NCBI RefSeq assembly: GCF_028882255.1 | Contig: NZ_JARBUY010000001.1 | Location: forward strand, 433,975-497,974 | DNA length: 64,000 bases | Direction of reading: 5' to 3' | Source of the DNA: Maribacter polysaccharolyticus | GTDB lineage: Bacteria > Bacteroidota > Bacteroidia > Flavobacteriales > Flavobacteriaceae | Shown: positions 1 through 64,000 of the stretch, in pieces | Position numbering within the stretch: the stretch's first letter is position 1 | How the letters are laid out: every line of letters begins with the position of its first letter | Notes under the pieces: model-generated | Told to the model about the DNA's origin: nothing | The model's input: the letters and a program-made list of their open reading frames with translations, nothing else | Databases searched by the model: none | Program-made: the position numbers and the translations under genes

Positions 1-1
1 T

Positions 2-784
2 TCGAGATACACCACCATTACCCCTTCGATAAGTTATGGGTGGCGGCCGGAAGACCTACGATCCAACGAAAGGGATTTTCTTAGCCTTCGCTTTGTAAAT
101 GTATTCAGAACCCTTGATGAAAATGTGGATAATGTGGAAACCGATCCGGATTACAGTGTTCTGAACGCACGTTTCACACATAGTGTCAATGGTATTATCG
201 ATTATTTCTCTTGGTTTGCCGACGCCCAATACAGCAAGGAATTCAGCAAGCTCTCTTTTGAACTGGAATACCGAAAATTATTCGAGAACAACAGACAATT
301 CAATTTCAGGTTCTTCGCCGGTAAATTCCTGAGAAACACCATCGCACCCGATGAGCAATTTTTCGATTTTGCCCTTGACAGGCCCAATGATTATCTATTT
401 GATTACAACTACTTGGGTAGGTCCGAAGAAACCGGCTTGTACAGTCAACAGATCATTATAGCCGAAGGCGGTTTTAAATCCAAATTAAAGGATCCCTTCT
501 CCAATGATTGGATGGCTACCGCCAATACCAGTATCAATATTTGGAAATGGATCGAATTTTACAGCGATGTCGGATTTTTAAAGAGAAAGAAGGAAAAAGA
601 ACGATTGGTCTATGACTCCGGTATCCGCTTAAACCTGGTTACTGATTATTTTGAACTCTACTTTCCACTATACTCCAACAATGGTTGGGAAGTATCACAG
701 CCCAATTATGAGGAAAAAATCAGATTCATCGTTACCTTGAGCCCAAAAACCTTAACGGGCTTATTTACTCGAAAATGGTTTTAA
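2..784 (+). CDS. C-terminal part of a large secreted M1-type (gluzincin) metallopeptidase, 5' end outside window
   Basis: The reading frame is open from base 2 to a TAA at 782-784, so only about 260 C-terminal residues are present. The segment is rich in alternating aromatic/polar beta strands and ends in GLFTRKWF. It contains no catalytic motif. I recognise the tail (LYFPLYSNNGWEV, KIRFIVTL) as resembling the C-terminal beta-rich domain of long flavobacterial M1 family metallopeptidases; that assignment comes from memory of the family and cannot be proved without the missing N-terminal HEXXH region. An outer-membrane beta-barrel protein is the alternative. No terminator hairpin follows; the next gene has its own promoter. 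Confidence 0.55.
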   Translation, partial: SRYTTITPSISYGWRPEDLRSNERDFLSLRFVNVFRTLDENVDNVETDPDYSVLNARFTHSVNGIIDYFSWFADAQYSKEFSKLSFELEYRKLFENNRQFNFRFFAGKFLRNTIAPDEQFFDFALDRPNDYLFDYNYLGRSEETGLYSQQIIIAEGGFKSKLKDPFSNDWMATANTSINIWKWIEFYSDVGFLKRKKEKERLVYDSGIRLNLVTDYFELYFPLYSNNGWEVSQPNYEEKIRFIVTLSPKTLTGLFTRKWF

Positions 785-895
785 TATTTTACCATATCAC
801 CAATTATTGGCCTATAATTTTTTTAAATCATCAACTTTTTATTTTTTTACGTCATTTTCTTTAATGATTATTAAAAATATTAACCCGTTTCATTA

Positions 896-926
896 TTGCA
901 AATTCCCGTAGCGTTTGGTACTTTTG
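896..926 (+). promoter_or_regulatory. Bacteroidota-type promoter for the E1 gene
   Basis: TATTG with TTG at 896-898, a 20-nt spacer, then TACTTTTG at 919-926, an exact match to the Bacteroidota -7 consensus TAnnTTTG. The predicted start of transcription is about 15-20 nt before the ATG at 948. Confidence 0.55.
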
Positions 927-947
927 TAAAAAGTCTAACAATAGTCT

Positions 948-3359
948 ATGGATACATCCCCAAAAACAAGTGCCGATATTTCTTTTGATGACTTTAAGAC
1001 CCAGATTCTTCGCGATTATAGGATAGCATTTACAAGTAGGGTCTGTAGTCTTTTGGGTAGAAAGGAAGTACTTACCGGGAAAGCCAAGTTCGGTATTTTT
1101 GGGGACGGTAAGGAATTGCCCCAGTTGGCCATGGCAAAATCTTTCAGAAACGGGGATTTCAGGAGCGGGTACTATAGGGACCAAACCTTTATGATGGCCT
1201 TGGGTCTTTTGGATGCAAAAGCATTTTTTCATGGCCTTTATGCCACAGCGGATATAGAGAAAGAGCCCATGAGTGCCGGAAGGCAAATGGGAGGGCATTT
1301 TTTAACCTATAGTCTTAATGAAGACGGTTCTTGGAAGAACTTGACAGAACAGAAAAACACTAGTGCGGATATTTCCTGTACGGCCGGTCAAATGCCCCGA
1401 TTATTGGGATTGGCACAGGCCTCCAAGGTCTACCGCAATCTACCCGATTTAGATGCGACCAACTTCTCCAACAATGGCAATGAGGTTGCATGGGGAACCA
1501 TAGGTAACGCAAGTACCAGTGAAGGGCTGTTCTTCGAAACGATAAATGCCGGTGGGGTGCTTCAGGTGCCCATGGTGGTCAGTGTTTGGGATGATGAGTA
1601 CGGAATTTCCGTACCGGCCAAATACCATACCACCAAAGAAGATATTTCAAAAGTATTGTCCGGATTCAAACGTGAAGGAAACCATGAAGGATACGAACTC
1701 CTTAAGGTAAAGGGTTGGGATTATACCGCCTTGATGCACGTTTATGAAAACGCTTCGGATATTGCCAGGGAACAACATGTTCCCGTTATCATACATGTGA
1801 CCGAACTTACCCAGCCCCAAGGCCACTCCTCCTCCGGTTCCCATGAAAGATATAAAAGTGCTGAACGATTGCAATGGGAAAAAGACAATGATTGCATCAA
1901 ACGGTTCAAGGAATGGATCCTGGAATCCGGGATCTCAACAGATGAGGAACTGTCAAAACTGGAAAAGGGTATCCGCCAAAAAGTGCGATCCGCAAAAAAC
2001 GAGGCATGGGCCGAATTCTTGGAAGACCACAAGAAAATGAAAGCGGAGTTATTGGGTCTTATGAAAGATGTCGCCACTAAAAGTGCCAATCGTAATTTCA
2101 TCGCAAAACTGAGAAATGACCTTATCGCCATAGAAGAACCGCTTAAGAAAGACCTAGGGATCATTTCCCGGAAAACCTTACGCTATTTGATTGGGGAAGA
2201 ATCCAAGGAAAAGGATGCCCTGGCGGAATGGGTGAATGTTTTTATGGACAAAATGCTGCCAAAATTCGGCAAGCATCTCTATAGTGACCATCCGAACAAG
2301 GCAACGAATATTCCAAAGGTCGAGCCCATATATGACACGAAATCGGAAAAGGTTGACGGTAGGATCATTTTAAGGGACAATTTTGACAAACTCTTTGAAA
2401 AATATCCCGAGTTGCTGGTTTTTGGGGAGGATAGCGGCACCATTGGCGATGTTAACCAAGGGCTGGAAGGGCTTCAGAAAAAATATGGAAAAATACGGGT
2501 AGCGGATACCGGTATCCGTGAATCGACTATTATCGGGCAAGGTATCGGTTTGGCCCTTAGGGGATTGAGACCCATTGCCGAGATACAATACCTTGATTAT
2601 ATTTTTTATGCCATGTCGCCATTGACCGATGACCTTTCGACCATGCGTTACCGCAGTTTTGGCAAACAAAAAGCTCCGCTTATCGTTCGTACGAGAGGAC
2701 ATCGATTGGAGGGCATATGGCATTCGGGTTCCCCGATGGGCGGACTCATACACCTCTTAAGGGGAATGTATATTTTAGCCCCGAGGAACATGACCCAAGC
2801 CGCAGGATTTTATAATACTTTAATGAAGAGTGATGAACCGGCCTTGATCATAGAAAGTTTAAACGGTTATCGCCTAAAAGAAAGGAAACCAAAGAACTTA
2901 GGGGAATTCAGCACACCGATCGGGGTCGTCGAAACCTTAAAAAAAGGTACCGACATCACGTTGGTATCGTATGGATCCACATTACGTATTGTCTTAAGGG
3001 TCGCCAAAGAACTTGCCGTGGTAGGAATCGATGCCGAGGTCATCGATGCCCAAACCCTTTTGCCATTTGACATAAATCACGACACGGTAAAGAGCATCCA
3101 AAAAACGAATAGGTTATTGGTCATCGATGAGGATGTACCTGGCGGATGTTCAGCATATCTCCTTAACGAGATCACTGAAAAACAGGGAGGATATAAATAT
3201 TTGGACAGTGCACCACAGACCCTTACCAGTAAGGAACACAGGCCTGCCTATGGTACCGATGGGGATTATTTTTCAAAACCGAGTGCGGAGGATATTTTTG
3301 AAAAAGTATACGAAATAATGCATGAGGCATACCCCGCCGATTATCCTAAATTGAGATAA
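948..3359 (+). CDS. 2-oxoacid dehydrogenase E1 component, alpha and beta subunits fused
   Basis: This 803-residue protein joins an E1-alpha-like thiamine diphosphate domain (about residues 20-330) to an E1-beta-like transketolase domain (about 460-800). E1 decarboxylates a 2-oxo acid (branched-chain or pyruvate type) and passes the acyl group to the lipoyl domain of E2. In the alpha half the usual GDG...NN cofactor motif reads GNASTSEG...WDDEYGIS, a variant that I associate with the fused Bacteroidota enzymes. The beta half shows FGEDSG, RESTIIGQG and the late DEDVPGGCSAYLL segment. E2 and E3 genes are not adjacent, so substrate specificity is open. A good promoter lies just upstream and a strong hairpin terminator just downstream. 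The ATG at 948 is the first in frame. Confidence 0.88.
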   Translation: MDTSPKTSADISFDDFKTQILRDYRIAFTSRVCSLLGRKEVLTGKAKFGIFGDGKELPQLAMAKSFRNGDFRSGYYRDQTFMMALGLLDAKAFFHGLYATADIEKEPMSAGRQMGGHFLTYSLNEDGSWKNLTEQKNTSADISCTAGQMPRLLGLAQASKVYRNLPDLDATNFSNNGNEVAWGTIGNASTSEGLFFETINAGGVLQVPMVVSVWDDEYGISVPAKYHTTKEDISKVLSGFKREGNHEGYELLKVKGWDYTALMHVYENASDIAREQHVPVIIHVTELTQPQGHSSSGSHERYKSAERLQWEKDNDCIKRFKEWILESGISTDEELSKLEKGIRQKVRSAKNEAWAEFLEDHKKMKAELLGLMKDVATKSANRNFIAKLRNDLIAIEEPLKKDLGIISRKTLRYLIGEESKEKDALAEWVNVFMDKMLPKFGKHLYSDHPNKATNIPKVEPIYDTKSEKVDGRIILRDNFDKLFEKYPELLVFGEDSGTIGDVNQGLEGLQKKYGKIRVADTGIRESTIIGQGIGLALRGLRPIAEIQYLDYIFYAMSPLTDDLSTMRYRSFGKQKAPLIVRTRGHRLEGIWHSGSPMGGLIHLLRGMYILAPRNMTQAAGFYNTLMKSDEPALIIESLNGYRLKERKPKNLGEFSTPIGVVETLKKGTDITLVSYGSTLRIVLRVAKELAVVGIDAEVIDAQTLLPFDINHDTVKSIQKTNRLLVIDEDVPGGCSAYLLNEITEKQGGYKYLDSAPQTLTSKEHRPAYGTDGDYFSKPSAEDIFEKVYEIMHEAYPADYPKLR

Positions 3360-3378
3360 GCCGCTTTAACGAAAAAGA

Positions 3379-3408
3379 AAAAACCCACTCCTCAGGAGTG
3401 GGTTTTTT
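3379..3408. terminator. Bidirectional rho-independent terminator
   Basis: A-tract, then the perfect stem CCCACTCC/GGAGTGGG (about 3384-3402), then a T-tract. It lies between the convergent E1 and M16 genes and can serve both strands. Confidence 0.85.
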
Positions 3409-3425
3409 CTTTTCTTGGAATTTGC

Positions 3426-6206
3426 TTAATTCTTCAATTCTTTTTCCGGTAAATTAACGGTTGGCTCCAGAGGATTTCCGTCTGCATCTATTTCTATGAT
3501 ATCATCGAAGCCCAAGGCATCCAATTTGGTTGCTATTTTAGCCCTATCCCCGACCATGAACCAATTGACCTCATTGGGCTTTACCACCTTTTGGCTCACT
3601 TTCTTTATGTCTTCCAGGGAAAGGTTACGTACATTTTTATCATAGGTCTGGTAATAATCATCAGGGAGTCCGTAACGCACCAAATTGGCAACCGAACTAT
3701 TCACGGATCCATTGGTCTCCCACTGTCCGGGTAGTTTAAGCACCTGATTGGTCTTTACCTTATCCAATTCCTCTTGGGTAGCTGGCTTAGTGGTCACAAA
3801 CTCCGATATTTCCTTACGCAGCTCAGTGACCGATTCCGCGGATTTATCGGTTTGCACCGGAGCATACACGATAAAGGGTCGCTCTTGCTTGGATCCCAAC
3901 ACCAATCCGCCTGCGCCATAGGCCCAATGCTTATCTTCCCTAAGATTCATATTGATCCTCGACGTAAAATCCCCTCCTAAAATACTTACCATTTGTTGAA
4001 GGGCTATTTCAGAAACATCCCCATACTTTTCGGTCAAATGCCCTGCGATGATCACCGACTGTTGTGATTCGGGCCTATTCATTAAATAGAGGGTATTCTT
4101 GGTGTTCGTTTTCGGTTCTGTAAATGTGATTTCCGGAACATTCCCCTTTTTCCATTTTCCCAAGGTCTTTTGTAATTTGGCTTTGAGTTCATCCATTTCC
4201 ACATCCCCTGTAACAATGATCGTCGCATTGTTGGGCTTCATCCAAGAGTCATAAAAACCGATAATATCATCCCTTGTCAGTTTTTCGACCGTAGCCTCGT
4301 AACCCGTTCCGGTATACGGATTGCTATAAGGATGGTTCTCCCCATACAACAACTTGTTCATAACCCGTAAAGCCATTGAAAAAGGTTGTGATTTTTCATT
4401 CTTTATCGTGTTGATCTGCTCGGTTTTAAGACGTTGGAATTCTTTTTCAGGAAAGGCAGGGTTAAGGATCACCTCGGAAAATAAGTCGATGCTTGCATCC
4501 AAACTGGGTTTTAGGGTATTCATATAAACCGTTGAATTATCCTGATCTGAAAATGTGCTTAGGCTTGCACCCAACAACTGCAACTGTTCATTTATCTCCA
4601 ACGAATTCAATTCCTTGGTTCCTTCATCCAACAGATTCATCGCCAATTCCGCAGTTCCCGGACTGGCCAGGTTATCGGTTTTATAACCTGCATCGACCAT
4701 AAGTCGCATTACGACCGTGGGAACACCTTTGCGTTTGGCCAATACGATATTGAGTCCATTAGCAAGTTCTTCCCTTTCCAATTCGGGAAATTCAGCACTC
4801 TTGGGCGTACCTAAGTCCGGCAGTTTTGAACGGTCAATCGATGATGCTACCGTAGTATATTCTTGAAAAGGCTCACAAACCAAGGTATGTTTGCCCTGAG
4901 TCAACCATTTTTTTGCGGTTTCCTTGATATCCTGGACTGTTGCTTCCTCTACATATTTCAGTACTTTTTTATAGTACCCTGCATCATCGAAATAGGTCTC
5001 GTTAGATGCTAAAATATCGGAAACTCCCCCAAAACCACCGATCCGCTCCAACCCTTTGATGAAACCGGAGAAATAAGCGGCTTTTACCCGCTTTAACTCC
5101 TTTTCGGTCGGTCCTTCATTGATCAATCTATCAATTTCGGCCTGCATTAGCATTCGCACCTTTTCGGGATCTTCCCCCGGCTTTACATTTGCCCAACTAA
5201 TAAAATTACTGGCAATTTCACTGGAAGCTTGGAACGAAACCACGGAACTTGCGATTTGATCTTCATAAACCAATTTCTTGTATAATCTGGAATTTTTACC
5301 ACTTGAAAGTATGGAAGAAATCAAATCAAAATGGATATCCTCCTTATGACCGAATTGAGGCGTGTTCCAGGCAAAGAGTATCCTGGTTTCCGGAACCCGA
5401 TCCTGATATACCTGATAAGTATCCCCATTGTGCACGGGAATGTTCACCTCTTGTCTTTCAATGGTAGGACCGGCCGGGATATCCCCGAAATAATCCAAAA
5501 CCTTTTTATGCACTTCTTGGGGGTTTATGTCGCCGGCTATGGCAACAACCGCATTGGCAGCCCCATAATACGATTTAAACCATTCATGTACATCCTCTAG
5601 GGAAGCGGCATTCAAATCTTCCATCTCCCCTATCACGGTCCATGAATACGGATGGCCTTTGGGGTACATGGCCTTGGTCAAATAATTCCACTGCTTACCA
5701 TAGGGTTGATTCTCTCCCTGGCGCTTTTCGTTCTGAACCACTCCCCGTTGTTCATCCAAAAGTTCTTGATCCACGGCCCCCAACAAATGCCCCATACGAT
5801 CGGATTCCAAAAACAATACCTGATCTAAGGCCGATACGGGAACATTTTGAAAGTAATTGGTTCGATCGGAATTTGTGGTACCGTTCAAATCCGTTCCCCC
5901 GATCCGTTCAAGTGCTTGAAAATAGTCATCGTTGAAATTTTCACTGCCATTGAACATCAAATGTTCAAATAAATGTGCAAAACCACTTTTCCCGGGCTTT
6001 TCATTCTTAGACCCTACGTGGTACCAAACATTCACGGCAACGATCGGTGCCTTGTGATCTTCATGAACCAGTAAGGTGAGTCCGTTCGGCAGTACGAATT
6101 TTTCATAGGGGATTTCGATATTATCTGCTTTAAACTCAAAATTTTGGGCCATCTGTACTTGGACGGCACCTAAAAGACACCATAAAACAAGGAATAATTT
6201 TTTCAT
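3426..6206 (-). CDS. M16 family zinc metallopeptidase with two tandem M16 units
   Basis: This 926-residue secreted protein starts with a signal peptide (MKKLFLVLWCLLGAVQVQMAQ). The inverted zinc motif HLFEH is at residues 78-82, with the third ligand Glu probably at 160 (VVQNEK). This identifies an active N-terminal M16 unit (about 35-450). The C-terminal half (about 480-900) is a second M16-like unit without HXXEH but with the LREDKHWAYG segment, which resembles the R/Y substrate-clamp motif of M16 peptidases. Such two-unit proteins form a clamshell that degrades peptides in the periplasm. The gene is monocistronic and converges on the E1 gene. Confidence 0.9.
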   Translation of the reverse strand: MKKLFLVLWCLLGAVQVQMAQNFEFKADNIEIPYEKFVLPNGLTLLVHEDHKAPIVAVNVWYHVGSKNEKPGKSGFAHLFEHLMFNGSENFNDDYFQALERIGGTDLNGTTNSDRTNYFQNVPVSALDQVLFLESDRMGHLLGAVDQELLDEQRGVVQNEKRQGENQPYGKQWNYLTKAMYPKGHPYSWTVIGEMEDLNAASLEDVHEWFKSYYGAANAVVAIAGDINPQEVHKKVLDYFGDIPAGPTIERQEVNIPVHNGDTYQVYQDRVPETRILFAWNTPQFGHKEDIHFDLISSILSSGKNSRLYKKLVYEDQIASSVVSFQASSEIASNFISWANVKPGEDPEKVRMLMQAEIDRLINEGPTEKELKRVKAAYFSGFIKGLERIGGFGGVSDILASNETYFDDAGYYKKVLKYVEEATVQDIKETAKKWLTQGKHTLVCEPFQEYTTVASSIDRSKLPDLGTPKSAEFPELEREELANGLNIVLAKRKGVPTVVMRLMVDAGYKTDNLASPGTAELAMNLLDEGTKELNSLEINEQLQLLGASLSTFSDQDNSTVYMNTLKPSLDASIDLFSEVILNPAFPEKEFQRLKTEQINTIKNEKSQPFSMALRVMNKLLYGENHPYSNPYTGTGYEATVEKLTRDDIIGFYDSWMKPNNATIIVTGDVEMDELKAKLQKTLGKWKKGNVPEITFTEPKTNTKNTLYLMNRPESQQSVIIAGHLTEKYGDVSEIALQQMVSILGGDFTSRINMNLREDKHWAYGAGGLVLGSKQERPFIVYAPVQTDKSAESVTELRKEISEFVTTKPATQEELDKVKTNQVLKLPGQWETNGSVNSSVANLVRYGLPDDYYQTYDKNVRNLSLEDIKKVSQKVVKPNEVNWFMVGDRAKIATKLDALGFDDIIEIDADGNPLEPTVNLPEKELKN

Positions 6207-6283
6207 GATTGATGATTAAATGATTAATAATGAACAACCTAAATATAGGGCATCCCAGAATTTTAAGCAACTAAAAATCTTTT

Positions 6284-6313
6284 TTTGGGTTAATTAAAAA
6301 ATTGGTACTTTTA
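6284..6313 (+). promoter_or_regulatory. Bacteroidota-type promoter for the DoxX gene
   Basis: TTTG at 6284-6287, an 18-nt spacer, then TACTTTTA at 6306-6313, one mismatch from TAnnTTTG. It lies about 27 nt before the ATG at 6340. Confidence 0.45.
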
Positions 6314-6339
6314 ATCCCATTCAAATGTTACTTTAAATA

Positions 6340-6717
6340 ATGAAAAACAACCTACAAACCCAAATCGGATTGGCCTTGCTTAGAATTTTACCTTCCGCCA
6401 TGATGCTCAATCACGGACTACCTAAATTCCAGAAATTGATCGGCGGTAATTTTGAATTCGGAGACCCCTTGGGAATCGGAGCTGCCCCCTCCTTGTTCTT
6501 AACCGTTATTGCGGAATTTATTTGCCCGATTTTAATCATCATAGGGTTCAAGACCCGATGGATGGCCGTTCCCGTTGCATTTACCATGTTTGTTGCCGCA
6601 TTCATCGTTCATGGGGCCGACCCATTCGGAACCAAGGAAAAAGCAGTGCTCTATTTGGTTTTCTTTGTCACAATCATTTTATTGGGTCCCGGAAAGTTCA
6701 GTATCGACAAAAAGTAA
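6340..6717 (+). CDS. DoxX family membrane protein
   Basis: A 125-residue protein with four hydrophobic helices (about residues 10-25, 48-66, 72-90 and 100-118), the standard DoxX layout. The N-terminal helix carries the family-typical RILPSAMMLNHGLPKF segment and the second helix the AEFICPILIIIGFKTR segment. DoxX proteins sit in the inner membrane; some have been linked to redox or thiosulfate metabolism, but no activity can be assigned here. Its TAA at 6715-6717 directly abuts the stop of holA on the other strand, with no spacer and no terminator. Confidence 0.85.
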   Translation: MKNNLQTQIGLALLRILPSAMMLNHGLPKFQKLIGGNFEFGDPLGIGAAPSLFLTVIAEFICPILIIIGFKTRWMAVPVAFTMFVAAFIVHGADPFGTKEKAVLYLVFFVTIILLGPGKFSIDKK

Positions 6718-7719
6718 TCAGAGGATTTTTACCAAAAGTTCTTTCAACAAATCGGATGGCGGTGTGGCATTGGCCCCTACTCCTTTTCCCTTAAGATCCA
6801 TTTCGCGCAAATGCGAAATGATACTACTTACCTTTTTCATGGGATAGTTCTTTGCCGCAACTTGGAATTCCCCAACGAAATATGGGTTTATCCTTAATGC
6901 ACTGGCTACATTTTTAGGAGAATGGTCGTTTAACCCATGGTATTGCAACAATTGGGAAAAAAAGCTATGCAACAAGGTAATCGTAAGGACAAATGGATTG
7001 TCTTTCGGGTTTTGGGCAAAGTACGTGATAATCTTGGACGCTTTGAGTACATCGCGTTCACCGATGGCCTTCTTCAACTCAAAATTATTGTAATCTTTAC
7101 TGATCCCTATATGCTCTTCTATGTTCTCCGAAGTGATCTGGCTTTCTTTTGGCAAAATAAAGGTAAGTTTATCCAACTCTTTACCGATCCTGCTCAAATC
7201 GGTCCCTAAATTTTCTACAAGTAGTATGGCCGCTTTATGGGAAATGGAGTACCCTTTGCCTTGGAGAACCTTTCGGATCCAATCGGAAACCTGGTTCTCA
7301 TACAGTTTTTTACTCTCGAACAGTACCCCCGATTTCTGAACGGATTTATACAGTTTCTTCCGTTTGTCCAATTTCTTATACTTATAGCATATCACCAAAA
7401 CCGTGGTAGGCTGTGGGTTTTCCGCATAATCGACCAATTGCTCAATCGTTCTTGAAAGATCTTGGGCCTCTTTTACGATAACCACCTGGCGTTCGGCCAT
7501 CATGGGATATCGCTTGGCATTGGAAACGATCTCATCGATACTGGCCTCCTTACCATAGAGTACCATCTGATTAAAGCCCCGCTCTTCCTCCGTCAGTACA
7601 TTCTTCTCGATATATTGCGATAACATATCGATAAAATAAGGCTCTTCCCCATATAGGAAATACAACGGACGTATATTTCCTTTTCGAATATCGGCAACGA
7701 TTTGTTTTACTTCATCCAT
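6718..7719 (-). CDS. holA: DNA polymerase III subunit delta
   Basis: 333 residues, the usual length for HolA, the clamp-loader subunit that opens the beta sliding clamp. The N-terminal AAA+-like domain starts with VKQIVADIRKGNIRPLYFLYGEEPYFID, and the body has the QVVIVKEAQDL and LVDYAENPQPTTVLVI segments seen in delta subunits. It lacks Walker motifs, as expected for delta. It is divergent from the HsdR_N-like gene, with only 26 bp between the two starts. Confidence 0.88.
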   Translation of the reverse strand: MDEVKQIVADIRKGNIRPLYFLYGEEPYFIDMLSQYIEKNVLTEEERGFNQMVLYGKEASIDEIVSNAKRYPMMAERQVVIVKEAQDLSRTIEQLVDYAENPQPTTVLVICYKYKKLDKRKKLYKSVQKSGVLFESKKLYENQVSDWIRKVLQGKGYSISHKAAILLVENLGTDLSRIGKELDKLTFILPKESQITSENIEEHIGISKDYNNFELKKAIGERDVLKASKIITYFAQNPKDNPFVLTITLLHSFFSQLLQYHGLNDHSPKNVASALRINPYFVGEFQVAAKNYPMKKVSSIISHLREMDLKGKGVGANATPPSDLLKELLVKIL

Positions 7720-7745
7720 CCAAATAAATTCATCAAATTTGCCAA

Positions 7746-8192
7746 ATGCAACAGCTCAATTTCCCACATTATGACTTTCGTTTCAAAAATAGCGAAAATA
7801 GCATCTATATTTTTGATGCTATCCGTAAAAAATTCGTGGTACTACAACCTGAGGAATGGGTGCGTCAAAATGTGGTGCAATTCTTGATCCAGGAGAAAAA
7901 ATACCCAAAGAGCCTTATCAACGTAGAAAAACAGATCGTAATCAATAAGATAAAAAAGAGATACGATGTCGTCGTTTTCGATCCTTCCGGGAATATTGAC
8001 CTATTGGTGGAATGCAAAGCCCCCCGGATTTCCATAACCCAACAGACCTTTGACCAGATCGCAAAATACAATATGCAGTTGAAGGCCACTTATTTAATGG
8101 TCACCAACGGACTTGACCATATTTATTGCAAAATGGACTACGTGCAAGAAAAATATATGTTTTTAAAGCATATTCCTGATTTTAGCCGTTAA
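7746..8192 (+). CDS. Type I restriction enzyme HsdR N-terminal domain-like protein (orphan PD-(D/E)XK fold)
   Basis: 148 residues that match only the nuclease-type N-terminal domain of HsdR subunits. The putative PD-(D/E)XK residues are D85 (NIDLLVECK) with E89 and K91, preceded by RYDVVVFD. There is no helicase domain and no hsdM/hsdS nearby, so this is a stand-alone domain of a kind common in Flavobacteriia next to holA. Its biological role is unknown; a nucleic-acid cleaving or repair function is inference from the fold only. The glycosyltransferase gene follows after 12 bp and is probably co-transcribed. Confidence 0.78.
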   Translation: MQQLNFPHYDFRFKNSENSIYIFDAIRKKFVVLQPEEWVRQNVVQFLIQEKKYPKSLINVEKQIVINKIKKRYDVVVFDPSGNIDLLVECKAPRISITQQTFDQIAKYNMQLKATYLMVTNGLDHIYCKMDYVQEKYMFLKHIPDFSR

Positions 8193-8204
8193 TTTGCAAG
8201 CGTT

Positions 8205-9206
8205 TTGAAAATTGCAATAGTCATATTGAACTGGAACGGGGAGGTACTTTTGGAAAGATACCTTCCATCGGTAATACAATATTCCGAAGGTGCCGATATT
8301 TATGTTGCCGACAATGACTCTACCGATGGTTCCATTGCCTTTCTTAGCAACAATTTCCCAGAGGTGAAAATTATTCGGAACACGGTGAACGGTGGTTTTG
8401 CCAAAGGGTATAACGATGCCCTTAAAAATGTGGTTGCCGATATATTTTGTTTACTCAACAACGATGTGGAAGTTACCCCGAATTGGCTAGATCCCATAAA
8501 AAATGCCTTTGATACCATGCCCCATGCCAGCATTGTCCAGCCCAAGATCCTGGACCTAATGCGAAAGGACCATTTTGAGTATGCCGGGGCTGCCGGTGGA
8601 TTCATCGATCAATTGGGGTACCCCTTTTGTAGGGGTAGGATATTCCAGGAATTGGAGAAAGATACGGGCCAATACGATGATATTACGGAGATTTTTTGGG
8701 CCACTGGGGCATGCATGTTCATTAAAAGTGACCTCTATAAGGAGTTGGGAGGTTTTGATGAGGAATATTTTGCACATCAGGAAGAGGTGGATCTTTGTTG
8801 GAGGGCAAAGAATGCAGGTTATAGGGTTTTTTATATAGGCACTTCCAAGGTGTACCATTTAGGGGGGTCTACCCTAAGTAACATGAACCCGAAAAAAACC
8901 TACCTGAATTTCAGGAATTCTCTTTTCTCCATCACCAAGAACCTACCCAGACCGAAAGCATTATTGATAATTTTTTTAAGGCTATTATTGGATGGGGTCG
9001 CGGCCATCCGTTTTGTATTCCAATTCAAATTCAGTCACTGTCTGGCCATTTTAAAAGCGCACCTAAGCTTCTACACCAAGTTTCGAAGCATGGATAAAAA
9101 ACGTGTAAAAACCAATTTCATAAAAAAATATTATGTCACAAAATCCATAGTATGGTCCCATTTCGTAAATGGTGTAAGGAAATTTAACATTTTAGTAAAA
9201 GATTAA
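8205..9206 (+). CDS. Glycosyltransferase family 2
   Basis: 333 residues. The N-terminus MKIAIVILNWNGEVLL and the later ADNDSTDGS, CLLNNDVEV and WATGACMFIKSDL segments are diagnostic of GT-A fold family 2 enzymes of the rhamnosyl/WcaA type. NNDVEV contains the DXD-equivalent metal site. The C-terminus has one hydrophobic stretch (ALLIIFLRLLLDGVAAIRFVF), a probable membrane contact. The start is a TTG at 8205-8207: no ATG lies close, and this start gives the exact conserved beginning of the family. The donor and acceptor sugars are unknown; a role in cell-surface polysaccharide is likely. Confidence 0.88.
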   Translation: MKIAIVILNWNGEVLLERYLPSVIQYSEGADIYVADNDSTDGSIAFLSNNFPEVKIIRNTVNGGFAKGYNDALKNVVADIFCLLNNDVEVTPNWLDPIKNAFDTMPHASIVQPKILDLMRKDHFEYAGAAGGFIDQLGYPFCRGRIFQELEKDTGQYDDITEIFWATGACMFIKSDLYKELGGFDEEYFAHQEEVDLCWRAKNAGYRVFYIGTSKVYHLGGSTLSNMNPKKTYLNFRNSLFSITKNLPRPKALLIIFLRLLLDGVAAIRFVFQFKFSHCLAILKAHLSFYTKFRSMDKKRVKTNFIKKYYVTKSIVWSHFVNGVRKFNILVKD

Positions 9207-9314
9207 CGAATTAGACTGATTTTAGCAATGCGAATTGCATAATTTTGATGTCAAATTTGTTTACTATAAATAAGAGTATCCATTATTAAATTTAAACCAG
9301 TTATAACGCAGATT

Positions 9315-10166
9315 ATGAAGAAAATTATTTTAGGCTGTTTGGGCGTGACCCTATTGTTATCATCATGTGTTTCCCAAAAGAAATATGCTGATTTAGAAGC
9401 AAAACATAAGGAAACCCAAGATTTATTGAATTCCGCAACCGTTAAGTTGAATACCTGTTTGGAAGATCAGGCTTCGGCAACATCCAGATTGCAAACGTTG
9501 GAAGACCAAAATGCTTTCTTAAAGGCCAACAACCAAGAGTTGATCAACAACATGGGTAATTTAACCACGTTGACCACAAAAGGTGCTGAAAACCTTGAAA
9601 AATCCTTGGAAAGCTTACAAGAAAAAGATCTTACCATCAGAAAATTACAAAATGCCATTACAAGAAGGGATTCTGTTAACCTTGCGTTGGTTCAGAGCTT
9701 AAAAGGAGTATTGGGCAATTTAGATGACGAGGACATTGAAATCAGCGTTGAAAAAGGTGTTGTATTCGTTTCCATCTCCGATAAATTGTTGTTCAGCAGC
9801 GGTAGTTACAATGTAACAAGCCGAGCTAAGGAAGTTTTGGGTAAAGTTGCACAAGTAGTGAACAACAAACCGGATTTCGAATTCATGGTAGAAGGTCATA
9901 CCGATGATGTACCCTACAGAAAAGGGGTTTTATTGGACAACTGGGATTTAAGTGTAAAACGAGCTACAGCCGTAGTTAGGATTTTACAGAACGATTATAA
10001 AGTCGATCCTAAACGTATGACTGCAGCCGGTAGAGCTGAATTTGTACCGGTTTCACAAACTGAAAAATCCAAAAACAGAAGAACAAGGATCGTTGTTCTT
10101 CCAAAAATCGATCAATTCTACAGCATGATCGAAGAAGGAATGAAAGATCCTGCAATCAACGACTAG
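9315..10166 (+). CDS. OmpA family lipoprotein with coiled coil and peptidoglycan-binding domain
   Basis: 283 residues. A lipoprotein signal peptide ends at LLSSC (Cys18). Residues about 25-125 form a heptad-like coiled coil, and residues about 145-265 form an OmpA C-terminal domain. The residues known to hold diaminopimelate in this family are visible: the Asp of GHTDD (197/198) and R216 of DLSVKRA. It should tether the outer membrane to the cell wall. A TAATTTTG -7 element at 9240-9247 lies upstream, and a perfect terminator follows. A diverged paralogue is at 17780-18556. Confidence 0.9.
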   Translation: MKKIILGCLGVTLLLSSCVSQKKYADLEAKHKETQDLLNSATVKLNTCLEDQASATSRLQTLEDQNAFLKANNQELINNMGNLTTLTTKGAENLEKSLESLQEKDLTIRKLQNAITRRDSVNLALVQSLKGVLGNLDDEDIEISVEKGVVFVSISDKLLFSSGSYNVTSRAKEVLGKVAQVVNNKPDFEFMVEGHTDDVPYRKGVLLDNWDLSVKRATAVVRILQNDYKVDPKRMTAAGRAEFVPVSQTEKSKNRRTRIVVLPKIDQFYSMIEEGMKDPAIND

Positions 10167-10191
10167 ATCGCAAATCGGATTTCATAAAATA

Positions 10192-10222
10192 AAAACGCCC
10201 GGACAAATTGTCCGGGCGTTTT
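10192..10222. terminator. Rho-independent terminator after the OmpA gene
   Basis: Perfect stem ACGCCCGGACAA/TTGTCCGGGCGT flanked by A-tract and T-tract. It lies between convergent genes and can stop transcription from both sides. Confidence 0.88.
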
Positions 10223-10253
10223 CATTTCATCCCTATAGTTTTTTTATATAGTT

Positions 10254-10874
10254 CTAAAAAATATCGATACTTCCTTTGCCTTCCCTGATTATTTCGGGTT
10301 CGTCCCCGGAAAGGTCTATTACGGTCGATGCCACATTACCCCCATACCCCCCATCGATGACAATATCGACAAGGTTTTTCCATTTTTCATAGATAAGTTC
10401 CGGGTCTGTGGTATATTCCAAAAGTTCATCCTCGTCATAAATGGATGTGGATACGATGGGATTTCCCAATTCCTGTACCAAGGTTTTCGCAATGGCATTA
10501 TCCGGAACCCGGATACCCACCGTCTTTTTTTGTTTAAAATCTTTCGGCAAATTGGAACTCCCCGGTAAAATGAAGGTATATGGCCCGGGTAGTGCCCTTT
10601 TCAAAATTTTAAATGTCGCATTATCTATCTGACGTGCATAATCGGAAAGATTACTTAAATCGGCACAAATAAATGACCAATTGGCCTTTGCCAACTTTAC
10701 CCCTTTTATCCTCGCTATTTTTTCCAAGGCACGGGAATTCGTGATATCACAACCTAGTCCGTAAACCGTATCGGTCGGATAAATGATGAGTCCCCCTTTT
10801 CTGAGGACCTTGACCACTTTGGCTATCTCCCTCGGATTGGGGTTTTCTTCGTAAATTCTTAGTAATTCAGCCAT
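10254..10874 (-). CDS. Sua5/YciO/YrdC family protein, YciO subfamily
   Basis: 206 residues, a single YrdC-fold domain. The signature segments NWSFICADLSNLSDYA, LPGPYTFILPGS, KTVGIRVPDN, TVIDLSGDEPEIIREGKG line up with E. coli YciO rather than with TsaC/Sua5. TsaC-type enzymes make threonylcarbamoyl-AMP for the t6A modification of tRNA; YciO is the paralogue whose cellular role is less clear. Automatic annotation as L-threonylcarbamoyladenylate synthase is therefore plausible but not secure. It lies 13 bp downstream of the GH16 gene on the same strand and may be co-transcribed with it. Confidence 0.85.
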   Translation of the reverse strand: MAELLRIYEENPNPREIAKVVKVLRKGGLIIYPTDTVYGLGCDITNSRALEKIARIKGVKLAKANWSFICADLSNLSDYARQIDNATFKILKRALPGPYTFILPGSSNLPKDFKQKKTVGIRVPDNAIAKTLVQELGNPIVSTSIYDEDELLEYTTDPELIYEKWKNLVDIVIDGGYGGNVASTVIDLSGDEPEIIREGKGSIDIF

Positions 10875-10887
10875 TCGTACATGATTA

Positions 10888-11757
10888 TTATTTTACTTGA
10901 TATACCCGAACAAAATCCACTTCCATGACCGCGGGGAACACCGAATCGTCTACCCCTTGCTTCCCGCCCCAATTGCCTCCCACGGCAATGTTCATAAGCA
11001 AATAGAACGGTTTTGAAAATGGCCAATTATCGGAAGTATACCTCTTTGGGCGTTGAAAAACGAACTTGATATTATCGATGTCGTCAATATAGAATTTCAA
11101 ATATTCCTCGGACCATAATAACCCATAGGTATGAAACGCTTCCTCTGCCGATTCAAGCGCCAACGGACCGGAAGTGGCTTCCGTTCCATCAACATGGTTA
11201 TTGGCCGTACTGTGAATGGTCATATGCACGTTATTCGGCTGATAACTCACATATTCCATAATGTCTATTTCGCCGCATTGGGGCCAACCTTCAGTCTCGA
11301 GATCATTGCCCAGCATCCAAATTGCAGGCCATAATCCATTGCCTTTGTGTTCGGGGAGTTTGGCGCGTATTTCCATTCGACCGTACATAAATTCCCGGGT
11401 ACTGTTCAAACGGGCAGCGGTATAATCCCCTATTTTTTGACCCTTACCGACCTTTTTTGCCGTAATTTTCAAGGTACCGTTGCTAACCTCCACGTTATCG
11501 TTAGCCACATAGTTCTGCAATTCGTTATTCCCCCAACCGTGTTGACCTGTTTGGATCTTCCAATTTTCGCCCAACAACCTATCCCCTTCAAATTCATCGC
11601 TCCAAATCAGTTCGGCATTCTCCCAATAATCCGGTGCATTCACATCGAGCCCATTCCCTTGTTCTACCGTACTACCGATTTGAGCAATACCCTTACAGGA
11701 TATAACCAGGGAAAAAATCATTAGGAATGACAAAAAACTGTAAAAGGTATTATTCAT
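10888..11757 (-). CDS. Glycoside hydrolase family 16 lipoprotein (laminarinase-like beta-glucanase)
   Basis: 289 residues with a lipoprotein signal peptide ending at LVISC (Cys21). The GH16 catalytic motif is EIDIME at residues 163-168, giving E163 as nucleophile and E168 as acid/base, with D165 between. WPAIWMLG, HMTIHS and the C-terminal NIAVGGNWGG segments are typical of bacterial laminarinases (GH16_3), which cut beta-1,3- or mixed-linked glucans. As a lipoprotein it probably acts at the cell surface or in the periplasm. No SusCD pair or other glycoside hydrolase lies nearby, so it is not part of a visible polysaccharide-utilisation locus. It follows the helicase gene after 29 bp. Confidence 0.9.
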   Translation of the reverse strand: MNNTFYSFLSFLMIFSLVISCKGIAQIGSTVEQGNGLDVNAPDYWENAELIWSDEFEGDRLLGENWKIQTGQHGWGNNELQNYVANDNVEVSNGTLKITAKKVGKGQKIGDYTAARLNSTREFMYGRMEIRAKLPEHKGNGLWPAIWMLGNDLETEGWPQCGEIDIMEYVSYQPNNVHMTIHSTANNHVDGTEATSGPLALESAEEAFHTYGLLWSEEYLKFYIDDIDNIKFVFQRPKRYTSDNWPFSKPFYLLMNIAVGGNWGGKQGVDDSVFPAVMEVDFVRVYQVK

Positions 11758-11786
11758 ATATGTAAAAATTCAATACGGATCAAAGG

Positions 11787-14147
11787 TCACGACAACACCT
11801 CCAATTTAGCAAATCGCAACAACAATTTCTTTATATCGCCTTGGTCGAATTTTATTTCGGCCTTCCTATCATTGCCGGCACCTTCCAATTTTATGACGAC
11901 TCCTTTACCGAATCGTGTATGGTTGACGACCGCGCCTTCAGTAAGGTTGGGGTCAATTACATTGGTATTACCTATGGGTTTGGCAATTTCGGGTTTTAAC
12001 TTCCTTAATTTACGCAATTGGGATTCATTGGGTTTCCCAACTGGAGGCGGTGCACCTGTCTTTGGCTTTGTTTGCCTGAGTTTACTTTTATCGACCGCTC
12101 CGAAAATATCCGCATCGATCAGTGATTTATACCGGTATCCTTTATCGATCGGGGTAAAGTTCTCTACATATTTTTCATCGATTTCTTCAAGGAAACGGCT
12201 GGGTTCGGCATCTATCAATTTACCCCATCGGTATCTATTCTGGGTATACGTCAAATAAGCTTGTCTTTCCGCCCTTGTCAGTGCCACATAAAACAAACGC
12301 CGCTCTTCTTCCAATTCGCTACGGGTGTTCATGCTCATGGCAGACGGAAACAGGTCCTCTTCCATCCCTACGATATAAACATAGGGAAATTCAAGTCCTT
12401 TGGCCAAATGAATGGTCATCAAGGCCACTCGATCATCATCCCCGGTATCATTATCCAAATCCGTTGCCAAGGCAACATCTTCCAAAAACTCCCCGATATT
12501 ACCGGTGGCATCGGCAATTTCTTTTTGACCCTCAACAAAATCCTTAATCCCGTTGAGCAACTCTTCGATATTTTCCATTCTGGCAATTCCTTCCGGCGTC
12601 CCATCTTTTTTGAACTCCAAAAGTATCCCTGTTTTTTTGGCAACATGTTCAGCAAGAGTAAAAGCGTCCGCACCTTCGTTCATGATCTGGAAACTCTTGA
12701 TCATGGTAACGAAATCCTGCAACTTCCTTTTGGTTCCCGAATTTATTTTCAAGTCAATACGGTCCAGGTTCTCGATGACCTCAAAGATCGACCTTCCATA
12801 ATGGTTCGCAGCCACGATCAACTTATCCATCGTGGTCTGCCCTATACCCCGAGCGGGAAAATTAATGACCCGCTTTAAGGCTTCCTCGTCCTTTGGATTG
12901 ATCACCAATCGTAAATAGGACAATACATCTTTTATCTCTTTGCGCTGATAGAACGAAAGTCCACCGTAGATACGATAAGGAATATCCCTTTTACGAAGCG
13001 CGTCCTCAATGGCCCTTGATTGTGAGTTGGTCCTATAGAGTACGGCGAAATCGCCGTTTGGCAATTGTTGTTGCATTTTATTCTCAAAAATGGACCCTGC
13101 AACGAACCTCCCTTCCTCGGCATCGGTAATGCTACGGTGTATCTTTATGGGAGGACCATCATCATTGGCCGTCCATACCTCCTTTTCGAGTTGGTTCTTA
13201 TTGTTTGCAATGATTGAATTCGCGGCATTTACGATATTCTTGGTAGAACGGTAATTTTGTTCCAACCGGTACATGCCTACATTGTCGTAATCCTTTTGAA
13301 AGTTGAGGATATTACTGATATTGGCCCCTCGAAACGAATAGATACTTTGGGCATCGTCCCCTACCACGCAAATATTCTGATAGCGATCTGAGAGGGCCTT
13401 GACGATCAAATATTGGGAATGGTTGGTATCTTGGTACTCATCTACCAAAATATACCGGAACCGATCTTGATATTTCATCAAAACCTCCGGAAAACGTGTT
13501 AATAGTTCATTCGTCCGAAGTAACAGATCATCAAAGTCCATCGCACCCGCCTTAAAACAACGATTTACATATTCTTCATAGATCTCTCCCGTTCTAGGTC
13601 GCTTGGCCATGGCATCGGCCTCGATCAGTTCGGGATTCTGCATATAAGCCTTTACCGTGATCAAGCTGTTCTTGTACGATGATATCCTATTCTGTATCTG
13701 TTTGTATTTATAAATATCCTTGTCCAATCCCATTTCCTTGATGATCGAGGCAATCAATCGCTGGGAATCTTGGGTATCATAAATGGTGAAATTACTCGGA
13801 TAGCCCAATTTATCACCGTCAAAACGCAGCAATTTGGCAAAAACGGAGTGAAAGGTACCCATCCAAAGATTTTTTGATTCGGAATTGCCGACAATATCCG
13901 CGATACGTTTTTTCATTTCCCGTGCCGCTTTATTGGTAAAGGTCAGGGCCAAAATATTGAATGAATCCACGCCTTGCGCCATAAGGTGTGCAATGCGATA
14001 GGTAAGCACCCTTGTTTTTCCGGAGCCTGCACCCGCAATTACCATTAAGGGACCGTCTTTATGCAACACAGGGGCCTTTTGGGCCTCATTTAATTCATCT
14101 ATGAAATTTTTCAATACAATCAATAATTTAGTGCGTGAATTTACCAT
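11787..14147 (-). CDS. UvrD/PcrA-type superfamily 1A DNA helicase
   Basis: About 786 residues from the ATG at 14147 (the frame stays open to an ATG at 14192). Motifs run in SF1A order: Walker A GAGSGKT, LALTFTNKAAREMKKR (Ia), VDEYQDTN (Walker B), GDDAQSIYSFRGA (III), LEQNYRS (IV), MTIHLAKGLEFP (V) and VALTRAE (VI). It unwinds DNA in repair and replication restart. The start is uncertain: homologues usually begin close to NFIDELNEAQ, which would fit a TTG at 14114, and the ATG at 14147 sits in the loop of a perfect 8-bp inverted repeat. The end carries a short basic region followed by a beta-rich tail (VVNHTRFGKGVVIKLEG), the usual PcrA C-terminal Tudor-like domain. Confidence 0.92.
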   Translation of the reverse strand: MVNSRTKLLIVLKNFIDELNEAQKAPVLHKDGPLMVIAGAGSGKTRVLTYRIAHLMAQGVDSFNILALTFTNKAAREMKKRIADIVGNSESKNLWMGTFHSVFAKLLRFDGDKLGYPSNFTIYDTQDSQRLIASIIKEMGLDKDIYKYKQIQNRISSYKNSLITVKAYMQNPELIEADAMAKRPRTGEIYEEYVNRCFKAGAMDFDDLLLRTNELLTRFPEVLMKYQDRFRYILVDEYQDTNHSQYLIVKALSDRYQNICVVGDDAQSIYSFRGANISNILNFQKDYDNVGMYRLEQNYRSTKNIVNAANSIIANNKNQLEKEVWTANDDGPPIKIHRSITDAEEGRFVAGSIFENKMQQQLPNGDFAVLYRTNSQSRAIEDALRKRDIPYRIYGGLSFYQRKEIKDVLSYLRLVINPKDEEALKRVINFPARGIGQTTMDKLIVAANHYGRSIFEVIENLDRIDLKINSGTKRKLQDFVTMIKSFQIMNEGADAFTLAEHVAKKTGILLEFKKDGTPEGIARMENIEELLNGIKDFVEGQKEIADATGNIGEFLEDVALATDLDNDTGDDDRVALMTIHLAKGLEFPYVYIVGMEEDLFPSAMSMNTRSELEEERRLFYVALTRAERQAYLTYTQNRYRWGKLIDAEPSRFLEEIDEKYVENFTPIDKGYRYKSLIDADIFGAVDKSKLRQTKPKTGAPPPVGKPNESQLRKLRKLKPEIAKPIGNTNVIDPNLTEGAVVNHTRFGKGVVIKLEGAGNDRKAEIKFDQGDIKKLLLRFAKLEVLS

Positions 14148-14156
14148 TAATTCACG
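14134..14156. repeat. Inverted repeat over the possible start codon of the helicase gene
   Basis: CGTGAATT (14134-14141) and AATTCACG (14149-14156) form a perfect 8-bp stem. The 7-nt loop contains the candidate ATG of the helicase gene on the minus strand (14147-14145). Confidence 0.6.
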
Positions 14157-14246
14157 GGATCCTAAAAAGCAAAACCCAATAATTATAAACAATGAAAATT
14201 GAATATTCTTTCAATTTGAATATATTTAGGCCATAAAAGTCCATCT

Positions 14247-14789
14247 ATGCAACAATTTCGCCCCCACTATGTACTCCTTGGAATATTTTTTAGCCTATCA
14301 ATGGTTGCCCAAACCAAAAAATCCGGACCTATCATTTCAGACTTTGGTAAGGTATGGACGGTGGCCTCCCAGGATTTCAAGATTGACCCTTCCATGGAGT
14401 TCAAAGCGGTTTTCGACATAATGGCTTCCCCGGAAGACAAAGACCGATTAAATGCCTCCATCGAAACTGCCGCCCGTTTCTTGAATATGCACGCCCAAAA
14501 CGGTATTTCGGAAGACCGGTTGAAAATCGCATTGGTCGTACACAATAAAGCCTCTAAAGATATTATCACCAATGAAGCCTATCAAAAACGATACGGTACC
14601 GATAATCCCAATCACGAATTGATCAAGGCTCTTTTGGATGCAGGAGGACAAGTTATTTTCTGCGGACAATCGTCCATGTCGAGAGGTATAGAAAAGAAGG
14701 AGCTCATAGCGGGCGTTCAATTATCGCTCTCGGCAATGACCGCCTTGATCCAATTACAAAACTCAAACTACAAACTTATTAAATTCTAA
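14247..14789 (+). CDS. Secreted DsrE family protein
   Basis: 180 residues with an N-terminal signal peptide ending near SMVAQ. Residues about 50-175 show a DsrE/F-like pattern: KIALVVHNKA (beta strand after helix), ELIKALLDAGGQVIFCGQSS with one Cys, and the closing ALIQLQNSNYKLIKF. DsrE-fold proteins bind or relay sulfur, but this exported form has only one conserved Cys and no known function. It heads a forward run and is separated from the amidohydrolase by 11 bp, which suggests one transcript. Confidence 0.78.
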   Translation: MQQFRPHYVLLGIFFSLSMVAQTKKSGPIISDFGKVWTVASQDFKIDPSMEFKAVFDIMASPEDKDRLNASIETAARFLNMHAQNGISEDRLKIALVVHNKASKDIITNEAYQKRYGTDNPNHELIKALLDAGGQVIFCGQSSMSRGIEKKELIAGVQLSLSAMTALIQLQNSNYKLIKF

Positions 14790-14800
14790 ACCAGGTATTT

Positions 14801-16105
14801 ATGAAAAATTTCTTAAGCTTAATGCTGTTCCTGATCGGAAGTTCGGCTTTCGCCCAATACTCCGGTCTTGAAAAAGACTACAAGTCCGTTGAAAATAAGG
14901 TAATCGAATGGCGAAGGGATATTCACCAAAATCCTGAACTTTCCAACCGGGAGTTTAAAACGGCGGAAAAAATTGCCAAACATCTAAGGTCTTTGGGTAT
15001 TGAAGTACAAACAGGGGTAGCCCATACCGGTGTGGTAGGTATTTTAAAAGGAGACCAAGATGGAAAAGTTATCGCTTTAAGGGCGGATATCGATGCCTTA
15101 CCGGTCTATGAACGAAACGACCTACCTTACAAGTCCAATGTTACCTCTGAATTTTTAGGGGAAAAGGTCGGCGTAATGCATGCCTGCGGGCACGACACCC
15201 ATACCGCTATTTTGATGGGTGTGGCCGAGGTCCTTTCCAAAAACAAGGATAAAATAAAAGGCACCGTTAAATTTATATTCCAACCCGCAGAGGAAGGTCC
15301 ACCACCGGGAGAAGAAGGTGGCGCTTTATTAATGGTAAAGGAAGGAGTCCTTAAAAATCCCGATGTGGATGCCATTTTCGGTTTGCACATCAATTCCCAG
15401 ACCCCAGTTGGTGTTATTCGCTACAAGTCGGGAGGCACGATGGCCGCAGCACAAAGCTTCACCATAAATGTAAAAGGAAAACAAAGTCATGGATCACAGC
15501 CATGGTCGGGAATCGACCCTATAATGATCAGTGCCAAAATCATTGATGGCTTACAGACGATCATCAGCCGTGAGGTTAATTTGACCCAAGAAGCAGCTGT
15601 AATTACCGTTGGGAAAATAAAAAGTGGGGTACGCTTTAATATTATCCCGGAAAGTGCCGAAATGATCGGGACCATCAGAACGTTGGATTACGATATGAAG
15701 GACCATATCAACAAAAGGATGATGGAAATGGTCCCCGATATCGCAAAGGCCTATGGCGCAGTGGCAACCATTGAAATCAAGGATGCCACCGACATTACCT
15801 ATAATGACCCCGCTTTGGTAGAACAAATGCTTCCGACCATGAAACGGGTCGCCGGCGACAGCAATGTACAGACCCAAAACGCAGTGACCGGGGCCGAGGA
15901 TTTTTCCTATTTTCAGCGCGAAGTACCCGGATTTTTCTTTTTCCTAGGGGGAATGACCCCCGGTACGACCGAGTCATTTCCCCACCATACCCCCGATTTT
16001 CTTATTGATGACAGTGGACTGAACCTTGGGGTAAGAACGCTGACGGAAATGAGTTTGGACTATTTGAACCGAAGCATTTCCAACGACACTAAAATAAAAG
16101 GATAA
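14801..16105 (+). CDS. Secreted M20 family amidohydrolase (N-acyl amino acid amidohydrolase type)
   Basis: 434 residues with a signal peptide (cut near SAFAQ). The dinuclear metal motif HACGHDTH is at 127-134, followed by FQPAEEGPPPGEEGG and the dimerisation domain starting near FTINVKGKQSHG. WRRDIHQNPELSNREF at 37-52 is typical of the M20D subgroup that removes acyl groups from amino acids or acts on aminoacyl conjugates. Export to the periplasm is implied by the signal. It lies in a run with the upstream DsrE gene and the downstream FMN glutamate-synthase-like gene (50 bp). Confidence 0.9.
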   Translation: MKNFLSLMLFLIGSSAFAQYSGLEKDYKSVENKVIEWRRDIHQNPELSNREFKTAEKIAKHLRSLGIEVQTGVAHTGVVGILKGDQDGKVIALRADIDALPVYERNDLPYKSNVTSEFLGEKVGVMHACGHDTHTAILMGVAEVLSKNKDKIKGTVKFIFQPAEEGPPPGEEGGALLMVKEGVLKNPDVDAIFGLHINSQTPVGVIRYKSGGTMAAAQSFTINVKGKQSHGSQPWSGIDPIMISAKIIDGLQTIISREVNLTQEAAVITVGKIKSGVRFNIIPESAEMIGTIRTLDYDMKDHINKRMMEMVPDIAKAYGAVATIEIKDATDITYNDPALVEQMLPTMKRVAGDSNVQTQNAVTGAEDFSYFQREVPGFFFFLGGMTPGTTESFPHHTPDFLIDDSGLNLGVRTLTEMSLDYLNRSISNDTKIKG

Positions 16106-16155
16106 TGAAAATCCAGCCCTAAAATTGAAACTTTCAAAGTTATAATCGATCGTTC

Positions 16156-17730
16156 ATGGATTCTTTTTTGAGTTTTGCCAGTAGTATTTCTTGGTGGATG
16201 TGGCTACTTATCGTCTTGTTGATCGTAGCGATCCGCGATATTTTCGTGCAACGATCCCATACGATCAGCCACAACTTCCCCATTGTAGGGCATTTACGCT
16301 ATTGGTTGGAAAGCATAGGCCCTGAAATGAGACAATATTTCGTTGCCAACAATAGGGAAGAACTGCCTTTTAACCGCATTGAACGCAGCTGGATATACGC
16401 ATCGGCAAAAAAAGAGAACAATTATGAGGGATTTGGTACCGATAGGGACATCTATGCCCACCAACATATTTTCATAAAAAACCAATTGATGGCCTTTAAG
16501 TTGGGGCCAAACCATCCCAATATTTCGGACAATAACTTTTTACCCTGTGCCAAGGTGATCGGAGCATATAATAAACGTAAGAAACCGTATAGGCCCGCCT
16601 CCATAATAAATGTTTCCGCCATGAGTTTCGGGTCACTTTCGGCCGCGGCCGTGGAAGCCTTGAACCTGGGTGTAGCCAAAGCAGGTGCGTACCATAATAC
16701 AGGGGAAGGCGGACTATCCCCTTACCATAAAAGAGGGGGCGATGTCATTTTCCATTTCGGTACCGGTTATTTTGGTGTCCGGAGTGAGGATGGAAATTTT
16801 TCCATGGAAAAATTAAAAGCCCTTGTCGATGAAAATCCTTGTATCAAGGCTATAGAAATCAAGCTATCCCAAGGGGCCAAACCCGGTAAGGGAGGTGTTT
16901 TGCCCGGTGCAAAGATAACTCCTGAAATTGCGAAAATAAGAGGTGTGGAAATCGGTAAGGATGTCCTCTCCCCTGCTACCCATAAAGTTTTCGATACCAT
17001 CCCGGAACTCCTACAGCTTATTGAGGATATTGCCGAACAAACGGGTTTGCCCGTAGGTATCAAAGGGGCTATCGGTAAGTTGGATCAATGGGAACTCTTG
17101 GCCGACACCATGATCAAAACGGGTAAGGGACCTGATTTTATCACCGTTGACGGTGGTGAAGGTGGTACGGGAGCTGCGCCACCAAGTTTTGCCGATCATG
17201 TGTCATTGCCATGGGTGTACGGATTCTCTAGCCTGTACAAATTATTCTTGGACAAGAACTTAACCCATAGGATCGTTTTTATCGGTAGCGGTAGATTGGG
17301 ATTCCCGGGAAAAGCAGCCATGGCCTTCGCCATGGGCGTAGATTGTATCAACGTGGCCCGGGAAGCAATGATGGGCATTGGTTGCATACAAGCGCAGGTA
17401 TGCCATACCAATCGATGTCCCTCAGGAATAGCAACACAAAGCAAGTGGCTTCAAGGCGGCATACACGTACCCCTAAAATCCGATCGATTGGCACAGTATT
17501 TCAAAACCTTCCGAAAAGAACTCCTTGAAATAACCCATGCAGCGGGTTATGAACATCCTTGCCAATTTACCATGGATGATATACAGGTCAATATCGATGA
17601 CGATTTCCTACACAGTGACCTTAAATCGACCTATGGGTATGAAAAATGCGAAGTTGCATTCAAGGACATGAAAGCGCTTTATGATTGTGAATATTTGGGA
17701 GGTCGAGATTTTCACGGTATCGCCAAATAG
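16156..17730 (+). CDS. FMN-binding glutamate synthase family protein
   Basis: 524 residues. One N-terminal membrane helix (WWMWLLIVLLIVAI, about 12-26) precedes a GltB-like (beta/alpha)8 FMN domain. Characteristic segments are SAMSFGSLSAAAVEAL, YHNTGEGGLSPYH, QGAKPGKGGVLPGAKIT, VDGGEGGTGAAPPSF and CHTNRCPSGIATQ, the last resembling the 3Fe-4S cysteine region of glutamate synthase. It lacks the glutaminase domain, so it is not a complete glutamate synthase; the reaction of these short membrane-linked forms is not established. Confidence 0.88.
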   Translation: MDSFLSFASSISWWMWLLIVLLIVAIRDIFVQRSHTISHNFPIVGHLRYWLESIGPEMRQYFVANNREELPFNRIERSWIYASAKKENNYEGFGTDRDIYAHQHIFIKNQLMAFKLGPNHPNISDNNFLPCAKVIGAYNKRKKPYRPASIINVSAMSFGSLSAAAVEALNLGVAKAGAYHNTGEGGLSPYHKRGGDVIFHFGTGYFGVRSEDGNFSMEKLKALVDENPCIKAIEIKLSQGAKPGKGGVLPGAKITPEIAKIRGVEIGKDVLSPATHKVFDTIPELLQLIEDIAEQTGLPVGIKGAIGKLDQWELLADTMIKTGKGPDFITVDGGEGGTGAAPPSFADHVSLPWVYGFSSLYKLFLDKNLTHRIVFIGSGRLGFPGKAAMAFAMGVDCINVAREAMMGIGCIQAQVCHTNRCPSGIATQSKWLQGGIHVPLKSDRLAQYFKTFRKELLEITHAAGYEHPCQFTMDDIQVNIDDDFLHSDLKSTYGYEKCEVAFKDMKALYDCEYLGGRDFHGIAK

Positions 17731-17779
17731 CATATTTTTGTGACTTATTTTTTATGAATAACCAATTCCCAAAATACCT

Positions 17780-18556
17780 ATGAAAAGAATTTTACTTAGC
17801 CTGACTTTACTTCTGCTTACCGTAACTTCTGTTCTTGCACAGCGAAAAAGCGACCTTATAGCAGAGATAGCAGATCTTAAAACCGAATTGGACTCTACCA
17901 AAGCCCTTATAGCCTCAGCTAAAAAAAATGAAAAAATAGGTTTGGCCAGGGCGGAATCCTTTGAATCCCAAGTAAAGGAGCTGCAAGATGCCAATGCCAC
18001 CCTACTTAAGAATTTGAACAGTTTTGCCAAGGTTTCCAATAAAAACTCTGAAAACATCAACATGGCATTGGCCAAGTTGGAAGAAAAAGAAAATCAATTA
18101 AAAGCCATAAACAATGCCCTGTCTTCAAACGATTCAACGGCAGTCGTAGTTTTGACGCATACCAAACAAACCCTAGGGGAAAATGCCCGAATAGGGGTTT
18201 CGGAGGGTAAGGTGATCATTGCCTCGAAACTGGAAGCGTTGTTCGATCCCACCACAGGGACGCAACTAACCTCCGAAAGTACGGCATGGTTGGAAAAAAT
18301 AAGCAATATCCTTACCGCAAACCCTAAAGTTGCATTGACCATTGAAGGATTGAGTATGACCGGGGAGTTGGATTTGGCGGCCGATCAGGCAGCAGCCATC
18401 GGTGCGGTACTTCAGAAACAATTTTCCATAGATCCCAACAGAATACATACCTTAGGAAAAGATGGTAATTTCAAGGAAGGGATAAACCTAATAATCCACC
18501 CCGATTATGCAAGGTTTTATGATATGGTAAAGGAGAGTATGAAAGCATCCAACTAA
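17780..18556 (+). CDS. Degenerate OmpA-like protein with coiled coil, paralogue of 9315-10166
   Basis: 258 residues with a signal peptidase I type signal (VLAQ), a coiled coil (about 25-110) and a C-terminal domain that aligns throughout with the OmpA domain of the lipoprotein at 9315-10166, including a shared tail (ARFYDMVKESMK against DQFYSMIEEGMK). The peptidoglycan-holding residues are gone: GHTDD reads GLSMT and DLSVKRA reads DLAADQA. It also lacks the lipobox of its paralogue. It is therefore unlikely to bind peptidoglycan in the usual way. It lies 49 bp after the FMN glutamate-synthase-like gene. Confidence 0.8.
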   Translation: MKRILLSLTLLLLTVTSVLAQRKSDLIAEIADLKTELDSTKALIASAKKNEKIGLARAESFESQVKELQDANATLLKNLNSFAKVSNKNSENINMALAKLEEKENQLKAINNALSSNDSTAVVVLTHTKQTLGENARIGVSEGKVIIASKLEALFDPTTGTQLTSESTAWLEKISNILTANPKVALTIEGLSMTGELDLAADQAAAIGAVLQKQFSIDPNRIHTLGKDGNFKEGINLIIHPDYARFYDMVKESMKASN

Positions 18557-18640
18557 ATTGGGAGCTTATTGGAATTGCTTATACTTTTTCAATAAAACCT
18601 GCGTTTTAAATTGCGTTAACCGTACTAAATACCCAATAAA

Positions 18641-19159
18641 ATGACAGGAGATCAAATCTTTCAATTATTCGCTTACCTATTACCGGCCATAGTCGTTGGG
18701 GCAGTTTCTTTTTATTTTTTCAGGATGCATACCAATAACGAAGAAGGAAGGCGCCGGTTTCTTTTACATAAGGATTCCCAACACAACACCCTTCCAATCA
18801 GGCTGCAGGCCTACGAGCGTATGGCCTTGTTTTTAGAGCGTATCGCCATACCGAGTTTGGTCGTTAGGGTAGCACCGAAATCCGCGGATAAAAACGATTA
18901 TGAAAATCTGTTGATACGTACCATAGAAAATGAATTTGAGCATAATCTTTCACAACAGATCTACCTTTCCGATGAATGTTGGAATATCATTAAGGCCGCA
19001 AAAAGTGCCACCATCCAAATGATACGAAAAGCCGCACTTAGCGAAACCGATTCGGCAGACAAACTTCGGGAAGACATCCTTAACCAAACCATGGACAAAC
19101 AATCGCCTTCGGCTACCGCATTGTCGTATGTGAAAAAAGAAATCGGCGAGCTCTGGTAA
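18641..19159 (+). CDS. Conserved Bacteroidota protein of unknown function, one membrane helix
   Basis: 172 residues. A single N-terminal helix (about residues 7-27, YLLPAIVVGAVSFYFF) is followed by a cytoplasmic, charged, mostly helical domain with PIRLQAYERMALFLERI and NEFEHNLSQQIYLSDECWNII. I recognise it as an uncharacterised family common in Flavobacteriia but cannot assign a role. It follows the OmpA-like gene after 84 bp on the same strand. The 13-bp minisatellite begins 14 bp after its stop. Confidence 0.7.
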   Translation: MTGDQIFQLFAYLLPAIVVGAVSFYFFRMHTNNEEGRRRFLLHKDSQHNTLPIRLQAYERMALFLERIAIPSLVVRVAPKSADKNDYENLLIRTIENEFEHNLSQQIYLSDECWNIIKAAKSATIQMIRKAALSETDSADKLREDILNQTMDKQSPSATALSYVKKEIGELW

Positions 19160-19173
19160 TCATAAGTTCAGGA

Positions 19174-19238
19174 GACAAGCGCAAGGGACAAGTGCTAGGG
19201 ACAAGTGCAAGGGACAAGTGCAAGAGACAAGTTCAAGG
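19174..19238 (+). repeat. 13-bp tandem minisatellite, five units
   Basis: Five head-to-tail copies of a 13-mer close to GACAAGTGCAAGG at 19174, 19187, 19200, 19213 and 19226, with one or two changes per unit. Degenerate partial copies continue on both sides. It lies between the convergent genes ending at 19159 and 19289 and does not code. Confidence 0.85.
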
Positions 19239-19288
19239 TCAAGGATTCAAAATGAGCAGTAGTTCCCATTGATTTCATTTTTAAAGAA

Positions 19289-20200
19289 TCATTCTACATC
19301 GAGTTCCAATTGGGAAGTTTCCAAATTTTTATATTTGGCGAAATTATAACCGCTATGCCACCAAGCCGTCATTTTGTCCTTATTGAATATCAAGGAGTTG
19401 GTCGTTAAAATGACCGGGGTGTAATAAAAATTGATCACCGCACCGTGGTGGTTGGCAACGTATTTACCAATACGGATATTCTGATGCTCTATTCGATCCA
19501 ACATAAAAGCGAACATGGCCGTAAGCAATGCAAAAGCATTCTTTGAGGGCAACCTATTGAACATCGTAGTCTCCGTCTGTAAGATAATGGCATCTATTTC
19601 CGTTGCCCCTCGTTTTATCGCTTCTTCAATGGGCACCATGGACCCTAGGCCGCCATCGGCATATTCGCATCCATTTTTTTTTGCCAAGCTCATAAAAGGG
19701 GTATAATTACACGATATCCATATCCACTCACAGAACTCGTCATAGTCGAAGTCATTGATCGATTTGTATTCCACTTGGTTCATTGACAGATTGGAAACCG
19801 TAACCACGATATCCTTTGGTCCTTTCTTCAGGATTTCAAATTCTTCCCTGGTCAAGGTATTCCTAATCAATTTATGTAAGTTCTTACTCTCTCCAAAGGT
19901 CTTTCTTCCCCGATAAAAATTCTTTAGTACGTTCCAGTGGTCTATCCCTATGGTTTCCACCCCGTGTTTTACCTGGATTACAAAAGGACAGTTACTGAAG
20001 ATACTTTCCTGGTTAACCGATGTATAGACTTCTTTGATCTTTTCTATTTTCTGTAGTGCCAAATGGGAAATCAAAAGACTCCCTGTGGATGTCCCTAAAA
20101 AAAGGTCGTAGTTATGATCAAGGCCCTGCATTAGATACTCCGCTACGCCACCGGCAAAGGCCCCTTTACTACCCCCACCTGAAATTACCATTGCCCTCAT
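19289..20200 (-). CDS. Patatin-like phospholipase family protein
   Basis: 303 residues. The patatin catalytic set is complete: oxyanion loop GGGSKG (8-13), nucleophile elbow GTSTG with S38 (36-40) and the dyad Asp in ADGG (D182). Such enzymes hydrolyse acyl esters of lipids. No signal peptide or barrel domain is present, so it is a cytoplasmic, RssA-like form. Its ATG overlaps the TGA of the upstream M1 peptidase gene (ATGA at 20197-20200), so the two are translationally coupled. Confidence 0.88.
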   Translation of the reverse strand: MRAMVISGGGSKGAFAGGVAEYLMQGLDHNYDLFLGTSTGSLLISHLALQKIEKIKEVYTSVNQESIFSNCPFVIQVKHGVETIGIDHWNVLKNFYRGRKTFGESKNLHKLIRNTLTREEFEILKKGPKDIVVTVSNLSMNQVEYKSINDFDYDEFCEWIWISCNYTPFMSLAKKNGCEYADGGLGSMVPIEEAIKRGATEIDAIILQTETTMFNRLPSKNAFALLTAMFAFMLDRIEHQNIRIGKYVANHHGAVINFYYTPVILTTNSLIFNKDKMTAWWHSGYNFAKYKNLETSQLELDVE

Positions 20201-22311
20201 TCCAAATTCAATTTAGTATTAAGATAGCGAACTTCTTCTTCATTCAAACCCTTTGTCAGTTCTATGATACGATTTCTTTGTTCATCAACCGTCAAAAGGC
20301 TATCCAATAAATTCCTGGAAAATTTTCGAAATTGCCATGAATGGTGCCTAGAGGCCTCGATAAGGTCCAAAAGGTTTTGATCGGTGAACCCCAATACTTC
20401 ATTGATAATCCCAAAAGCATTTTGGCGAACGCCCATGGAATACGTTGGAGACGTATAATCCAATAGTTCTGAAAGATATCCCTCTTTGCGGTCAAGGTCA
20501 TAATCCTTGGTCAATCCTGCCAATAACAACCACAATAAACGGACATTTTTATCGGGCAACCCGATGCTGCCTTTCGTTTTATTTAAATAAAGGGCCCTAT
20601 CCTGAGGAAATGAAATCCATAAACGGTATAAGGCATTTTCCTGCGTTATATAGCTTTCATCGTCCAATAAGGATTCATAGTTTGTTTTCAGTTCCAAAGG
20701 AATCTTGGAAGAAGTCAAAGCCAACCCCTGCCTTATTTTAATCGATTTGCTCTCAAAGGCCTCCTTTAAAAGTCGGTGTGAAAATAGCTTATGGTATTTT
20801 AAAACCAATCGGGCTTTAAATTCCTCATTATCCGATGCTTCCCAATATTTCTGAACAATACTTTCATTGTTTTCCAGACTTGTTGTCAACTCCCATTGAA
20901 GTTTTACAAAAGCCGCCACGGAAGTTGAATGCCCGATCAAATATTCCGTTACTTTTTCCATGGGAAAAACAGATGACCCCAACCAAGACCGCTTGAACGT
21001 ACTTAAATCTTTACTCCCAACAAGTTCCATTTCGTCCATGAAATCATCGATGGTAACATTTTGGTATCGGTGCTTGTTCAAATAATTCTTGATACCCTGT
21101 TTAAAGGCCGTATCCCCAATTTCATTGCGGAGCATAACAAGGGCCCACGCCCCTTTCTCATAAAAGGTAAGACTACTGGCTTTCGGGTTGGTCAGGGCCT
21201 CCCCTTTTCCTTCTTTCGAAAATTCATTCAATTGTTGGGCCGAATCGTATAGTTTCCAATAAAAAAAATCGTCTCCAAATATTTTTTGTTGGGCCAAATA
21301 GGCATAATAAGTAGCAAAGCCCTCATGCAACCAATGGTGGTGGCCATCCTTTTCGGTAACGAGATTCCCGAACCATTGATGGGCCAGTTCATGGGCATTG
21401 ACATTTACATAATTACGGTCTAAAAAAGCCGTGGAATCGATGACAAAGGCATCGGAAAAAATGGTCGCTCCGGTGTTTTCCATTCCAGAGTACAAAAAAT
21501 CCTTTACGGGAATCTGTTTATAGTCCTCCCACGGATAAGGCACTCCGATTTCAGCTTCCATAAAATCGAATATTTCCTTGGTATACCGATACGTGGGCTC
21601 TACCCTTAAACTATCCTGAGGGTAAAAATAGTTTTCGATAGGGATACCGCTTGAAGCGGTCAGTTCTTGTTTGTCATAGTCCCCAATGGCAAAGCCCAAA
21701 AGATAGCTGCTCATAGGGTTTTGCATATCGAACGACCAGGTTTTTAAGCCTTTGGACACTTTCGTTTTCCGTAATTTTCCGTTGGAGATAATCGTATATG
21801 AAGCATCGAACGTAATATGGAGGTCAAACTCGACCTTTTCCTCCATATCATCAAAGCTGGGCAACCAATGGCTGCTGTATTTCCCCTGCCCTTGGGTCCA
21901 GATCTGCCCATCGGCGGGCAATGTTCGCTTACGCCCATCAACATCATCATCCCAACCCAAAAAGTAGACCGTTTGTTTGGGTTTGGCACTATATTCCAAG
22001 GTTAGGTCATAATTCCTGTTCTTTTTAAGCTTCTTATGGATGGTAACGGTGGTATCCGATATTTTATACCTTACTTTCCTATGATTTAGAAGTACGGCAT
22101 TGAAATCGATATTTTCCGCGTCTAGGAAGACCGAATCCACGTGCTCCAACACCTTGAATTTATAATCGACCCTTCCATCAATCGTTTTTTCCAAAGCATT
22201 GGGACGTACATTCACCTCCGCATGTAGAAAGTCCACTTTTTCTTGATGTTGGGCACAAACTTCCGAGAAAATCAAACAAAAAATAACTACAAAGACATAC
22301 CGTTGAACCAT
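20197..22311 (-). CDS. Secreted M1 family metallopeptidase (aminopeptidase)
   Basis: 704 residues with a signal peptide cut near EVCAQ. The zinc motif HELAH is at 307-311, with the third ligand E330 (WLHEGFATYY) at the expected 18-residue spacing. The exopeptidase motif reads SGMENTGA instead of GAMEN. The N-terminal beta domain (about 25-215) precedes the catalytic domain, and a helical C-terminal domain follows. It probably trims peptides in the periplasm. It is coupled by a 4-base overlap to the patatin gene and is divergent from recG. Confidence 0.9.
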   Translation of the reverse strand: MVQRYVFVVIFCLIFSEVCAQHQEKVDFLHAEVNVRPNALEKTIDGRVDYKFKVLEHVDSVFLDAENIDFNAVLLNHRKVRYKISDTTVTIHKKLKKNRNYDLTLEYSAKPKQTVYFLGWDDDVDGRKRTLPADGQIWTQGQGKYSSHWLPSFDDMEEKVEFDLHITFDASYTIISNGKLRKTKVSKGLKTWSFDMQNPMSSYLLGFAIGDYDKQELTASSGIPIENYFYPQDSLRVEPTYRYTKEIFDFMEAEIGVPYPWEDYKQIPVKDFLYSGMENTGATIFSDAFVIDSTAFLDRNYVNVNAHELAHQWFGNLVTEKDGHHHWLHEGFATYYAYLAQQKIFGDDFFYWKLYDSAQQLNEFSKEGKGEALTNPKASSLTFYEKGAWALVMLRNEIGDTAFKQGIKNYLNKHRYQNVTIDDFMDEMELVGSKDLSTFKRSWLGSSVFPMEKVTEYLIGHSTSVAAFVKLQWELTTSLENNESIVQKYWEASDNEEFKARLVLKYHKLFSHRLLKEAFESKSIKIRQGLALTSSKIPLELKTNYESLLDDESYITQENALYRLWISFPQDRALYLNKTKGSIGLPDKNVRLLWLLLAGLTKDYDLDRKEGYLSELLDYTSPTYSMGVRQNAFGIINEVLGFTDQNLLDLIEASRHHSWQFRKFSRNLLDSLLTVDEQRNRIIELTKGLNEEEVRYLNTKLNLE

Positions 22312-22510
22312 AAATTAAATTTACGATGTTTTGTTGAATTGGCGTACGGAATACCGATCCTTTCCAAGGAACGGGGAGATGGGGAAAACACACAAGTTAC
22401 CCAAGGCATTATTTTTTTCGATTGGGGTGTGGTTTGCCATCATCAAGTCGTGTTGGGAATGACTGTCCACGAAAATTGCATCTCAATCCCATTACCACTA
22501 TTTTTATGGC

Positions 22511-24616
22511 ATGAATGCGAATTTCCTTCAGACACCCATTACCTACCTAAAAGGTGTAGGCCCACATAGGGCCCAGATATTGCAGTCAGAATTGGGAATC
22601 GGCACCTATCAAGACCTACTGAATCTTTACCCAAACCGTTATATCGATAAAACCCAATATTATAAGATCGGGCAATTGCAACGAAACAATGCCGACGTTC
22701 AAATTGTCGGTAAAATCATTCATTTGAAAACAATTGAACAAAAGAAAGGAAAACGTTTGACAGCAACGTTTATCGATGATACCGGGGAAATGGAATTGGT
22801 ATGGTTCCGGGGTCAAAAATGGATCCGGGAAAATTTAAAATTAAATACCCCTTATGTGATCTTTGGACGATGCAATTGGTACAATGGTAAATTCTCTATG
22901 CCACATCCTGAAATGGAATTGCTCGCCGAGCATGAAAAGGGACTTAAAATTGCCATGCAACCCATTTATCCCTCCACCGAAAAACTGGGGAATAGTGGAA
23001 TCACCAATCGGGTCATCAACAAATTACAGCAACAGCTTTTTATTGAAACCAAAGGACGGTTCAGCGAAACCCTTTCCGATCGCCTAGTACATGAACTTAA
23101 ATTGATTTCCAAAAGCGAGGCCCTTTTCAACATACATTTCCCAAAGAACCAAGCATTTTTGGCCAAGGCCCAGTTTCGCCTAAAATTTGAGGAACTCTTT
23201 TACATTCAATTGCAGCTCATTTCAAAAAAAATGTTGCGTAAGCAAAAGATAAGGGGCTTCAATTTTGATCAGGTGGGGGAACGTTTCAATGATTTCTATA
23301 CGAACCACTTACCTTTCGAACTAACCAATGCCCAGAAACGCGTAATAAAGGAAATCAGGGCCGATTTGGGCAGTAACGCCCAAATGAACCGGTTATTGCA
23401 AGGGGATGTGGGCTCTGGCAAGACCATTGTTGCCCTAATGATCATGCTATTGGCCATAGACAACGACTTTCAGGCCTGTTTAATGGCCCCTACCGAAATA
23501 CTTGCCAATCAACACTACAATGGCATCAAAGGACTTTTAGACGGTACGGGAGTTCGTATCGCCTTGTTGACAGGCTCCACAAAAAAATCGGAGCGGAACA
23601 ATATCCATCAGGAACTGGAAAGTGGCGAATTGCACATCCTTATCGGAACCCATGCCCTCTTGGAAGATAAGGTACAGTATAAAAACCTGGGCTTGGCCAT
23701 CGTGGACGAACAACATCGATTCGGCGTGGCCCAACGATCCAAATTGTGGCATAAAAATGAAATTCCACCACATATTTTGGTGATGACCGCAACGCCTATC
23801 CCAAGAACCCTGGCGATGAGTCTTTATGGGGATTTGGATATTTCGGTAATCGATGAACTACCACCGGGACGGAAAGCCATAAAGACCGTACATCGCTACG
23901 ATTCCAATCGACTCAAAGTATTTGCGTTCATAAAGGATGAAATAAAAAAGGGCCGACAGATTTATGTCGTCTACCCCTTGATCCAAGAATCCGAAGCCTT
24001 GGACTATAAAGACCTGATGGACGGTTATGAGAGTATCGTTAGGGATTTCCCCCAACCCGAATACCAGATATCGATCGTACATGGAAAAATGAAACCTGTG
24101 GACAAAGATTATGAAATGGAGCGTTTTGTCAAGGGGGAAACCCAGATCATGGTAGCGACAACCGTAATCGAAGTTGGCGTAAACGTACCCAATGCGTCGG
24201 TAATGATCATCGAAAGTGCCGAACGTTTCGGCCTGTCCCAATTACATCAGTTACGGGGACGTGTTGGCCGGGGTGCCGACCAAAGCTATTGTATTTTAAT
24301 GACGGGCCATAAACTGTCTACAGAAGCCAAAACCCGCCTGGAAACCATGGTGCGCACCAATGATGGTTTTGAAATTGCCGAGGTAGACCTTAAACTGCGG
24401 GGGCCTGGGGATTTAATGGGCACCCAACAAAGTGGCATCCTAAATTTAAAGATAGCCGATATCGTAAAGGACAATGATATTCTTAAAACCGCCAGACATT
24501 ATGCGATAAAAACCTTAAAAGAAGACCCCGGACTTGAAAACACCGAAAATCTGACCATTCGCCATACCTATGCCCAAATTGTAAAACAAAAGAATATTTG
24601 GAATTACATCAGTTAA
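22511..24616 (+). CDS. recG: ATP-dependent DNA helicase RecG
   Basis: 701 residues, full length for RecG, which remodels stalled replication forks and branched recombination intermediates. The N-terminal wedge domain (about 60-150) has the OB-fold segment TATFIDDTGEMELVWF. Helicase motifs follow: Walker A GDVGSGKT near residue 298, MAPTEILANQHY (Ia), DEQHRFGV (II), MTATPIPRTLAMSLYGDLD (III), TTVIEVGVNVPNA (V) and QLHQLRGRVGRG (VI). It is divergent from the M1 peptidase. The ATG at 22511 gives the expected MNANFLQTPITYLKGVG beginning. Confidence 0.95.
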   Translation: MNANFLQTPITYLKGVGPHRAQILQSELGIGTYQDLLNLYPNRYIDKTQYYKIGQLQRNNADVQIVGKIIHLKTIEQKKGKRLTATFIDDTGEMELVWFRGQKWIRENLKLNTPYVIFGRCNWYNGKFSMPHPEMELLAEHEKGLKIAMQPIYPSTEKLGNSGITNRVINKLQQQLFIETKGRFSETLSDRLVHELKLISKSEALFNIHFPKNQAFLAKAQFRLKFEELFYIQLQLISKKMLRKQKIRGFNFDQVGERFNDFYTNHLPFELTNAQKRVIKEIRADLGSNAQMNRLLQGDVGSGKTIVALMIMLLAIDNDFQACLMAPTEILANQHYNGIKGLLDGTGVRIALLTGSTKKSERNNIHQELESGELHILIGTHALLEDKVQYKNLGLAIVDEQHRFGVAQRSKLWHKNEIPPHILVMTATPIPRTLAMSLYGDLDISVIDELPPGRKAIKTVHRYDSNRLKVFAFIKDEIKKGRQIYVVYPLIQESEALDYKDLMDGYESIVRDFPQPEYQISIVHGKMKPVDKDYEMERFVKGETQIMVATTVIEVGVNVPNASVMIIESAERFGLSQLHQLRGRVGRGADQSYCILMTGHKLSTEAKTRLETMVRTNDGFEIAEVDLKLRGPGDLMGTQQSGILNLKIADIVKDNDILKTARHYAIKTLKEDPGLENTENLTIRHTYAQIVKQKNIWNYIS

Positions 24617-24848
24617 GGGATTTGATTCGTCTCAAAAAACCGATAGGGCATACTTGCTTAATTTGTTAAGTTATAGTGGATTTTAGGACCTTATGGATCA
24701 ATAAACCCCAAAATTTCTTAACTTTTAAACAGCTACGACATTTATAAGGCAAGGGACTCGTATTTTTTTTGATTATTTTTCATCCCATTAAACGCGTAGC
24801 GGTAATCCGTTCCCCTTTAAGTAATGACAACGGTAATAAATGCATACT

Positions 24849-25598
24849 ATGTGTTACGATATCAAAGCTAGTTTGGAGGCCCAATTGGCCAGGGCTAAGA
24901 AAGAGCAGGACTATGCGGCCATGGATGAAATTTTGGAAAAATTAATCCCCCTCACCGACCTTCCCCTTTACCATGCTTCCGGCTTTAGCCACCCAGAACT
25001 TTTGATATATACCGATCGTTCCCCTACCTTTCCGGAAGTAGCCACTTGGGGATTGGTTCCCGAATGGGTGCATGATGATGTGCAGCGTACCAAATTATGG
25101 AACAACACCTTAAATGCCCGAGGAGAGACCATATTTGAAAAACCGGCATTTAGAACGGCTGCCAATAACAATCGTTGTATCATTTATGTTGATGGATTTT
25201 ACGAACACCACCATTTTAAGGGCAAAACCTATCCTTTTTATATTTATCGGAAAGACAATGGACCTTTGGCCTTTGCCGGACTATGGAGTGAATGGACGAC
25301 CCCCGAGGGCGGCACTTTAAAAACCTTCTCGATAGTAACGACGACAGGCAACCCCTTATTGGCGAAAATCCACAATAACCCTAAGTTGAAAGAAGCCCGG
25401 ATGCCCTTGATACTCGATGATGAAAATGCGGAAGAATGGTTAAACTTAAAAGACCGACACACGGTTGAAAAACTTATCCGCCCCTTACCCGAGGACCTTC
25501 TTACAGCCCATACCGTATCCCGATTAAGGGGAAAGGAATATATGGGCAATCAGGAGGAAATCTCTTCCCCTGTTGAATACAGTGAACTGGAATTTTAA
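24849..25598 (+). CDS. SOS response-associated peptidase family protein (HMCES/YedK-like)
   Basis: 249 residues from the ATG at 24849. This start, not the in-frame ATG three codons earlier, is chosen because the family needs Cys as residue 2 after Met removal; here the protein begins MCYDIKA. HMCES/YedK proteins shield abasic sites in single-stranded DNA by a thiazolidine link to that Cys. Other family residues are the Asn of LNARGET, the Glu of DGFYEHH and the His of AKIHNNP before RMPLIL. It begins a loose forward group with the VOC (33 bp) and pirin genes. Confidence 0.9.
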   Translation: MCYDIKASLEAQLARAKKEQDYAAMDEILEKLIPLTDLPLYHASGFSHPELLIYTDRSPTFPEVATWGLVPEWVHDDVQRTKLWNNTLNARGETIFEKPAFRTAANNNRCIIYVDGFYEHHHFKGKTYPFYIYRKDNGPLAFAGLWSEWTTPEGGTLKTFSIVTTTGNPLLAKIHNNPKLKEARMPLILDDENAEEWLNLKDRHTVEKLIRPLPEDLLTAHTVSRLRGKEYMGNQEEISSPVEYSELEF

Positions 25599-25631
25599 AA
25601 ATAGAATAGTAAAACACTAAAATAGAACGAT

Positions 25632-26003
25632 ATGGAATTAGGTGCATTTTCAGTAAGTCTTAACGTTAAAGACCTTAAGGCTTCAAAACAATTTTATGAA
25701 AATTTGGGCTTCTTTGTTTTTGCCGGGGATATGGAACGAAACTACCTTATCATGAAGAATGCCGATACACTGATCGGTCTTTTTCAAGGGATGTTCGAAA
25801 ACAATATCCTTACCTTCAATCCAGGGTGGGACGCAAGCGCAAACACGCTGGAATCTTTTGTGGATGTACGGGTAATCCAAAAGAACCTCAAGCAAAAAGG
25901 GATTTCTTTACTCAGGGAAGCGGATGAAAGTACTTCGGGACCTGGAAGTATTGTCTTTAAAGACCCTGACGGGAATACAATTCTAATTGACCAACACGTT
26001 TAA
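25632..26003 (+). CDS. VOC family protein (glyoxalase/bleomycin-resistance fold)
   Basis: 123 residues forming the two beta-alpha-beta-beta-beta modules of the vicinal-oxygen-chelate fold. The first runs from [24 protein letters not shown], the second from [16 protein letters not shown] to [15 protein letters not shown]. The closing DPDGN turn is a family hallmark. Substrate and metal use cannot be read from sequence; no glutathione-linked glyoxalase features stand out. Confidence 0.85.
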
Positions 26004-26117
26004 ATCAAGTTTAAGGCCTACCCTTGACATGTAATGTATTTATGCTTCGAACGACTGAATCCTAACGGAATACAACCCTATTGACGGTCTTTATAGTTCA
26101 TTGCGATAAAAGAAAAT

Positions 26118-26990
26118 ATGAAAGCAAATAAAAAAGTGAAAACGTTGATACCCGCCTTTCAAATTGATATGGGCGGTATCCCCATTAAACAAGCCCTGCC
26201 TACCACAAAAGTAGATCAAGTAGATCCATTTCTTTTGGTACACCACGGCAAATTGAAGTACAGGAAACATGGCAAGGCGATTCATCAGGGTATCGGCCCC
26301 CATCCCCACCGGGGATTTTCCCCGGTAACTTTTATCATCAATGGTGAAATACACCACCGCGACAGCCGTGGCAACAACCAAATTGCCAAGAAAGGTGAAG
26401 TTCAATGGATGCACGCGGGTTCAGGTATCATTCACAGTGAACGGCCTTCCCAAGCTTTGGTAGACCAAAACGAATACAATGAGTTCATTCAGCTATGGAT
26501 CAACAGTCCGGCCTTAAAGAAAATGCAACAGCCCAACTACCAATACATCCCGGAGAATGAAATCCCCAAATTCTTTTCTGAGGACAAACAGATTGTCAGC
26601 AAAGTAGTGGCGGGATCTTATGGCGACCAAAATGGTAAGATCCGAACGGAAAGTGAGTTGCTTATCCTATGGTCAATAGCAAAGGGCCCCGGAATGGAAA
26701 CTTTCAGCCTTCCCCATGGTTATAATGCAATGCTTTACACCGTACATGGGGAGCTAAACATCAAGGGGTACGGTAAGATGGAAAAGGAGTGTTTGGCCAT
26801 TTTTGAAAATGATGGGGAGCAGCTCTCGATAACAACCTCCGGTAAGGCCGAGTTTCTGATCCTTTGTGGCCTCCCCTTAAATGAAAAAGTAGTTCAACAA
26901 GGTCCCTTTGTCATGAATTCCGAAACCCAGATCTTGGAAGCCATGCGCGATTATCAAATGGGTAAAATGGGGGTATTGATCGAAGATTGA
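26118..26990 (+). CDS. Pirin family protein
   Basis: 290 residues in two cupin domains. The N-terminal pirin domain contains the metal-binding set HPHRGF (about residue 56), with HRDSRGN and MHAGSGIIHSE further on. The C-terminal domain (about 175-280) includes the LPHGYNAMLYTVHGELNI strand pair. Bacterial pirins are metal-binding, and some have quercetinase activity; the role here is unknown. The start at 26118 follows a 114-bp gap, so it probably has its own promoter. Confidence 0.88.
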   Translation: MKANKKVKTLIPAFQIDMGGIPIKQALPTTKVDQVDPFLLVHHGKLKYRKHGKAIHQGIGPHPHRGFSPVTFIINGEIHHRDSRGNNQIAKKGEVQWMHAGSGIIHSERPSQALVDQNEYNEFIQLWINSPALKKMQQPNYQYIPENEIPKFFSEDKQIVSKVVAGSYGDQNGKIRTESELLILWSIAKGPGMETFSLPHGYNAMLYTVHGELNIKGYGKMEKECLAIFENDGEQLSITTSGKAEFLILCGLPLNEKVVQQGPFVMNSETQILEAMRDYQMGKMGVLIED

Positions 26991-27032
26991 GTCAAGAACC
27001 TTCACCTTTACAGTAGTTGCCCATCGGAAATA

Positions 27033-27090
27033 ACCCTTTTTAAACCCAGTGATAGCACTGATACCATGTACGCGGCATGTTTAAAAGGGT
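27033..27090 (+). other. Structured intergenic element with a possible three-way junction
   Basis: ACCCTTTTTAAAC (27033-27045) pairs with GTTTAAAAGGGT (27079-27090) over 12 bp with one bulged T. The closed region holds a perfect small hairpin CAGTG-ATAG-CACTG (27047-27060) and a weaker CATG/CATG pair. It lies between the pirin and PAS genes, both on the plus strand. It could be a terminator-like element or a small structured RNA. Confidence 0.4.
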
Positions 27091-27254
27091 CTTAATATTT
27101 GGTCTAGAAATGATTTTAGTTTAAATTCATGAAAAAATAGACTGGTTATCAATTGTTTATCAAGGCCAAGTACCTTTTTTCGATAGCATGGACAAATATA
27201 TTATCACTACCGCAAACAAATATCCCCACAGATGCGAGCTAAACAGTTTGGATC

Positions 27255-27860
27255 ATGTCGGAAAGGTATGACAATAGGTTTTTGGATATCCTTGGGGACT
27301 TTAATTTCGAAGTTCTGGAGAACAGCAAATATTCAATTTATGCGTTATCCAAAAACCTGAAGTTCATCTATTTCAATCCGGCTTGGTTCGATTTTGCCGA
27401 CAAGAACGGATTTGATAAAGTGGCGTCCAAAAATATGATTTTGGGCACTCCATTCCTAAAATCGATCAAGGGGGTCCGACTTAGGTTATATTTTTACAAT
27501 AACTACAAAAAGGTACTTAAAACCGGAAAGGCCTGGCATCATGATTATGAATGTTCGAGCAAAACGGAATTTCGTTTTTTCCATCAAACCGCATATCCGT
27601 TAAAGAACCAAGAAGGCATCTTGGTCATACATACCGAAATGTTCAAATTACCGATGGACAATATGAATCGCGAGGCGTTCAAAGCCATTGAGCAAAGATA
27701 CTTGAATGCCGATGGTCAGATTATCCAGTGCAGTAATTGCAGGCACACCCAAAGGGCGGACAAACCCGAGCATTGGGATTGGGTCCCCGATTGGGTGGAA
27801 AAACTCCCCTTCAACCACAAATTGGACATCTGCCCAACTTGTGAACACCTGTACCTTTAG
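27255..27860 (+). CDS. PAS-like domain protein with C-terminal paired CxxC motif
   Basis: 201 residues. Residues about 15-130 look like a PAS sensor domain (YSIYALSKNLKFIYFNPAWFDFADK, then a beta sheet ending GILVIHTEMFKL). The C-terminal 50 residues carry CSNC, a Trp-rich stretch (HWDWVPDWVEKL) and CPTC. This resembles the CxxC...SHxxCPxC tail found at the end of many GAF, PAS and receiver proteins, probably a zinc site, whose function is not established. There is no kinase, HTH or GGDEF output domain. A 264-bp gap precedes the gene. Confidence 0.65.
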   Translation: MSERYDNRFLDILGDFNFEVLENSKYSIYALSKNLKFIYFNPAWFDFADKNGFDKVASKNMILGTPFLKSIKGVRLRLYFYNNYKKVLKTGKAWHHDYECSSKTEFRFFHQTAYPLKNQEGILVIHTEMFKLPMDNMNREAFKAIEQRYLNADGQIIQCSNCRHTQRADKPEHWDWVPDWVEKLPFNHKLDICPTCEHLYL

Positions 27861-27891
27861 AAACCGCTATGTCTTCATCCTTGGTCAGGAA

Positions 27892-28827
27892 CTATTTCAT
27901 GATAGGGGTTACCACGATATTCCGGAATGCCACCGGACCATGGTCTCCTTGTATCATGAACGGCCCTGCCTCGGCCTCATTATTATCCAAGGCGCCCCCG
28001 GTCATCCCCGGTATGTTCTGATCGGTAATTATTTCTTTCCCATTGGCCGTTATGGTCACCCGTCTACCTATCAACGTAATATCATAGGTTTGCCATTCCC
28101 CTGCGGGATTGGCCGCCATTTCATTTGGTGTAAGAAATCCGTAAACACCCCCAAAATAGATACTGGATGGTTCCAACCCATGGTTATCCGCAATTTGCAC
28201 CTCATATCTGCCCCGTAGATAGATACCGCTATTACTGCCTTCAGGATAGCGAAACTCGATATGTAATTTAAAATCGTCGAATTTTTCATCGGAAACCAAA
28301 TTAGCCCCCGATTCTTCACTGGTAAGAACCCCATCTATTACTTGCCATTGGTTTTCTCCTGTAGCATGCCATCCGTCCATATTCTTGCCATTGAACAAGG
28401 CTTTTGGGGCACCCCAAACGGGTTGCCGATTATAATGCAGTTTAGGCGCCCTGGTCCCTACCCAATCGTAGGTCTTACCATTGGTATAAATCATTTTCCC
28501 CATTAATCGGTCCCCTTCCAAACTACCCTCAAACTCCATATCCCTTTTCCCGGGTTCCCATTGTGGAGGTATGGCAAAACTGAATTTCCCGTTATCCGAT
28601 TTTACTTCCGCGATAGGTCTTGCACTGCCAAAAGCATAAACAAATCGCCCTACTAAAGTGCTAAACCCCGAATGCGTAACCTCTAACCATGAAGGAACCT
28701 CTTTCCCATCTTGGGATATGGTCAGGTTCCATCTTCCTTCAATCGATTTGGATTCCTGCGCTTTAAGCTGAAATGAAAGGGCAACGGTAATGACGACCGC
28801 AACTAATTTTAACTGTTTACTGATCAT
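27892..28827 (-). CDS. Secreted DUF1080 (3-keto-disaccharide hydrolase family) protein
   Basis: 311 residues with a signal peptide (SFQLKAQ). The C-terminal DUF1080 domain (about 135-310) starts PKALFNGKNMDGWHATGENQWQ and includes FKLHIEFRYPEGSNSGIYLRGRYE and GEWQTYDITLIGRRVTITANG, the concanavalin-like fold strands of the family. Residues about 25-130 form a separate beta-rich domain. Related proteins act on 3-keto-glycosides or occur in carbohydrate catabolism. It is followed upstream on the same strand by the NTF2-like gene. Confidence 0.85.
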   Translation of the reverse strand: MISKQLKLVAVVITVALSFQLKAQESKSIEGRWNLTISQDGKEVPSWLEVTHSGFSTLVGRFVYAFGSARPIAEVKSDNGKFSFAIPPQWEPGKRDMEFEGSLEGDRLMGKMIYTNGKTYDWVGTRAPKLHYNRQPVWGAPKALFNGKNMDGWHATGENQWQVIDGVLTSEESGANLVSDEKFDDFKLHIEFRYPEGSNSGIYLRGRYEVQIADNHGLEPSSIYFGGVYGFLTPNEMAANPAGEWQTYDITLIGRRVTITANGKEIITDQNIPGMTGGALDNNEAEAGPFMIQGDHGPVAFRNIVVTPIMK

Positions 28828-28863
28828 TGTAAATGGTATTTATCGAATTAAATTGGCTAAACT

Positions 28864-29322
28864 TTATTTTCCACAGCCTTCCCGTCGCCTAGTATCTATA
28901 AGGTATATGATTTTCCATTCACCCTTGTCCTTGAACAATTGGAAGGAATTTACCCCACAATGGCTGAATGCACCCTTATACCAAAACTCATAAGGGGTCC
29001 AAGCGCTGGCCATGGCCCCATCGAACTGTATATTGACAGAGAGCAACTTTTCTTGAAAATCGACCGAATCCGGAATACTTACTATGGATTTCAAAAACTT
29101 ATCGAAATCCTCCGTGCGCAAGATTGCCTCACCTTCTTTTGTTCGGCCTACGGTTTGGACGATAACACCCTCACCGACCGATTGCTTCATTAATACAGAA
29201 TCCTTGGCATGAAAACCCATGAAAAAATCCTCGATAGCCTGCCTGATACGGGATTCATCGTTTCCCTGGGCGGTAACATCCACAAAAAAAAGAAGCAACA
29301 CTATTGGCAATACCTTTTTCAT
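28864..29322 (-). CDS. Secreted NTF2-like (SnoaL/DUF4440-type) protein
   Basis: About 152 residues from the ATG at 29322, chosen because it places a signal peptide (MKKVLPIVLLLFFVDVTAQ) at the N-terminus; the frame is open further up to 29373. The rest matches the cone-shaped NTF2 fold: IRQAIEDFFMGFHAKDSVLMKQ, a helix-strand pair, then AWTPYEFWYKGAFSHCGVNSFQLFKDKGEWKIIYLIDTRR (strands). No function can be assigned. It lies 36 bp upstream of the DUF1080 gene on the same strand. Confidence 0.75.
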   Translation of the reverse strand: MKKVLPIVLLLFFVDVTAQGNDESRIRQAIEDFFMGFHAKDSVLMKQSVGEGVIVQTVGRTKEGEAILRTEDFDKFLKSIVSIPDSVDFQEKLLSVNIQFDGAMASAWTPYEFWYKGAFSHCGVNSFQLFKDKGEWKIIYLIDTRRREGCGK

Positions 29323-29456
29323 ACCCACTATTTCCATCAAAAATAAGTCAAAATCATTTAAGGACAACCTCAAAGGTGGGCATTCTAAAAATCCCCCACC
29401 TTCTCCCCTAAAACCGGCACAAAATCCTTACTTTTACCGATCTTAAATCAAGATCG

Positions 29457-30275
29457 ATGTCTACAGCCAAAAAAGAATATAAAAGGGTTACTGTTAAGTC
29501 CCTTGTGGAAATGAAAAAAAACGGTGAAAAGATTTCCATGCTCACCTCTTATGATTATTCAATGGCGAAAATTGTGGATGCCGCCAAGGTAGATGTGATT
29601 CTTGTAGGGGATTCTGCCAGTAATGTCATGGCAGGGTATGAAACAACATTGCCCATTACCCTAGATCAAATGATCTACCACGCCTCATCGGTGATGAGGG
29701 CCGTAAAAAGAGCCCTTGTGGTCGTTGATATTCCTTTCGGAAGTTATCAAAGTGACCCTAAAGAAGCCTTACGTTCCGCCATTCGGATCATGAAAGAAAG
29801 TAGGGCCCATGCCGTAAAAGTAGAAGGTGGGGAGGAAATAAAAGAATCGGTAAAAAGGATTTTGAACGCCGGTGTCCCGGTTATGGGCCATTTAGGATTG
29901 ACCCCACAGGCGATTTATAAGTTCGGTACGTACACCGTAAGGGCAAGGGAAGAAGAAGAAGCGGAAAAATTAATTGCCGATGCCAAATTATTGGAACGCT
30001 TGGGATGCTTTGCCATCGTCTTGGAAAAAATACCGGCAGAACTGGCAAAAAGGGTATCGGAAAGTATTTCGATCCCCACCATAGGGATTGGCGCCGGAAA
30101 ACATGCAGACGGACAAGTTTTGGTCATACACGACCTTTTGGGAATGACCCATGAGTTTAACCCAAGGTTCCTAAGAAGGTACATGAACCTGTATGAGGAA
30201 ATGGGCAAGGCCATTACGCAATACGTAACTGATGTAAAGACCAGGGATTTCCCCAATGATGCTGAGCAGTATTGA
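29457..30275 (+). CDS. panB: 3-methyl-2-oxobutanoate hydroxymethyltransferase
   Basis: 272 residues, full length for PanB, the first committed enzyme of pantothenate and coenzyme A synthesis (adds a hydroxymethyl group from methylene-tetrahydrofolate to 2-oxoisovalerate). Clear landmarks are [35 protein letters not shown] (metal Asp), [21 protein letters not shown] and the C-terminal [21 protein letters not shown]. It starts a forward group with lspA and the pseudouridine synthase. Confidence 0.95.
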
Positions 30276-30304
30276 TTAAAATTGACATTCCCAATTTATA
30301 AAAC

Positions 30305-30787
30305 ATGTTAAAACGAACAAGCATAATCATCTTTGTCCTATTGAACATCGGTTGCGACCAATTGTCCAAAGACCTTGTACGCAAACATGTAGAGCCAATG
30401 GATTATATCCAGGTCATCAACGATAATTTCATCTTGACCAACGTGGAAAATACCGGGGCCATGCTTGGGTTCGGACAGGACTTACCCCCTATTCTCAAAA
30501 GGGTATTCCTGCAGGGGCTCCCTCTAATGGTACTATTGGTGTTGATGGCACGAACCTTACAGAAGATAAATCTCAACCGTTGGATGGTACTGGCCTTTGC
30601 CTTTGTCATCGGTGGCGGCATAGGCAACCTTATTGACCGCATTGCTTATGGCTCCGTAACCGATTTCTTTCAGGTTAAACTCGGCTTTTTTAAAACAGGG
30701 ATTTTCAATATGGCCGATGTATCGGTATCCATTGGGGTTTGTCTATTGCTTTTTCTAACGCTTCGGTACAGGAATCTATCAATCTAA
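30305..30787 (+). CDS. lspA: Signal peptidase II (prolipoprotein signal peptidase)
   Basis: 160 residues with four membrane helices. The catalytic aspartates are D111 (GNLIDR) and D138 (FNMADVSVSIG); the NVENTGA segment at 46-52 is another family hallmark. The enzyme removes signal peptides from lipid-modified prolipoproteins, of which several are encoded in this window. It lies 29 bp after panB and 3 bp before the next gene. Flavobacteria can carry a second lspA elsewhere; this window cannot show whether this one is the main copy. Confidence 0.9.
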   Translation: MLKRTSIIIFVLLNIGCDQLSKDLVRKHVEPMDYIQVINDNFILTNVENTGAMLGFGQDLPPILKRVFLQGLPLMVLLVLMARTLQKINLNRWMVLAFAFVIGGGIGNLIDRIAYGSVTDFFQVKLGFFKTGIFNMADVSVSIGVCLLLFLTLRYRNLSI

Positions 30788-30790
30788 AGG

Positions 30791-31483
30791 ATGTCGAAGC
30801 TAATTTCAAATTCCAAAAACCTTCAGATACTACACGAAGACAATCATCTCATTGTCATCAACAAACGTCCAGGAGACATCGTTCAAGGCGACAAAACCGG
30901 GGATACGCCCCTTAGCGAGGTCGTAAAACACTATATCAAGGAAAAATACCATAAGCCCGGCAATGTCTATTTAGGGGTTCCCCATAGACTGGACCGCCCT
31001 ACTTCGGGCATTGTGGTTTTTGCGAAAACGTCAAAAGCCTTACCAAGGTTGAATAAATTATTTGCGGAAAAAGAGGCTGAAAAAACCTATTGGGCGGTCG
31101 TTAAAAAAAGACCTCCAAAAGATTACGATACCCTTACCCAATGGTTGAGGCGCAATCCCAAACAGAATAAATCCTATGCCAACAATAAGGAAGTACCGGA
31201 TAGTAAAAAGGCGGTTTTGGATTACCGCCTGATAAAAAAGTTGGACAACTATTTTTTATTGGAAATTGATTTGAAAACTGGGCGTCACCATCAGATCAGG
31301 GCACAATTGTCATCTATCGGATGCCCTATAAAAGGGGACCTGAAATATGGTTTTGACCGCAGTAACAAAGATGGCAGTATTCACCTACATGCAAGGAAAT
31401 TATCTTTTGTACATCCCGTAAAAAAAGAACGTCTTGAAATCATCGCCCCGCTACCCGATGATGCAGTTTGGAATGCTTGTTGA
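30791..31483 (+). CDS. RluA family RNA pseudouridine synthase
   Basis: 230 residues. The RluA catalytic motif is HRLDRPTSGIVVFAKT, with the catalytic Asp at 68. LKTGRHHQIRAQLS later in the protein is the second hallmark. There is no S4 domain, so it is a short RluA-type enzyme; whether it acts on rRNA or tRNA is not visible. Start and upstream lspA stop are separated by 3 bp. Confidence 0.9.
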   Translation: MSKLISNSKNLQILHEDNHLIVINKRPGDIVQGDKTGDTPLSEVVKHYIKEKYHKPGNVYLGVPHRLDRPTSGIVVFAKTSKALPRLNKLFAEKEAEKTYWAVVKKRPPKDYDTLTQWLRRNPKQNKSYANNKEVPDSKKAVLDYRLIKKLDNYFLLEIDLKTGRHHQIRAQLSSIGCPIKGDLKYGFDRSNKDGSIHLHARKLSFVHPVKKERLEIIAPLPDDAVWNAC

Positions 31484-31526
31484 TACTATTTTAGTACATT
31501 TATTTCAGACTCAAAAACACCATACC

Positions 31527-32060
31527 ATGTTTAATAAAACAATTTTATTGCTAATTCTTGTGCTTTTAGCTTCATGTGGAAGCTATAACTCCATAGACAC
31601 TTTTTATAATGCCCATAAGAACGACAATCAGGTCACTGCCATTCGTGTTCCCAAGTTCATGTTGACCTTGATCAGTGGAGTTTCTCCTGAAATGCAGGCT
31701 CTTGTCGGAAATACGAATGATCTGCGATTTATGCGATTTCCTAGTGGCACCCCTGCCAAAACACAATTTCTTAATTCACAAATGAACGGGATTACCGGAA
31801 ATTCTTTTATCGAGGTATACCGTAAAAATGATGAATTGAAAAGAAATGTCGTTTCCATTCGTGAAAAACGCAATAGCGTTAGGGAAATCTTGATATACAA
31901 GAATGACAACATTAATGGCTCCTTGTTATATTTCAATGGGGATTTTGACCCCATCAAAGTTCGTGAAATGGCCAAAAACAATGCCTTCGGAAAAATTGGG
32001 GATGCACTGATCCAGCAATTCAATCCGCAAACCCCGGAATCGGACAACCCTAACAATTGA
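31527..32060 (+). CDS. DUF4252 domain-containing lipoprotein
   Basis: 177 residues from the ATG at 31527, chosen because it yields a lipoprotein signal (MFNKTILLLILVLLASC, Cys17) while an earlier in-frame ATG lies inside the preceding gene. The mature part matches the Bacteroidota DUF4252 family: VPKFMLTLISGVSPEM, SFIEVYRKNDELKRNVVSIREK and SLLYFNGDFDPIKVREM. The role is unknown. It is convergent with the EamA transporter, with only 9 bp between stops. Confidence 0.8.
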   Translation: MFNKTILLLILVLLASCGSYNSIDTFYNAHKNDNQVTAIRVPKFMLTLISGVSPEMQALVGNTNDLRFMRFPSGTPAKTQFLNSQMNGITGNSFIEVYRKNDELKRNVVSIREKRNSVREILIYKNDNINGSLLYFNGDFDPIKVREMAKNNAFGKIGDALIQQFNPQTPESDNPNN

Positions 32061-32069
32061 AGGCCATAA

Positions 32070-32927
32070 CTATCGCGAGGCCCGTACGCTCTCAATGACC
32101 ACCGATGCCAATATGAACATACCGCCTACAAGGGTCGTCATGGCAGGAATCTCACCTAGAAAAATTGCCCCTATGATAATACCAAAAACCGGCTGAATAC
32201 TGCTCATGATACTTATTGACGTAATGGAAAAGTGTTTAAAAGTCAATAAGAAAAGGGTATGACCAATGGCCGTCGTCAATACGGCCAACGCCACAATGCC
32301 CTCCCATTGGCCCAGCAATATTCGAAAATCAATAAAGAATAATGCCGGAAACAATAACAGACCAATGATCCCTGTTTGATAGACCATGAGCATAGAGCCG
32401 TGGTAACTTGCCGTTTTCGATTTTAGGATAATGTTCCTTAAGGCATAGCATAAGGCCGACAATATCCCCATACCTATCGCCAAGGTTGTCGAATTGCCTA
32501 AATCGAATTCAGGGGACAAAAAATAAACGCCAAATAAAACCAAAATACCCAACAACACATGGACCCTATGAAATTTGGACTTTAAAATCAAAGGTTCTAA
32601 AAAAGCGGTAATAACGGGATAGGTAAACAGCGATAGCATGCCAATGGCCACATTCGACATTTGAAGGGCATAAAAGTAGGTCAACCAATGTAAGCACATC
32701 AAAACCCCACTCAGGATCACCATAAATCCATCACTGGATCCCACGAGCAGGGAAATACCTTTGATCCGGCAATAAACATACAGGATGATAAAAGCCAAAA
32801 TACCCCTAGTCGCAATGGTTACGGGTACTGGCAAATCCACATACCGCCCCAATGCCCCTGAGGTACTGACAAAAAGCATTGCCAAATTCAATTCCAGTAA
32901 ATTGGTAAAATGCCTACTGTTCCCCAA
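32070..32927 (-). CDS. EamA/DMT family transporter
   Basis: 285 residues with about ten membrane helices in two EamA repeats (about 10-135 and 145-280). Typical segments are VPVTIATRGILAFIILYVYCR, GIGMLSLFTYPVITAFLEPLI and SIMSSIQPVFGIIIGAIFLGE. DMT proteins export small metabolites; the substrate cannot be told. It begins 7 bp after the stop of the upstream 514-residue gene, so the two are probably co-transcribed. Confidence 0.88.
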   Translation of the reverse strand: MGNSRHFTNLLELNLAMLFVSTSGALGRYVDLPVPVTIATRGILAFIILYVYCRIKGISLLVGSSDGFMVILSGVLMCLHWLTYFYALQMSNVAIGMLSLFTYPVITAFLEPLILKSKFHRVHVLLGILVLFGVYFLSPEFDLGNSTTLAIGMGILSALCYALRNIILKSKTASYHGSMLMVYQTGIIGLLLFPALFFIDFRILLGQWEGIVALAVLTTAIGHTLFLLTFKHFSITSISIMSSIQPVFGIIIGAIFLGEIPAMTTLVGGMFILASVVIESVRASR

Positions 32928-32934
32928 AACTTAT

Positions 32935-34479
32935 CTATCGTGTATGCTGCATGGCTTTCTCCCGAATGATCTGTGCTACGGGTTTATTTTCCAAATGGCT
33001 TTCCAGCCAAGATAGGATATCCAAATAAAGGAAAGCACGTTTTTCATACGGATGGTTTTCATACTTCTTAAGCTCATTATACAATTTTTGGAATTCATTG
33101 CGTAAATCATTGGGGTAAATCCCCCCTAAATTCCGTAAAAATTTGATTATTTCTTTTTGAACGGCATGCAGATCGTTCATTTTCAACAAAAACTTATAAG
33201 TACTTTTCAGTTGAAGTTCCATATGATAATCCATTCCGGCTTCATAATGGGCAACCAAACTCAATACCCTTGCAAAGCACATAAGGTCTTCGCGCATTTT
33301 TAGATTTTTGTTATCGATGATTCTTTTAAGGTATAAAATACAGTTTTTATTGTCTCCGTTACCAAAGTAAAGACTGGCTATTTTGTAATACAGGACCATG
33401 ATGTGATGTGCATCAAGGCGATCCCGGTGTTTTGCGATGCCGTATTCTATGATTTTGACCAGATATAGGCCCTTACTGAAAGTACCCTCCAAAAAATGGA
33501 GGTTCAACCTGTTGGCATTTATATATAGAAAAGCCAATGAGGCAATATTGTCGTTCTTGGGAAAATTCTTCCCTTCCACTATCTGTTCCAAGCGTTGAAG
33601 GGTTTGCCTGAATTGGGAACTGTATTTTACATAGAACAACGACTCCAATAGGTAATGGTTTCCTTTTAAGAAAAAAACGGGATTCAATTGGATCATTTTC
33701 TCATTCTCATAAAAAAGATCCACCCATTTATTGGCATATTTATAACAGGAAAGAAAATCCTGTATCAAAAAGCTATACCAAAGTTTCGCCTTGTAAAGCC
33801 ATAATTTCTCACGAAAGCCCAGTTCATCGATATTGTATTTCGGCAATTTCTCACTAAAGTAGTTCTGCACCATTTTTAAATCGTCATCACTACGGACATA
33901 ACCCACCTTCAACATCAGGCCATATAATTGCAATGACAAATTGGATAATTTACTGGTCATCACGTTTTGTTCGGACAATTCCTTCGCCTGCACCGCCAAT
34001 TCATCGGCCCTATCGGGAATACTTCGGGTAATATATTGGGTTTCGATTATTTTTTCGAGCTCTACGATCTCATAGGCAATGTTCTTTTCTTCATGGTCTA
34101 TGGCTATTATCTTCGATTTATCCAAGATTTTCAAGCTTTGCTTATAGAGTCCTTTTTGATATAGGATGGTAGCAAAATCCAACTGTTCGCGCAATTGGAT
34201 CCTAATATTTTGATTGACGGGATTTAATCTAAGGCTTACCAGAATTTGCTTATACAAATGGGCTTTTAAATTGGAAAGTTGCGACTTTTTTACAATGCCA
34301 CTATCCAAAATCACTTTTTCATCATATTGCTTTGTCTTATCCAATAAATTGAACAATGCCAAAAATTTGGCATCGGCATTCACTCCCAAGCGCCCAACAT
34401 AAAGTTTAAATTGGCGTTTTTCGGACTTGGAAAGTGATTTTACCAGAACGAACAATGCATCTTTATGCACATTTGTCAT
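32935..34479 (-). CDS. Helical repeat-like protein of unknown function
   Basis: 514 residues, no signal peptide and no membrane helix, so cytoplasmic. The N-terminus (KDALFVLVKSLSKSEKRQFKLYVGRL) is highly conserved-looking, and the rest is a long series of amphipathic helices with TPR-like spacing (LYQKGLYKQSLKILDKSK; YKIASLYFGNGDNKNCILYLKRI). I do not recognise a named family. It is upstream of and probably co-transcribed with the EamA transporter, and divergent from leuA. Confidence 0.7.
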   Translation of the reverse strand: MTNVHKDALFVLVKSLSKSEKRQFKLYVGRLGVNADAKFLALFNLLDKTKQYDEKVILDSGIVKKSQLSNLKAHLYKQILVSLRLNPVNQNIRIQLREQLDFATILYQKGLYKQSLKILDKSKIIAIDHEEKNIAYEIVELEKIIETQYITRSIPDRADELAVQAKELSEQNVMTSKLSNLSLQLYGLMLKVGYVRSDDDLKMVQNYFSEKLPKYNIDELGFREKLWLYKAKLWYSFLIQDFLSCYKYANKWVDLFYENEKMIQLNPVFFLKGNHYLLESLFYVKYSSQFRQTLQRLEQIVEGKNFPKNDNIASLAFLYINANRLNLHFLEGTFSKGLYLVKIIEYGIAKHRDRLDAHHIMVLYYKIASLYFGNGDNKNCILYLKRIIDNKNLKMREDLMCFARVLSLVAHYEAGMDYHMELQLKSTYKFLLKMNDLHAVQKEIIKFLRNLGGIYPNDLRNEFQKLYNELKKYENHPYEKRAFLYLDILSWLESHLENKPVAQIIREKAMQHTR

Positions 34480-34627
34480 CGTAATATATATAGTTTAAAT
34501 CGTTGTTATACAAATACTTATGTCAACCAAAAAGTTCCTTAACGTTGTAAATGAAAACATAAAGTTTAGGTGATTTCCCTTAATTGGTCATATATTCGTC
34601 ATTAGCTAGTAAAATTACGTAAATATA

Positions 34628-35800
34628 ATGAGTAAAGATATAGTACAGATTTTTGACACCACGTTGCGTGATGGGGAGCAAGTTCCGGGATGTAAATTGG
34701 ACAAAGAACAGAAATTGGTCATTGCCAGACGTCTCGATGATCTTGGTGTCGATATCATCGAAGCCGGATTCCCTATTTCGAGTCCCGGTGACTTTAATGC
34801 CGTTTTTGAAATTGCCAAAATCGTAAAGAATGCTACGGTATGTGGGCTGACCCGTGCCGTAAAAAAAGATATTGAGGTTGCTGCCGAAGCGTTGAAACCT
34901 GCCAAAACACCTAGAATACATACAGGCATAGGAACATCTGATTCCCATATAAAGCATAAATTCAATTCAGACAAAGAAGCCATCATAGAACGGGCTGTAA
35001 GTGCGGTAAAATACGCCAAAACCTTTGTTGAGGATGTGGAATTTTATGCGGAGGATGCCGGTAGGACCGATAATGAGTTCTTGGCAAGGGTTTGCGAGGC
35101 CGTGATTAAGGCAGGTGCCACGGTCTTGAATATACCGGATACCACAGGATATTGTCTTCCCGAGGAATATGGGGCCAAAATGAAATACCTCAAAGAAAAT
35201 GTTACCGGGATACACAAAGCGGTACTTTCCTGTCATTGTCATAATGATTTAGGGTTGGCAACCGCGAATTCCATTGCAGGGGTAATCAACGGTGCCAGAC
35301 AGATTGAATGTACGATCAATGGGATCGGGGAACGCGCCGGTAATACCTCTTTGGAAGAAGTGGTCATGATATTGAGACAGCACCCCTATTTAGGTATTGA
35401 TACCAATATCAACAGCAAACTACTTTACGATACCAGTCAAATGGTTTCCGAAAAAATGGGCATGCTGGTACAGCCCAACAAAGCTATTGTAGGGGCCAAC
35501 GCTTTTGCCCATAGCTCTGGAATCCACCAAGATGGGGTGATCAAGAACAGGGAAACCTATGAAATCATGGATCCTTCCGATGTTGGGGTAACTGAATCAT
35601 CGATCGTTCTTACCGCTAGAAGTGGTAGGGCCGCTTTGGCCTACCGGGCGAAAAATGTAGGTTATGAACTTACCAAAGTACAATTGGATATTGTTTACGA
35701 AGAGTTTTTGAAATATGCCGATAAACAAAAAGAAATCGTGGATGAGGATATCCATGAAATCATAGCGAGTAGCAATATTAAAATTGAAAGTATTTCTTAA
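34628..35800 (+). CDS. leuA: 2-isopropylmalate synthase, short form
   Basis: 390 residues. The catalytic TIM barrel is complete: [14 protein letters not shown] at the N-terminus, [28 protein letters not shown] (metal histidines), [17 protein letters not shown] and [16 protein letters not shown]. The C-terminal leucine-sensing domain of the classic ~520-residue enzyme is missing, so feedback by leucine through that domain is not expected. Citramalate synthase is a possible alternative for short forms, but direct linkage to leuB supports LeuA. leuB starts immediately after the stop codon. Confidence 0.88.
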
Positions 35801-36919
35801 ATGAAATTGAACATAGCAGTTTTAGGTGGGGATGGTATTGGCCCGGAAGTTATCGACCAAGCCGTGAAATGCCTACAAGCCGTAGAGGAAAATTTCGGTC
35901 ACGATTTCACCTTCACCAATGGATTGGTAGGGGCGGCGGCCATGAAGGCAACAGGCAGCCCAATCCCCGAGGAAACCTTAACGCTATGTAAAAATTCCGA
36001 TGCGATATTGTTCGGGGCCATCGGTACCCCTGAATACGATAATGATCCAATGGCTAAAGTGCGTCCTGAAGACGGACTTTTATATTTGCGAAAAGAGTTG
36101 GACCTCTTTACCAATATCAGACCCATAAAGGCATTTCCCGTATTAAGCAGCAATTCCCCTTTTAAACGCGATGTGATTACGGGTACCGATTTGGTAATAT
36201 ACCGGGAGCTGACCAGTGGAATGTACTTTGGCGAAAAAAGCTTAAGTGAAGACGGGACCGTTGCCACCGACCTATGCCGCTACACCGAAGAAGAAATTAG
36301 CCGTGTCGCCCATATGGCTTTCAAGGCGGCGAAAAAGAGAAAAAGAAAGTTAACATTGGTAGACAAGGCCCATGTGCTGGAGACTTCAAGGTTATGGCGA
36401 AAAGTAGTCACGAAAATCGCCGAAAGCTATCCAGAAGTTGAATTGACCTGCATGTATTTGGACCATGCCTCCATGGCCATATTATTGAACCCTAATTCCT
36501 TTGATGTTATCCTGGCCAGCAATATGATCGGTGACATCCTATCTTCCCAGTGCAATGTGTTGATCGGCTCTGCAGGATTGTTGCCATCGGCCTCGATCGG
36601 CACCGAATATGCGATGTTCGAACCCATACACGGTTCCTATCCCCAAGCCAAAGGGAAGAATATTGCCAATCCGGTAGCCGCTATATATAGTGCTGCCCTC
36701 CTACTTGATCATTTTGGATTGCACGAAGAAGTCAATGCCATTGTTTCAGCGGTCCATCAATCGTTCAGAAAAGAAATCGTAACCATCGATATTATGGGAA
36801 GCACAAAATATGGAACTTCCAGTGTCGGTGATTTTATTGCAAAGAATATTGTGGATGCCGATGACAACCTGAACATCAATGATGAGAATATCGGCTTGGG
36901 AAAATCAACCATTATTTAA
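35801..36919 (+). CDS. leuB: 3-isopropylmalate dehydrogenase
   Basis: 372 residues. LeuB oxidises and decarboxylates 3-isopropylmalate to 2-oxoisocaproate with NAD. Seen are GGDGIGPEVIDQAVKCL, DAILFGAIGTPEYDN, FTNIRPIKAFP, VIYRELTSGMYFGEKS and the cofactor region EPIHGSYPQAKGKNIANPVA. The E-P-I-H-G-S motif and the downstream residues fit NAD use. Its ATG abuts the leuA TAA, so the two are coupled. No leuC or leuD lies on either side. Confidence 0.93.
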   Translation: MKLNIAVLGGDGIGPEVIDQAVKCLQAVEENFGHDFTFTNGLVGAAAMKATGSPIPEETLTLCKNSDAILFGAIGTPEYDNDPMAKVRPEDGLLYLRKELDLFTNIRPIKAFPVLSSNSPFKRDVITGTDLVIYRELTSGMYFGEKSLSEDGTVATDLCRYTEEEISRVAHMAFKAAKKRKRKLTLVDKAHVLETSRLWRKVVTKIAESYPEVELTCMYLDHASMAILLNPNSFDVILASNMIGDILSSQCNVLIGSAGLLPSASIGTEYAMFEPIHGSYPQAKGKNIANPVAAIYSAALLLDHFGLHEEVNAIVSAVHQSFRKEIVTIDIMGSTKYGTSSVGDFIAKNIVDADDNLNINDENIGLGKSTII

Positions 36920-36930
36920 GACCCACCCAA

Positions 36931-38151
36931 TCATTCGGATGCCAGTTGCTTGACAAAAGCATCAAAATCTTTCTTGAACGATTCATACTTTTCCCCTGTG
37001 GCAGGACCATTGAACCCCGTACTTATTTTTCGTACCGCTCCTTTTTTATCGACAAATATCGTTGTAGGGTAGGAAATTATGTGATTCAACATGGGTAATT
37101 TCCGATGTGCCTCAATTTTACTTGACGACCCGTATTGCGCAAGCAATATCGGATATTGGACCCCAATCGCATCTTTCAATCGATCGATGCGTTGTAGGGC
37201 TTGTTCCTCGGTCTTAGAATACTCAAAGGCCAAGGCGACAATGGCCACATCCAATTGTGGATTTTCTGCATGATAATTGACAAGGAACTTGGTTTCATCC
37301 AAACAGTTAGGGCACCACGTCCCCATAATCTGGACTATTACCGCTTTGTTCTTGAATTGGTCGTCCTCCAAAGAAACCGGATTACCCTCCGTATCGGGAA
37401 AAGTAAAAGCAAGTTTTTCATGTCCGGGTTTTAAATAGGTTAAAGAATCCGGATCCGGCAATTCAAAATATTCGTTCCTTCTGGCAAAGAAAGGTTCTTG
37501 ATAATGATTTCCGGAATAGAAAGTACCCTCAAGCGTACTATCGCTGACTTTGGCAGTGAACAAAAATGCATGGGAACCGTCAAATGCCGATATTTTCATG
37601 GTATCCCCGTCCATGACCCCTTCCAAAAACCGGTAATCACCGGTGGTTGTCCTGAATGTACCGGTAACTTTCGAACCGTCTTGGGTAAATATCCCTTTGC
37701 CCAAATAACCATTCGGGGTATCCGGACTGAATTCGGTCTTCCAGATTCCCGAAACATTGACCAATGGTTCTTGTTGGGTTTTAAATCTTGTGCGCTCCCC
37801 ATAAGTCGCCGAAAAAGGTACCACCCGATTAAGACTTTCTATTATAAATTCACCATTGATGACCGTATCGTTATATTTTCCCTTAATATATCCTTCGAAA
37901 ACGGGCATTTGTATGACTATGGAATCGTTCTTTACCTTGACCTCATGAACCTTGATTACTTCATCCGCATTATAAATCTCCAAGGCATATTGTCCGTTGT
38001 CCTTTTTTAAATTAAAATTAAAAGGCAACACCTCCCCGTCCTGCACCTCCAAACGGGCAAGCCAATATCCTTCGGTGAGACTCCCTTGTCCGGGATTGGA
38101 ACATGATAAACAACATAAACAAACCAATAGGAGTGACCCTAAATAACGCAT
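36931..38151 (-). CDS. TlpA-type thioredoxin family lipoprotein
   Basis: 406 residues with a lipoprotein signal ending in CLSC (Cys17). Residues about 25-230 are a beta-rich domain of repeated short strands (GIWKTEFSPDTPNGYLG; TGTFRTTTGDYRFLEG), unassigned. Residues about 245-400 are a thioredoxin-like domain with the active site WCPNC (Cys280, Cys283) and the cis-Pro of SYPTTIFVD. It should reduce disulfides on the periplasmic face. It converges on leuB. Confidence 0.88.
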   Translation of the reverse strand: MRYLGSLLLVCLCCLSCSNPGQGSLTEGYWLARLEVQDGEVLPFNFNLKKDNGQYALEIYNADEVIKVHEVKVKNDSIVIQMPVFEGYIKGKYNDTVINGEFIIESLNRVVPFSATYGERTRFKTQQEPLVNVSGIWKTEFSPDTPNGYLGKGIFTQDGSKVTGTFRTTTGDYRFLEGVMDGDTMKISAFDGSHAFLFTAKVSDSTLEGTFYSGNHYQEPFFARRNEYFELPDPDSLTYLKPGHEKLAFTFPDTEGNPVSLEDDQFKNKAVIVQIMGTWCPNCLDETKFLVNYHAENPQLDVAIVALAFEYSKTEEQALQRIDRLKDAIGVQYPILLAQYGSSSKIEAHRKLPMLNHIISYPTTIFVDKKGAVRKISTGFNGPATGEKYESFKKDFDAFVKQLASE

Positions 38152-38231
38152 AAATCAAATTTTTAATACTACAAACGAAGTAACGAATAAATACTTACAT
38201 AAAAAATTAAAACAATTCAATTGAATCCGTA

Positions 38232-38262
38232 TTGAATGTCTTATTTCATTGTTTTATCTTTA
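38232..38262 (+). promoter_or_regulatory. Bacteroidota-type promoter for pheT
   Basis: TTG at 38232-38234, a 20-nt spacer and TATCTTTA at 38255-38262 (one change from TAnnTTTG), 19 nt before the ATG at 38282. Confidence 0.45.
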
Positions 38263-38281
38263 CCAGCTTTAAATACAGAAA

Positions 38282-40708
38282 ATGAACATTTCTTATAACT
38301 GGCTGAAACAGTTTCTTGATATTGATTGGAAAGCAACGGATACCGCTGAACTTTTGACCGATTTAGGTTTGGAAGTCGAAGGTATTACCAAATATGAAAC
38401 CGTTAAGGGTGGTTTAAAAGGCATTGTTGTGGGTCATGTACTCACATGTGAACAGCATCCAAATGCCGACCGCTTAAAATTGACTACGGTCGACATTGGT
38501 CTAGAGAAACCGGTACAGATAGTCTGTGGTGCACCAAACGTAGCGAAGGGACAAAATGTACCTGTGGCCACGATAGGAACCGTACTTTACACCAAAGAAG
38601 GGGAACCTTGGACAATTAAAAAAGGGAAAATCCGGGGCGAAGAAAGCCATGGAATGATCTGTGCCGAAGATGAACTAGGTCTCGGGGATAGCCATGATGG
38701 GATAATGGTCTTGGAAGAATCCTTGGTACCTGGGACACCATTTGCCGAAATCGTGGAAATAGAAAACGATGAGGTTTTTGAAATAGGACTCACCCCGAAC
38801 AGGGCCGATGCAATGAGTCACTACGGGGTAGCAAGGGATTTAAAGGCCGGACTTAAACAAAAAGAAGTCGTAAAGGAATTGATTACCCCATCGACCAGTC
38901 ATTTTAACATTGCCGATCGGTCATTGAAAATGGATGTCTCGGTTGAAGATAATACATTGGCTCCCCGGTATTGTGGGTTGACCATAAGCAACCTAATCGT
39001 ACAACCCTCCCCGAATTGGTTGAAAGATCGCTTAAGGGCGATTGGTTTAAACCCGGTCAATAATATAGTCGATGCGACCAATTATGTCTTACATGAAATG
39101 GGACAACCCCTCCATGCCTTTGATGCCGGTCGAATATTAGGCAAAAAGATAGTGGTCAAAACCTTACCTAAAGGAACCAAATTCATGACCTTGGACGGTA
39201 TTGAAAGGGAACTGCATGAAGAGGACCTAATGATCTGTGATGGGGAAAAACCCATGTGTATCGCTGGCGTTTTTGGCGGAATCAACACAGGGGTCACCGA
39301 AAATACAAAATCGATATTTTTGGAAAGTGCCTATTTCGACCCCATTTCCATACGCAAAACGGCAAAAAGACATGGATTGAACACCGATGCCTCATTTCGA
39401 TTTGAAAGAGGTATCGATATAGAAAATGTGGAATATTGCCTTAAACGTGCCGCCCTATTGATTACGGAAATCGCAGGCGGGGATATCACATCGGATATCG
39501 TGGATCTATATCCAAATAAAAAGGACGATTATCAGGTATTCCTGACGTTTGAGAAAATAGACCACCTTATTGGCCAAAAAATACCACGTGATACGATTAA
39601 ATCCATTTTGGCCTCTTTGGAGATCAAGGTGAAAAATGTAACCGAATCTGGGATGGGATTGGTAATACCGTCCTACAGGGTCGACGTACAACGGGAAGTG
39701 GATGTGATCGAGGAAATACTCCGGGTATTTGGCTACAACAATATCACATTTGGAGATAAATTGAATGCGTCAATTGCCCCTATATCCAAATTCGAGGATT
39801 ACAACCTACAGGATATCATCGGTGACTTCTTGGCTTCCAGGGGGTTCTATGAAATCATGACGAACAGTCTTACCTCACCGGATTATGTCAATCTGATAAA
39901 GGAATTGGACCCCGGGCATTCCGTGACCATGCTAAATCCCTTAAGTGCCGATTTATCGGCAATGCGCCAAAGCATGCTATTGAATGGCCTAGAGACGATT
40001 TCATACAATATTAACCGCAAGAAAAACAATCTTAGATTTTTTGAATTTGGGAAAACGTACCACCAGTATAGTGATCGGTATGTAGAAAACAAACACTTAA
40101 GTCTATTGATAACCGGAAATAGGAACAATACAGGCTGGGCTTCCCCTGCGAAACCTACCGATTTTTTCTTTTTCAAATCGGTCGTGATGAACATTTTAAA
40201 TCGATTGGGTATTTCGGACAGTAATCAAAACCCGGTCGAAGGCTCTTTGTTTTCGGAAGGATTGACCCTTACAGCCAAGAAAATGAAAATCGTCGATTTC
40301 GGGGTCATACACAAATCCCTGGTCAAACACTTTGATATTAAACAAGAGGTGTTTTACGCTGATTTTCATTGGGACAATATCATTGAGTTGGTACCCAAAT
40401 CGGAAATCAAATTCAAACCGATTCCCAAATACCCGGAAGTCAAAAGGGATTTTGCCTTACTGATCGATGAGGGCATCGAATTCAAGCAAATTCATGACAT
40501 GGCCTTCCAAACTGAGCGGAATCTTCTGAAAAAGGTAACCTTGTTTGATGTTTATACCGGAAACAAACTACCCCAAGGCAAAAAATCCTATGCGGTAAGT
40601 TTTACCCTGTTAGACGATAAAAAGACGCTTACCGATAAGCAGATCGATAAAATAATGTCTAAACTCCAACAAAAATACGAAACTGAATTAGGGGCCGAAT
40701 TAAGGTAA
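38282..40708 (+). CDS. pheT: Phenylalanine--tRNA ligase subunit beta
   Basis: 808 residues, full length for bacterial PheT. The order is as expected: N-terminal NISYNWLKQFLDI, an EMAP-like tRNA-binding domain (about 40-150, HPNADRLKLTTVDIG), B3/B4 editing domain (about 210-380), B5 domain (about 405-475) and the C-terminal anticodon-binding ferredoxin-like domain (about 715-808, PKYPEVKRDFALLID). pheS is not adjacent, as is usual in Bacteroidota. The 3' end overlaps the convergent fasciclin gene by 9 bp. Confidence 0.95.
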   Translation: MNISYNWLKQFLDIDWKATDTAELLTDLGLEVEGITKYETVKGGLKGIVVGHVLTCEQHPNADRLKLTTVDIGLEKPVQIVCGAPNVAKGQNVPVATIGTVLYTKEGEPWTIKKGKIRGEESHGMICAEDELGLGDSHDGIMVLEESLVPGTPFAEIVEIENDEVFEIGLTPNRADAMSHYGVARDLKAGLKQKEVVKELITPSTSHFNIADRSLKMDVSVEDNTLAPRYCGLTISNLIVQPSPNWLKDRLRAIGLNPVNNIVDATNYVLHEMGQPLHAFDAGRILGKKIVVKTLPKGTKFMTLDGIERELHEEDLMICDGEKPMCIAGVFGGINTGVTENTKSIFLESAYFDPISIRKTAKRHGLNTDASFRFERGIDIENVEYCLKRAALLITEIAGGDITSDIVDLYPNKKDDYQVFLTFEKIDHLIGQKIPRDTIKSILASLEIKVKNVTESGMGLVIPSYRVDVQREVDVIEEILRVFGYNNITFGDKLNASIAPISKFEDYNLQDIIGDFLASRGFYEIMTNSLTSPDYVNLIKELDPGHSVTMLNPLSADLSAMRQSMLLNGLETISYNINRKKNNLRFFEFGKTYHQYSDRYVENKHLSLLITGNRNNTGWASPAKPTDFFFFKSVVMNILNRLGISDSNQNPVEGSLFSEGLTLTAKKMKIVDFGVIHKSLVKHFDIKQEVFYADFHWDNIIELVPKSEIKFKPIPKYPEVKRDFALLIDEGIEFKQIHDMAFQTERNLLKKVTLFDVYTGNKLPQGKKSYAVSFTLLDDKKTLTDKQIDKIMSKLQQKYETELGAELR

Positions 40709-41275
40709 ATAAGCCATTTTACTGGGAAGGATAACACTGTCTATGGTGTGGATCACCCCATTGCACCTATTGGTATCCGCAGTTATTATCTTGGCCGAAT
40801 TCCCGAAACTATCGGTCAAAACGATATCGATCCCCTGTATGGAGACCGTAAGCGCTTCCCCTTGCACGGTCATGAGCTTGGCAGTACCCTGACCCTTGCA
40901 GAGGGCCGAAAGTAGGTTGGAAGCGGAAAACTTACCCGCAATGATATGATATCTTAAGAGCGCCTGTAAATCACTTTTATTTTCAGCTTTAAAAAAGTCC
41001 GAATCCGTATTCCCAAACAGGGTATCGAAAGCTTTATCAGAGGGCGCAAAAATGGTAAATGCACCGTTTAAAGCCAATATATTATCCAGTTCGGCCGCTT
41101 TCATAGCCATGAACAATGTCCTGAAATTTGTCGCATTCGATGTGTTCGAAAATATGGGTTCTTCATACCCCATGGCCAATAGGTCATCGTCGATACCGGC
41201 ATCAGGCCCTTGGGCGGTAACAAAAAACGTCCAGAAAAACGTCAATAGGGCAAGTCGGGGAACAAAATGGCTCAT
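40700..41275 (-). CDS. Secreted fasciclin (FAS1) domain protein
   Basis: 191 residues with a signal peptide (FFWTFFVTAQ). One FAS1 domain spans about 45-185: the H1 motif ALNGAFTIFAPSDKAFDTLFG, the HIIAGKFSASNLLSA segment and the closing CNGVIHTIDSVILP. FAS1 proteins mediate adhesion or surface contact. The 3' end overlaps pheT tail to tail by 9 bp (40700-40708), with no terminator. Confidence 0.88.
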   Translation of the reverse strand: MSHFVPRLALLTFFWTFFVTAQGPDAGIDDDLLAMGYEEPIFSNTSNATNFRTLFMAMKAAELDNILALNGAFTIFAPSDKAFDTLFGNTDSDFFKAENKSDLQALLRYHIIAGKFSASNLLSALCKGQGTAKLMTVQGEALTVSIQGIDIVLTDSFGNSAKIITADTNRCNGVIHTIDSVILPSKMAYLP

Positions 41276-41302
41276 AATTGGTTTAATTTAGGGCTTGATA
41301 AC

Positions 41303-41329
41303 ATTTCATCGATAAACGGTATGAAATGA
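41303..41329. repeat. Inverted repeat in the leader of the fasciclin gene
   Basis: CATTTCAT (41303-41310) and ATGAAATG (41322-41329) form a perfect 8-bp stem with an 11-nt loop, 28 bp upstream of the fasciclin start. Confidence 0.4.
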
Positions 41330-41480
41330 TCGACAATATACAACATTAACCCATGTAGAAAACAGACTTATTGTGCACTTTGACGTATTTAACATAATAT
41401 TAACAATACGGGTTTAACACTGTAAAATTTGCAAAAAAGGCAAAATGTTTTATTTTCAATGGATTAAGATTCAATAAGCT

Positions 41481-42200
41481 ATGAAAATGGAGAAAACAAA
41501 TCTGAAAAAAGCATTGGACAAGGTTAAATCGAAGCATTTTGAATCGGTCGATATCCTGGTAGAAGTACAAAAAATCCTGGAAGAAAGTGATAAGCGGCAA
41601 GACAGGGTTGAACGAAACCTATTATCGGGTATGTCCGGGAATTCCAACGCATTCCATTTTGATAAATTGAAAACGGGGAACATTTACCATATCGAACACA
41701 TTCGAAAGATCTGTATCGACTATCGCCTGCGTTTTTTGGATACGAAATACTTTAAGGGTGATATTCCGCAAGAGGCAATCTCAAAAATAAAGCAACTCGA
41801 AAAATTTCATGCAACCGAACTTTCCGGATTCAAAATAATCGCTCCTTCCAAACTTTTTAAATTAAAGGACAAGGATGACCCCTTGTTGTTCGCCCCTATA
41901 GGCAACGATTATTATTATTTTATCCATAAATGGGGAAACGACCTCCATCCTTTCCGCAAAGTATTCATGTGGCCGTACAAAAACGTGGTAAACCTAGTAC
42001 TTACGGTATTGGTATTGAGTTTTTTGACCACCTTGATCACCCCTATTGAACTTTTCACAAAAACCACTTCGGGTTATGAATTTTGGCTATTGTTCTTCTT
42101 TATGTTCAAATGGGCCCTTGCCGTAGTTTTGTTCTATGGTTTTGCCAAGGGAAAAAACTTCAACCACGCGATTTGGAAAAGCAGGTTTCTTAACTCTTAA
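41481..42200 (+). CDS. Membrane protein of unknown function with two C-terminal helices
   Basis: 239 residues. The N-terminal 150 residues are charged and probably cytoplasmic (TNLKKALDKVKSKHFESVDI; NIYHIEHIRKICIDYRLRFLD; HKWGNDLHPFRK). Two hydrophobic helices follow (about 163-183, NLVLTVLVLSFLTTLI, and 200-220, WLLFFFMFKWALAVVLFYGF). I know no function for this type. A TTTG...TATTTTCA promoter-like pair precedes the gene. It is convergent with the next lipoprotein gene. Confidence 0.65.
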   Translation: MKMEKTNLKKALDKVKSKHFESVDILVEVQKILEESDKRQDRVERNLLSGMSGNSNAFHFDKLKTGNIYHIEHIRKICIDYRLRFLDTKYFKGDIPQEAISKIKQLEKFHATELSGFKIIAPSKLFKLKDKDDPLLFAPIGNDYYYFIHKWGNDLHPFRKVFMWPYKNVVNLVLTVLVLSFLTTLITPIELFTKTTSGYEFWLLFFFMFKWALAVVLFYGFAKGKNFNHAIWKSRFLNS

Positions 42201-42224
42201 TGTATTTTGGAATAAAGCCTAAAT

Positions 42225-43361
42225 TCAATCCTGAAAGAAAAACCGGTAAGGCACTCCATTCAAATCAATATTTCCCAAAAATTCCGGCCCAGGCTCTAGC
42301 TGTATTCGCAAAAGTCCCCCTTTATCGGCATCATCGCTCTTTTGATATCCTACGATCATATCGTCGTTGGTCACATCATAGCTGACCATGGTAGTATTCC
42401 CTATTTTATATTCGATCCCCAATTGCGTGGCGGTCAGAAAATTTTCATAGTAATACAAAACGCCGAGATTATTGGTAAAATCATAGATTGCCGGTATACC
42501 GACAAAATCCGCAATTATGGGTTTTACATAAAAAAGCCTTCCGGATTCATCAAAAAAATTCTGCTCGACCCTATTGAATTCAGGAGCCGTGGCACCCCCA
42601 TAGTTCACATATTGCACCCCCAAGGTAGCACTGTTTAAAATCGTATGCAGTTCTTCATAAGAAATAATCAGCTGTTGCCGTGTGTCCGTAAATATATTGA
42701 CTACATCATATCCCAATCCTTTTTCGTGGATTACCGACAGGGACGCCATATCAATGACCGAAAGTCCGTATTCCTCGGTAATGTCCAAATCGAAGGTCAA
42801 TACGAACAAACGACCGTTGGTGATGGCCATCTGCACCGGTTTTTTATCCAATGCTATATCGGTACTATTATTTTCCTCTTGCGCCAAGTCGATGGCCCGA
42901 ACAAAATACCGGTCGATTTTTGAAGTCTCTTCGATCGTGTAGGCCACAAACAAGACCCCACCACTAAACGCAATGGAGGTTACTTCAAGGGCACAATCCA
43001 ATTTGTCCCCAAAAACATCCACCGTTTTAGACCCATCCTCATTGAAATCATGGAGAACCACCTGTCCGTCACATGCCGTCAATTTAGTATAAAAGGCAAA
43101 AGTCGAACCTTCCCGGAACGTCAATTCCGGAACCGGAATATTTTCAAAGGAGCTTTCTGCCGAACTGAATTCGAAGCCGGTTTTTGTCGCCTCTAAGGTT
43201 TGCACGGTCAGTTCGCCGTTGTTTTTCATCAATAGCGCATAGTCCGCGGCATAGAAAGTTTCTTCTCCTGTTTCTGTGAGATTTGTTGAGGTGTCTTCAG
43301 AGGTACTGCAACCTAAGACCACCAATGCCACTAAGGCATAAAGAATGCTGTAGGTTTTCAT
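42225..43361 (-). CDS. Lipoprotein of unknown function, beta-propeller-like
   Basis: 378 residues with a lipoprotein signal (LVVLGC, Cys18). The mature protein is almost all beta strands in repeating blades of 40-50 residues (VTSIAFSGGVLFVAYTIEE; VQMAITNGRLFVLTFDLD; GRLFYVKPIIADFV), which suggests a beta-propeller. No catalytic motif is seen and the family is not recognised. It lies 26 bp downstream of the ABC-F stop codon on the same strand. Confidence 0.65.
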   Translation of the reverse strand: MKTYSILYALVALVVLGCSTSEDTSTNLTETGEETFYAADYALLMKNNGELTVQTLEATKTGFEFSSAESSFENIPVPELTFREGSTFAFYTKLTACDGQVVLHDFNEDGSKTVDVFGDKLDCALEVTSIAFSGGVLFVAYTIEETSKIDRYFVRAIDLAQEENNSTDIALDKKPVQMAITNGRLFVLTFDLDITEEYGLSVIDMASLSVIHEKGLGYDVVNIFTDTRQQLIISYEELHTILNSATLGVQYVNYGGATAPEFNRVEQNFFDESGRLFYVKPIIADFVGIPAIYDFTNNLGVLYYYENFLTATQLGIEYKIGNTTMVSYDVTNDDMIVGYQKSDDADKGGLLRIQLEPGPEFLGNIDLNGVPYRFFFQD

Positions 43362-43387
43362 AATGTAAGATTTAGGGGCCGATAAGA

Positions 43388-45076
<1,689 letters not shown>

Positions 45077-45189
45077 TTAGCGTTATATAAGGAATACCTT
45101 AACGAATCGAAATGGTATTTTAACTCGTATTTAACAGGGATACATCATTGGGTTCACTAATTTTGATAGTATATCGTATATACTGTTAT

Positions 45190-46578
45190 ATGAATAGAAG
45201 TTTACTCATTCTTTTACTTTCTGTCCTGGTAGGTTGCAGTGAAGACCATAAAAATTCGTCCAGTGTTTTTTTTAGCGGAGAAATCGTAAATCCTACCGAC
45301 AACTATGTGGTTCTATTCAAGGGTGACAAGCTCATAGATTCCGTAGCTTTGGACGATGACAACAGATTTGCCTTTAGGTTTGACTCAATCGAAAACGGCC
45401 TTTACCATTTTAAACATGCCCCGGAATACCAGAATGTTTATTTAAATAGAGGGGATAGCCTTTTTATACGATTAAATACGGTTGATTTTGACGAATCGCT
45501 CGTTTATTCGGGAAAAGGGGAAGAAATCAATAATTTTATGATGGAGGTCTATCTCACCAAAGAGAATGAGAAAAAAATCATAAACGATTTCTACCGTTTG
45601 GAACCTAAGGGATTCAGTAGGAAAATCGATTCTTTACAACATTTGAAGTTGGATCTGTTGAACGAACTCAACCTTGATTTCCCGTTTACCGAAAAAGAAA
45701 TGGAAATCGCCAAGGCCGATATCGTTTATAATTATGCCAAATACAAGGAACGTTACCCTTTTAAACATAAAAAATTCTCCAAAACGAAGAACAAAATACC
45801 GGACCTCGATAAATCGTACTATGCCTACCGCAATGAAATCACCTATGACAATAAGGACCTGACTTATTTAAGGCCTTATTATGAATTCATGGTAAACCAT
45901 TTCGGGAATTTATCTTTTATGTCCTGTACGGAAGGTTGTGAGATAAAGGATAATATGGCCAGAAACCACCTTCATTTCAACAAACACAAAATGAAACTCA
46001 TAGATAGTATGGTCGTGGAAAAGGATTTAAAGGACAACCTTTTTAGAAACGTGGCCGTCGACTATTTATTGAAAGTGCACGACACCCCTGAAAACAATAG
46101 AATTTTCATGGAAGTCTTTCAAGCACTATCAAGTGATAACAAGCATATGGCCGAAATAGAGGATCTGTATAACGGCATTAAGAACATTCAGCCCCAAAAT
46201 AGAATTCCCGAAATTGAAGTGACCAATTTCAATGGGGAAAAGATCACCTTACCCAATATTGCGAAAAACAGGAAAACCGTATTTTATTTTTGGTCCGGGA
46301 CCAATAGGAAACACCTCAATAATATCTCAAATCGCGTAAAACAACTTGAACGGGAAGAGCCCAATTTCGACTTTGTAGGTATCAATGTAAAAACCGGTCA
46401 AGACGAATGGAAATCCTTGGTAAAAACCTCGGGTTTTGATGCCTCCTCACAATTCCGATCGGATAATTTTGAACAACTTACGAAATCGTTGATCGTATAC
46501 CCCTTGAATAAATGCATCATAACCGAAGATGAACAGATTGTTGATGCCTTTGGGGATATTTATAAATCATTCGATTAA
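45190..46578 (+). CDS. Thioredoxin-fold lipoprotein without the CXXC active site
   Basis: 462 residues from the ATG at 45190, chosen because it places a lipoprotein signal (LLSVLVGC, Cys16) at the N-terminus. Residues about 25-120 form a DUF4369-like beta domain (FFSGEIVNPTDNYVVLFKGD), followed by a helical middle. The C-terminal 130 residues follow the TlpA pattern (IPEIEVTNFNGEKITLPN, then FYFWSGTNRKH near 368-375). Where TlpA has WCxxC, the sequence is WSGTNRKH, so it cannot act as a thiol-disulfide reductase. Terminator downstream. Confidence 0.78.
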   Translation: MNRSLLILLLSVLVGCSEDHKNSSSVFFSGEIVNPTDNYVVLFKGDKLIDSVALDDDNRFAFRFDSIENGLYHFKHAPEYQNVYLNRGDSLFIRLNTVDFDESLVYSGKGEEINNFMMEVYLTKENEKKIINDFYRLEPKGFSRKIDSLQHLKLDLLNELNLDFPFTEKEMEIAKADIVYNYAKYKERYPFKHKKFSKTKNKIPDLDKSYYAYRNEITYDNKDLTYLRPYYEFMVNHFGNLSFMSCTEGCEIKDNMARNHLHFNKHKMKLIDSMVVEKDLKDNLFRNVAVDYLLKVHDTPENNRIFMEVFQALSSDNKHMAEIEDLYNGIKNIQPQNRIPEIEVTNFNGEKITLPNIAKNRKTVFYFWSGTNRKHLNNISNRVKQLEREEPNFDFVGINVKTGQDEWKSLVKTSGFDASSQFRSDNFEQLTKSLIVYPLNKCIITEDEQIVDAFGDIYKSFD

Positions 46579-46580
46579 AA

Positions 46581-46619
46581 AAACCCAAAAACCATTGGTT
46601 TTTGGGCTCTTATTTATTT
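46581..46619. terminator. Bidirectional rho-independent terminator
   Basis: A-tract, perfect 11-bp stem CCCAAAAACCA/TGGTTTTTGGG (46584-46606) and a T-rich tail, between convergent genes. Confidence 0.8.
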
Positions 46620-46636
46620 TTTATACCAAGTAAGGA

Positions 46637-47290
46637 TCAGTTACCCTTGTTATAATCCGCTAAGAACTTTGCCAATCCACTATCGGTCAATGGATGTCTT
46701 AAAAGACCTTCAATGGATGAAAGGGGACCCGTCATTACATCGGCTCCTATTTTGGCACAATCGATAACGTGCATGGTATGCCTTACGGATGCCGCCAATA
46801 TTTGGGTTTCAAAAGCATAATTATCATAGATGTGGCGTATTTCGGCAATCAAATTAAGTCCGTCAGTGGAAATATCATCCAACCTACCGATAAATGGAGA
46901 TACATAAGTAGCTCCCGCTTTGGCGGCCAACAACGCCTGACCAACCGAAAAGACCAAGGTACAATTGGTACGGATACCATTATCGGAAAAATATTTTAAG
47001 GCCTTAAGACCATCCTTGATCATTGGTACCTTAACCACGATCTGCTCGTGCAACTCTGCCAATTCCTCACCTTCTTTTATCATTTCACTGAATTCGGTGG
47101 CAATTACTTCCGCAGAAACATCGCCTTCCACGATATTGCAGATATCAACATAATGCTTTAGAATATTATTTCGCCCTGTAATGCCTTCCTTGGCCATTAA
47201 TGACGGATTAGTGGTTACCCCGTCAAGGACCCCAAGTTCTTGGGCTTCTTTTATTTGTTCTAAATTGGCGGTATCGATAAAAAATTTCAT
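46637..47290 (-). CDS. fsa: Transaldolase / fructose-6-phosphate aldolase family protein, probably transaldolase
   Basis: 217 residues, the small TIM-barrel form. The Schiff-base lysine is K87 (IVVKVPM), and [12 protein letters not shown] is the family signature. Two residues that separate transaldolase from FSA in this family point to transaldolase: VSAEV has Glu61 where E. coli FSA has Gln59, and SPFIGR has Phe133 where FSA has Tyr131. Transaldolase moves a dihydroxyacetone unit in the pentose phosphate pathway. The SDR gene lies upstream on the same strand. Confidence 0.9.
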
Positions 47291-47348
47291 GACTTCGTAT
47301 TTATTTAATTATTATCCCAGGCATTCAATGGTATTGAATCCGGCAAAA

Positions 47349-48158
47349 TTACAACTTATAATGGTTCAACAATAACTTCTCATACGTTTTGTCTGGCAAT
47401 AATCGTTTTAAGACAATAGAGAATTTTTGCATAAAAGACCCCACTTTATAATGTACCTTCGGTTTTTTGGTGTTTAAAATGCCATACACCTTTATCGCTA
47501 CTAGTTTGGGATCGCTACCCGAATCAACATCTTCATCGATCAGTCGTAAAGTGTTCCCATAAGGCGCTTTATAAGGGGAATCGGTCAGAACGGGAGCGTG
47601 ATATCTTCCGCTGGCGATATTCGTAGCGAAATCGCCCGGAGCCAAATTACTGATATGGATACCAAAATCCTTCGTTTCCATTCTTAGGGCCTCAGTGGTA
47701 AGTTCCAGTGCTCCTTTGGTAGCCGAATAAATGGCACGATAAGGCAATCCCATGTACCCTGCGATAGAGGTGACATTGATGATACGTCCGTGTCCTTGTT
47801 TTCGCATTTGGGGCAATACGGCCTTGATCATATGTAAAGGTCCGTGAAAATTGGTTTCAAAGGTTTTAAGGATCTCCTCATGGGGGGTTTCCTCTATGGG
47901 CCCCGTAATACCGACCCCGGCATTATTGATCAACACATCCAACCGCCCATCCTTAGTTAAAATTCTATCAATGGCCATTGCGATGGTCCCGGTATTCCTC
48001 ACATCCAATTCCAATAGATCGAAATCGCTGAAATCGGGATATTTGTTAAGATCTCTAGTCGTACCGTAAACCTTATAACCTTTGCTTTTTAGATAATTTC
48101 CGATTGACCTTCCTATACCGGATGAGCCACCTGTGATAAGAACTATTTTTTGCTCCAT
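47349..48158 (-). CDS. Short-chain dehydrogenase/reductase (SDR) family oxidoreductase
   Basis: 269 residues, classical SDR. NAD(P) motif TGGSSGIG (10-17), NNAG (about 88), catalytic Ser in VTSIAGYMG, and YSATKG (Tyr and Lys of the YxxxK). The Thr-Arg after the second strand (YGTTRDLNK) favours NADP. The C-terminal 60 residues (KPKVHYKVGSFMQKFSIVLKRLLP) are longer than the core fold. The substrate is unknown. Confidence 0.9.
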   Translation of the reverse strand: MEQKIVLITGGSSGIGRSIGNYLKSKGYKVYGTTRDLNKYPDFSDFDLLELDVRNTGTIAMAIDRILTKDGRLDVLINNAGVGITGPIEETPHEEILKTFETNFHGPLHMIKAVLPQMRKQGHGRIINVTSIAGYMGLPYRAIYSATKGALELTTEALRMETKDFGIHISNLAPGDFATNIASGRYHAPVLTDSPYKAPYGNTLRLIDEDVDSGSDPKLVAIKVYGILNTKKPKVHYKVGSFMQKFSIVLKRLLPDKTYEKLLLNHYKL

Positions 48159-48287
48159 AATAGTTGCAAAATTAAAGAATAATACAGCGTCTTGTAGAAT
48201 TTGGATTCAGAATCCGTCAATATGAAAAAATGATATGTAATCCGATAACCGAACACAGGCCTTACGAAAAATAAAGGCATAAAAAAA

Positions 48288-48383
48288 CGGCAAGCTACCT
48301 ACATCGCACCGCTACGACCGTATACCCTTGCTGCGTTCCCACCCTGGGGGATTCTACAGGAGCTGGTCGTGTAGGACTTGCCG
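48288..48383 (-). ncRNA. ffs: Signal recognition particle RNA, small bacterial type
   Basis: About 96 nt on the minus strand. The ends CGGCAAG and CTTGCCG pair. The conserved SRP core is visible as CCCAGGGTGGGAACGCAGCA followed by AGGG, with the GGAA tetraloop that contacts Ffh and the asymmetric AGCA loop. A T-tract directly after CTTGCCG acts as terminator. A TATATTTG element sits at 48388-48395, just upstream, so the 5' end near 48383 fits. It binds Ffh to target membrane proteins. Confidence 0.93.
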
Positions 48384-48387
48384 AGTG

Positions 48388-48395
48388 CAAATATA
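48388..48395 (-). promoter_or_regulatory. -7 element of the SRP RNA promoter
   Basis: TATATTTG on the minus strand, an exact TAnnTTTG, about 5 nt from the predicted RNA start; a TTTA lies about 20 nt further upstream. Confidence 0.6.
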
Positions 48396-48656
48396 CAACC
48401 TTTTATATCAAAAAATAAACCTTAAATAGGCTCTTTATACCACAAATAAATAAAGCCGTTGTTTTCCAATGCATTATAAACCCATTTCACGATACAACCT
48501 GCATACCAACGTCACCTAAAATTCAATCAATCGTTTTATTTTCTGATCTATATCAAGTAACTTGGCCCCTTGATTGCCGATTGCAAACACAGACTGCCAG
48601 ACACTACGGGGTCTTTCTTTGAATCGCACCTTATTATATATCAAATTAAAAGTTTC

Positions 48657-49703
48657 ATGAATACACTTAAATTTTTTGTTGTTTGCAATTTCCTTCTACT
48701 CTTGATCATAGGCTGTGGCAGTGGAAATACCAAGGCATCCTCTTTGTTCGAGATTAAGCTCGAAGGGAACAAAACGGATTTCAAACAACACGAATCCATC
48801 GGCGTGGCGATAAAAAACAAGAAAGACAAAGCCATCAACAAAGTAACCTATACGATTGACGATAACGAACTCCAAATAAATGGCAATAAACTGACTTTCG
48901 ATCTTACGACCCTGGGCAATAAAACCCTAAAGGCGACTATCGACTACGATGATACCAGTGCGGAGATCTCCAAGAAAATAAAAGTGTTGGCCCCAAACCC
49001 TCCTGCCTTGTACACCTATGAGATCATCAATGAATTCCCCCATGATATTGGAGCATACACACAGGGATTGGAATTCCATGATGGGGTACTTTATGAGAGT
49101 ACAGGGAAAAAGGGGAAATCCTCGTTGAGGAAGGTGGATTTTAAAACCGGGGAGGTTTTGAACAAAATAGCCTTGGAAAACTCCCAGTTTGGAGAAGGGA
49201 TTACGATCATGGACGGCAAGATCTATCAACTTACCTGGCAAAGTGGAATCGGTTTTGTCTATGACCTTGAAACTTTCCAAAAAATAGATGATTTTCAATA
49301 TGGGCAAAGTAAGGAAGGTTGGGGATTGTGCAACGATGGCAACAGAATCTTTAAAAGCGACGGTACGGAAAAAATTTGGATCCTGAATCCCGAAACCTTG
49401 GTGGAAGAAGGACATATTGAAACCGCAACGGATAAATCGGTTTTCAATATGGCCAATGAATTGGAATATTTGGACGGAAAAATCTATGCCAATGTGTATC
49501 AAAAACCCAGTATGATGATCATTGATGCCAAGAGCGGAGCAATTGAAGGGGTCATCAATTTTGGCGGTTTAAAGGAAAAAGTGACCAAACATCCCGAATT
49601 GGATGTGTTTAATGGCGTTGCTTATCACCCGGAACGAAGAACTTTTTTCGTAACCGGGAAAAACTGGGATAAAATGTTCGAGGTAAATATCATTAAGAAA
49701 TAA
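48657..49703 (+). CDS. Glutaminyl-peptide cyclotransferase lipoprotein (plant-type beta-propeller)
   Basis: 348 residues from the ATG at 48657, which places the lipoprotein signal (FLLLLIIGC, Cys20) correctly. Residues about 25-115 form an Ig-like beta domain; the catalytic propeller follows with the family beginning VINEFPHDIGAYTQGLEFHDG-type segment and YESTGKKGKSSLRKVD, LEYLDGKIYANVYQK and GVAYHPERRTFFVTGKNW. These enzymes convert N-terminal Gln to pyroglutamate in exported proteins. Its TAA overlaps the thioesterase ATG by one base (TAATG). Confidence 0.88.
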   Translation: MNTLKFFVVCNFLLLLIIGCGSGNTKASSLFEIKLEGNKTDFKQHESIGVAIKNKKDKAINKVTYTIDDNELQINGNKLTFDLTTLGNKTLKATIDYDDTSAEISKKIKVLAPNPPALYTYEIINEFPHDIGAYTQGLEFHDGVLYESTGKKGKSSLRKVDFKTGEVLNKIALENSQFGEGITIMDGKIYQLTWQSGIGFVYDLETFQKIDDFQYGQSKEGWGLCNDGNRIFKSDGTEKIWILNPETLVEEGHIETATDKSVFNMANELEYLDGKIYANVYQKPSMMIIDAKSGAIEGVINFGGLKEKVTKHPELDVFNGVAYHPERRTFFVTGKNWDKMFEVNIIKK

Positions 49704-50098
49704 TGGAAGCTTACGAAAAGCGCATATGTGTATCCAAAGCTGACCTTGATGAGTTGGACCACGTGAACAATGTTCGCTATGTACAATGGATTCAAGACAT
49801 CTCAAAAGAGCATTGGGAAACCACGGCCCCTAAAGAAATGCAGGCCGGTATTCTTTGGGTGGTCAAAAAACACACCATAGATTATTTCAGTTCCGCGGTT
49901 TTAGGCGATAATATCCTTGCAAGGACCTATATCGCCAGTACAAAGGGAGCCCTCTCGATACGATGTGTGGAAATGTACAATTCCAAAACAAATGTGCTTT
50001 TGGTTCGCGCCCAAACCGAGTGGTGCCTATTGAATGCCCTTAACTTAAAACCGATCCGAATTTCCACGGCCATAAAAAATGCTTTCTTGAGTACATAA
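49703..50098 (+). CDS. Acyl-CoA thioesterase, 4HBT-type hotdog fold
   Basis: 131 residues. The N-terminal KADLDELDHVNNVRYVQWIQDIS holds the catalytic Asp and the helix of 4-hydroxybenzoyl-CoA type thioesterases, and DYFSSAVLGDNILARTYI with TEWCLLNALNLKPIRI supply the hotdog strands. The acyl substrate is unknown. It is translationally coupled to the glutaminyl cyclase gene. The decayed lipoprotein gene begins directly downstream. Confidence 0.87.
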   Translation: MEAYEKRICVSKADLDELDHVNNVRYVQWIQDISKEHWETTAPKEMQAGILWVVKKHTIDYFSSAVLGDNILARTYIASTKGALSIRCVEMYNSKTNVLLVRAQTEWCLLNALNLKPIRISTAIKNAFLST

Positions 50099-50110
50099 TC
50101 CGTACCCTTA

Positions 50111-51640
50111 ATACATGTCGCATTTTTCATCCTTATTTCCGCACTGCTATTTTTGTTGGGATGGAGTTCTTGCCGGAAGGATTTTGAATATGCCTCCAAC
50201 CCCGGAAATTTGACGTTTTCAAAGACCACCGTATTTCTTGATAACGTTTTTTCCACTATATCACATAGCCCCTACACCTTAAATGTGTACACCCCAACCG
50301 AGAAGATATTGAAATACCCTTTATATAATTAAATGAATGGGATGATAGTGGCTATTGATTGAATGTCGATGGTGTCGCCGGGAAAGAATCCACGAATCTA
50401 CCCCTACTTGGTCATGATAGCCTTTGCATTATTATTGAAACCACTTACGACCTAACCAACAATACGGATGATACATTCCTTAATATATACCGATGCAATC
50501 ACTTTTGGTAGGGATACCGCAATCCAAGAAGTGCGATTGGTAACCTTGGTCAAAGATGCCCTCTTCCTTTATCCAAGGACTGCAGCAGACGGCTCCGACC
50601 AAACCCTCAGTTTGGAAATGGGTTTTGGAGATGAAGCTATATATATATAAGGAAGGATATTATTTACAGCAGGACGAATTAATGAAAAAACCCTATGTGG
50701 TTTATGGTTATGCGATAGTAGCTGAAAACCAAACCCTGACCATTGAAGCTGGCTGCCGTGTTTCTTTCCATGAAGATTCCGGTTTGCATGTAGCCGAAGG
50801 GGCTTCTCTGTACCTTAGTGGCAGATTAAGCCAAGACCAAGATCCGTTCGAAAATACGGTGATTTTCGAGGGAGACCGACTAGAACCCAGGTATGGGAAC
50901 AGCAGGTCAATGGAACGGTATTTGGATCACTAAAGGCAGCAACGCCAATCTTATGGAGCAGCTCCCTTAAAGAATGCCATCTTGGGAATAATGGTGGAAG
51001 GCCACAAGACACCGCAACCCCCTACCCTAACGATCAGGAATTCGCAAATACACAATTGCACAGGTACCTTTGGGCCAAAAATACCTATGTCATCCACGAA
51101 AATACCATTTTAGACAGTTCCGGTCTGAATTCCTTATTCTGTAATCAAAGAGGGATTTACGACTTCACCCATAATACCATGACCAATTCTTGTTCCCATA
51201 GCATAAGGTTGGGAACCACTATCTGTTTGAGCAATTACAGTGGAACGGATTCGGGATACACGATAACGGCCCAATTCAAGAATTGTATCATTGATGGTAT
51301 TGCCTGCGTGAAATCTCTTTACAGACTGTTGGGATGCACACCTTGTTTTTTTCTTTCGACCATTCCCTTATAAAATTTGAGGATAATACAGGTCAATTTG
51401 CAAATGACCCTTTGTGCGAATTTGGCGACACTACGCCATACAATCAGGTATTTACACATCAATATACTGATTTTAAACTTGTTAAGAAAGGTGTGTGTTT
51501 GATCAAGGAAGAATCGGAAGCCATAAATAAGGTCGATTTAAACCATGCCCTCAACATCCCCTTTGATATTCTAGGTACCGATAGAACGGAAAATCCGGAC
51601 ATTGGAGCCCACGAATTCACCCCAAGAATGCAATATGTCG
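50111..51640 (+). pseudogene. Decayed lipoprotein of a Bacteroidota beta-helix-like family, multiple frameshifts
   Basis: A continuous protein can be read only by changing frame many times. From 50117: SSCRKDFEYASNPGNLTFSK. After an in-frame TGA at 50356-50358: LNVDGVAGKESTNLPLL. From about 50480: YTDAITFGRDT and LVTLVKDALFLYP. From about 50650: PYVVYGYAIV, LTIEAGCRVSFHEDSGLHVA and VIFEGDRLEP. From about 50905: GQWNGIWITKGSN. From about 50965: KNAILGIMVEG and PTLTIRNSQIHN. From about 51065: LWAKNTYVIHENT and NCIIDG. From 51334: FDILGTDRTENPDIGAHEF. This order matches a known family of long Bacteroidota lipoproteins with a beta-helix-like middle and a lipobox (WSSC). About eight frameshifts and one stop are needed. 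Confidence 0.88.
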
Positions 51641-51782
51641 TTAAAACTCAGGTAAAAGGAAGTATTTTCCTTCAATTTCAATTATTTCTTTATCGTATAA
51701 AGACAAACCTCATTTTTTATAAGGTTTTCCTTGGCCCTAACTTCGACTACAATCCTAACTTTGCCCTTAAACAGCTAAATAC

Positions 51783-52532
51783 ATGGAATTTAACTACTCC
51801 ATAATCGATTCTGACGCCACTTCAAATTTGCAATTGCAGCATTTTTTGGAGGAATATGGTGATTTTTCGTGTGTTTCTTTAGCTAAAAACAGTACCGACG
51901 GTTTAAATTCAATTTTGAAATATTCCCCCGATGTCGTTTTCGTAAACTTGAATGAAAATTCCCGTGAATATTTCCATATGGTCATGGAGCTCCACCAATA
52001 CATCAAAAAATTACCGGTATTCATCGGGATTTCCAAAACCAAGGAACACGCTTATGATGCCATCAAAAACGGTTTTTTCGATTATTGGTTAAAACCGTAC
52101 AACGAATTTGATATTAGAAAATCCTTGTTACGCCTTAAAAAGCAACTGCCGGAACCGGTTGCAGCCCCTGCCCTTTCCCAAGCCCCGACTATTTGCTTAA
52201 AGTCGTACCGGGATTTCCAATACTTAAATACCGATGACATACTTTACCTACAGGCAGATAACAATACCACGGAATTCGTAATGAAAGACGGCAGTGTTGT
52301 CAACGCCTTTAAGACGCTAAAGACGTTCGAGAACCAATTACCATCGAATTTTATCCGCATCCATCAAAGCTATATCATCAATACGGTTTTCATTTCGGGC
52401 ATCAGCTATGGAAAATCGTTATGCACCCTAAAACTTCGCAACCTACAATTGCCATTTTCAAAATCCTATAAATCGAATATTGATGAGGTAAAAGAGCGTT
52501 TATCAAAAACGGTTATTCCTACATCTAATTAA
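51783..52532 (+). CDS. LytTR-type response regulator with a degenerate receiver
   Basis: 249 residues. The N-terminal receiver-like domain (about 5-115) keeps the acidic pair (D9, D11) and the Lys of WLKPYN, but the phosphoacceptor position is N55 (VVFVNLN instead of VFLDIxMP), so normal phosphorylation is not expected. Residues about 145-245 form a LytTR DNA-binding domain (ICLKSYRDFQYLNTDDILYLQADNN; FIRIHQSYIIN). The start overlaps the remnant frame of the upstream pseudogene. No sensor kinase of the LytS type lies beside it. The repeat-protein gene follows. Confidence 0.88.
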   Translation: MEFNYSIIDSDATSNLQLQHFLEEYGDFSCVSLAKNSTDGLNSILKYSPDVVFVNLNENSREYFHMVMELHQYIKKLPVFIGISKTKEHAYDAIKNGFFDYWLKPYNEFDIRKSLLRLKKQLPEPVAAPALSQAPTICLKSYRDFQYLNTDDILYLQADNNTTEFVMKDGSVVNAFKTLKTFENQLPSNFIRIHQSYIINTVFISGISYGKSLCTLKLRNLQLPFSKSYKSNIDEVKERLSKTVIPTSN

Positions 52533-52547
52533 GTTTATTCTTTCAAA

Positions 52548-52565
52548 ACTAGTACGAATACTAGT
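52548..52565. repeat. Perfect palindromic hairpin downstream of the LytTR gene
   Basis: ACTAGTA (52548-52554), loop CGAA, TACTAGT (52559-52565). A perfect 7-bp stem flanked by A-tracts, 16 bp after the LytTR stop. It may be a weak terminator or an operator. Confidence 0.6.
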
Positions 52566-52599
52566 AAAAACAGGTTGAATACTCACAAATTTCAAATGA

Positions 52600-52619
52600 C
52601 CCCATTTTCCTCAATGGGG
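52600..52619. repeat. Second hairpin upstream of the repeat-protein gene
   Basis: CCCCATT (52600-52606), loop TTCCTC, AATGGGG (52613-52619), followed by TTATTAGTTTTA, which contains a TAGTTTTA resembling the -7 consensus. The position suits a terminator for the LytTR gene or a regulatory site for the next gene. Confidence 0.55.
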
Positions 52620-52673
52620 CTTATTAGTTTTACAACATAATAAAACAAACCCCTAACACAAAATTTTATGATT

Positions 52674-52976
52674 ATGAAAAGAGCACTTAGTATTTTGGCA
52701 GTATTGGCATTAATGATCGGATCGACAGCCATGAGTACCGAAAATGAAATTCAAGAACAAAACAACATAACCTGTGATGACTGTGCCCACGATAAGGACA
52801 GAAGGGAAGCCGAAGTGGCCCAATGCGATGACTGTGCCCATGATAAGGACAGAAGGGAAGCCGAAGTGGCCCAATGTGATGACTGTGCCCATGATAAGGA
52901 CAGAAGGGAAGCCGAAGTGGCCCAATGCGATGACTGCGCCCATGATAAGGACAGAAGGGAAGCTGAAGTGGCCTAA
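52674..52976 (+). CDS. Small secreted protein of four identical 17-residue repeats
   Basis: 100 residues from the ATG at 52674 (an ATG two codons earlier is also possible). A signal peptide (MKRALSILAVLALMIGSTAMS) precedes a short linker and four head-to-tail copies of CDDCAHDKDRREAEVAQ; the last copy ends EVA because its Gln codon CAA is TAA. Each unit has CxxC, one His, four Asp and a dibasic RR. The four 51-bp units differ only at synonymous positions. I do not recognise the protein. Metal binding by CxxC/His/Asp, or release of peptides at RR, are the two ideas that fit. A strong terminator follows. Confidence 0.75.
   Translation: MKRALSILAVLALMIGSTAMSTENEIQEQNNITCDDCAHDKDRREAEVAQCDDCAHDKDRREAEVAQCDDCAHDKDRREAEVAQCDDCAHDKDRREAEVA
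52773..52976 (+). repeat. 51-bp coding tandem repeat, four units
   Basis: Units begin at 52773, 52824, 52875 and 52926. Changes between units fall at the third bases of the two Cys codons, the His codon and one Ala codon, and the final CAA is TAA in unit four. Confidence 0.95.
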
Positions 52977-53036
52977 CCAATGTTCACTCATTGATTCCTA
53001 AGATTAAAGGGATAAGAAAGAGGATCCCTCAAAAAC

Positions 53037-53073
53037 AAAAAGGTCTTAATCTTTGTAGGATTAAGACCTTTTT
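53037..53073. terminator. Rho-independent terminator after the repeat-protein gene
   Basis: AAAAAGGTCTTAATC, loop TTTGTAG, GATTAAGACCTTTTT: a perfect 15-bp stem ending in a T-run. It separates the repeat gene from the kinase gene, whose ATG is 19 bp further. Confidence 0.88.
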
Positions 53074-53091
53074 GTTTACATTAGTACCACC

Positions 53092-55197
53092 ATGCTTAGA
53101 ACAAACCGACCTACAATTTTCCACCTCACCAAAGGGTTATTACTGCCTCTATGGTGTATTCTTTTTTCTTCTTGTAGTCAACCCGATAACCCACCGGCCA
53201 CTCCGGAAAACGTTGCCAACGACAGTATTTTAAGTTGGATATCCCAAAGTCGAAATCCGGTGACTTCCATAACAGAGAAAAAACAATTGCTCCAAAAGGC
53301 ATTTTTGGCCGCCGATAAGAGTCCTGTGGATAGTACCCGACTCAGGTATTATTCCAGACTTTCCTTGGCTTTTTTAGAGCTCAATGATTCAACTGAATTC
53401 CGAACCGTCAATAAAAAAACATTGTCCCTGGCCAAAAAAACCAATGATACCATAAACGAAGCTTATGCCCATTGGGACCTTGCTGATTTTTTTGAAACCA
53501 ATATAGCAATGGACAGTGCGTTTTACCATTACCATCAGGCCCAAAAGAAGTTTGAAGCTGTTGGGGACACCTATTATTCGGGGCGCTTGTTCTACAATAT
53601 GGCGCTAATCCAAACCGATGTCAAGGATTATACCGGCGCGGAGATCAATGCCTTTAATTCCATCGAACGCCTAAAGCCTTTGGACGAATACCTAAGACTG
53701 CATCGTTGCTATAATTTATTGGGCTCCATTTCCAACGAATTGAAGGAATATGAACGGTCTTTGGAATACTTTAATCTGGCCAATGAGTATCTCTCCAAAG
53801 TAAAAGATCAAGAGGTACGGAATAATTTTTTACCTAAACTTCAAAACAATATTGGCAATACCTATAAAAATCAAGGTAATTATGAAGACGCCAAAAGATA
53901 TTACCAAAAAGCGGTATTCAACAATGATAGTTTAAGATTTAAAGCACCTTCCTCATACGCCTTATTCCTTAATAATTTTGCATTAAGTCGATTAAAATTG
54001 GGGGATACCTTAGGTGTTTTAAAGGATTTGGAAACAGCTAGGGAAATAAGAAAAAACCAAAAGGATATTGAAGGCCTATCACTCAGTGAATATACCTTTG
54101 CCGAATACTATCTAACCCAAAATGACACCGTAAATGCTCTGGAACGTGCAAAAATGGCCAAGCAATATGCCGAGGAGGGCTCAAACAACAAACGGTTATT
54201 GGCCTCATTGGGATTATTGGCCCGGATCGACCCCAAAAACTCCCTAAACCATACGCAACACTATATTGCCTTGACCGACAGCCTGCTTCAGATAGAACGG
54301 AAGGAACGCGATAAATTTACCCGTATACGTTTTGAAACCGACGAGTTTATTGCCGAAAACGAATCCCTTGCCCGAAAAAAACAAATTTGGACAGGATTAT
54401 CCATAGGTATTTTCCTACTTGGGGTGTCCGTCTACGTTATCTTCTACCAACGGTCCAAAAACCAAGCTTTGCGATTTCAACAACAACAACAAACCAGTAA
54501 CCAAGAGATTTTTGATTTGATGTTGTCCCAAAAACAGAAAATTGCCGAAACCAAAAAAGCGGAGCAAAAACGCATTTCAGAAGAATTGCACGATGGGGTC
54601 CTTGGGAAAATGTTGGGGGCCAGAATGGTATTGACCGGATTGAATAAGATCAACTCGGAGGAAGCCATATCGGAAAGGGCAAAGGCCATATCCGCCTTAA
54701 AGGATGTGGAAGGGGAAGTACGAGCCATATCACACGAATTAAGCCATGCAGCCTACCATAACATCAACAATTTCATAAATTCGATCAAAGATCTTTTAAA
54801 AAACATATGCTCCGCGAACGACCTCAATTATACCTTTGATTATGAAGAATCTCAGGATTGGGACAATATGAAAGGGGAAATAAAAATCAACTTATACCGT
54901 ATGGTACAGGAGATTATGCAAAATGCCGTAAAACACGCAAATTGTAAGAATATTTTGGTTAGTTTTGTACGTAGAAATGAAATGTTATTGGTTGCCATAA
55001 CAGATGACGGAAAGGGATTTGCCTCTAAACCGGGCAAAAAGGGTATCGGTATGAGAAATATCGGCTCAAGGATAGAAAAATTAGGTGGCACTTGGAACAT
55101 AGACAGTACTTTGAATAAAGGAACAACGATTACTTTAAATATCCCCCTTGAAACTCAAGAAGCCGTTCATGAAATGAATCATGAAAATTTGAATTAA
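53092..55197 (+). CDS. TPR sensor histidine kinase (HisKA_3 type), lipoprotein-like N-terminus
   Basis: 701 residues. An N-terminal signal ends in LFSSC (Cys28). TPR repeats fill about 75-400 (AHWDLADFFETNIAMDSAFYHYHQAQ; NNIGNTYKNQGNYEDAKRYYQKA). A membrane helix follows at about 430-450, then a coiled coil and the HisKA_3 dimerisation domain with phospho-His H500 (ISEELHDGVLGKM). The HATPase_c domain shows QNAVKHANC (N box), DDGKGF (G1) and GIGMRNIGSR (G2). The TPR part is periplasmic and probably senses a protein or peptide. The response regulator gene follows after 35 bp. Confidence 0.92.
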   Translation: MLRTNRPTIFHLTKGLLLPLWCILFSSCSQPDNPPATPENVANDSILSWISQSRNPVTSITEKKQLLQKAFLAADKSPVDSTRLRYYSRLSLAFLELNDSTEFRTVNKKTLSLAKKTNDTINEAYAHWDLADFFETNIAMDSAFYHYHQAQKKFEAVGDTYYSGRLFYNMALIQTDVKDYTGAEINAFNSIERLKPLDEYLRLHRCYNLLGSISNELKEYERSLEYFNLANEYLSKVKDQEVRNNFLPKLQNNIGNTYKNQGNYEDAKRYYQKAVFNNDSLRFKAPSSYALFLNNFALSRLKLGDTLGVLKDLETAREIRKNQKDIEGLSLSEYTFAEYYLTQNDTVNALERAKMAKQYAEEGSNNKRLLASLGLLARIDPKNSLNHTQHYIALTDSLLQIERKERDKFTRIRFETDEFIAENESLARKKQIWTGLSIGIFLLGVSVYVIFYQRSKNQALRFQQQQQTSNQEIFDLMLSQKQKIAETKKAEQKRISEELHDGVLGKMLGARMVLTGLNKINSEEAISERAKAISALKDVEGEVRAISHELSHAAYHNINNFINSIKDLLKNICSANDLNYTFDYEESQDWDNMKGEIKINLYRMVQEIMQNAVKHANCKNILVSFVRRNEMLLVAITDDGKGFASKPGKKGIGMRNIGSRIEKLGGTWNIDSTLNKGTTITLNIPLETQEAVHEMNHENLN

Positions 55198-55232
55198 TAT
55201 TATTTGATACTTTTTATAGAAGGAAAGGGATT

Positions 55233-55904
55233 ATGAAAACTATTCGACTTTTATCTGTTGATGACCATGCCATGACGGCAATGGGCTATAAATACATATT
55301 GGAAGGTTCAGAGTTTGATGACTTTCAAGTTAAGGTAGATACCGTAAATACTTTTGAAGGGGCGATTGAAAAAATCGATTTTTCCGCCCGATCACTCCCC
55401 TATGACATTCTCTTATTGGACATATCCCTTTTTCCATCCCATTCCGGGGATACCCGAAGCGGCGAGGACCTGGGCATCTATGCCCGAAAAAAAGTACCTA
55501 CTTCCAAGGTCGTCTTTATGTCATCGTTTAGCGATAGTTACCGAATCAACAGCATTTTTAAAAGCGTAGATCCGGATGGATATATGGTAAAATCGGAAAT
55601 AGACGAACAGTCGCTATGCGCCATGGTACGCACCGTTCTGGAGCGACCACCCTACTATACCGCCAGTGCCCTATCGGCGATACGAAAAAAAATGGCCAAT
55701 GATTATGACCTGGTAGACGATACCGACAAAAAGATCCTACATTATATCTCCATAGGAACCCGTACTAAAGATATCGGTCCGTTGATTTCCGTTGCACCGA
55801 CCACTGTGGAAGCCCGAAAAAGACAACTGAAACAACTTTTTGGTATAGAACAAGGCAATGATATTGAGTTAATTGAGGAAGCCAGAAACCGTGGATTCAT
55901 TTAA
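55233..55904 (+). CDS. NarL/LuxR-type response regulator
   Basis: 223 residues. The receiver domain (about 4-135) has the acidic pair D10/D11, phosphoacceptor D63 (LLLDISL) and the late Lys of GYMVKSE. An insertion after the phosphorylation site (FPSHSGDTRSGEDLG) lengthens the loop. The C-terminal HTH (about 155-215, DKKILHYISIGTRTKDIG, then VAPTTVEARKRQLKQLFG) is of the LuxR fold, though divergent from the classic pattern. It is the cognate partner of the upstream kinase by position. No second terminator separates the two genes. Confidence 0.88.
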   Translation: MKTIRLLSVDDHAMTAMGYKYILEGSEFDDFQVKVDTVNTFEGAIEKIDFSARSLPYDILLLDISLFPSHSGDTRSGEDLGIYARKKVPTSKVVFMSSFSDSYRINSIFKSVDPDGYMVKSEIDEQSLCAMVRTVLERPPYYTASALSAIRKKMANDYDLVDDTDKKILHYISIGTRTKDIGPLISVAPTTVEARKRQLKQLFGIEQGNDIELIEEARNRGFI

Positions 55905-55946
55905 TTTATTTTTTTAACATTTTTCCACAACACACAACTTACTGAC

Positions 55947-56012
55947 AATCAGTGTTTTTACTGATTATTCCTTTTAAACAAAGGAAAACCTCAGAAATTA
56001 TAAGGTTTTCCT
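55947..56012. terminator. Two hairpins after the kinase/regulator operon
   Basis: First hairpin AATCAGT/ACTGATT (55947-55966, loop GTTTTT). Second AGGAAAACCT/AGGTTTTCCT (55982-56012, 10 bp, 11-nt loop). No long T-run follows, so termination is likely but not sure. Confidence 0.5.
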
Positions 56013-56076
56013 AAGCCCAATTTTCAGGACATAAAATTAGATTTGAGGTTATTCGTATTAAATAGACCCCACTCTT

Positions 56077-56709
56077 ATGTCTTTAAAATCGGAAAATTTC
56101 GGAAATGACCCGCATTGGTCAACCCAAAAAGCTTCATTCAATGGGCTTTCAGGTCTTATCAACAATCTTGAAAAAAATTTTTTCTCTCAAATTTCAGTAC
56201 GCCACGATTCCCCGATAAACGGGAAGATCAACTTGATCATTGAAATGGATTGTAACTTAAATTTGATCGATATGATCACCCAATCCTACAACGGGGCCTG
56301 GGGAACATTCAACCAAATTGAATATTCCCTTGCGGAGGATTTGGATACACTGGATCAATGCAATGATGCCGTGTTCGATGTGGATGAGTTCATCATCAAC
56401 CTAAAGGATACCAGTATAGTCATCGATAAATTATACGACCAAAGTATCCCCGATCAATTGCCCAGTATATTTAGCAATCTGGAAAAACACTTCCTTGCAT
56501 TGACGAAAAGAAATATTGAGGTCCCCTATGAAATTTTCGTAGCTGTTTTCGAGGAAGAACTTTTTACCTTAGCCCCCGTTTCCACGAACACCACACACAA
56601 TTATTCCACGTATTGGGGCCTTTATTTTGAATCCGAAAAAGATGCCGTTATCTACGACCTGGAAAAATCAACTATACTTAGGGAGAATCTTTACATGATC
56701 AACAAATAA
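56077..56709 (+). CDS. Soluble protein of unknown function
   Basis: 210 residues, no signal peptide and no membrane helix. The sequence is acidic and has mixed helices and strands (NGLSGLINNLEKNFFSQISV; LPSIFSNLEKHFLALTKRN; THNYSTYWGLYFESEKDAVIYDLE). I recognise no family. The frame is uninterrupted, base composition is like its neighbours and codon use looks ordinary, so it is probably a real gene. It follows the two-component genes by about 170 bp, with two hairpins between. Confidence 0.6.
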   Translation: MSLKSENFGNDPHWSTQKASFNGLSGLINNLEKNFFSQISVRHDSPINGKINLIIEMDCNLNLIDMITQSYNGAWGTFNQIEYSLAEDLDTLDQCNDAVFDVDEFIINLKDTSIVIDKLYDQSIPDQLPSIFSNLEKHFLALTKRNIEVPYEIFVAVFEEELFTLAPVSTNTTHNYSTYWGLYFESEKDAVIYDLEKSTILRENLYMINK

Positions 56710-57134
56710 CCTTACCCGCTTACAGTACATTATCCAAAACTGCAAGATTGGTTTCTTTTTTTCTTTTTACCAAATTTAAATTCCCCAAGGTAGGGTCGAT
56801 CTACTCCCATCCTATGGAATAAGCCTATACATATATTCGGCTGAAAACCGACTATAAAGACAACCTGTCTTAAAGTATTTATTTAAGTTCTATGGACACC
56901 CTTCTTAAGAACCCTTCCCATATAATGACATAATCCGCTTCCCTTTGGAATTCGACCCCCAATAGTTGATAGTAATGATACTACCAGAACAAAGGCCCAT
57001 ACCTTTCTTGAACGAAATGGTATGGGCCTTACTATTTCCAATATCCGAAATTGGCAAGGAACTGTAAGATTCGAAAAATCCGACGCTTACCTTGGAGCAT
57101 TGTTCAACCTCCAATCCAATAAAAGATACGATCC
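56710..57134. other. 425-bp intergenic stretch with one strong inverted repeat
   Basis: No credible gene is seen; a 69-codon frame on the minus strand at 56905-57114 has no recognisable features. The stretch contains a perfect 12-bp inverted repeat, listed separately. Confidence 0.6.
56992..57030. repeat. 12-bp perfect inverted repeat with structured loop
   Basis: AAGGCCCATACC (56992-57003) and GGTATGGGCCTT (57019-57030). The 15-nt loop TTTCTTGAACGAAAT can extend the stem (TTTC/GAAA) with one bulge. No T-run follows on the plus strand. It sits downstream of glyA on the minus strand and may serve as its terminator or a structured RNA. Confidence 0.7.
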
Positions 57135-58406
57135 TTAGTTAAACAAAGGCCTTCCGTGCATCATGGCGTTGACCTCTTCCTTCACTTGGGCTACTATTTC
57201 CTCGTTTTCAGCATTGGTAAGTACACGATCGATAAAATCGACAATGACCCCCATTTCATCCTCTTTTAATCCTCTTGTGGTAATCGCTGCGGTACCAAAA
57301 CGAATCCCTGAAGTTACGAACGGTGATTTATCATCAAAAGGCACCATGTTTTTATTTGCGGTAATATCGGCCTTAACCAATATTTTTTCCGCATCCTTCC
57401 CGGTGATATCCTTATTCCGTAAATCGATAAGCATCATATGATTATCCGTTCCACCGGAGATGATATTATAGCCTTTAGCCACAAATGCAGCCGCCATGGC
57501 AGCAGCATTTTTCTTCACTTGCAACATGTACTGTAAATACTCATCGGTCAATGCCTCACCAAAAGCGATGGCCTTTGCGGCAATGATATGTTCCAAAGGA
57601 CCCCCTTGGTTTCCGGGAAAAACGGCTAAATCGAGCAATGCGGACATTTTTCTGAGATTTCCGTTCTTTAATTTGATCCCAAAGGGATTGTCAAAATCCT
57701 CTCCCATCAAAATCAATCCACCTCTTGGCCCCCTTAATGTTTTATGAGTGGTCGTGGTTACGACATGGCAATGGGGAATGGGATCGCTAAGAATGCCCTT
57801 GGCGATCAGACCGGCCGGATGTGCAATATCTGCCATAAGAATGGCACCCACACTATCCGCAATTTCACGAAAACGTTTAAAGTCCATATCCCGAGAATAA
57901 GCAGAGGCCCCGGCAATGATCAAATTGGGTTTTTCCTTCAAGGCAATTTCTTGGATGGCATCATAATTAAGTACACCTGTCTCCGCTTCTACGCCATAAA
58001 AAACAGGGTTGTATAATCTACCTGAGAAATTTACAGGAGAACCATGGGTCAAATGCCCCCCATGTGAAAGGTCAAATCCTAAAATCTTGTCCCCTGGTTT
58101 TAAAAATGCATGAAAAACAGCAGCATTGGCCTGTGAACCGGAATGAGGTTGCACATTGGCATAGGCGGCACCAAATAATTCCTTGGCCCTATCTATAGCG
58201 ATTTGTTCAACTTGATCTACTATTTCGCATCCTCCATAATATCTTTTTCCCGGGTATCCCTCGGCATATTTATTGGTCAACACCGATCCCGCAGCCTCCA
58301 TTACTTGGGGACTTGTAAAGTTTTCAGAGGCAATAAGTTCAATTCCGTTCAATTGCCTTTCTTTTTCGTCTTCTATTAAGTCGAATATAAGTTGATCACG
58401 TAGCAT
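57135..58406 (-). CDS. glyA: Serine hydroxymethyltransferase
   Basis: 423 residues from the ATG at 58406 ([18 protein letters not shown]); the frame is open 12 codons further but this start fits family length. GlyA interconverts serine and glycine with tetrahydrofolate. Landmarks are [46 protein letters not shown] and the PLP lysine in [24 protein letters not shown] -7 element lies 25 bp upstream of the start, and the gene is divergent from fahA. Confidence 0.95.
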
Positions 58407-58431
58407 AGTATCTGTTCTGTTAAATGAATGG

Positions 58432-58439
58432 CAAAAATA
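58432..58439 (-). promoter_or_regulatory. -7 element for glyA
   Basis: TATTTTTG on the minus strand, an exact TAnnTTTG, 26 nt from the ATG at 58406; the -33 part is not obvious. Confidence 0.4.
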
Positions 58440-58450
58440 CAAATTGCCAA

Positions 58451-58479
58451 TTGGTTTTTCATGGAAAATAATATATTTG
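58451..58479 (+). promoter_or_regulatory. Bacteroidota-type promoter for fahA
   Basis: TTG at 58451-58453, an 18-nt spacer and TATATTTG at 58472-58479 (exact TAnnTTTG), 37 nt before the ATG at 58517. Confidence 0.5.
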
Positions 58480-58516
58480 ATTCGGATTTTATCAAATATG
58501 AATTAACAACAGCATT

Positions 58517-59821
58517 ATGCCGATACATACAAATAACCCAAGTAAAAAAACCTGGATACCCACTCCGGAAAATACCGACTTCCCTATACAGAACATCCCT
58601 TTTGGGGTCTTTTTGACACGGGACGACATTATTACGATAGGTACCCGAATAGGTGATACGGCGATCGATTTAGGCGCTATGCACCAATTGGGCTATTTTG
58701 AAGGAATACCCTTGACCGATGATATTTTCCTTCAAGATTCCTTAAATGACTTTATCTCCGACGGTCAAAAAACGTGGAGATTGGTACGTAATCGAATCAG
58801 CGAGGTTTTTGACATTGAAAATGAAACCTTGAAAAATAACGAAAACCATAAGAGCATTATCCTTTTCTCCTTGAATGAAATAGAAATGCAATTACCGGTA
58901 CAAATCGGGGATTATACCGATTTTTACTCCAGTAAAGAACACGCGACCAATGTAGGCACCATGTTTCGTGATCCCGAAAATGCCCTTTATCCCAATTGGT
59001 TGCATATTCCGGTAGGATACCACGGAAGGAGTTCTACGATTATCCCTAGTGGAATCCCAATACACAGGCCCATGGGACAAACTTTTCCCAAAGGTGCGGA
59101 AAAACCGGTATTCGGTCCATCCAAATTGGTCGACTTTGAATTGGAAATGGCCTTTATAACAACGGATGCGAACAAGTTTGGCGAGCCAATCCCCATTGAC
59201 AAGGCCGAAGAACATATTTTCGGTATGGTTTTGTTCAATGACTGGAGCGCCCGTGACATACAAAAATGGGAATATGTTCCCTTAGGCCCTTTTTTGGCCA
59301 AGAGTTTTGCTTCTTCCATTTCCCCTTGGATCATCACCCTTGATGCTTTGGAACCCTTTAGGTGTAAAGGCCCCAAACAGGATCCAAAGCCCTTTCCTTA
59401 TCTTTCTATTGAAGGGGAACACAGTTTCGATATCAATTTACAGGTAGATATTGTTACGGAAGAAGGCATAGCTACCACCGTTACCAACTCCAATTTCAAG
59501 TACCTCTATTGGTCTATGGCCCAACAATTGGCCCACCACACGATAAATGGTTGTGTGGTCAATAGTGGGGATCTGATGGGCAGTGGAACCATTTCGGGGC
59601 CTACACCGGATTCGTATGGCTCAATGCTCGAACTTGCTTGGCAAGGCACCAAGCCCATTCCCTTAAATGACGGGACCGAACGCAAATTCATCGAGGATAA
59701 TGATACCGTGGTTATGCGCGGTTTTTGTGAACGCAACGGACAACGTATCGGTTTTGGGGAGGTATCCACCAAACTGTTACCGGTATTTGAGCCTAAAAAA
59801 CAAAAAAACAATGTGAAATAA
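58517..59821 (+). CDS. fahA: Fumarylacetoacetase
   Basis: 434 residues, full length. The enzyme makes the last cut of tyrosine degradation, fumarylacetoacetate to fumarate and acetoacetate. Family segments are WIPTPENTDFPIQNIPFGVF at the N-terminus, DYTDFYSSKEHATNVG with the metal Asp and catalytic His, HIPVGYHGRSSTIIPSG, FELEMAF, FNDWSARDIQKWEYVPLGPF and GDLMGSGTISG. Other tyrosine-pathway genes (hmgA, hppD) are not in the window. Confidence 0.94.
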   Translation: MPIHTNNPSKKTWIPTPENTDFPIQNIPFGVFLTRDDIITIGTRIGDTAIDLGAMHQLGYFEGIPLTDDIFLQDSLNDFISDGQKTWRLVRNRISEVFDIENETLKNNENHKSIILFSLNEIEMQLPVQIGDYTDFYSSKEHATNVGTMFRDPENALYPNWLHIPVGYHGRSSTIIPSGIPIHRPMGQTFPKGAEKPVFGPSKLVDFELEMAFITTDANKFGEPIPIDKAEEHIFGMVLFNDWSARDIQKWEYVPLGPFLAKSFASSISPWIITLDALEPFRCKGPKQDPKPFPYLSIEGEHSFDINLQVDIVTEEGIATTVTNSNFKYLYWSMAQQLAHHTINGCVVNSGDLMGSGTISGPTPDSYGSMLELAWQGTKPIPLNDGTERKFIEDNDTVVMRGFCERNGQRIGFGEVSTKLLPVFEPKKQKNNVK

Positions 59822-59882
59822 AAGGTTTTTCAACGGGACAATACGATAATTTATCGTTTTACGTTATCTACAAACACAGTTT

Positions 59883-59897
59883 TGGCACAAGTGTTGA
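59883..59897 (+). promoter_or_regulatory. Possible sigma-54 promoter
   Basis: TGGCAC-AAGTG-TTGA: exact -24 element, correct 5-nt spacer and a -12 element TTGA that differs from TTGC by its last base. It lies 33 bp before the lipoprotein ATG at 59930. Confidence 0.45.
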
Positions 59898-59929
59898 AAG
59901 TGTAGCTTAGAACGATAAATTTAAATGTC

Positions 59930-61117
59930 ATGAAGAAACTTTTACTTTTTAGCGGAATATTACTTTTTATGTTATCCTGTGGTGGGGTCAAAAAAACCCA
60001 ACAGGCCATAAACACAGGTAATTACATGAATGCCATTAACAGTGCCGTTCAAAAACTATCCGAGAATAAGAACAAGAAAAGCAATCAATCTTATGTGCTT
60101 ATTTTGGAAGAGGCTTTCCAAAAAAACACGGAAAGGGAATTGGAACAAATTGCTTTTCTAAGGAAAGACGGCAACCCTGCGCATCTTGAAACCATTTATA
60201 AAGGGTACGAAAATCTTAAGCATATCCAGGAAGTCATAAAACCTTTACTCCCTTTATGGGTCAATGATCAAAATAGAAATGCTGAGTTTTCCTTTACCAA
60301 CTATGACAATAAGATCATCGCCACGAAAAACGAACTTTCTTCGTATTTGTATGCCAATGCCCTGAACCTATTGACCAATGCCACCAATAAGTATGATTAC
60401 AGAAAATCGTATGATGATTTCGAATACTTGAATGTAATCAATCCCGGATATGGGGACAGTAAGTCCAAAATGGAAGAAGCCTATCAAAAGGGCCAAGATT
60501 ATGTAAAGGTACATATGATCAATAACACCGATAAGATCATACCCGTTAAACTCGAAGATGAATTATTGGACTTCAACACCTACGGATTGGATAACAAATG
60601 GACGAAATACCATTCCACCCATTTGACCGGTATCGACTATGATTATGATATGCAAATAGAGTTAAGGGAAATAAATATTTCCCCGGAACAGGTGAATGAA
60701 AAGCAGATCATTAAAGAAAAACAAATAATCGACGGGGAAAAATACCTTCTTGATGATGATGGCCATGTGGTAAAGGATAGTTTAGGAAACGAAATAAAAG
60801 TAGATCATTTTAGAACGGTCAAATGCCATTTTTATCAATATACACAATTCAAAACCGCTCAGGTTTCCGGATTGGTTAGCTTTATAGACTTGGATACCCA
60901 ACAACAACTAAATTCGTACCCCCTATCAAGTGAATTTATCTTTGAGCATGTTTACGCCCATTCCGACGGTGACAAAAGGGCTTTGGACAATGATTTGGTT
61001 TCCTTACTTAATCTAGGAGCTGTTCCATTCCCTTCAAACGAAGAAATGGTCTATGATGCCGGTGAAGACCTGAAAAACCGAATAAAAGGTATTATAACCA
61101 CTCACCGATTTAACTGA
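59930..61117 (+). CDS. Lipoprotein of unknown function
   Basis: 395 residues with a lipoprotein signal (FMLSC, Cys17). Residues about 25-200 are helical with a TPR-like pattern (AINTGNYMNAINSAVQKLSE; RKSYDDFEYLNVINPGY). The second half is mixed and beta-rich (VKVHMINNTDKIIPVKLED; QVSGLVSFIDLDTQQQL). No family is recognised, though such lipoproteins occur in Flavobacteriia. A possible sigma-54 promoter precedes it and a terminator follows. Confidence 0.7.
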   Translation: MKKLLLFSGILLFMLSCGGVKKTQQAINTGNYMNAINSAVQKLSENKNKKSNQSYVLILEEAFQKNTERELEQIAFLRKDGNPAHLETIYKGYENLKHIQEVIKPLLPLWVNDQNRNAEFSFTNYDNKIIATKNELSSYLYANALNLLTNATNKYDYRKSYDDFEYLNVINPGYGDSKSKMEEAYQKGQDYVKVHMINNTDKIIPVKLEDELLDFNTYGLDNKWTKYHSTHLTGIDYDYDMQIELREINISPEQVNEKQIIKEKQIIDGEKYLLDDDGHVVKDSLGNEIKVDHFRTVKCHFYQYTQFKTAQVSGLVSFIDLDTQQQLNSYPLSSEFIFEHVYAHSDGDKRALDNDLVSLLNLGAVPFPSNEEMVYDAGEDLKNRIKGIITTHRFN

Positions 61118-61137
61118 TAAAACCGATTTAACCAATA

Positions 61138-61168
61138 TAAAAGCCCTGAATACCTCAGGGCTTTTTTT
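61138..61168. terminator. Bidirectional rho-independent terminator
   Basis: AAAAGCCCTGA, 5-nt loop, TCAGGGCTTTT and further T residues, between the convergent lipoprotein and ytxJ genes. Confidence 0.85.
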
Positions 61169-61562
61169 ATATAAAGGCTTTTAAATCGATGGCGTTTATG
61201 CCTCCATGGGATTCATGGGCCACCACTACCCCATTCCGAATTACCAAAAGTTGGGGCGATTGGTGGGTCACTTGAAATTTATACCCGGTTTCATTGGAAA
61301 CCTCCCTAAAAGCATGAAGATCCAAATAATAAAGATCCATGGTCCCTTCCGGTATATCGTAGCTCCCATTAAAGGTGTTCAACACCATTCTGCTGATTCC
61401 ACAAGTCGTGGAATGCTTAAAGATCACTTGGGTTTTAGCGTTCGATTTTTCCGCTATTTCATCTAACTGATGTACGGAAACCAATGGCTTCCATGGCACT
61501 TTCACCTCTACTTTCCCTGGTTTCCCCTCATTTTTACCAAATAAATCCTTAAATAAACCCAT
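61167..61562 (-). CDS. ytxJ: YtxJ, bacillithiol-system thioredoxin-like protein
   Basis: 131 residues, one thioredoxin-like domain. The active-site segment KHSTTCGISRMVL has a single Cys (monothiol type), as in YtxJ, a proposed bacilliredoxin-like protein. QSPQLLVIRNGVVVAHESHGGI carries the cis-Pro loop. Its presence suggests that the organism uses bacillithiol. It is divergent from clpB. Confidence 0.88.
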   Translation of the reverse strand: MGLFKDLFGKNEGKPGKVEVKVPWKPLVSVHQLDEIAEKSNAKTQVIFKHSTTCGISRMVLNTFNGSYDIPEGTMDLYYLDLHAFREVSNETGYKFQVTHQSPQLLVIRNGVVVAHESHGGINAIDLKAFI

Positions 61563-61723
61563 AATCTTTTTTATCTCTAAGTCGTTCGTAACTCCATTCC
61601 TTACAACTGCCGAAATGTCTCCTTATTCTTTAAATTAAATGCCATTCTGTCTGCTTGTTGTCCTTGGTAAGGTTATTGACATTCATCTTTCAAAAGTAAA
61701 CCTTAACTTAAAAAAAGACACTG

Positions 61724-64000
61724 ATGAACTTCAATAATTTTACCATAAAGTCGCAAGAAGCCGTTCAACTTGCCCAACAGATTGCGCAAGAAATGGGGCA
61801 TCAACAAATTGAGAACGAACACATCTTCAAGGCAATTTCCCAAGTCGATGAAAACGTACTCCCTTTTATTTTAAAGAAACTGAATGTAAATACCGGTCTT
61901 TTAAACCAGATACTTGGGAAAGAGTTGGAAAGTTTTCCGAAAGTATCCGGCGGGGAGATCATGGTATCCCGGGAAGCGGGCAAAAGTTTGAACGAAGCCG
62001 GTAGTATCGCCAAAAAAATGGAAGATGAATATGTTTCCATTGAACATTTATTGTTGGCGATATTCAAATCAAAAAGCAAAATAGCCCAGATCCTTAAAGA
62101 CCAAGGGGTGACCGAAAAAGACCTTAGGGCGGCAATTGACGAACTCCGTAAGGGCGGAAAGGTAACTTCACAGAGTGCCGAGGAGACTTATAATTCCCTG
62201 GAAAAATATGCACGGAACCTAAATCAAATGGCCGACAGTGGCAAACTGGACCCTGTCATAGGCCGTGATGAGGAAATCCGTCGTATTCTGCAGATACTTT
62301 CCAGAAGAACGAAAAACAACCCCATGTTAGTAGGGGAACCCGGCGTTGGTAAGACAGCGATTGCCGAGGGTCTGGCACATAGGATCATTCAAGGTGATAT
62401 TCCTGAAAACCTAAAGGACAAGGTCATTTACTCTTTGGATATGGGTGCATTGATTGCCGGTGCCAAATACAAAGGGGAATTTGAAGAACGATTAAAAGCC
62501 GTCATCAAAGAAGTCACTTCCTCTGATGGCAACATTGTGCTCTTTATCGACGAGATCCACACCTTGGTAGGTGCAGGTGGTGGTCAAGGCGCCATGGATG
62601 CGGCAAATATACTTAAACCGGCATTGGCGAGAGGGGAATTAAGGGCCATAGGGGCAACTACTTTGGATGAGTATCAAAAGTATTTTGAAAAAGACAAGGC
62701 CCTGGAACGAAGGTTCCAAAAGGTCATGGTGGATGAGCCGGATACCGAAAGTGCGATATCCATCTTAAGGGGTATCAAAGAAAAATATGAGGCACATCAC
62801 AAGGTACAGATCAAGGATGAGGCCGTAATAGGTGCCGTAGAACTTTCACAACGCTATATCACCAATAGGTTTTTGCCTGATAAAGCGATCGACCTTATGG
62901 ACGAAGCCGCTGCCAAACTCCGAATGGAAATCAATTCAAAACCGGAGGAATTGGATGTCCTGGACAGAAAGATCATGCAACTAGAGATTGAAATCGAAGC
63001 CATTAAACGGGAAAACGATCAAGCTAAACTAAAGGTTTTGAACATTGACCTGGCTAATATAAAGGAAAAACGCAATGAAATATATGCGAAGTGGGAAAGT
63101 GAAAAAACAGTCGTCGATAGCATACAAAAAGTAAAAAACGATATCGAAAACTTTAAATTGGAGGCAGAACGTGCTGAACGTAGTGGTGATTATGGAAAAG
63201 TAGCTGAATTGCGGTATGGCAAGATCAAAGAAGCCCAAGAAAAATTAAATGCGCTTCAAAAGGAAATGGCCGAACAGCAAAAAGGAACAACCTTGATAAA
63301 AGAAGAGGTTACCTATGAGGATATTGCTGAAGTCGTTGCCAAATGGACAGGCATACCCGTTAACAAAATGCTTCAAAGTGAACGTGAAAAATTACTTAAA
63401 CTTGAGGATGTACTCCACAAACGCGTTGTAGGACAGGAAGAAGCGATACAAGCCGTATCCGATGCCATACGAAGAAGTAGGGCCGGACTCCAAGATGCCA
63501 AAAAACCCATTGGGTCATTCTTGTTCCTAGGGACCACCGGGGTCGGTAAAACCGAACTCGCAAAAACCTTGGCCGCGTACCTATTCGACGATGAAAATGC
63601 GATGACGCGAATAGACATGAGCGAATACCAAGAGCGGCATTCCGTCAGCAGGTTGGTGGGTGCCCCTCCTGGATATGTTGGTTACGACGAAGGAGGCCAA
63701 CTTACCGAGGCCGTGAGAAGAAGACCGTATTCCGTTGTGCTATTGGATGAAATCGAAAAAGCACATCCAGACACCTTCAATATCCTCTTACAGGTTTTGG
63801 ATGAAGGTAGATTAACCGATAACAAAGGTCGTATTGCCGATTTCAAGAATACGATAATCATTATGACCAGTAATATGGGTAGTCACATCATCCAGGAAAA
63901 ATTTGAAAACAACAAGGATATTTACAGTGCTTCAGAGGCCGCCCGTGTTGAGGTGCTCGGATTATTGCGAAAGACGATACGTCCGGAATTCCTCAACAGG
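61724..64000 (+). CDS. clpB: ATP-dependent disaggregase ClpB, 3' end outside window
   Basis: 759 codons are present from the ATG at 61724 and the frame runs off the end. ClpB with DnaK recovers aggregated proteins. Seen in order: N-domain ([20 protein letters not shown]), first AAA+ domain with Walker A GEPGVGKT near residue 205 and [13 protein letters not shown], the coiled M-domain (about 400-525, ending [11 protein letters not shown]), and the second AAA+ domain with GTTGVGKT near 603 (Thr for the usual Pro), [20 protein letters not shown] and LLDEIEKAH. About 100 residues are missing at the C-terminus. No CIRCE-like heat-shock operator is seen upstream. Confidence 0.95.

What the first reader, a model, noticed from the sequence alone, without database searches (positions are those of the whole stretch)
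52674..52976. Secreted mini-protein of four identical CxxC/His/Asp repeats that differ only at silent sites
After a signal peptide, the protein is four copies of CDDCAHDKDRREAEVAQ. The DNA units vary at four codon third positions and all changes are synonymous, and the stop codon replaces the Gln codon exactly at the end of the last unit. Identical protein with drifted DNA suggests selection on the repeat peptide, or recent conversion. No known family comes to mind.
Basis: seen in the sequence. Interest (0 to 1): 0.8.

Follow-up and report, generated by a model that had tools for sequence, protein, structure and literature searches.

The report
Repeat-peptide precursor beside sensor kinase
A marine bacterium carries a tiny secreted-type protein made of four identical peptide copies; it belongs to a peptide family with no database name that sits beside a sensor kinase in many related bacteria, so it is probably a signal precursor rather than an isolated metal-binding protein.

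Summary
In detail: window 52674-52976 encodes a signal region plus four copies of CDDCAHDKDRREAEVAQ whose DNA differs only at four silent sites. The window is a Maribacter-group genome. The gene belongs to a small secreted/lipoprotein family with no Pfam or NCBIfam name. Of 80 loci read around a LytTR-regulator gene, 73 have it next after LytTR, and 72 of these show a TPR histidine kinase following. Usually it is one ~50-aa lipoprotein ending in ATDGDxxxxDxRD; CxxC (18 of 66 compared) replaces Thr and Asp of that motif. Presence of tandem arrays of this C-terminal unit changes at least 9 times on a 66-locus tree; the longest intact array has ~14 copies. In 19 arrays without frameshift, changes between units are 163 silent, 22 replacing (~140 replacing expected): selection keeps the repeated peptide. 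Upstream lie conserved 21-nt direct repeats, downstream often a terminator hairpin (44 of 72, shuffles 0.3). Nine of 20 off-locus relatives also precede divergent TPR-kinases. Best reading: a multi-copy peptide-ligand precursor for the TPR-kinase, analogous to Phr/NprX propeptides. Export, processing and binding are untested; the co-evolution signal is weak.

The parts
52674..52976 (+). Peptide-precursor gene, 100 aa: signal region (about 1-20), linker (21-33), four C-terminal units (34-100)
52773..52973 (+). Tandem array: 3.94 units of 51 bp / 17 aa, four synonymous and no non-synonymous differences
52537..52590 (+). Three direct repeats of the type ATnCTnnnAnAA (third with one mismatch) at 21-nt period just after the LytTR stop codon; same arrangement in the consensus of 73 upstream regions; putative LytTR operator (inferred)
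   Evidence: LytTR sites of 9-bp repeats + 12-bp spacer seen in passages of PMC2766830, 9-11 + 11-13 in passages of PMC4847170
52625..52632 (+). TAGTTTTA, promoter-like element about 49 nt before the ATG; TAnnTT[TA][GA] lies 43-55 nt before the ATG in 50 of 73 loci (shuffles 4.2). Bacteroidota -7 consensus recalled, from no call
53033..53077 (+). Hairpin, 19-bp stem and 7-nt loop, between peptide and kinase genes: likely intrinsic terminator. The simple scan did not list it
51783..52532 (+). LytTR DNA-binding regulator; receiver domain (below Pfam cut-off) has Asn at the phospho-acceptor place (Asp in 1 of 66 orthologues)
53092..55197 (+). Sensor kinase: lipoprotein-like N terminus, TPR domain (outside the inner membrane by inference), one TM near residue 433, HisKA_3-type region (His500) and HATPase
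55233..55904 (+). Response regulator; only the receiver domain matched Pfam (24.2 bits, below the 30.2 cut-off); called LuxR-type here from its tail, by recall; acceptor Asp intact in 66 of 66 orthologues

Best explanation
The gene encodes a secreted multi-copy peptide precursor. Its C-terminal unit (common form ATDGDxxxxDxRD; in Maribacter CDDCxHDxDRRE) is the ligand, or the ligand-bearing segment, read by the extracytoplasmic TPR domain of the adjacent histidine kinase, which then phosphorylates the adjacent LuxR-type regulator. The LytTR regulator upstream, whose receiver has lost its acceptor Asp, probably controls the peptide gene through the conserved 21-nt direct repeats. Repeating the unit raises ligand output per translated precursor. 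Shown: gene, family, synteny, repeat amplification, purifying selection within arrays, conserved promoter architecture, acceptor residues. Inferred: export, cleavage, binding to the TPR domain, LytTR binding, autoinduction and any role between cells.
For: Of 80 loci read, 73 have the peptide next after LytTR; 72 show the TPR-kinase next and 67 the LuxR-type gene too. Two LytTR relatives (46-48% identical) with no TPR-kinase hit, L130 and L133, also lack the peptide. Of 20 off-locus profile hits fetched, 9 lie directly upstream of other TPR-kinases, 21-26% identical to the window kinase, each followed by a 221-222 aa ORF (Pfam confirmed TPR and HATPase in the 3 kinases scanned and a receiver in the one regulator scanned, below its cut-off). 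The amplified unit never includes the signal peptide; array presence changes at least 9 times on the tree, gains or losses. 163 silent vs 22 replacing changes in 19 arrays without frameshift. In M. polysiphoniae the first unit past the stop codon has 5 silent and 5 replacing changes, one a second stop. Sensor mean identity 0.39 vs kinase 0.55, LuxR-type 0.61, LytTR 0.64. Direct repeats and promoter-like element upstream, hairpin downstream in 44 of 72. The peptide model has no confident fold, pLDDT 42, as expected of a precursor; the listed PDB neighbours of the sensor model are TPR domains, many in complexes with peptides or partners. Precedent: TPR receptors whose propeptides carry up to six mature copies (PMC9765709, section 7 read).
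Against: Peptide-sensor co-evolution is weak and unspecific: partial r 0.09, p 0.07 after removing kinase+LytTR+LuxR distance; 0.13, p 0.016 after kinase alone, but LytTR (0.13, p 0.019) and LuxR (0.10, p 0.03) distances do as well after kinase. 51 of 66 homologues keep a lipobox-like Cys, and two genomes of the window's own genus group have a single-unit lipoprotein of 45 aa (L141, L142), so many may be membrane-tethered and not diffusible. No processing protease was identified. Sensor divergence could be relaxed constraint. In 10 of the 19 off-locus hits left after dropping one false positive there is no TPR-kinase next door. One locus, L097, has peptide and kinase but no LuxR-type hit. The sensor model is of low confidence overall (pLDDT 59).
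Confidence: 0.5

Rival explanations
1. The small protein is a tethered periplasmic or surface lipoprotein subunit that modulates the TPR-kinase in the same cell (co-sensor, inhibitor or envelope-stress probe). It is not a diffusible signal; repeats raise avidity or the number of binding sites.
For: 51 of 66 homologues have a lipobox-like Cys; small lipoproteins of the same profile also sit beside PorX-like regulators (REC+PglZ in the two scanned) and other ORFs that look membrane-bound by eye, where tethered sensing is plausible; PorA, a surface protein feeding PorXY signalling in P. gingivalis, is a precedent (abstract).
Against: The window gene and the seven other arrays of the genus lack the lipobox, and lipobox-less forms recur in other genera; amplification to ~14 copies (L115) is harder to explain for a stoichiometric subunit.
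Confidence: 0.27
2. It is a metal-binding or redox-active secreted protein: CxxC, His and Asp bind zinc or another metal, and copies increase capacity.
For: CxxC replaces Thr and Asp of ATDGD together in several lineages; 7 changes of the trait on the tree. An Asp-rich motif could bind Ca2+ (inference).
Against: 48 of 66 homologues lack CxxC; the sensor's cysteine content does not differ between CxxC and other loci (0.78 vs 0.83 on average); no metal-protein family above cut-off.
Confidence: 0.1
3. The peptide is an output (a secreted effector, matrix or bacteriocin-like product) of the LytTR/kinase circuit and not its input; synteny reflects shared regulation.
For: Promoter architecture may place the peptide under the upstream regulator; quick change of sequence and copy number also fits secreted effectors.
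Against: Divergent paralogous TPR-kinases elsewhere have a peptide of the same family just upstream; no immunity-like or exporter gene was recognised among the eight neighbours scanned.
Confidence: 0.12
4. Chance or artefactual ORF in a DNA repeat.
For: The 51-bp repeat keeps several frames open.
Against: Start, frame and protein are conserved across the family, and replacing changes are strongly depleted.
Confidence: 0.01

Closest known systems
RRNPPA propeptides (Phr, NprX, PapR, AimP) of Firmicutes
   Same: Short secreted-type precursor encoded beside a TPR receptor; [quoted passage not shown] passages).
   Different: Here the TPR domain is the extracytoplasmic part (inferred) of a histidine kinase in Bacteroidota and no re-import is implied; units are 12-34 aa and reach ~14 copies. 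Homology to RRNPPA receptors was not tested beyond a fold search whose 50 listed hits name none of them.
Two-component peptide quorum sensing with LytTR regulators (agr, sil, com/blp)
   Same: Peptide gene next to a histidine kinase and a LytTR regulator; direct repeats of 21-nt period upstream of the peptide gene, as read for sil in passages of PMC2766830.
   Different: Sensor is TPR; the polytopic sensors of agr/com are recalled. The LytTR receiver lacks the acceptor Asp; a second regulator follows the kinase; no processing exporter was recognised among the neighbours scanned.
PorXY-PorA signalling of the type IX secretion system
   Same: Bacteroidota two-component pathway influenced by an exported protein (PMC7712824, abstract); four paralogous peptides lie next to PorX-like regulators.
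   Different: PorA is a CTD protein with a FimH-like domain, not a ~50-aa peptide or repeat.
NCBIfam NF050142 PG1828 family lipoprotein
   Same: Weak match over residues 1-31, the signal region (23.4 bits in the best of four members scanned singly).
   Different: Below half the curated cut-off of 50 bits; the C-terminal motif is not covered.

Membership tests
RRNPPA peptide signalling | Cytoplasmic TPR receptor that binds re-imported peptide | tested here: not met
   TPR domain precedes a TM segment and a histidine kinase, with a Cys near the N terminus in 61 of 66 orthologues; location is predicted, not measured
RRNPPA peptide signalling | Small secreted-type propeptide encoded next to the TPR receptor, copies possible | tested here: met
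   72 of 80 loci show peptide next to TPR-kinase; arrays in 20 of 66 compared; activity itself untested
agr/com-type two-component peptide quorum sensing | Peptide, membrane histidine kinase and response regulator in one locus | tested here: met
   67 of 73 core loci show all; five of the other six lack sequence beyond (contig or stretch end), L097 has no LuxR-type hit
agr/com-type two-component peptide quorum sensing | Dedicated processing/export protein (AgrB, C39 ABC transporter; recalled) | tested here: inconclusive
   None among the eight neighbours scanned in Pfam; the rest of the genome was not searched
agr/com-type two-component peptide quorum sensing | LytTR regulator binds direct repeats upstream of the peptide gene | tested here: inconclusive
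   Conserved 21-nt direct repeats present; binding not testable
agr/com-type two-component peptide quorum sensing | Mature peptide accumulates outside cells and activates the kinase | not testable with these tools
   needs experiment
Zinc/CxxC metal-binding proteins | Conserved metal ligands across the family | tested here: not met
   CxxC in 18 of 66 homologues
NF050142 PG1828 lipoprotein | Score above curated cut-off 50 | tested here: not met
   23.4 and 17.5 bits in two of four members scanned singly, no match in the other two

The most novel reading that the evidence does not exclude
A Flavobacteriaceae-wide peptide-pheromone system: LytTR-controlled secreted precursors, repeatedly amplified into multi-copy propeptides, sensed by periplasmic TPR histidine kinases, with paralogous peptide-kinase pairs in some genomes. 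It would be a Gram-negative counterpart of Phr/Rap and agr built from different parts.
Probability: 0.38. Interest if true: 0.92.

Novelty: new variant of a known kind. Interest (0 to 1): 0.76.

Why it matters
In the open-licence library searched, no listed title or abstract opening described peptide signalling through a TPR-kinase in Bacteroidota. If the reading holds, a large group of marine and other bacteria has an unrecognised peptide language, with peptide and receptor side by side in the genome and therefore directly testable. Independently of function, the arrays are a clean natural case of concerted evolution under purifying selection on a repeated short peptide.

Tried and rejected
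Metal/CxxC protein as the defining identity: not primary, CxxC in 18 of 66. Known family: Pfam and NCBIfam gave nothing above cut-off for the window protein nor, as far as the tables show, for 33 (Pfam) and 53 (NCBIfam) members; PDB sequence search best E 0.6. Mobile origin: no plasmid match, no confirmed viral match. Peptide-sensor co-evolution by partial Mantel: weak, not specific. Association of arrays with CxxC or lipobox loss: too few independent pairs (that script ended in an error at the drawing step, after these counts). Sensor cysteines versus CxxC peptides: no difference. Order search for the LytTR orthologue at E<=1e-55: 13 of 296 genomes, all in the same family; the threshold may hide distant forms. 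Inverted repeats upstream of the peptide in the window (52600-52619 and ACTAGTA palindrome) do not recur as such in the other loci listed. The direct-repeat expression was shaped after seeing the alignment; its shuffle control keeps base composition only.

Rows dropped: 14 of the 80 loci were left out of the 66-row comparison (truncated, distant, or missing a gene). Of the 86 genomes with a LytTR hit, 13 low-scoring ones were not fetched. Four of the 80 loci (L129, L131, L132, L134) hold a different small lipoprotein and are not counted among the 73. The 20 off-locus hits were picked by hand among the better ones of a capped list; one (L153) is a false positive.

Full report
What is there. The ORF at 52674-52976 encodes 100 residues: a hydrophobic signal region, a short linker, and four units CDDCAHDKDRREAEVA(Q), the last ended by TAA in place of CAA. 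The array has period 51 and scores 368 in Tandem Repeats Finder. The four units differ at four nucleotides, all silent.

Where it comes from. The three named relatives found are Maribacter luteus, M. aquimaris and M. polysiphoniae. In the genus group of the window, 8 of 12 genomes searched have a homologue; these eight have about 2 to 8 units with periods of 15 to 21 residues. LytTR searching added two more genomes of the group (L141, L142), whose gene is a single-unit 45-aa lipoprotein. Units within one array are identical or nearly so but differ between species: window CDDCAHDKDRREAEVAQ, M. luteus CDDCAHDKDRREPKVAQ, M. aquimaris CDDCSHDKDRREAKDVVY. At DNA level the window and M. luteus arrays carry different fixed bases in all four units, so the arrays were homogenised or re-amplified since the split and then drifted silently.

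A wider family. A profile of the Maribacter proteins matched 14 of 397 Flavobacteriaceae genomes. In all 17 loci fetched first the gene lay between the same LytTR regulator and the same TPR histidine kinase; the LuxR-type gene followed in 15, and the stretch ends at the kinase in L035 and L037. I then searched for the LytTR gene: 86 of 397 genomes match at E<=1e-60, and 10 of 12 in the genus group. Eighty loci were read, window included. In 73 the gap after LytTR holds a short protein with a signal region, usually a lipobox-like Cys, a linker of the type ET-ALYE and a very variable, mostly acidic C terminus; 72 of these show the kinase next (L092 is cut off) and 67 the LuxR-type gene (L097 has no hit for it, the other five are cut off). 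Four more distant loci (L129, L131, L132, L134) hold another small lipoprotein there. Three have none: L130 and L133, without a TPR-kinase hit, and L135, at a contig end. No Pfam or NCBIfam family covers the protein; the commonest match, NF050142, is to the signal region and under half its cut-off.

The unit. The commonest core is ATDGDxxxxDxR[DEG]. In 18 of 66 compared loci it has CxxC, as ACDGC or CDDC: the Thr and Asp at two places are both Cys, and one locus (L088) has ATDGC. CxxC changes 7 times on a tree of kinase+LytTR+LuxR. So the cysteine pair is a recurrent variant, not the definition of the family. Seven of 66 end in GSGGx in place of the Arg motif.

Repeated amplification. Twenty of the 66 loci have arrays; presence changes at least 9 times on a quick tree, gains and losses not told apart. 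The repeated unit never includes the signal peptide; in L113 and L115 it takes in some linker-like sequence. Examples: seven TDGDD-type units in L076, six in L085, about six of 28 aa in L113, and about 14 of 34 aa in L115, a 507-aa protein. Pooling variable sites in the 20 arrays that the script detected gives 175 silent and 55 replacing. One array (L126) is frameshifted and contributes 33 of the 55; without it the count is 163 to 22, with about 140 replacing expected from codon composition. Thirteen of 20 arrays have silent changes only; two of these (L035, L127) have fewer than two full copies. In M. polysiphoniae array DNA continues past the stop codon; the first such unit has five silent and five replacing changes, one a second stop, against at most two replacing in any translated unit, a small natural control. 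Selection on the translated unit is well supported, and concerted evolution as well.

Gene organisation. Seventy-three upstream regions share, in their alignment, three direct repeats of the type AATnCTcnCAaAA at a 21-nt period directly after the LytTR stop. A strict expression, made after seeing the alignment, is found in 68 of 73 regions (shuffle mean 13.8), and as a pair at 20-23 nt in 19 (shuffle mean 0.07, maximum 2). In the window the repeats are 52537-52590; the pattern has one other place in 64 kb, at 41553. Published LytTR operators are 9-bp repeats with 12-bp spacers (PMC2766830, passages) or 9-11 with 11-13 (PMC4847170, passages), the same period. A TAnnTT[TA][GA] element lies 43-55 nt before the start codon in 50 of 73 (shuffle mean 4.2, maximum 11). 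A hairpin with T-rich tail follows the peptide gene in 44 of 72 loci (shuffle mean 0.1-0.3, maximum 2), in the window at 53033-53077. This suggests a peptide gene with its own promoter and terminator, controlled by the upstream LytTR protein; binding itself is inferred.

Wiring. The LytTR receiver has Asn at the acceptor position in the window, and Asp in only 1 of 66 orthologues. The LuxR-type regulator keeps its acceptor Asp, and the kinase its His, in 66 of 66. So phosphotransfer is expected from kinase to LuxR-type regulator, and LytTR probably acts without ordinary phosphorylation. The sensor is a TPR solenoid; the AlphaFold model is fair (blocks of 60-91) only for about residues 11-240 of 396, mean pLDDT 59.4. 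The 50 listed PDB matches are TPR proteins such as LGN and kinesin light chain, many in complexes. The sensor is the fastest-changing of the four regions compared, mean identity 0.39 versus 0.55, 0.61 and 0.64 for kinase, LuxR-type and LytTR. The part of the peptide after residue 20 is acidic (mean net charge -10 with arrays counted whole, negative in 97% of 66; core unit -3.1), and the sensor near neutral, +1.2 with sd 7.6.

Independent association. A profile of single-unit members searched in 40 genomes that have the system gave hits in all 40, with further hits away from the locus in a capped list. I fetched 20 off-locus hits. Nine sit directly upstream of another TPR-kinase, 21-26% identical to the window's, followed by a 221-222 aa ORF (Pfam checked in three kinases and one regulator). 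Four follow a PorX-like regulator (REC+PglZ in the two scanned) and precede a 217-225 aa ORF that looks membrane-bound by eye. Three (L152, L154, L156) precede other such ORFs, three (L160, L163, L165) have no such neighbour, and one (L153) is a false positive. Pairing of peptide and TPR-kinase therefore recurs outside the first locus.

Interpretation. The simplest account is a peptide-ligand precursor for the TPR-kinase, repeated to raise output. The nearest functional analogy is the RRNPPA propeptide, some of which carry up to six mature copies beside a TPR receptor (PMC9765709, section 7). It is not a member: the receptor there is cytoplasmic. The largest doubts: 51 of 66 homologues have a lipobox-like Cys and may stay tethered; peptide-sensor co-evolution is weak and unspecific; 10 of 19 off-locus relatives have no TPR-kinase beside them; no protease or secreted peptide has been observed. 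The peptide model has no fold (pLDDT 42), which fits a precursor but also any disordered protein.

Literature. Ten answered text searches were made. Those for peptide signalling, TPR kinases or quorum-sensing peptides in Bacteroidota, Flavobacteria or Maribacter listed nothing that describes this system; I saw titles and abstract openings, and passages of PMC8895600. The lists were capped, and the library holds only open-licence papers, so absence there is not proof.

Noticed in passing
window 50099-51782: The gene just upstream of LytTR is split among several frames in the window but is one open frame of 511-547 codons in ten of the eleven relatives examined: pseudogene or sequence error.
   Followed up: partly
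L126 1697-2569: A long TDGEDSKTDNRGDAIAF array changes frame in its fourth unit while the repeats continue: decay or assembly error.
   Followed up: partly
L031 after 7038: In M. polysiphoniae two decayed units continue past the stop codon of the array.
   Followed up: yes
L034 4943-5659: A second LytTR gene (58-59% identical, no Pfam receiver match) stands just upstream of the usual one, with no signal-peptide ORF seen between them.
   Followed up: partly
L155, L167, L170, L171: LYE-type small lipoproteins lie just after a PorX-like regulator (REC+PglZ in the two scanned) and before a 217-225 aa ORF: possible link to type IX secretion control.
   Followed up: partly
L152 5172-5318: The window's own genome has another hit of the peptide profile (48 aa) beside an ORF with no Pfam match.
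   Followed up: partly
window 41553-41585: One more exact match to the 21-nt direct-repeat pattern; context not examined.
   Followed up: no
window 56077-56709: 210-aa protein without Pfam match, found after the LuxR-type gene in 15 of the 17 loci (the other two are cut off before it); M. luteus has two copies.
   Followed up: no
window 19164-19238: Separate short tandem repeat of 13/26 bp.
   Followed up: no
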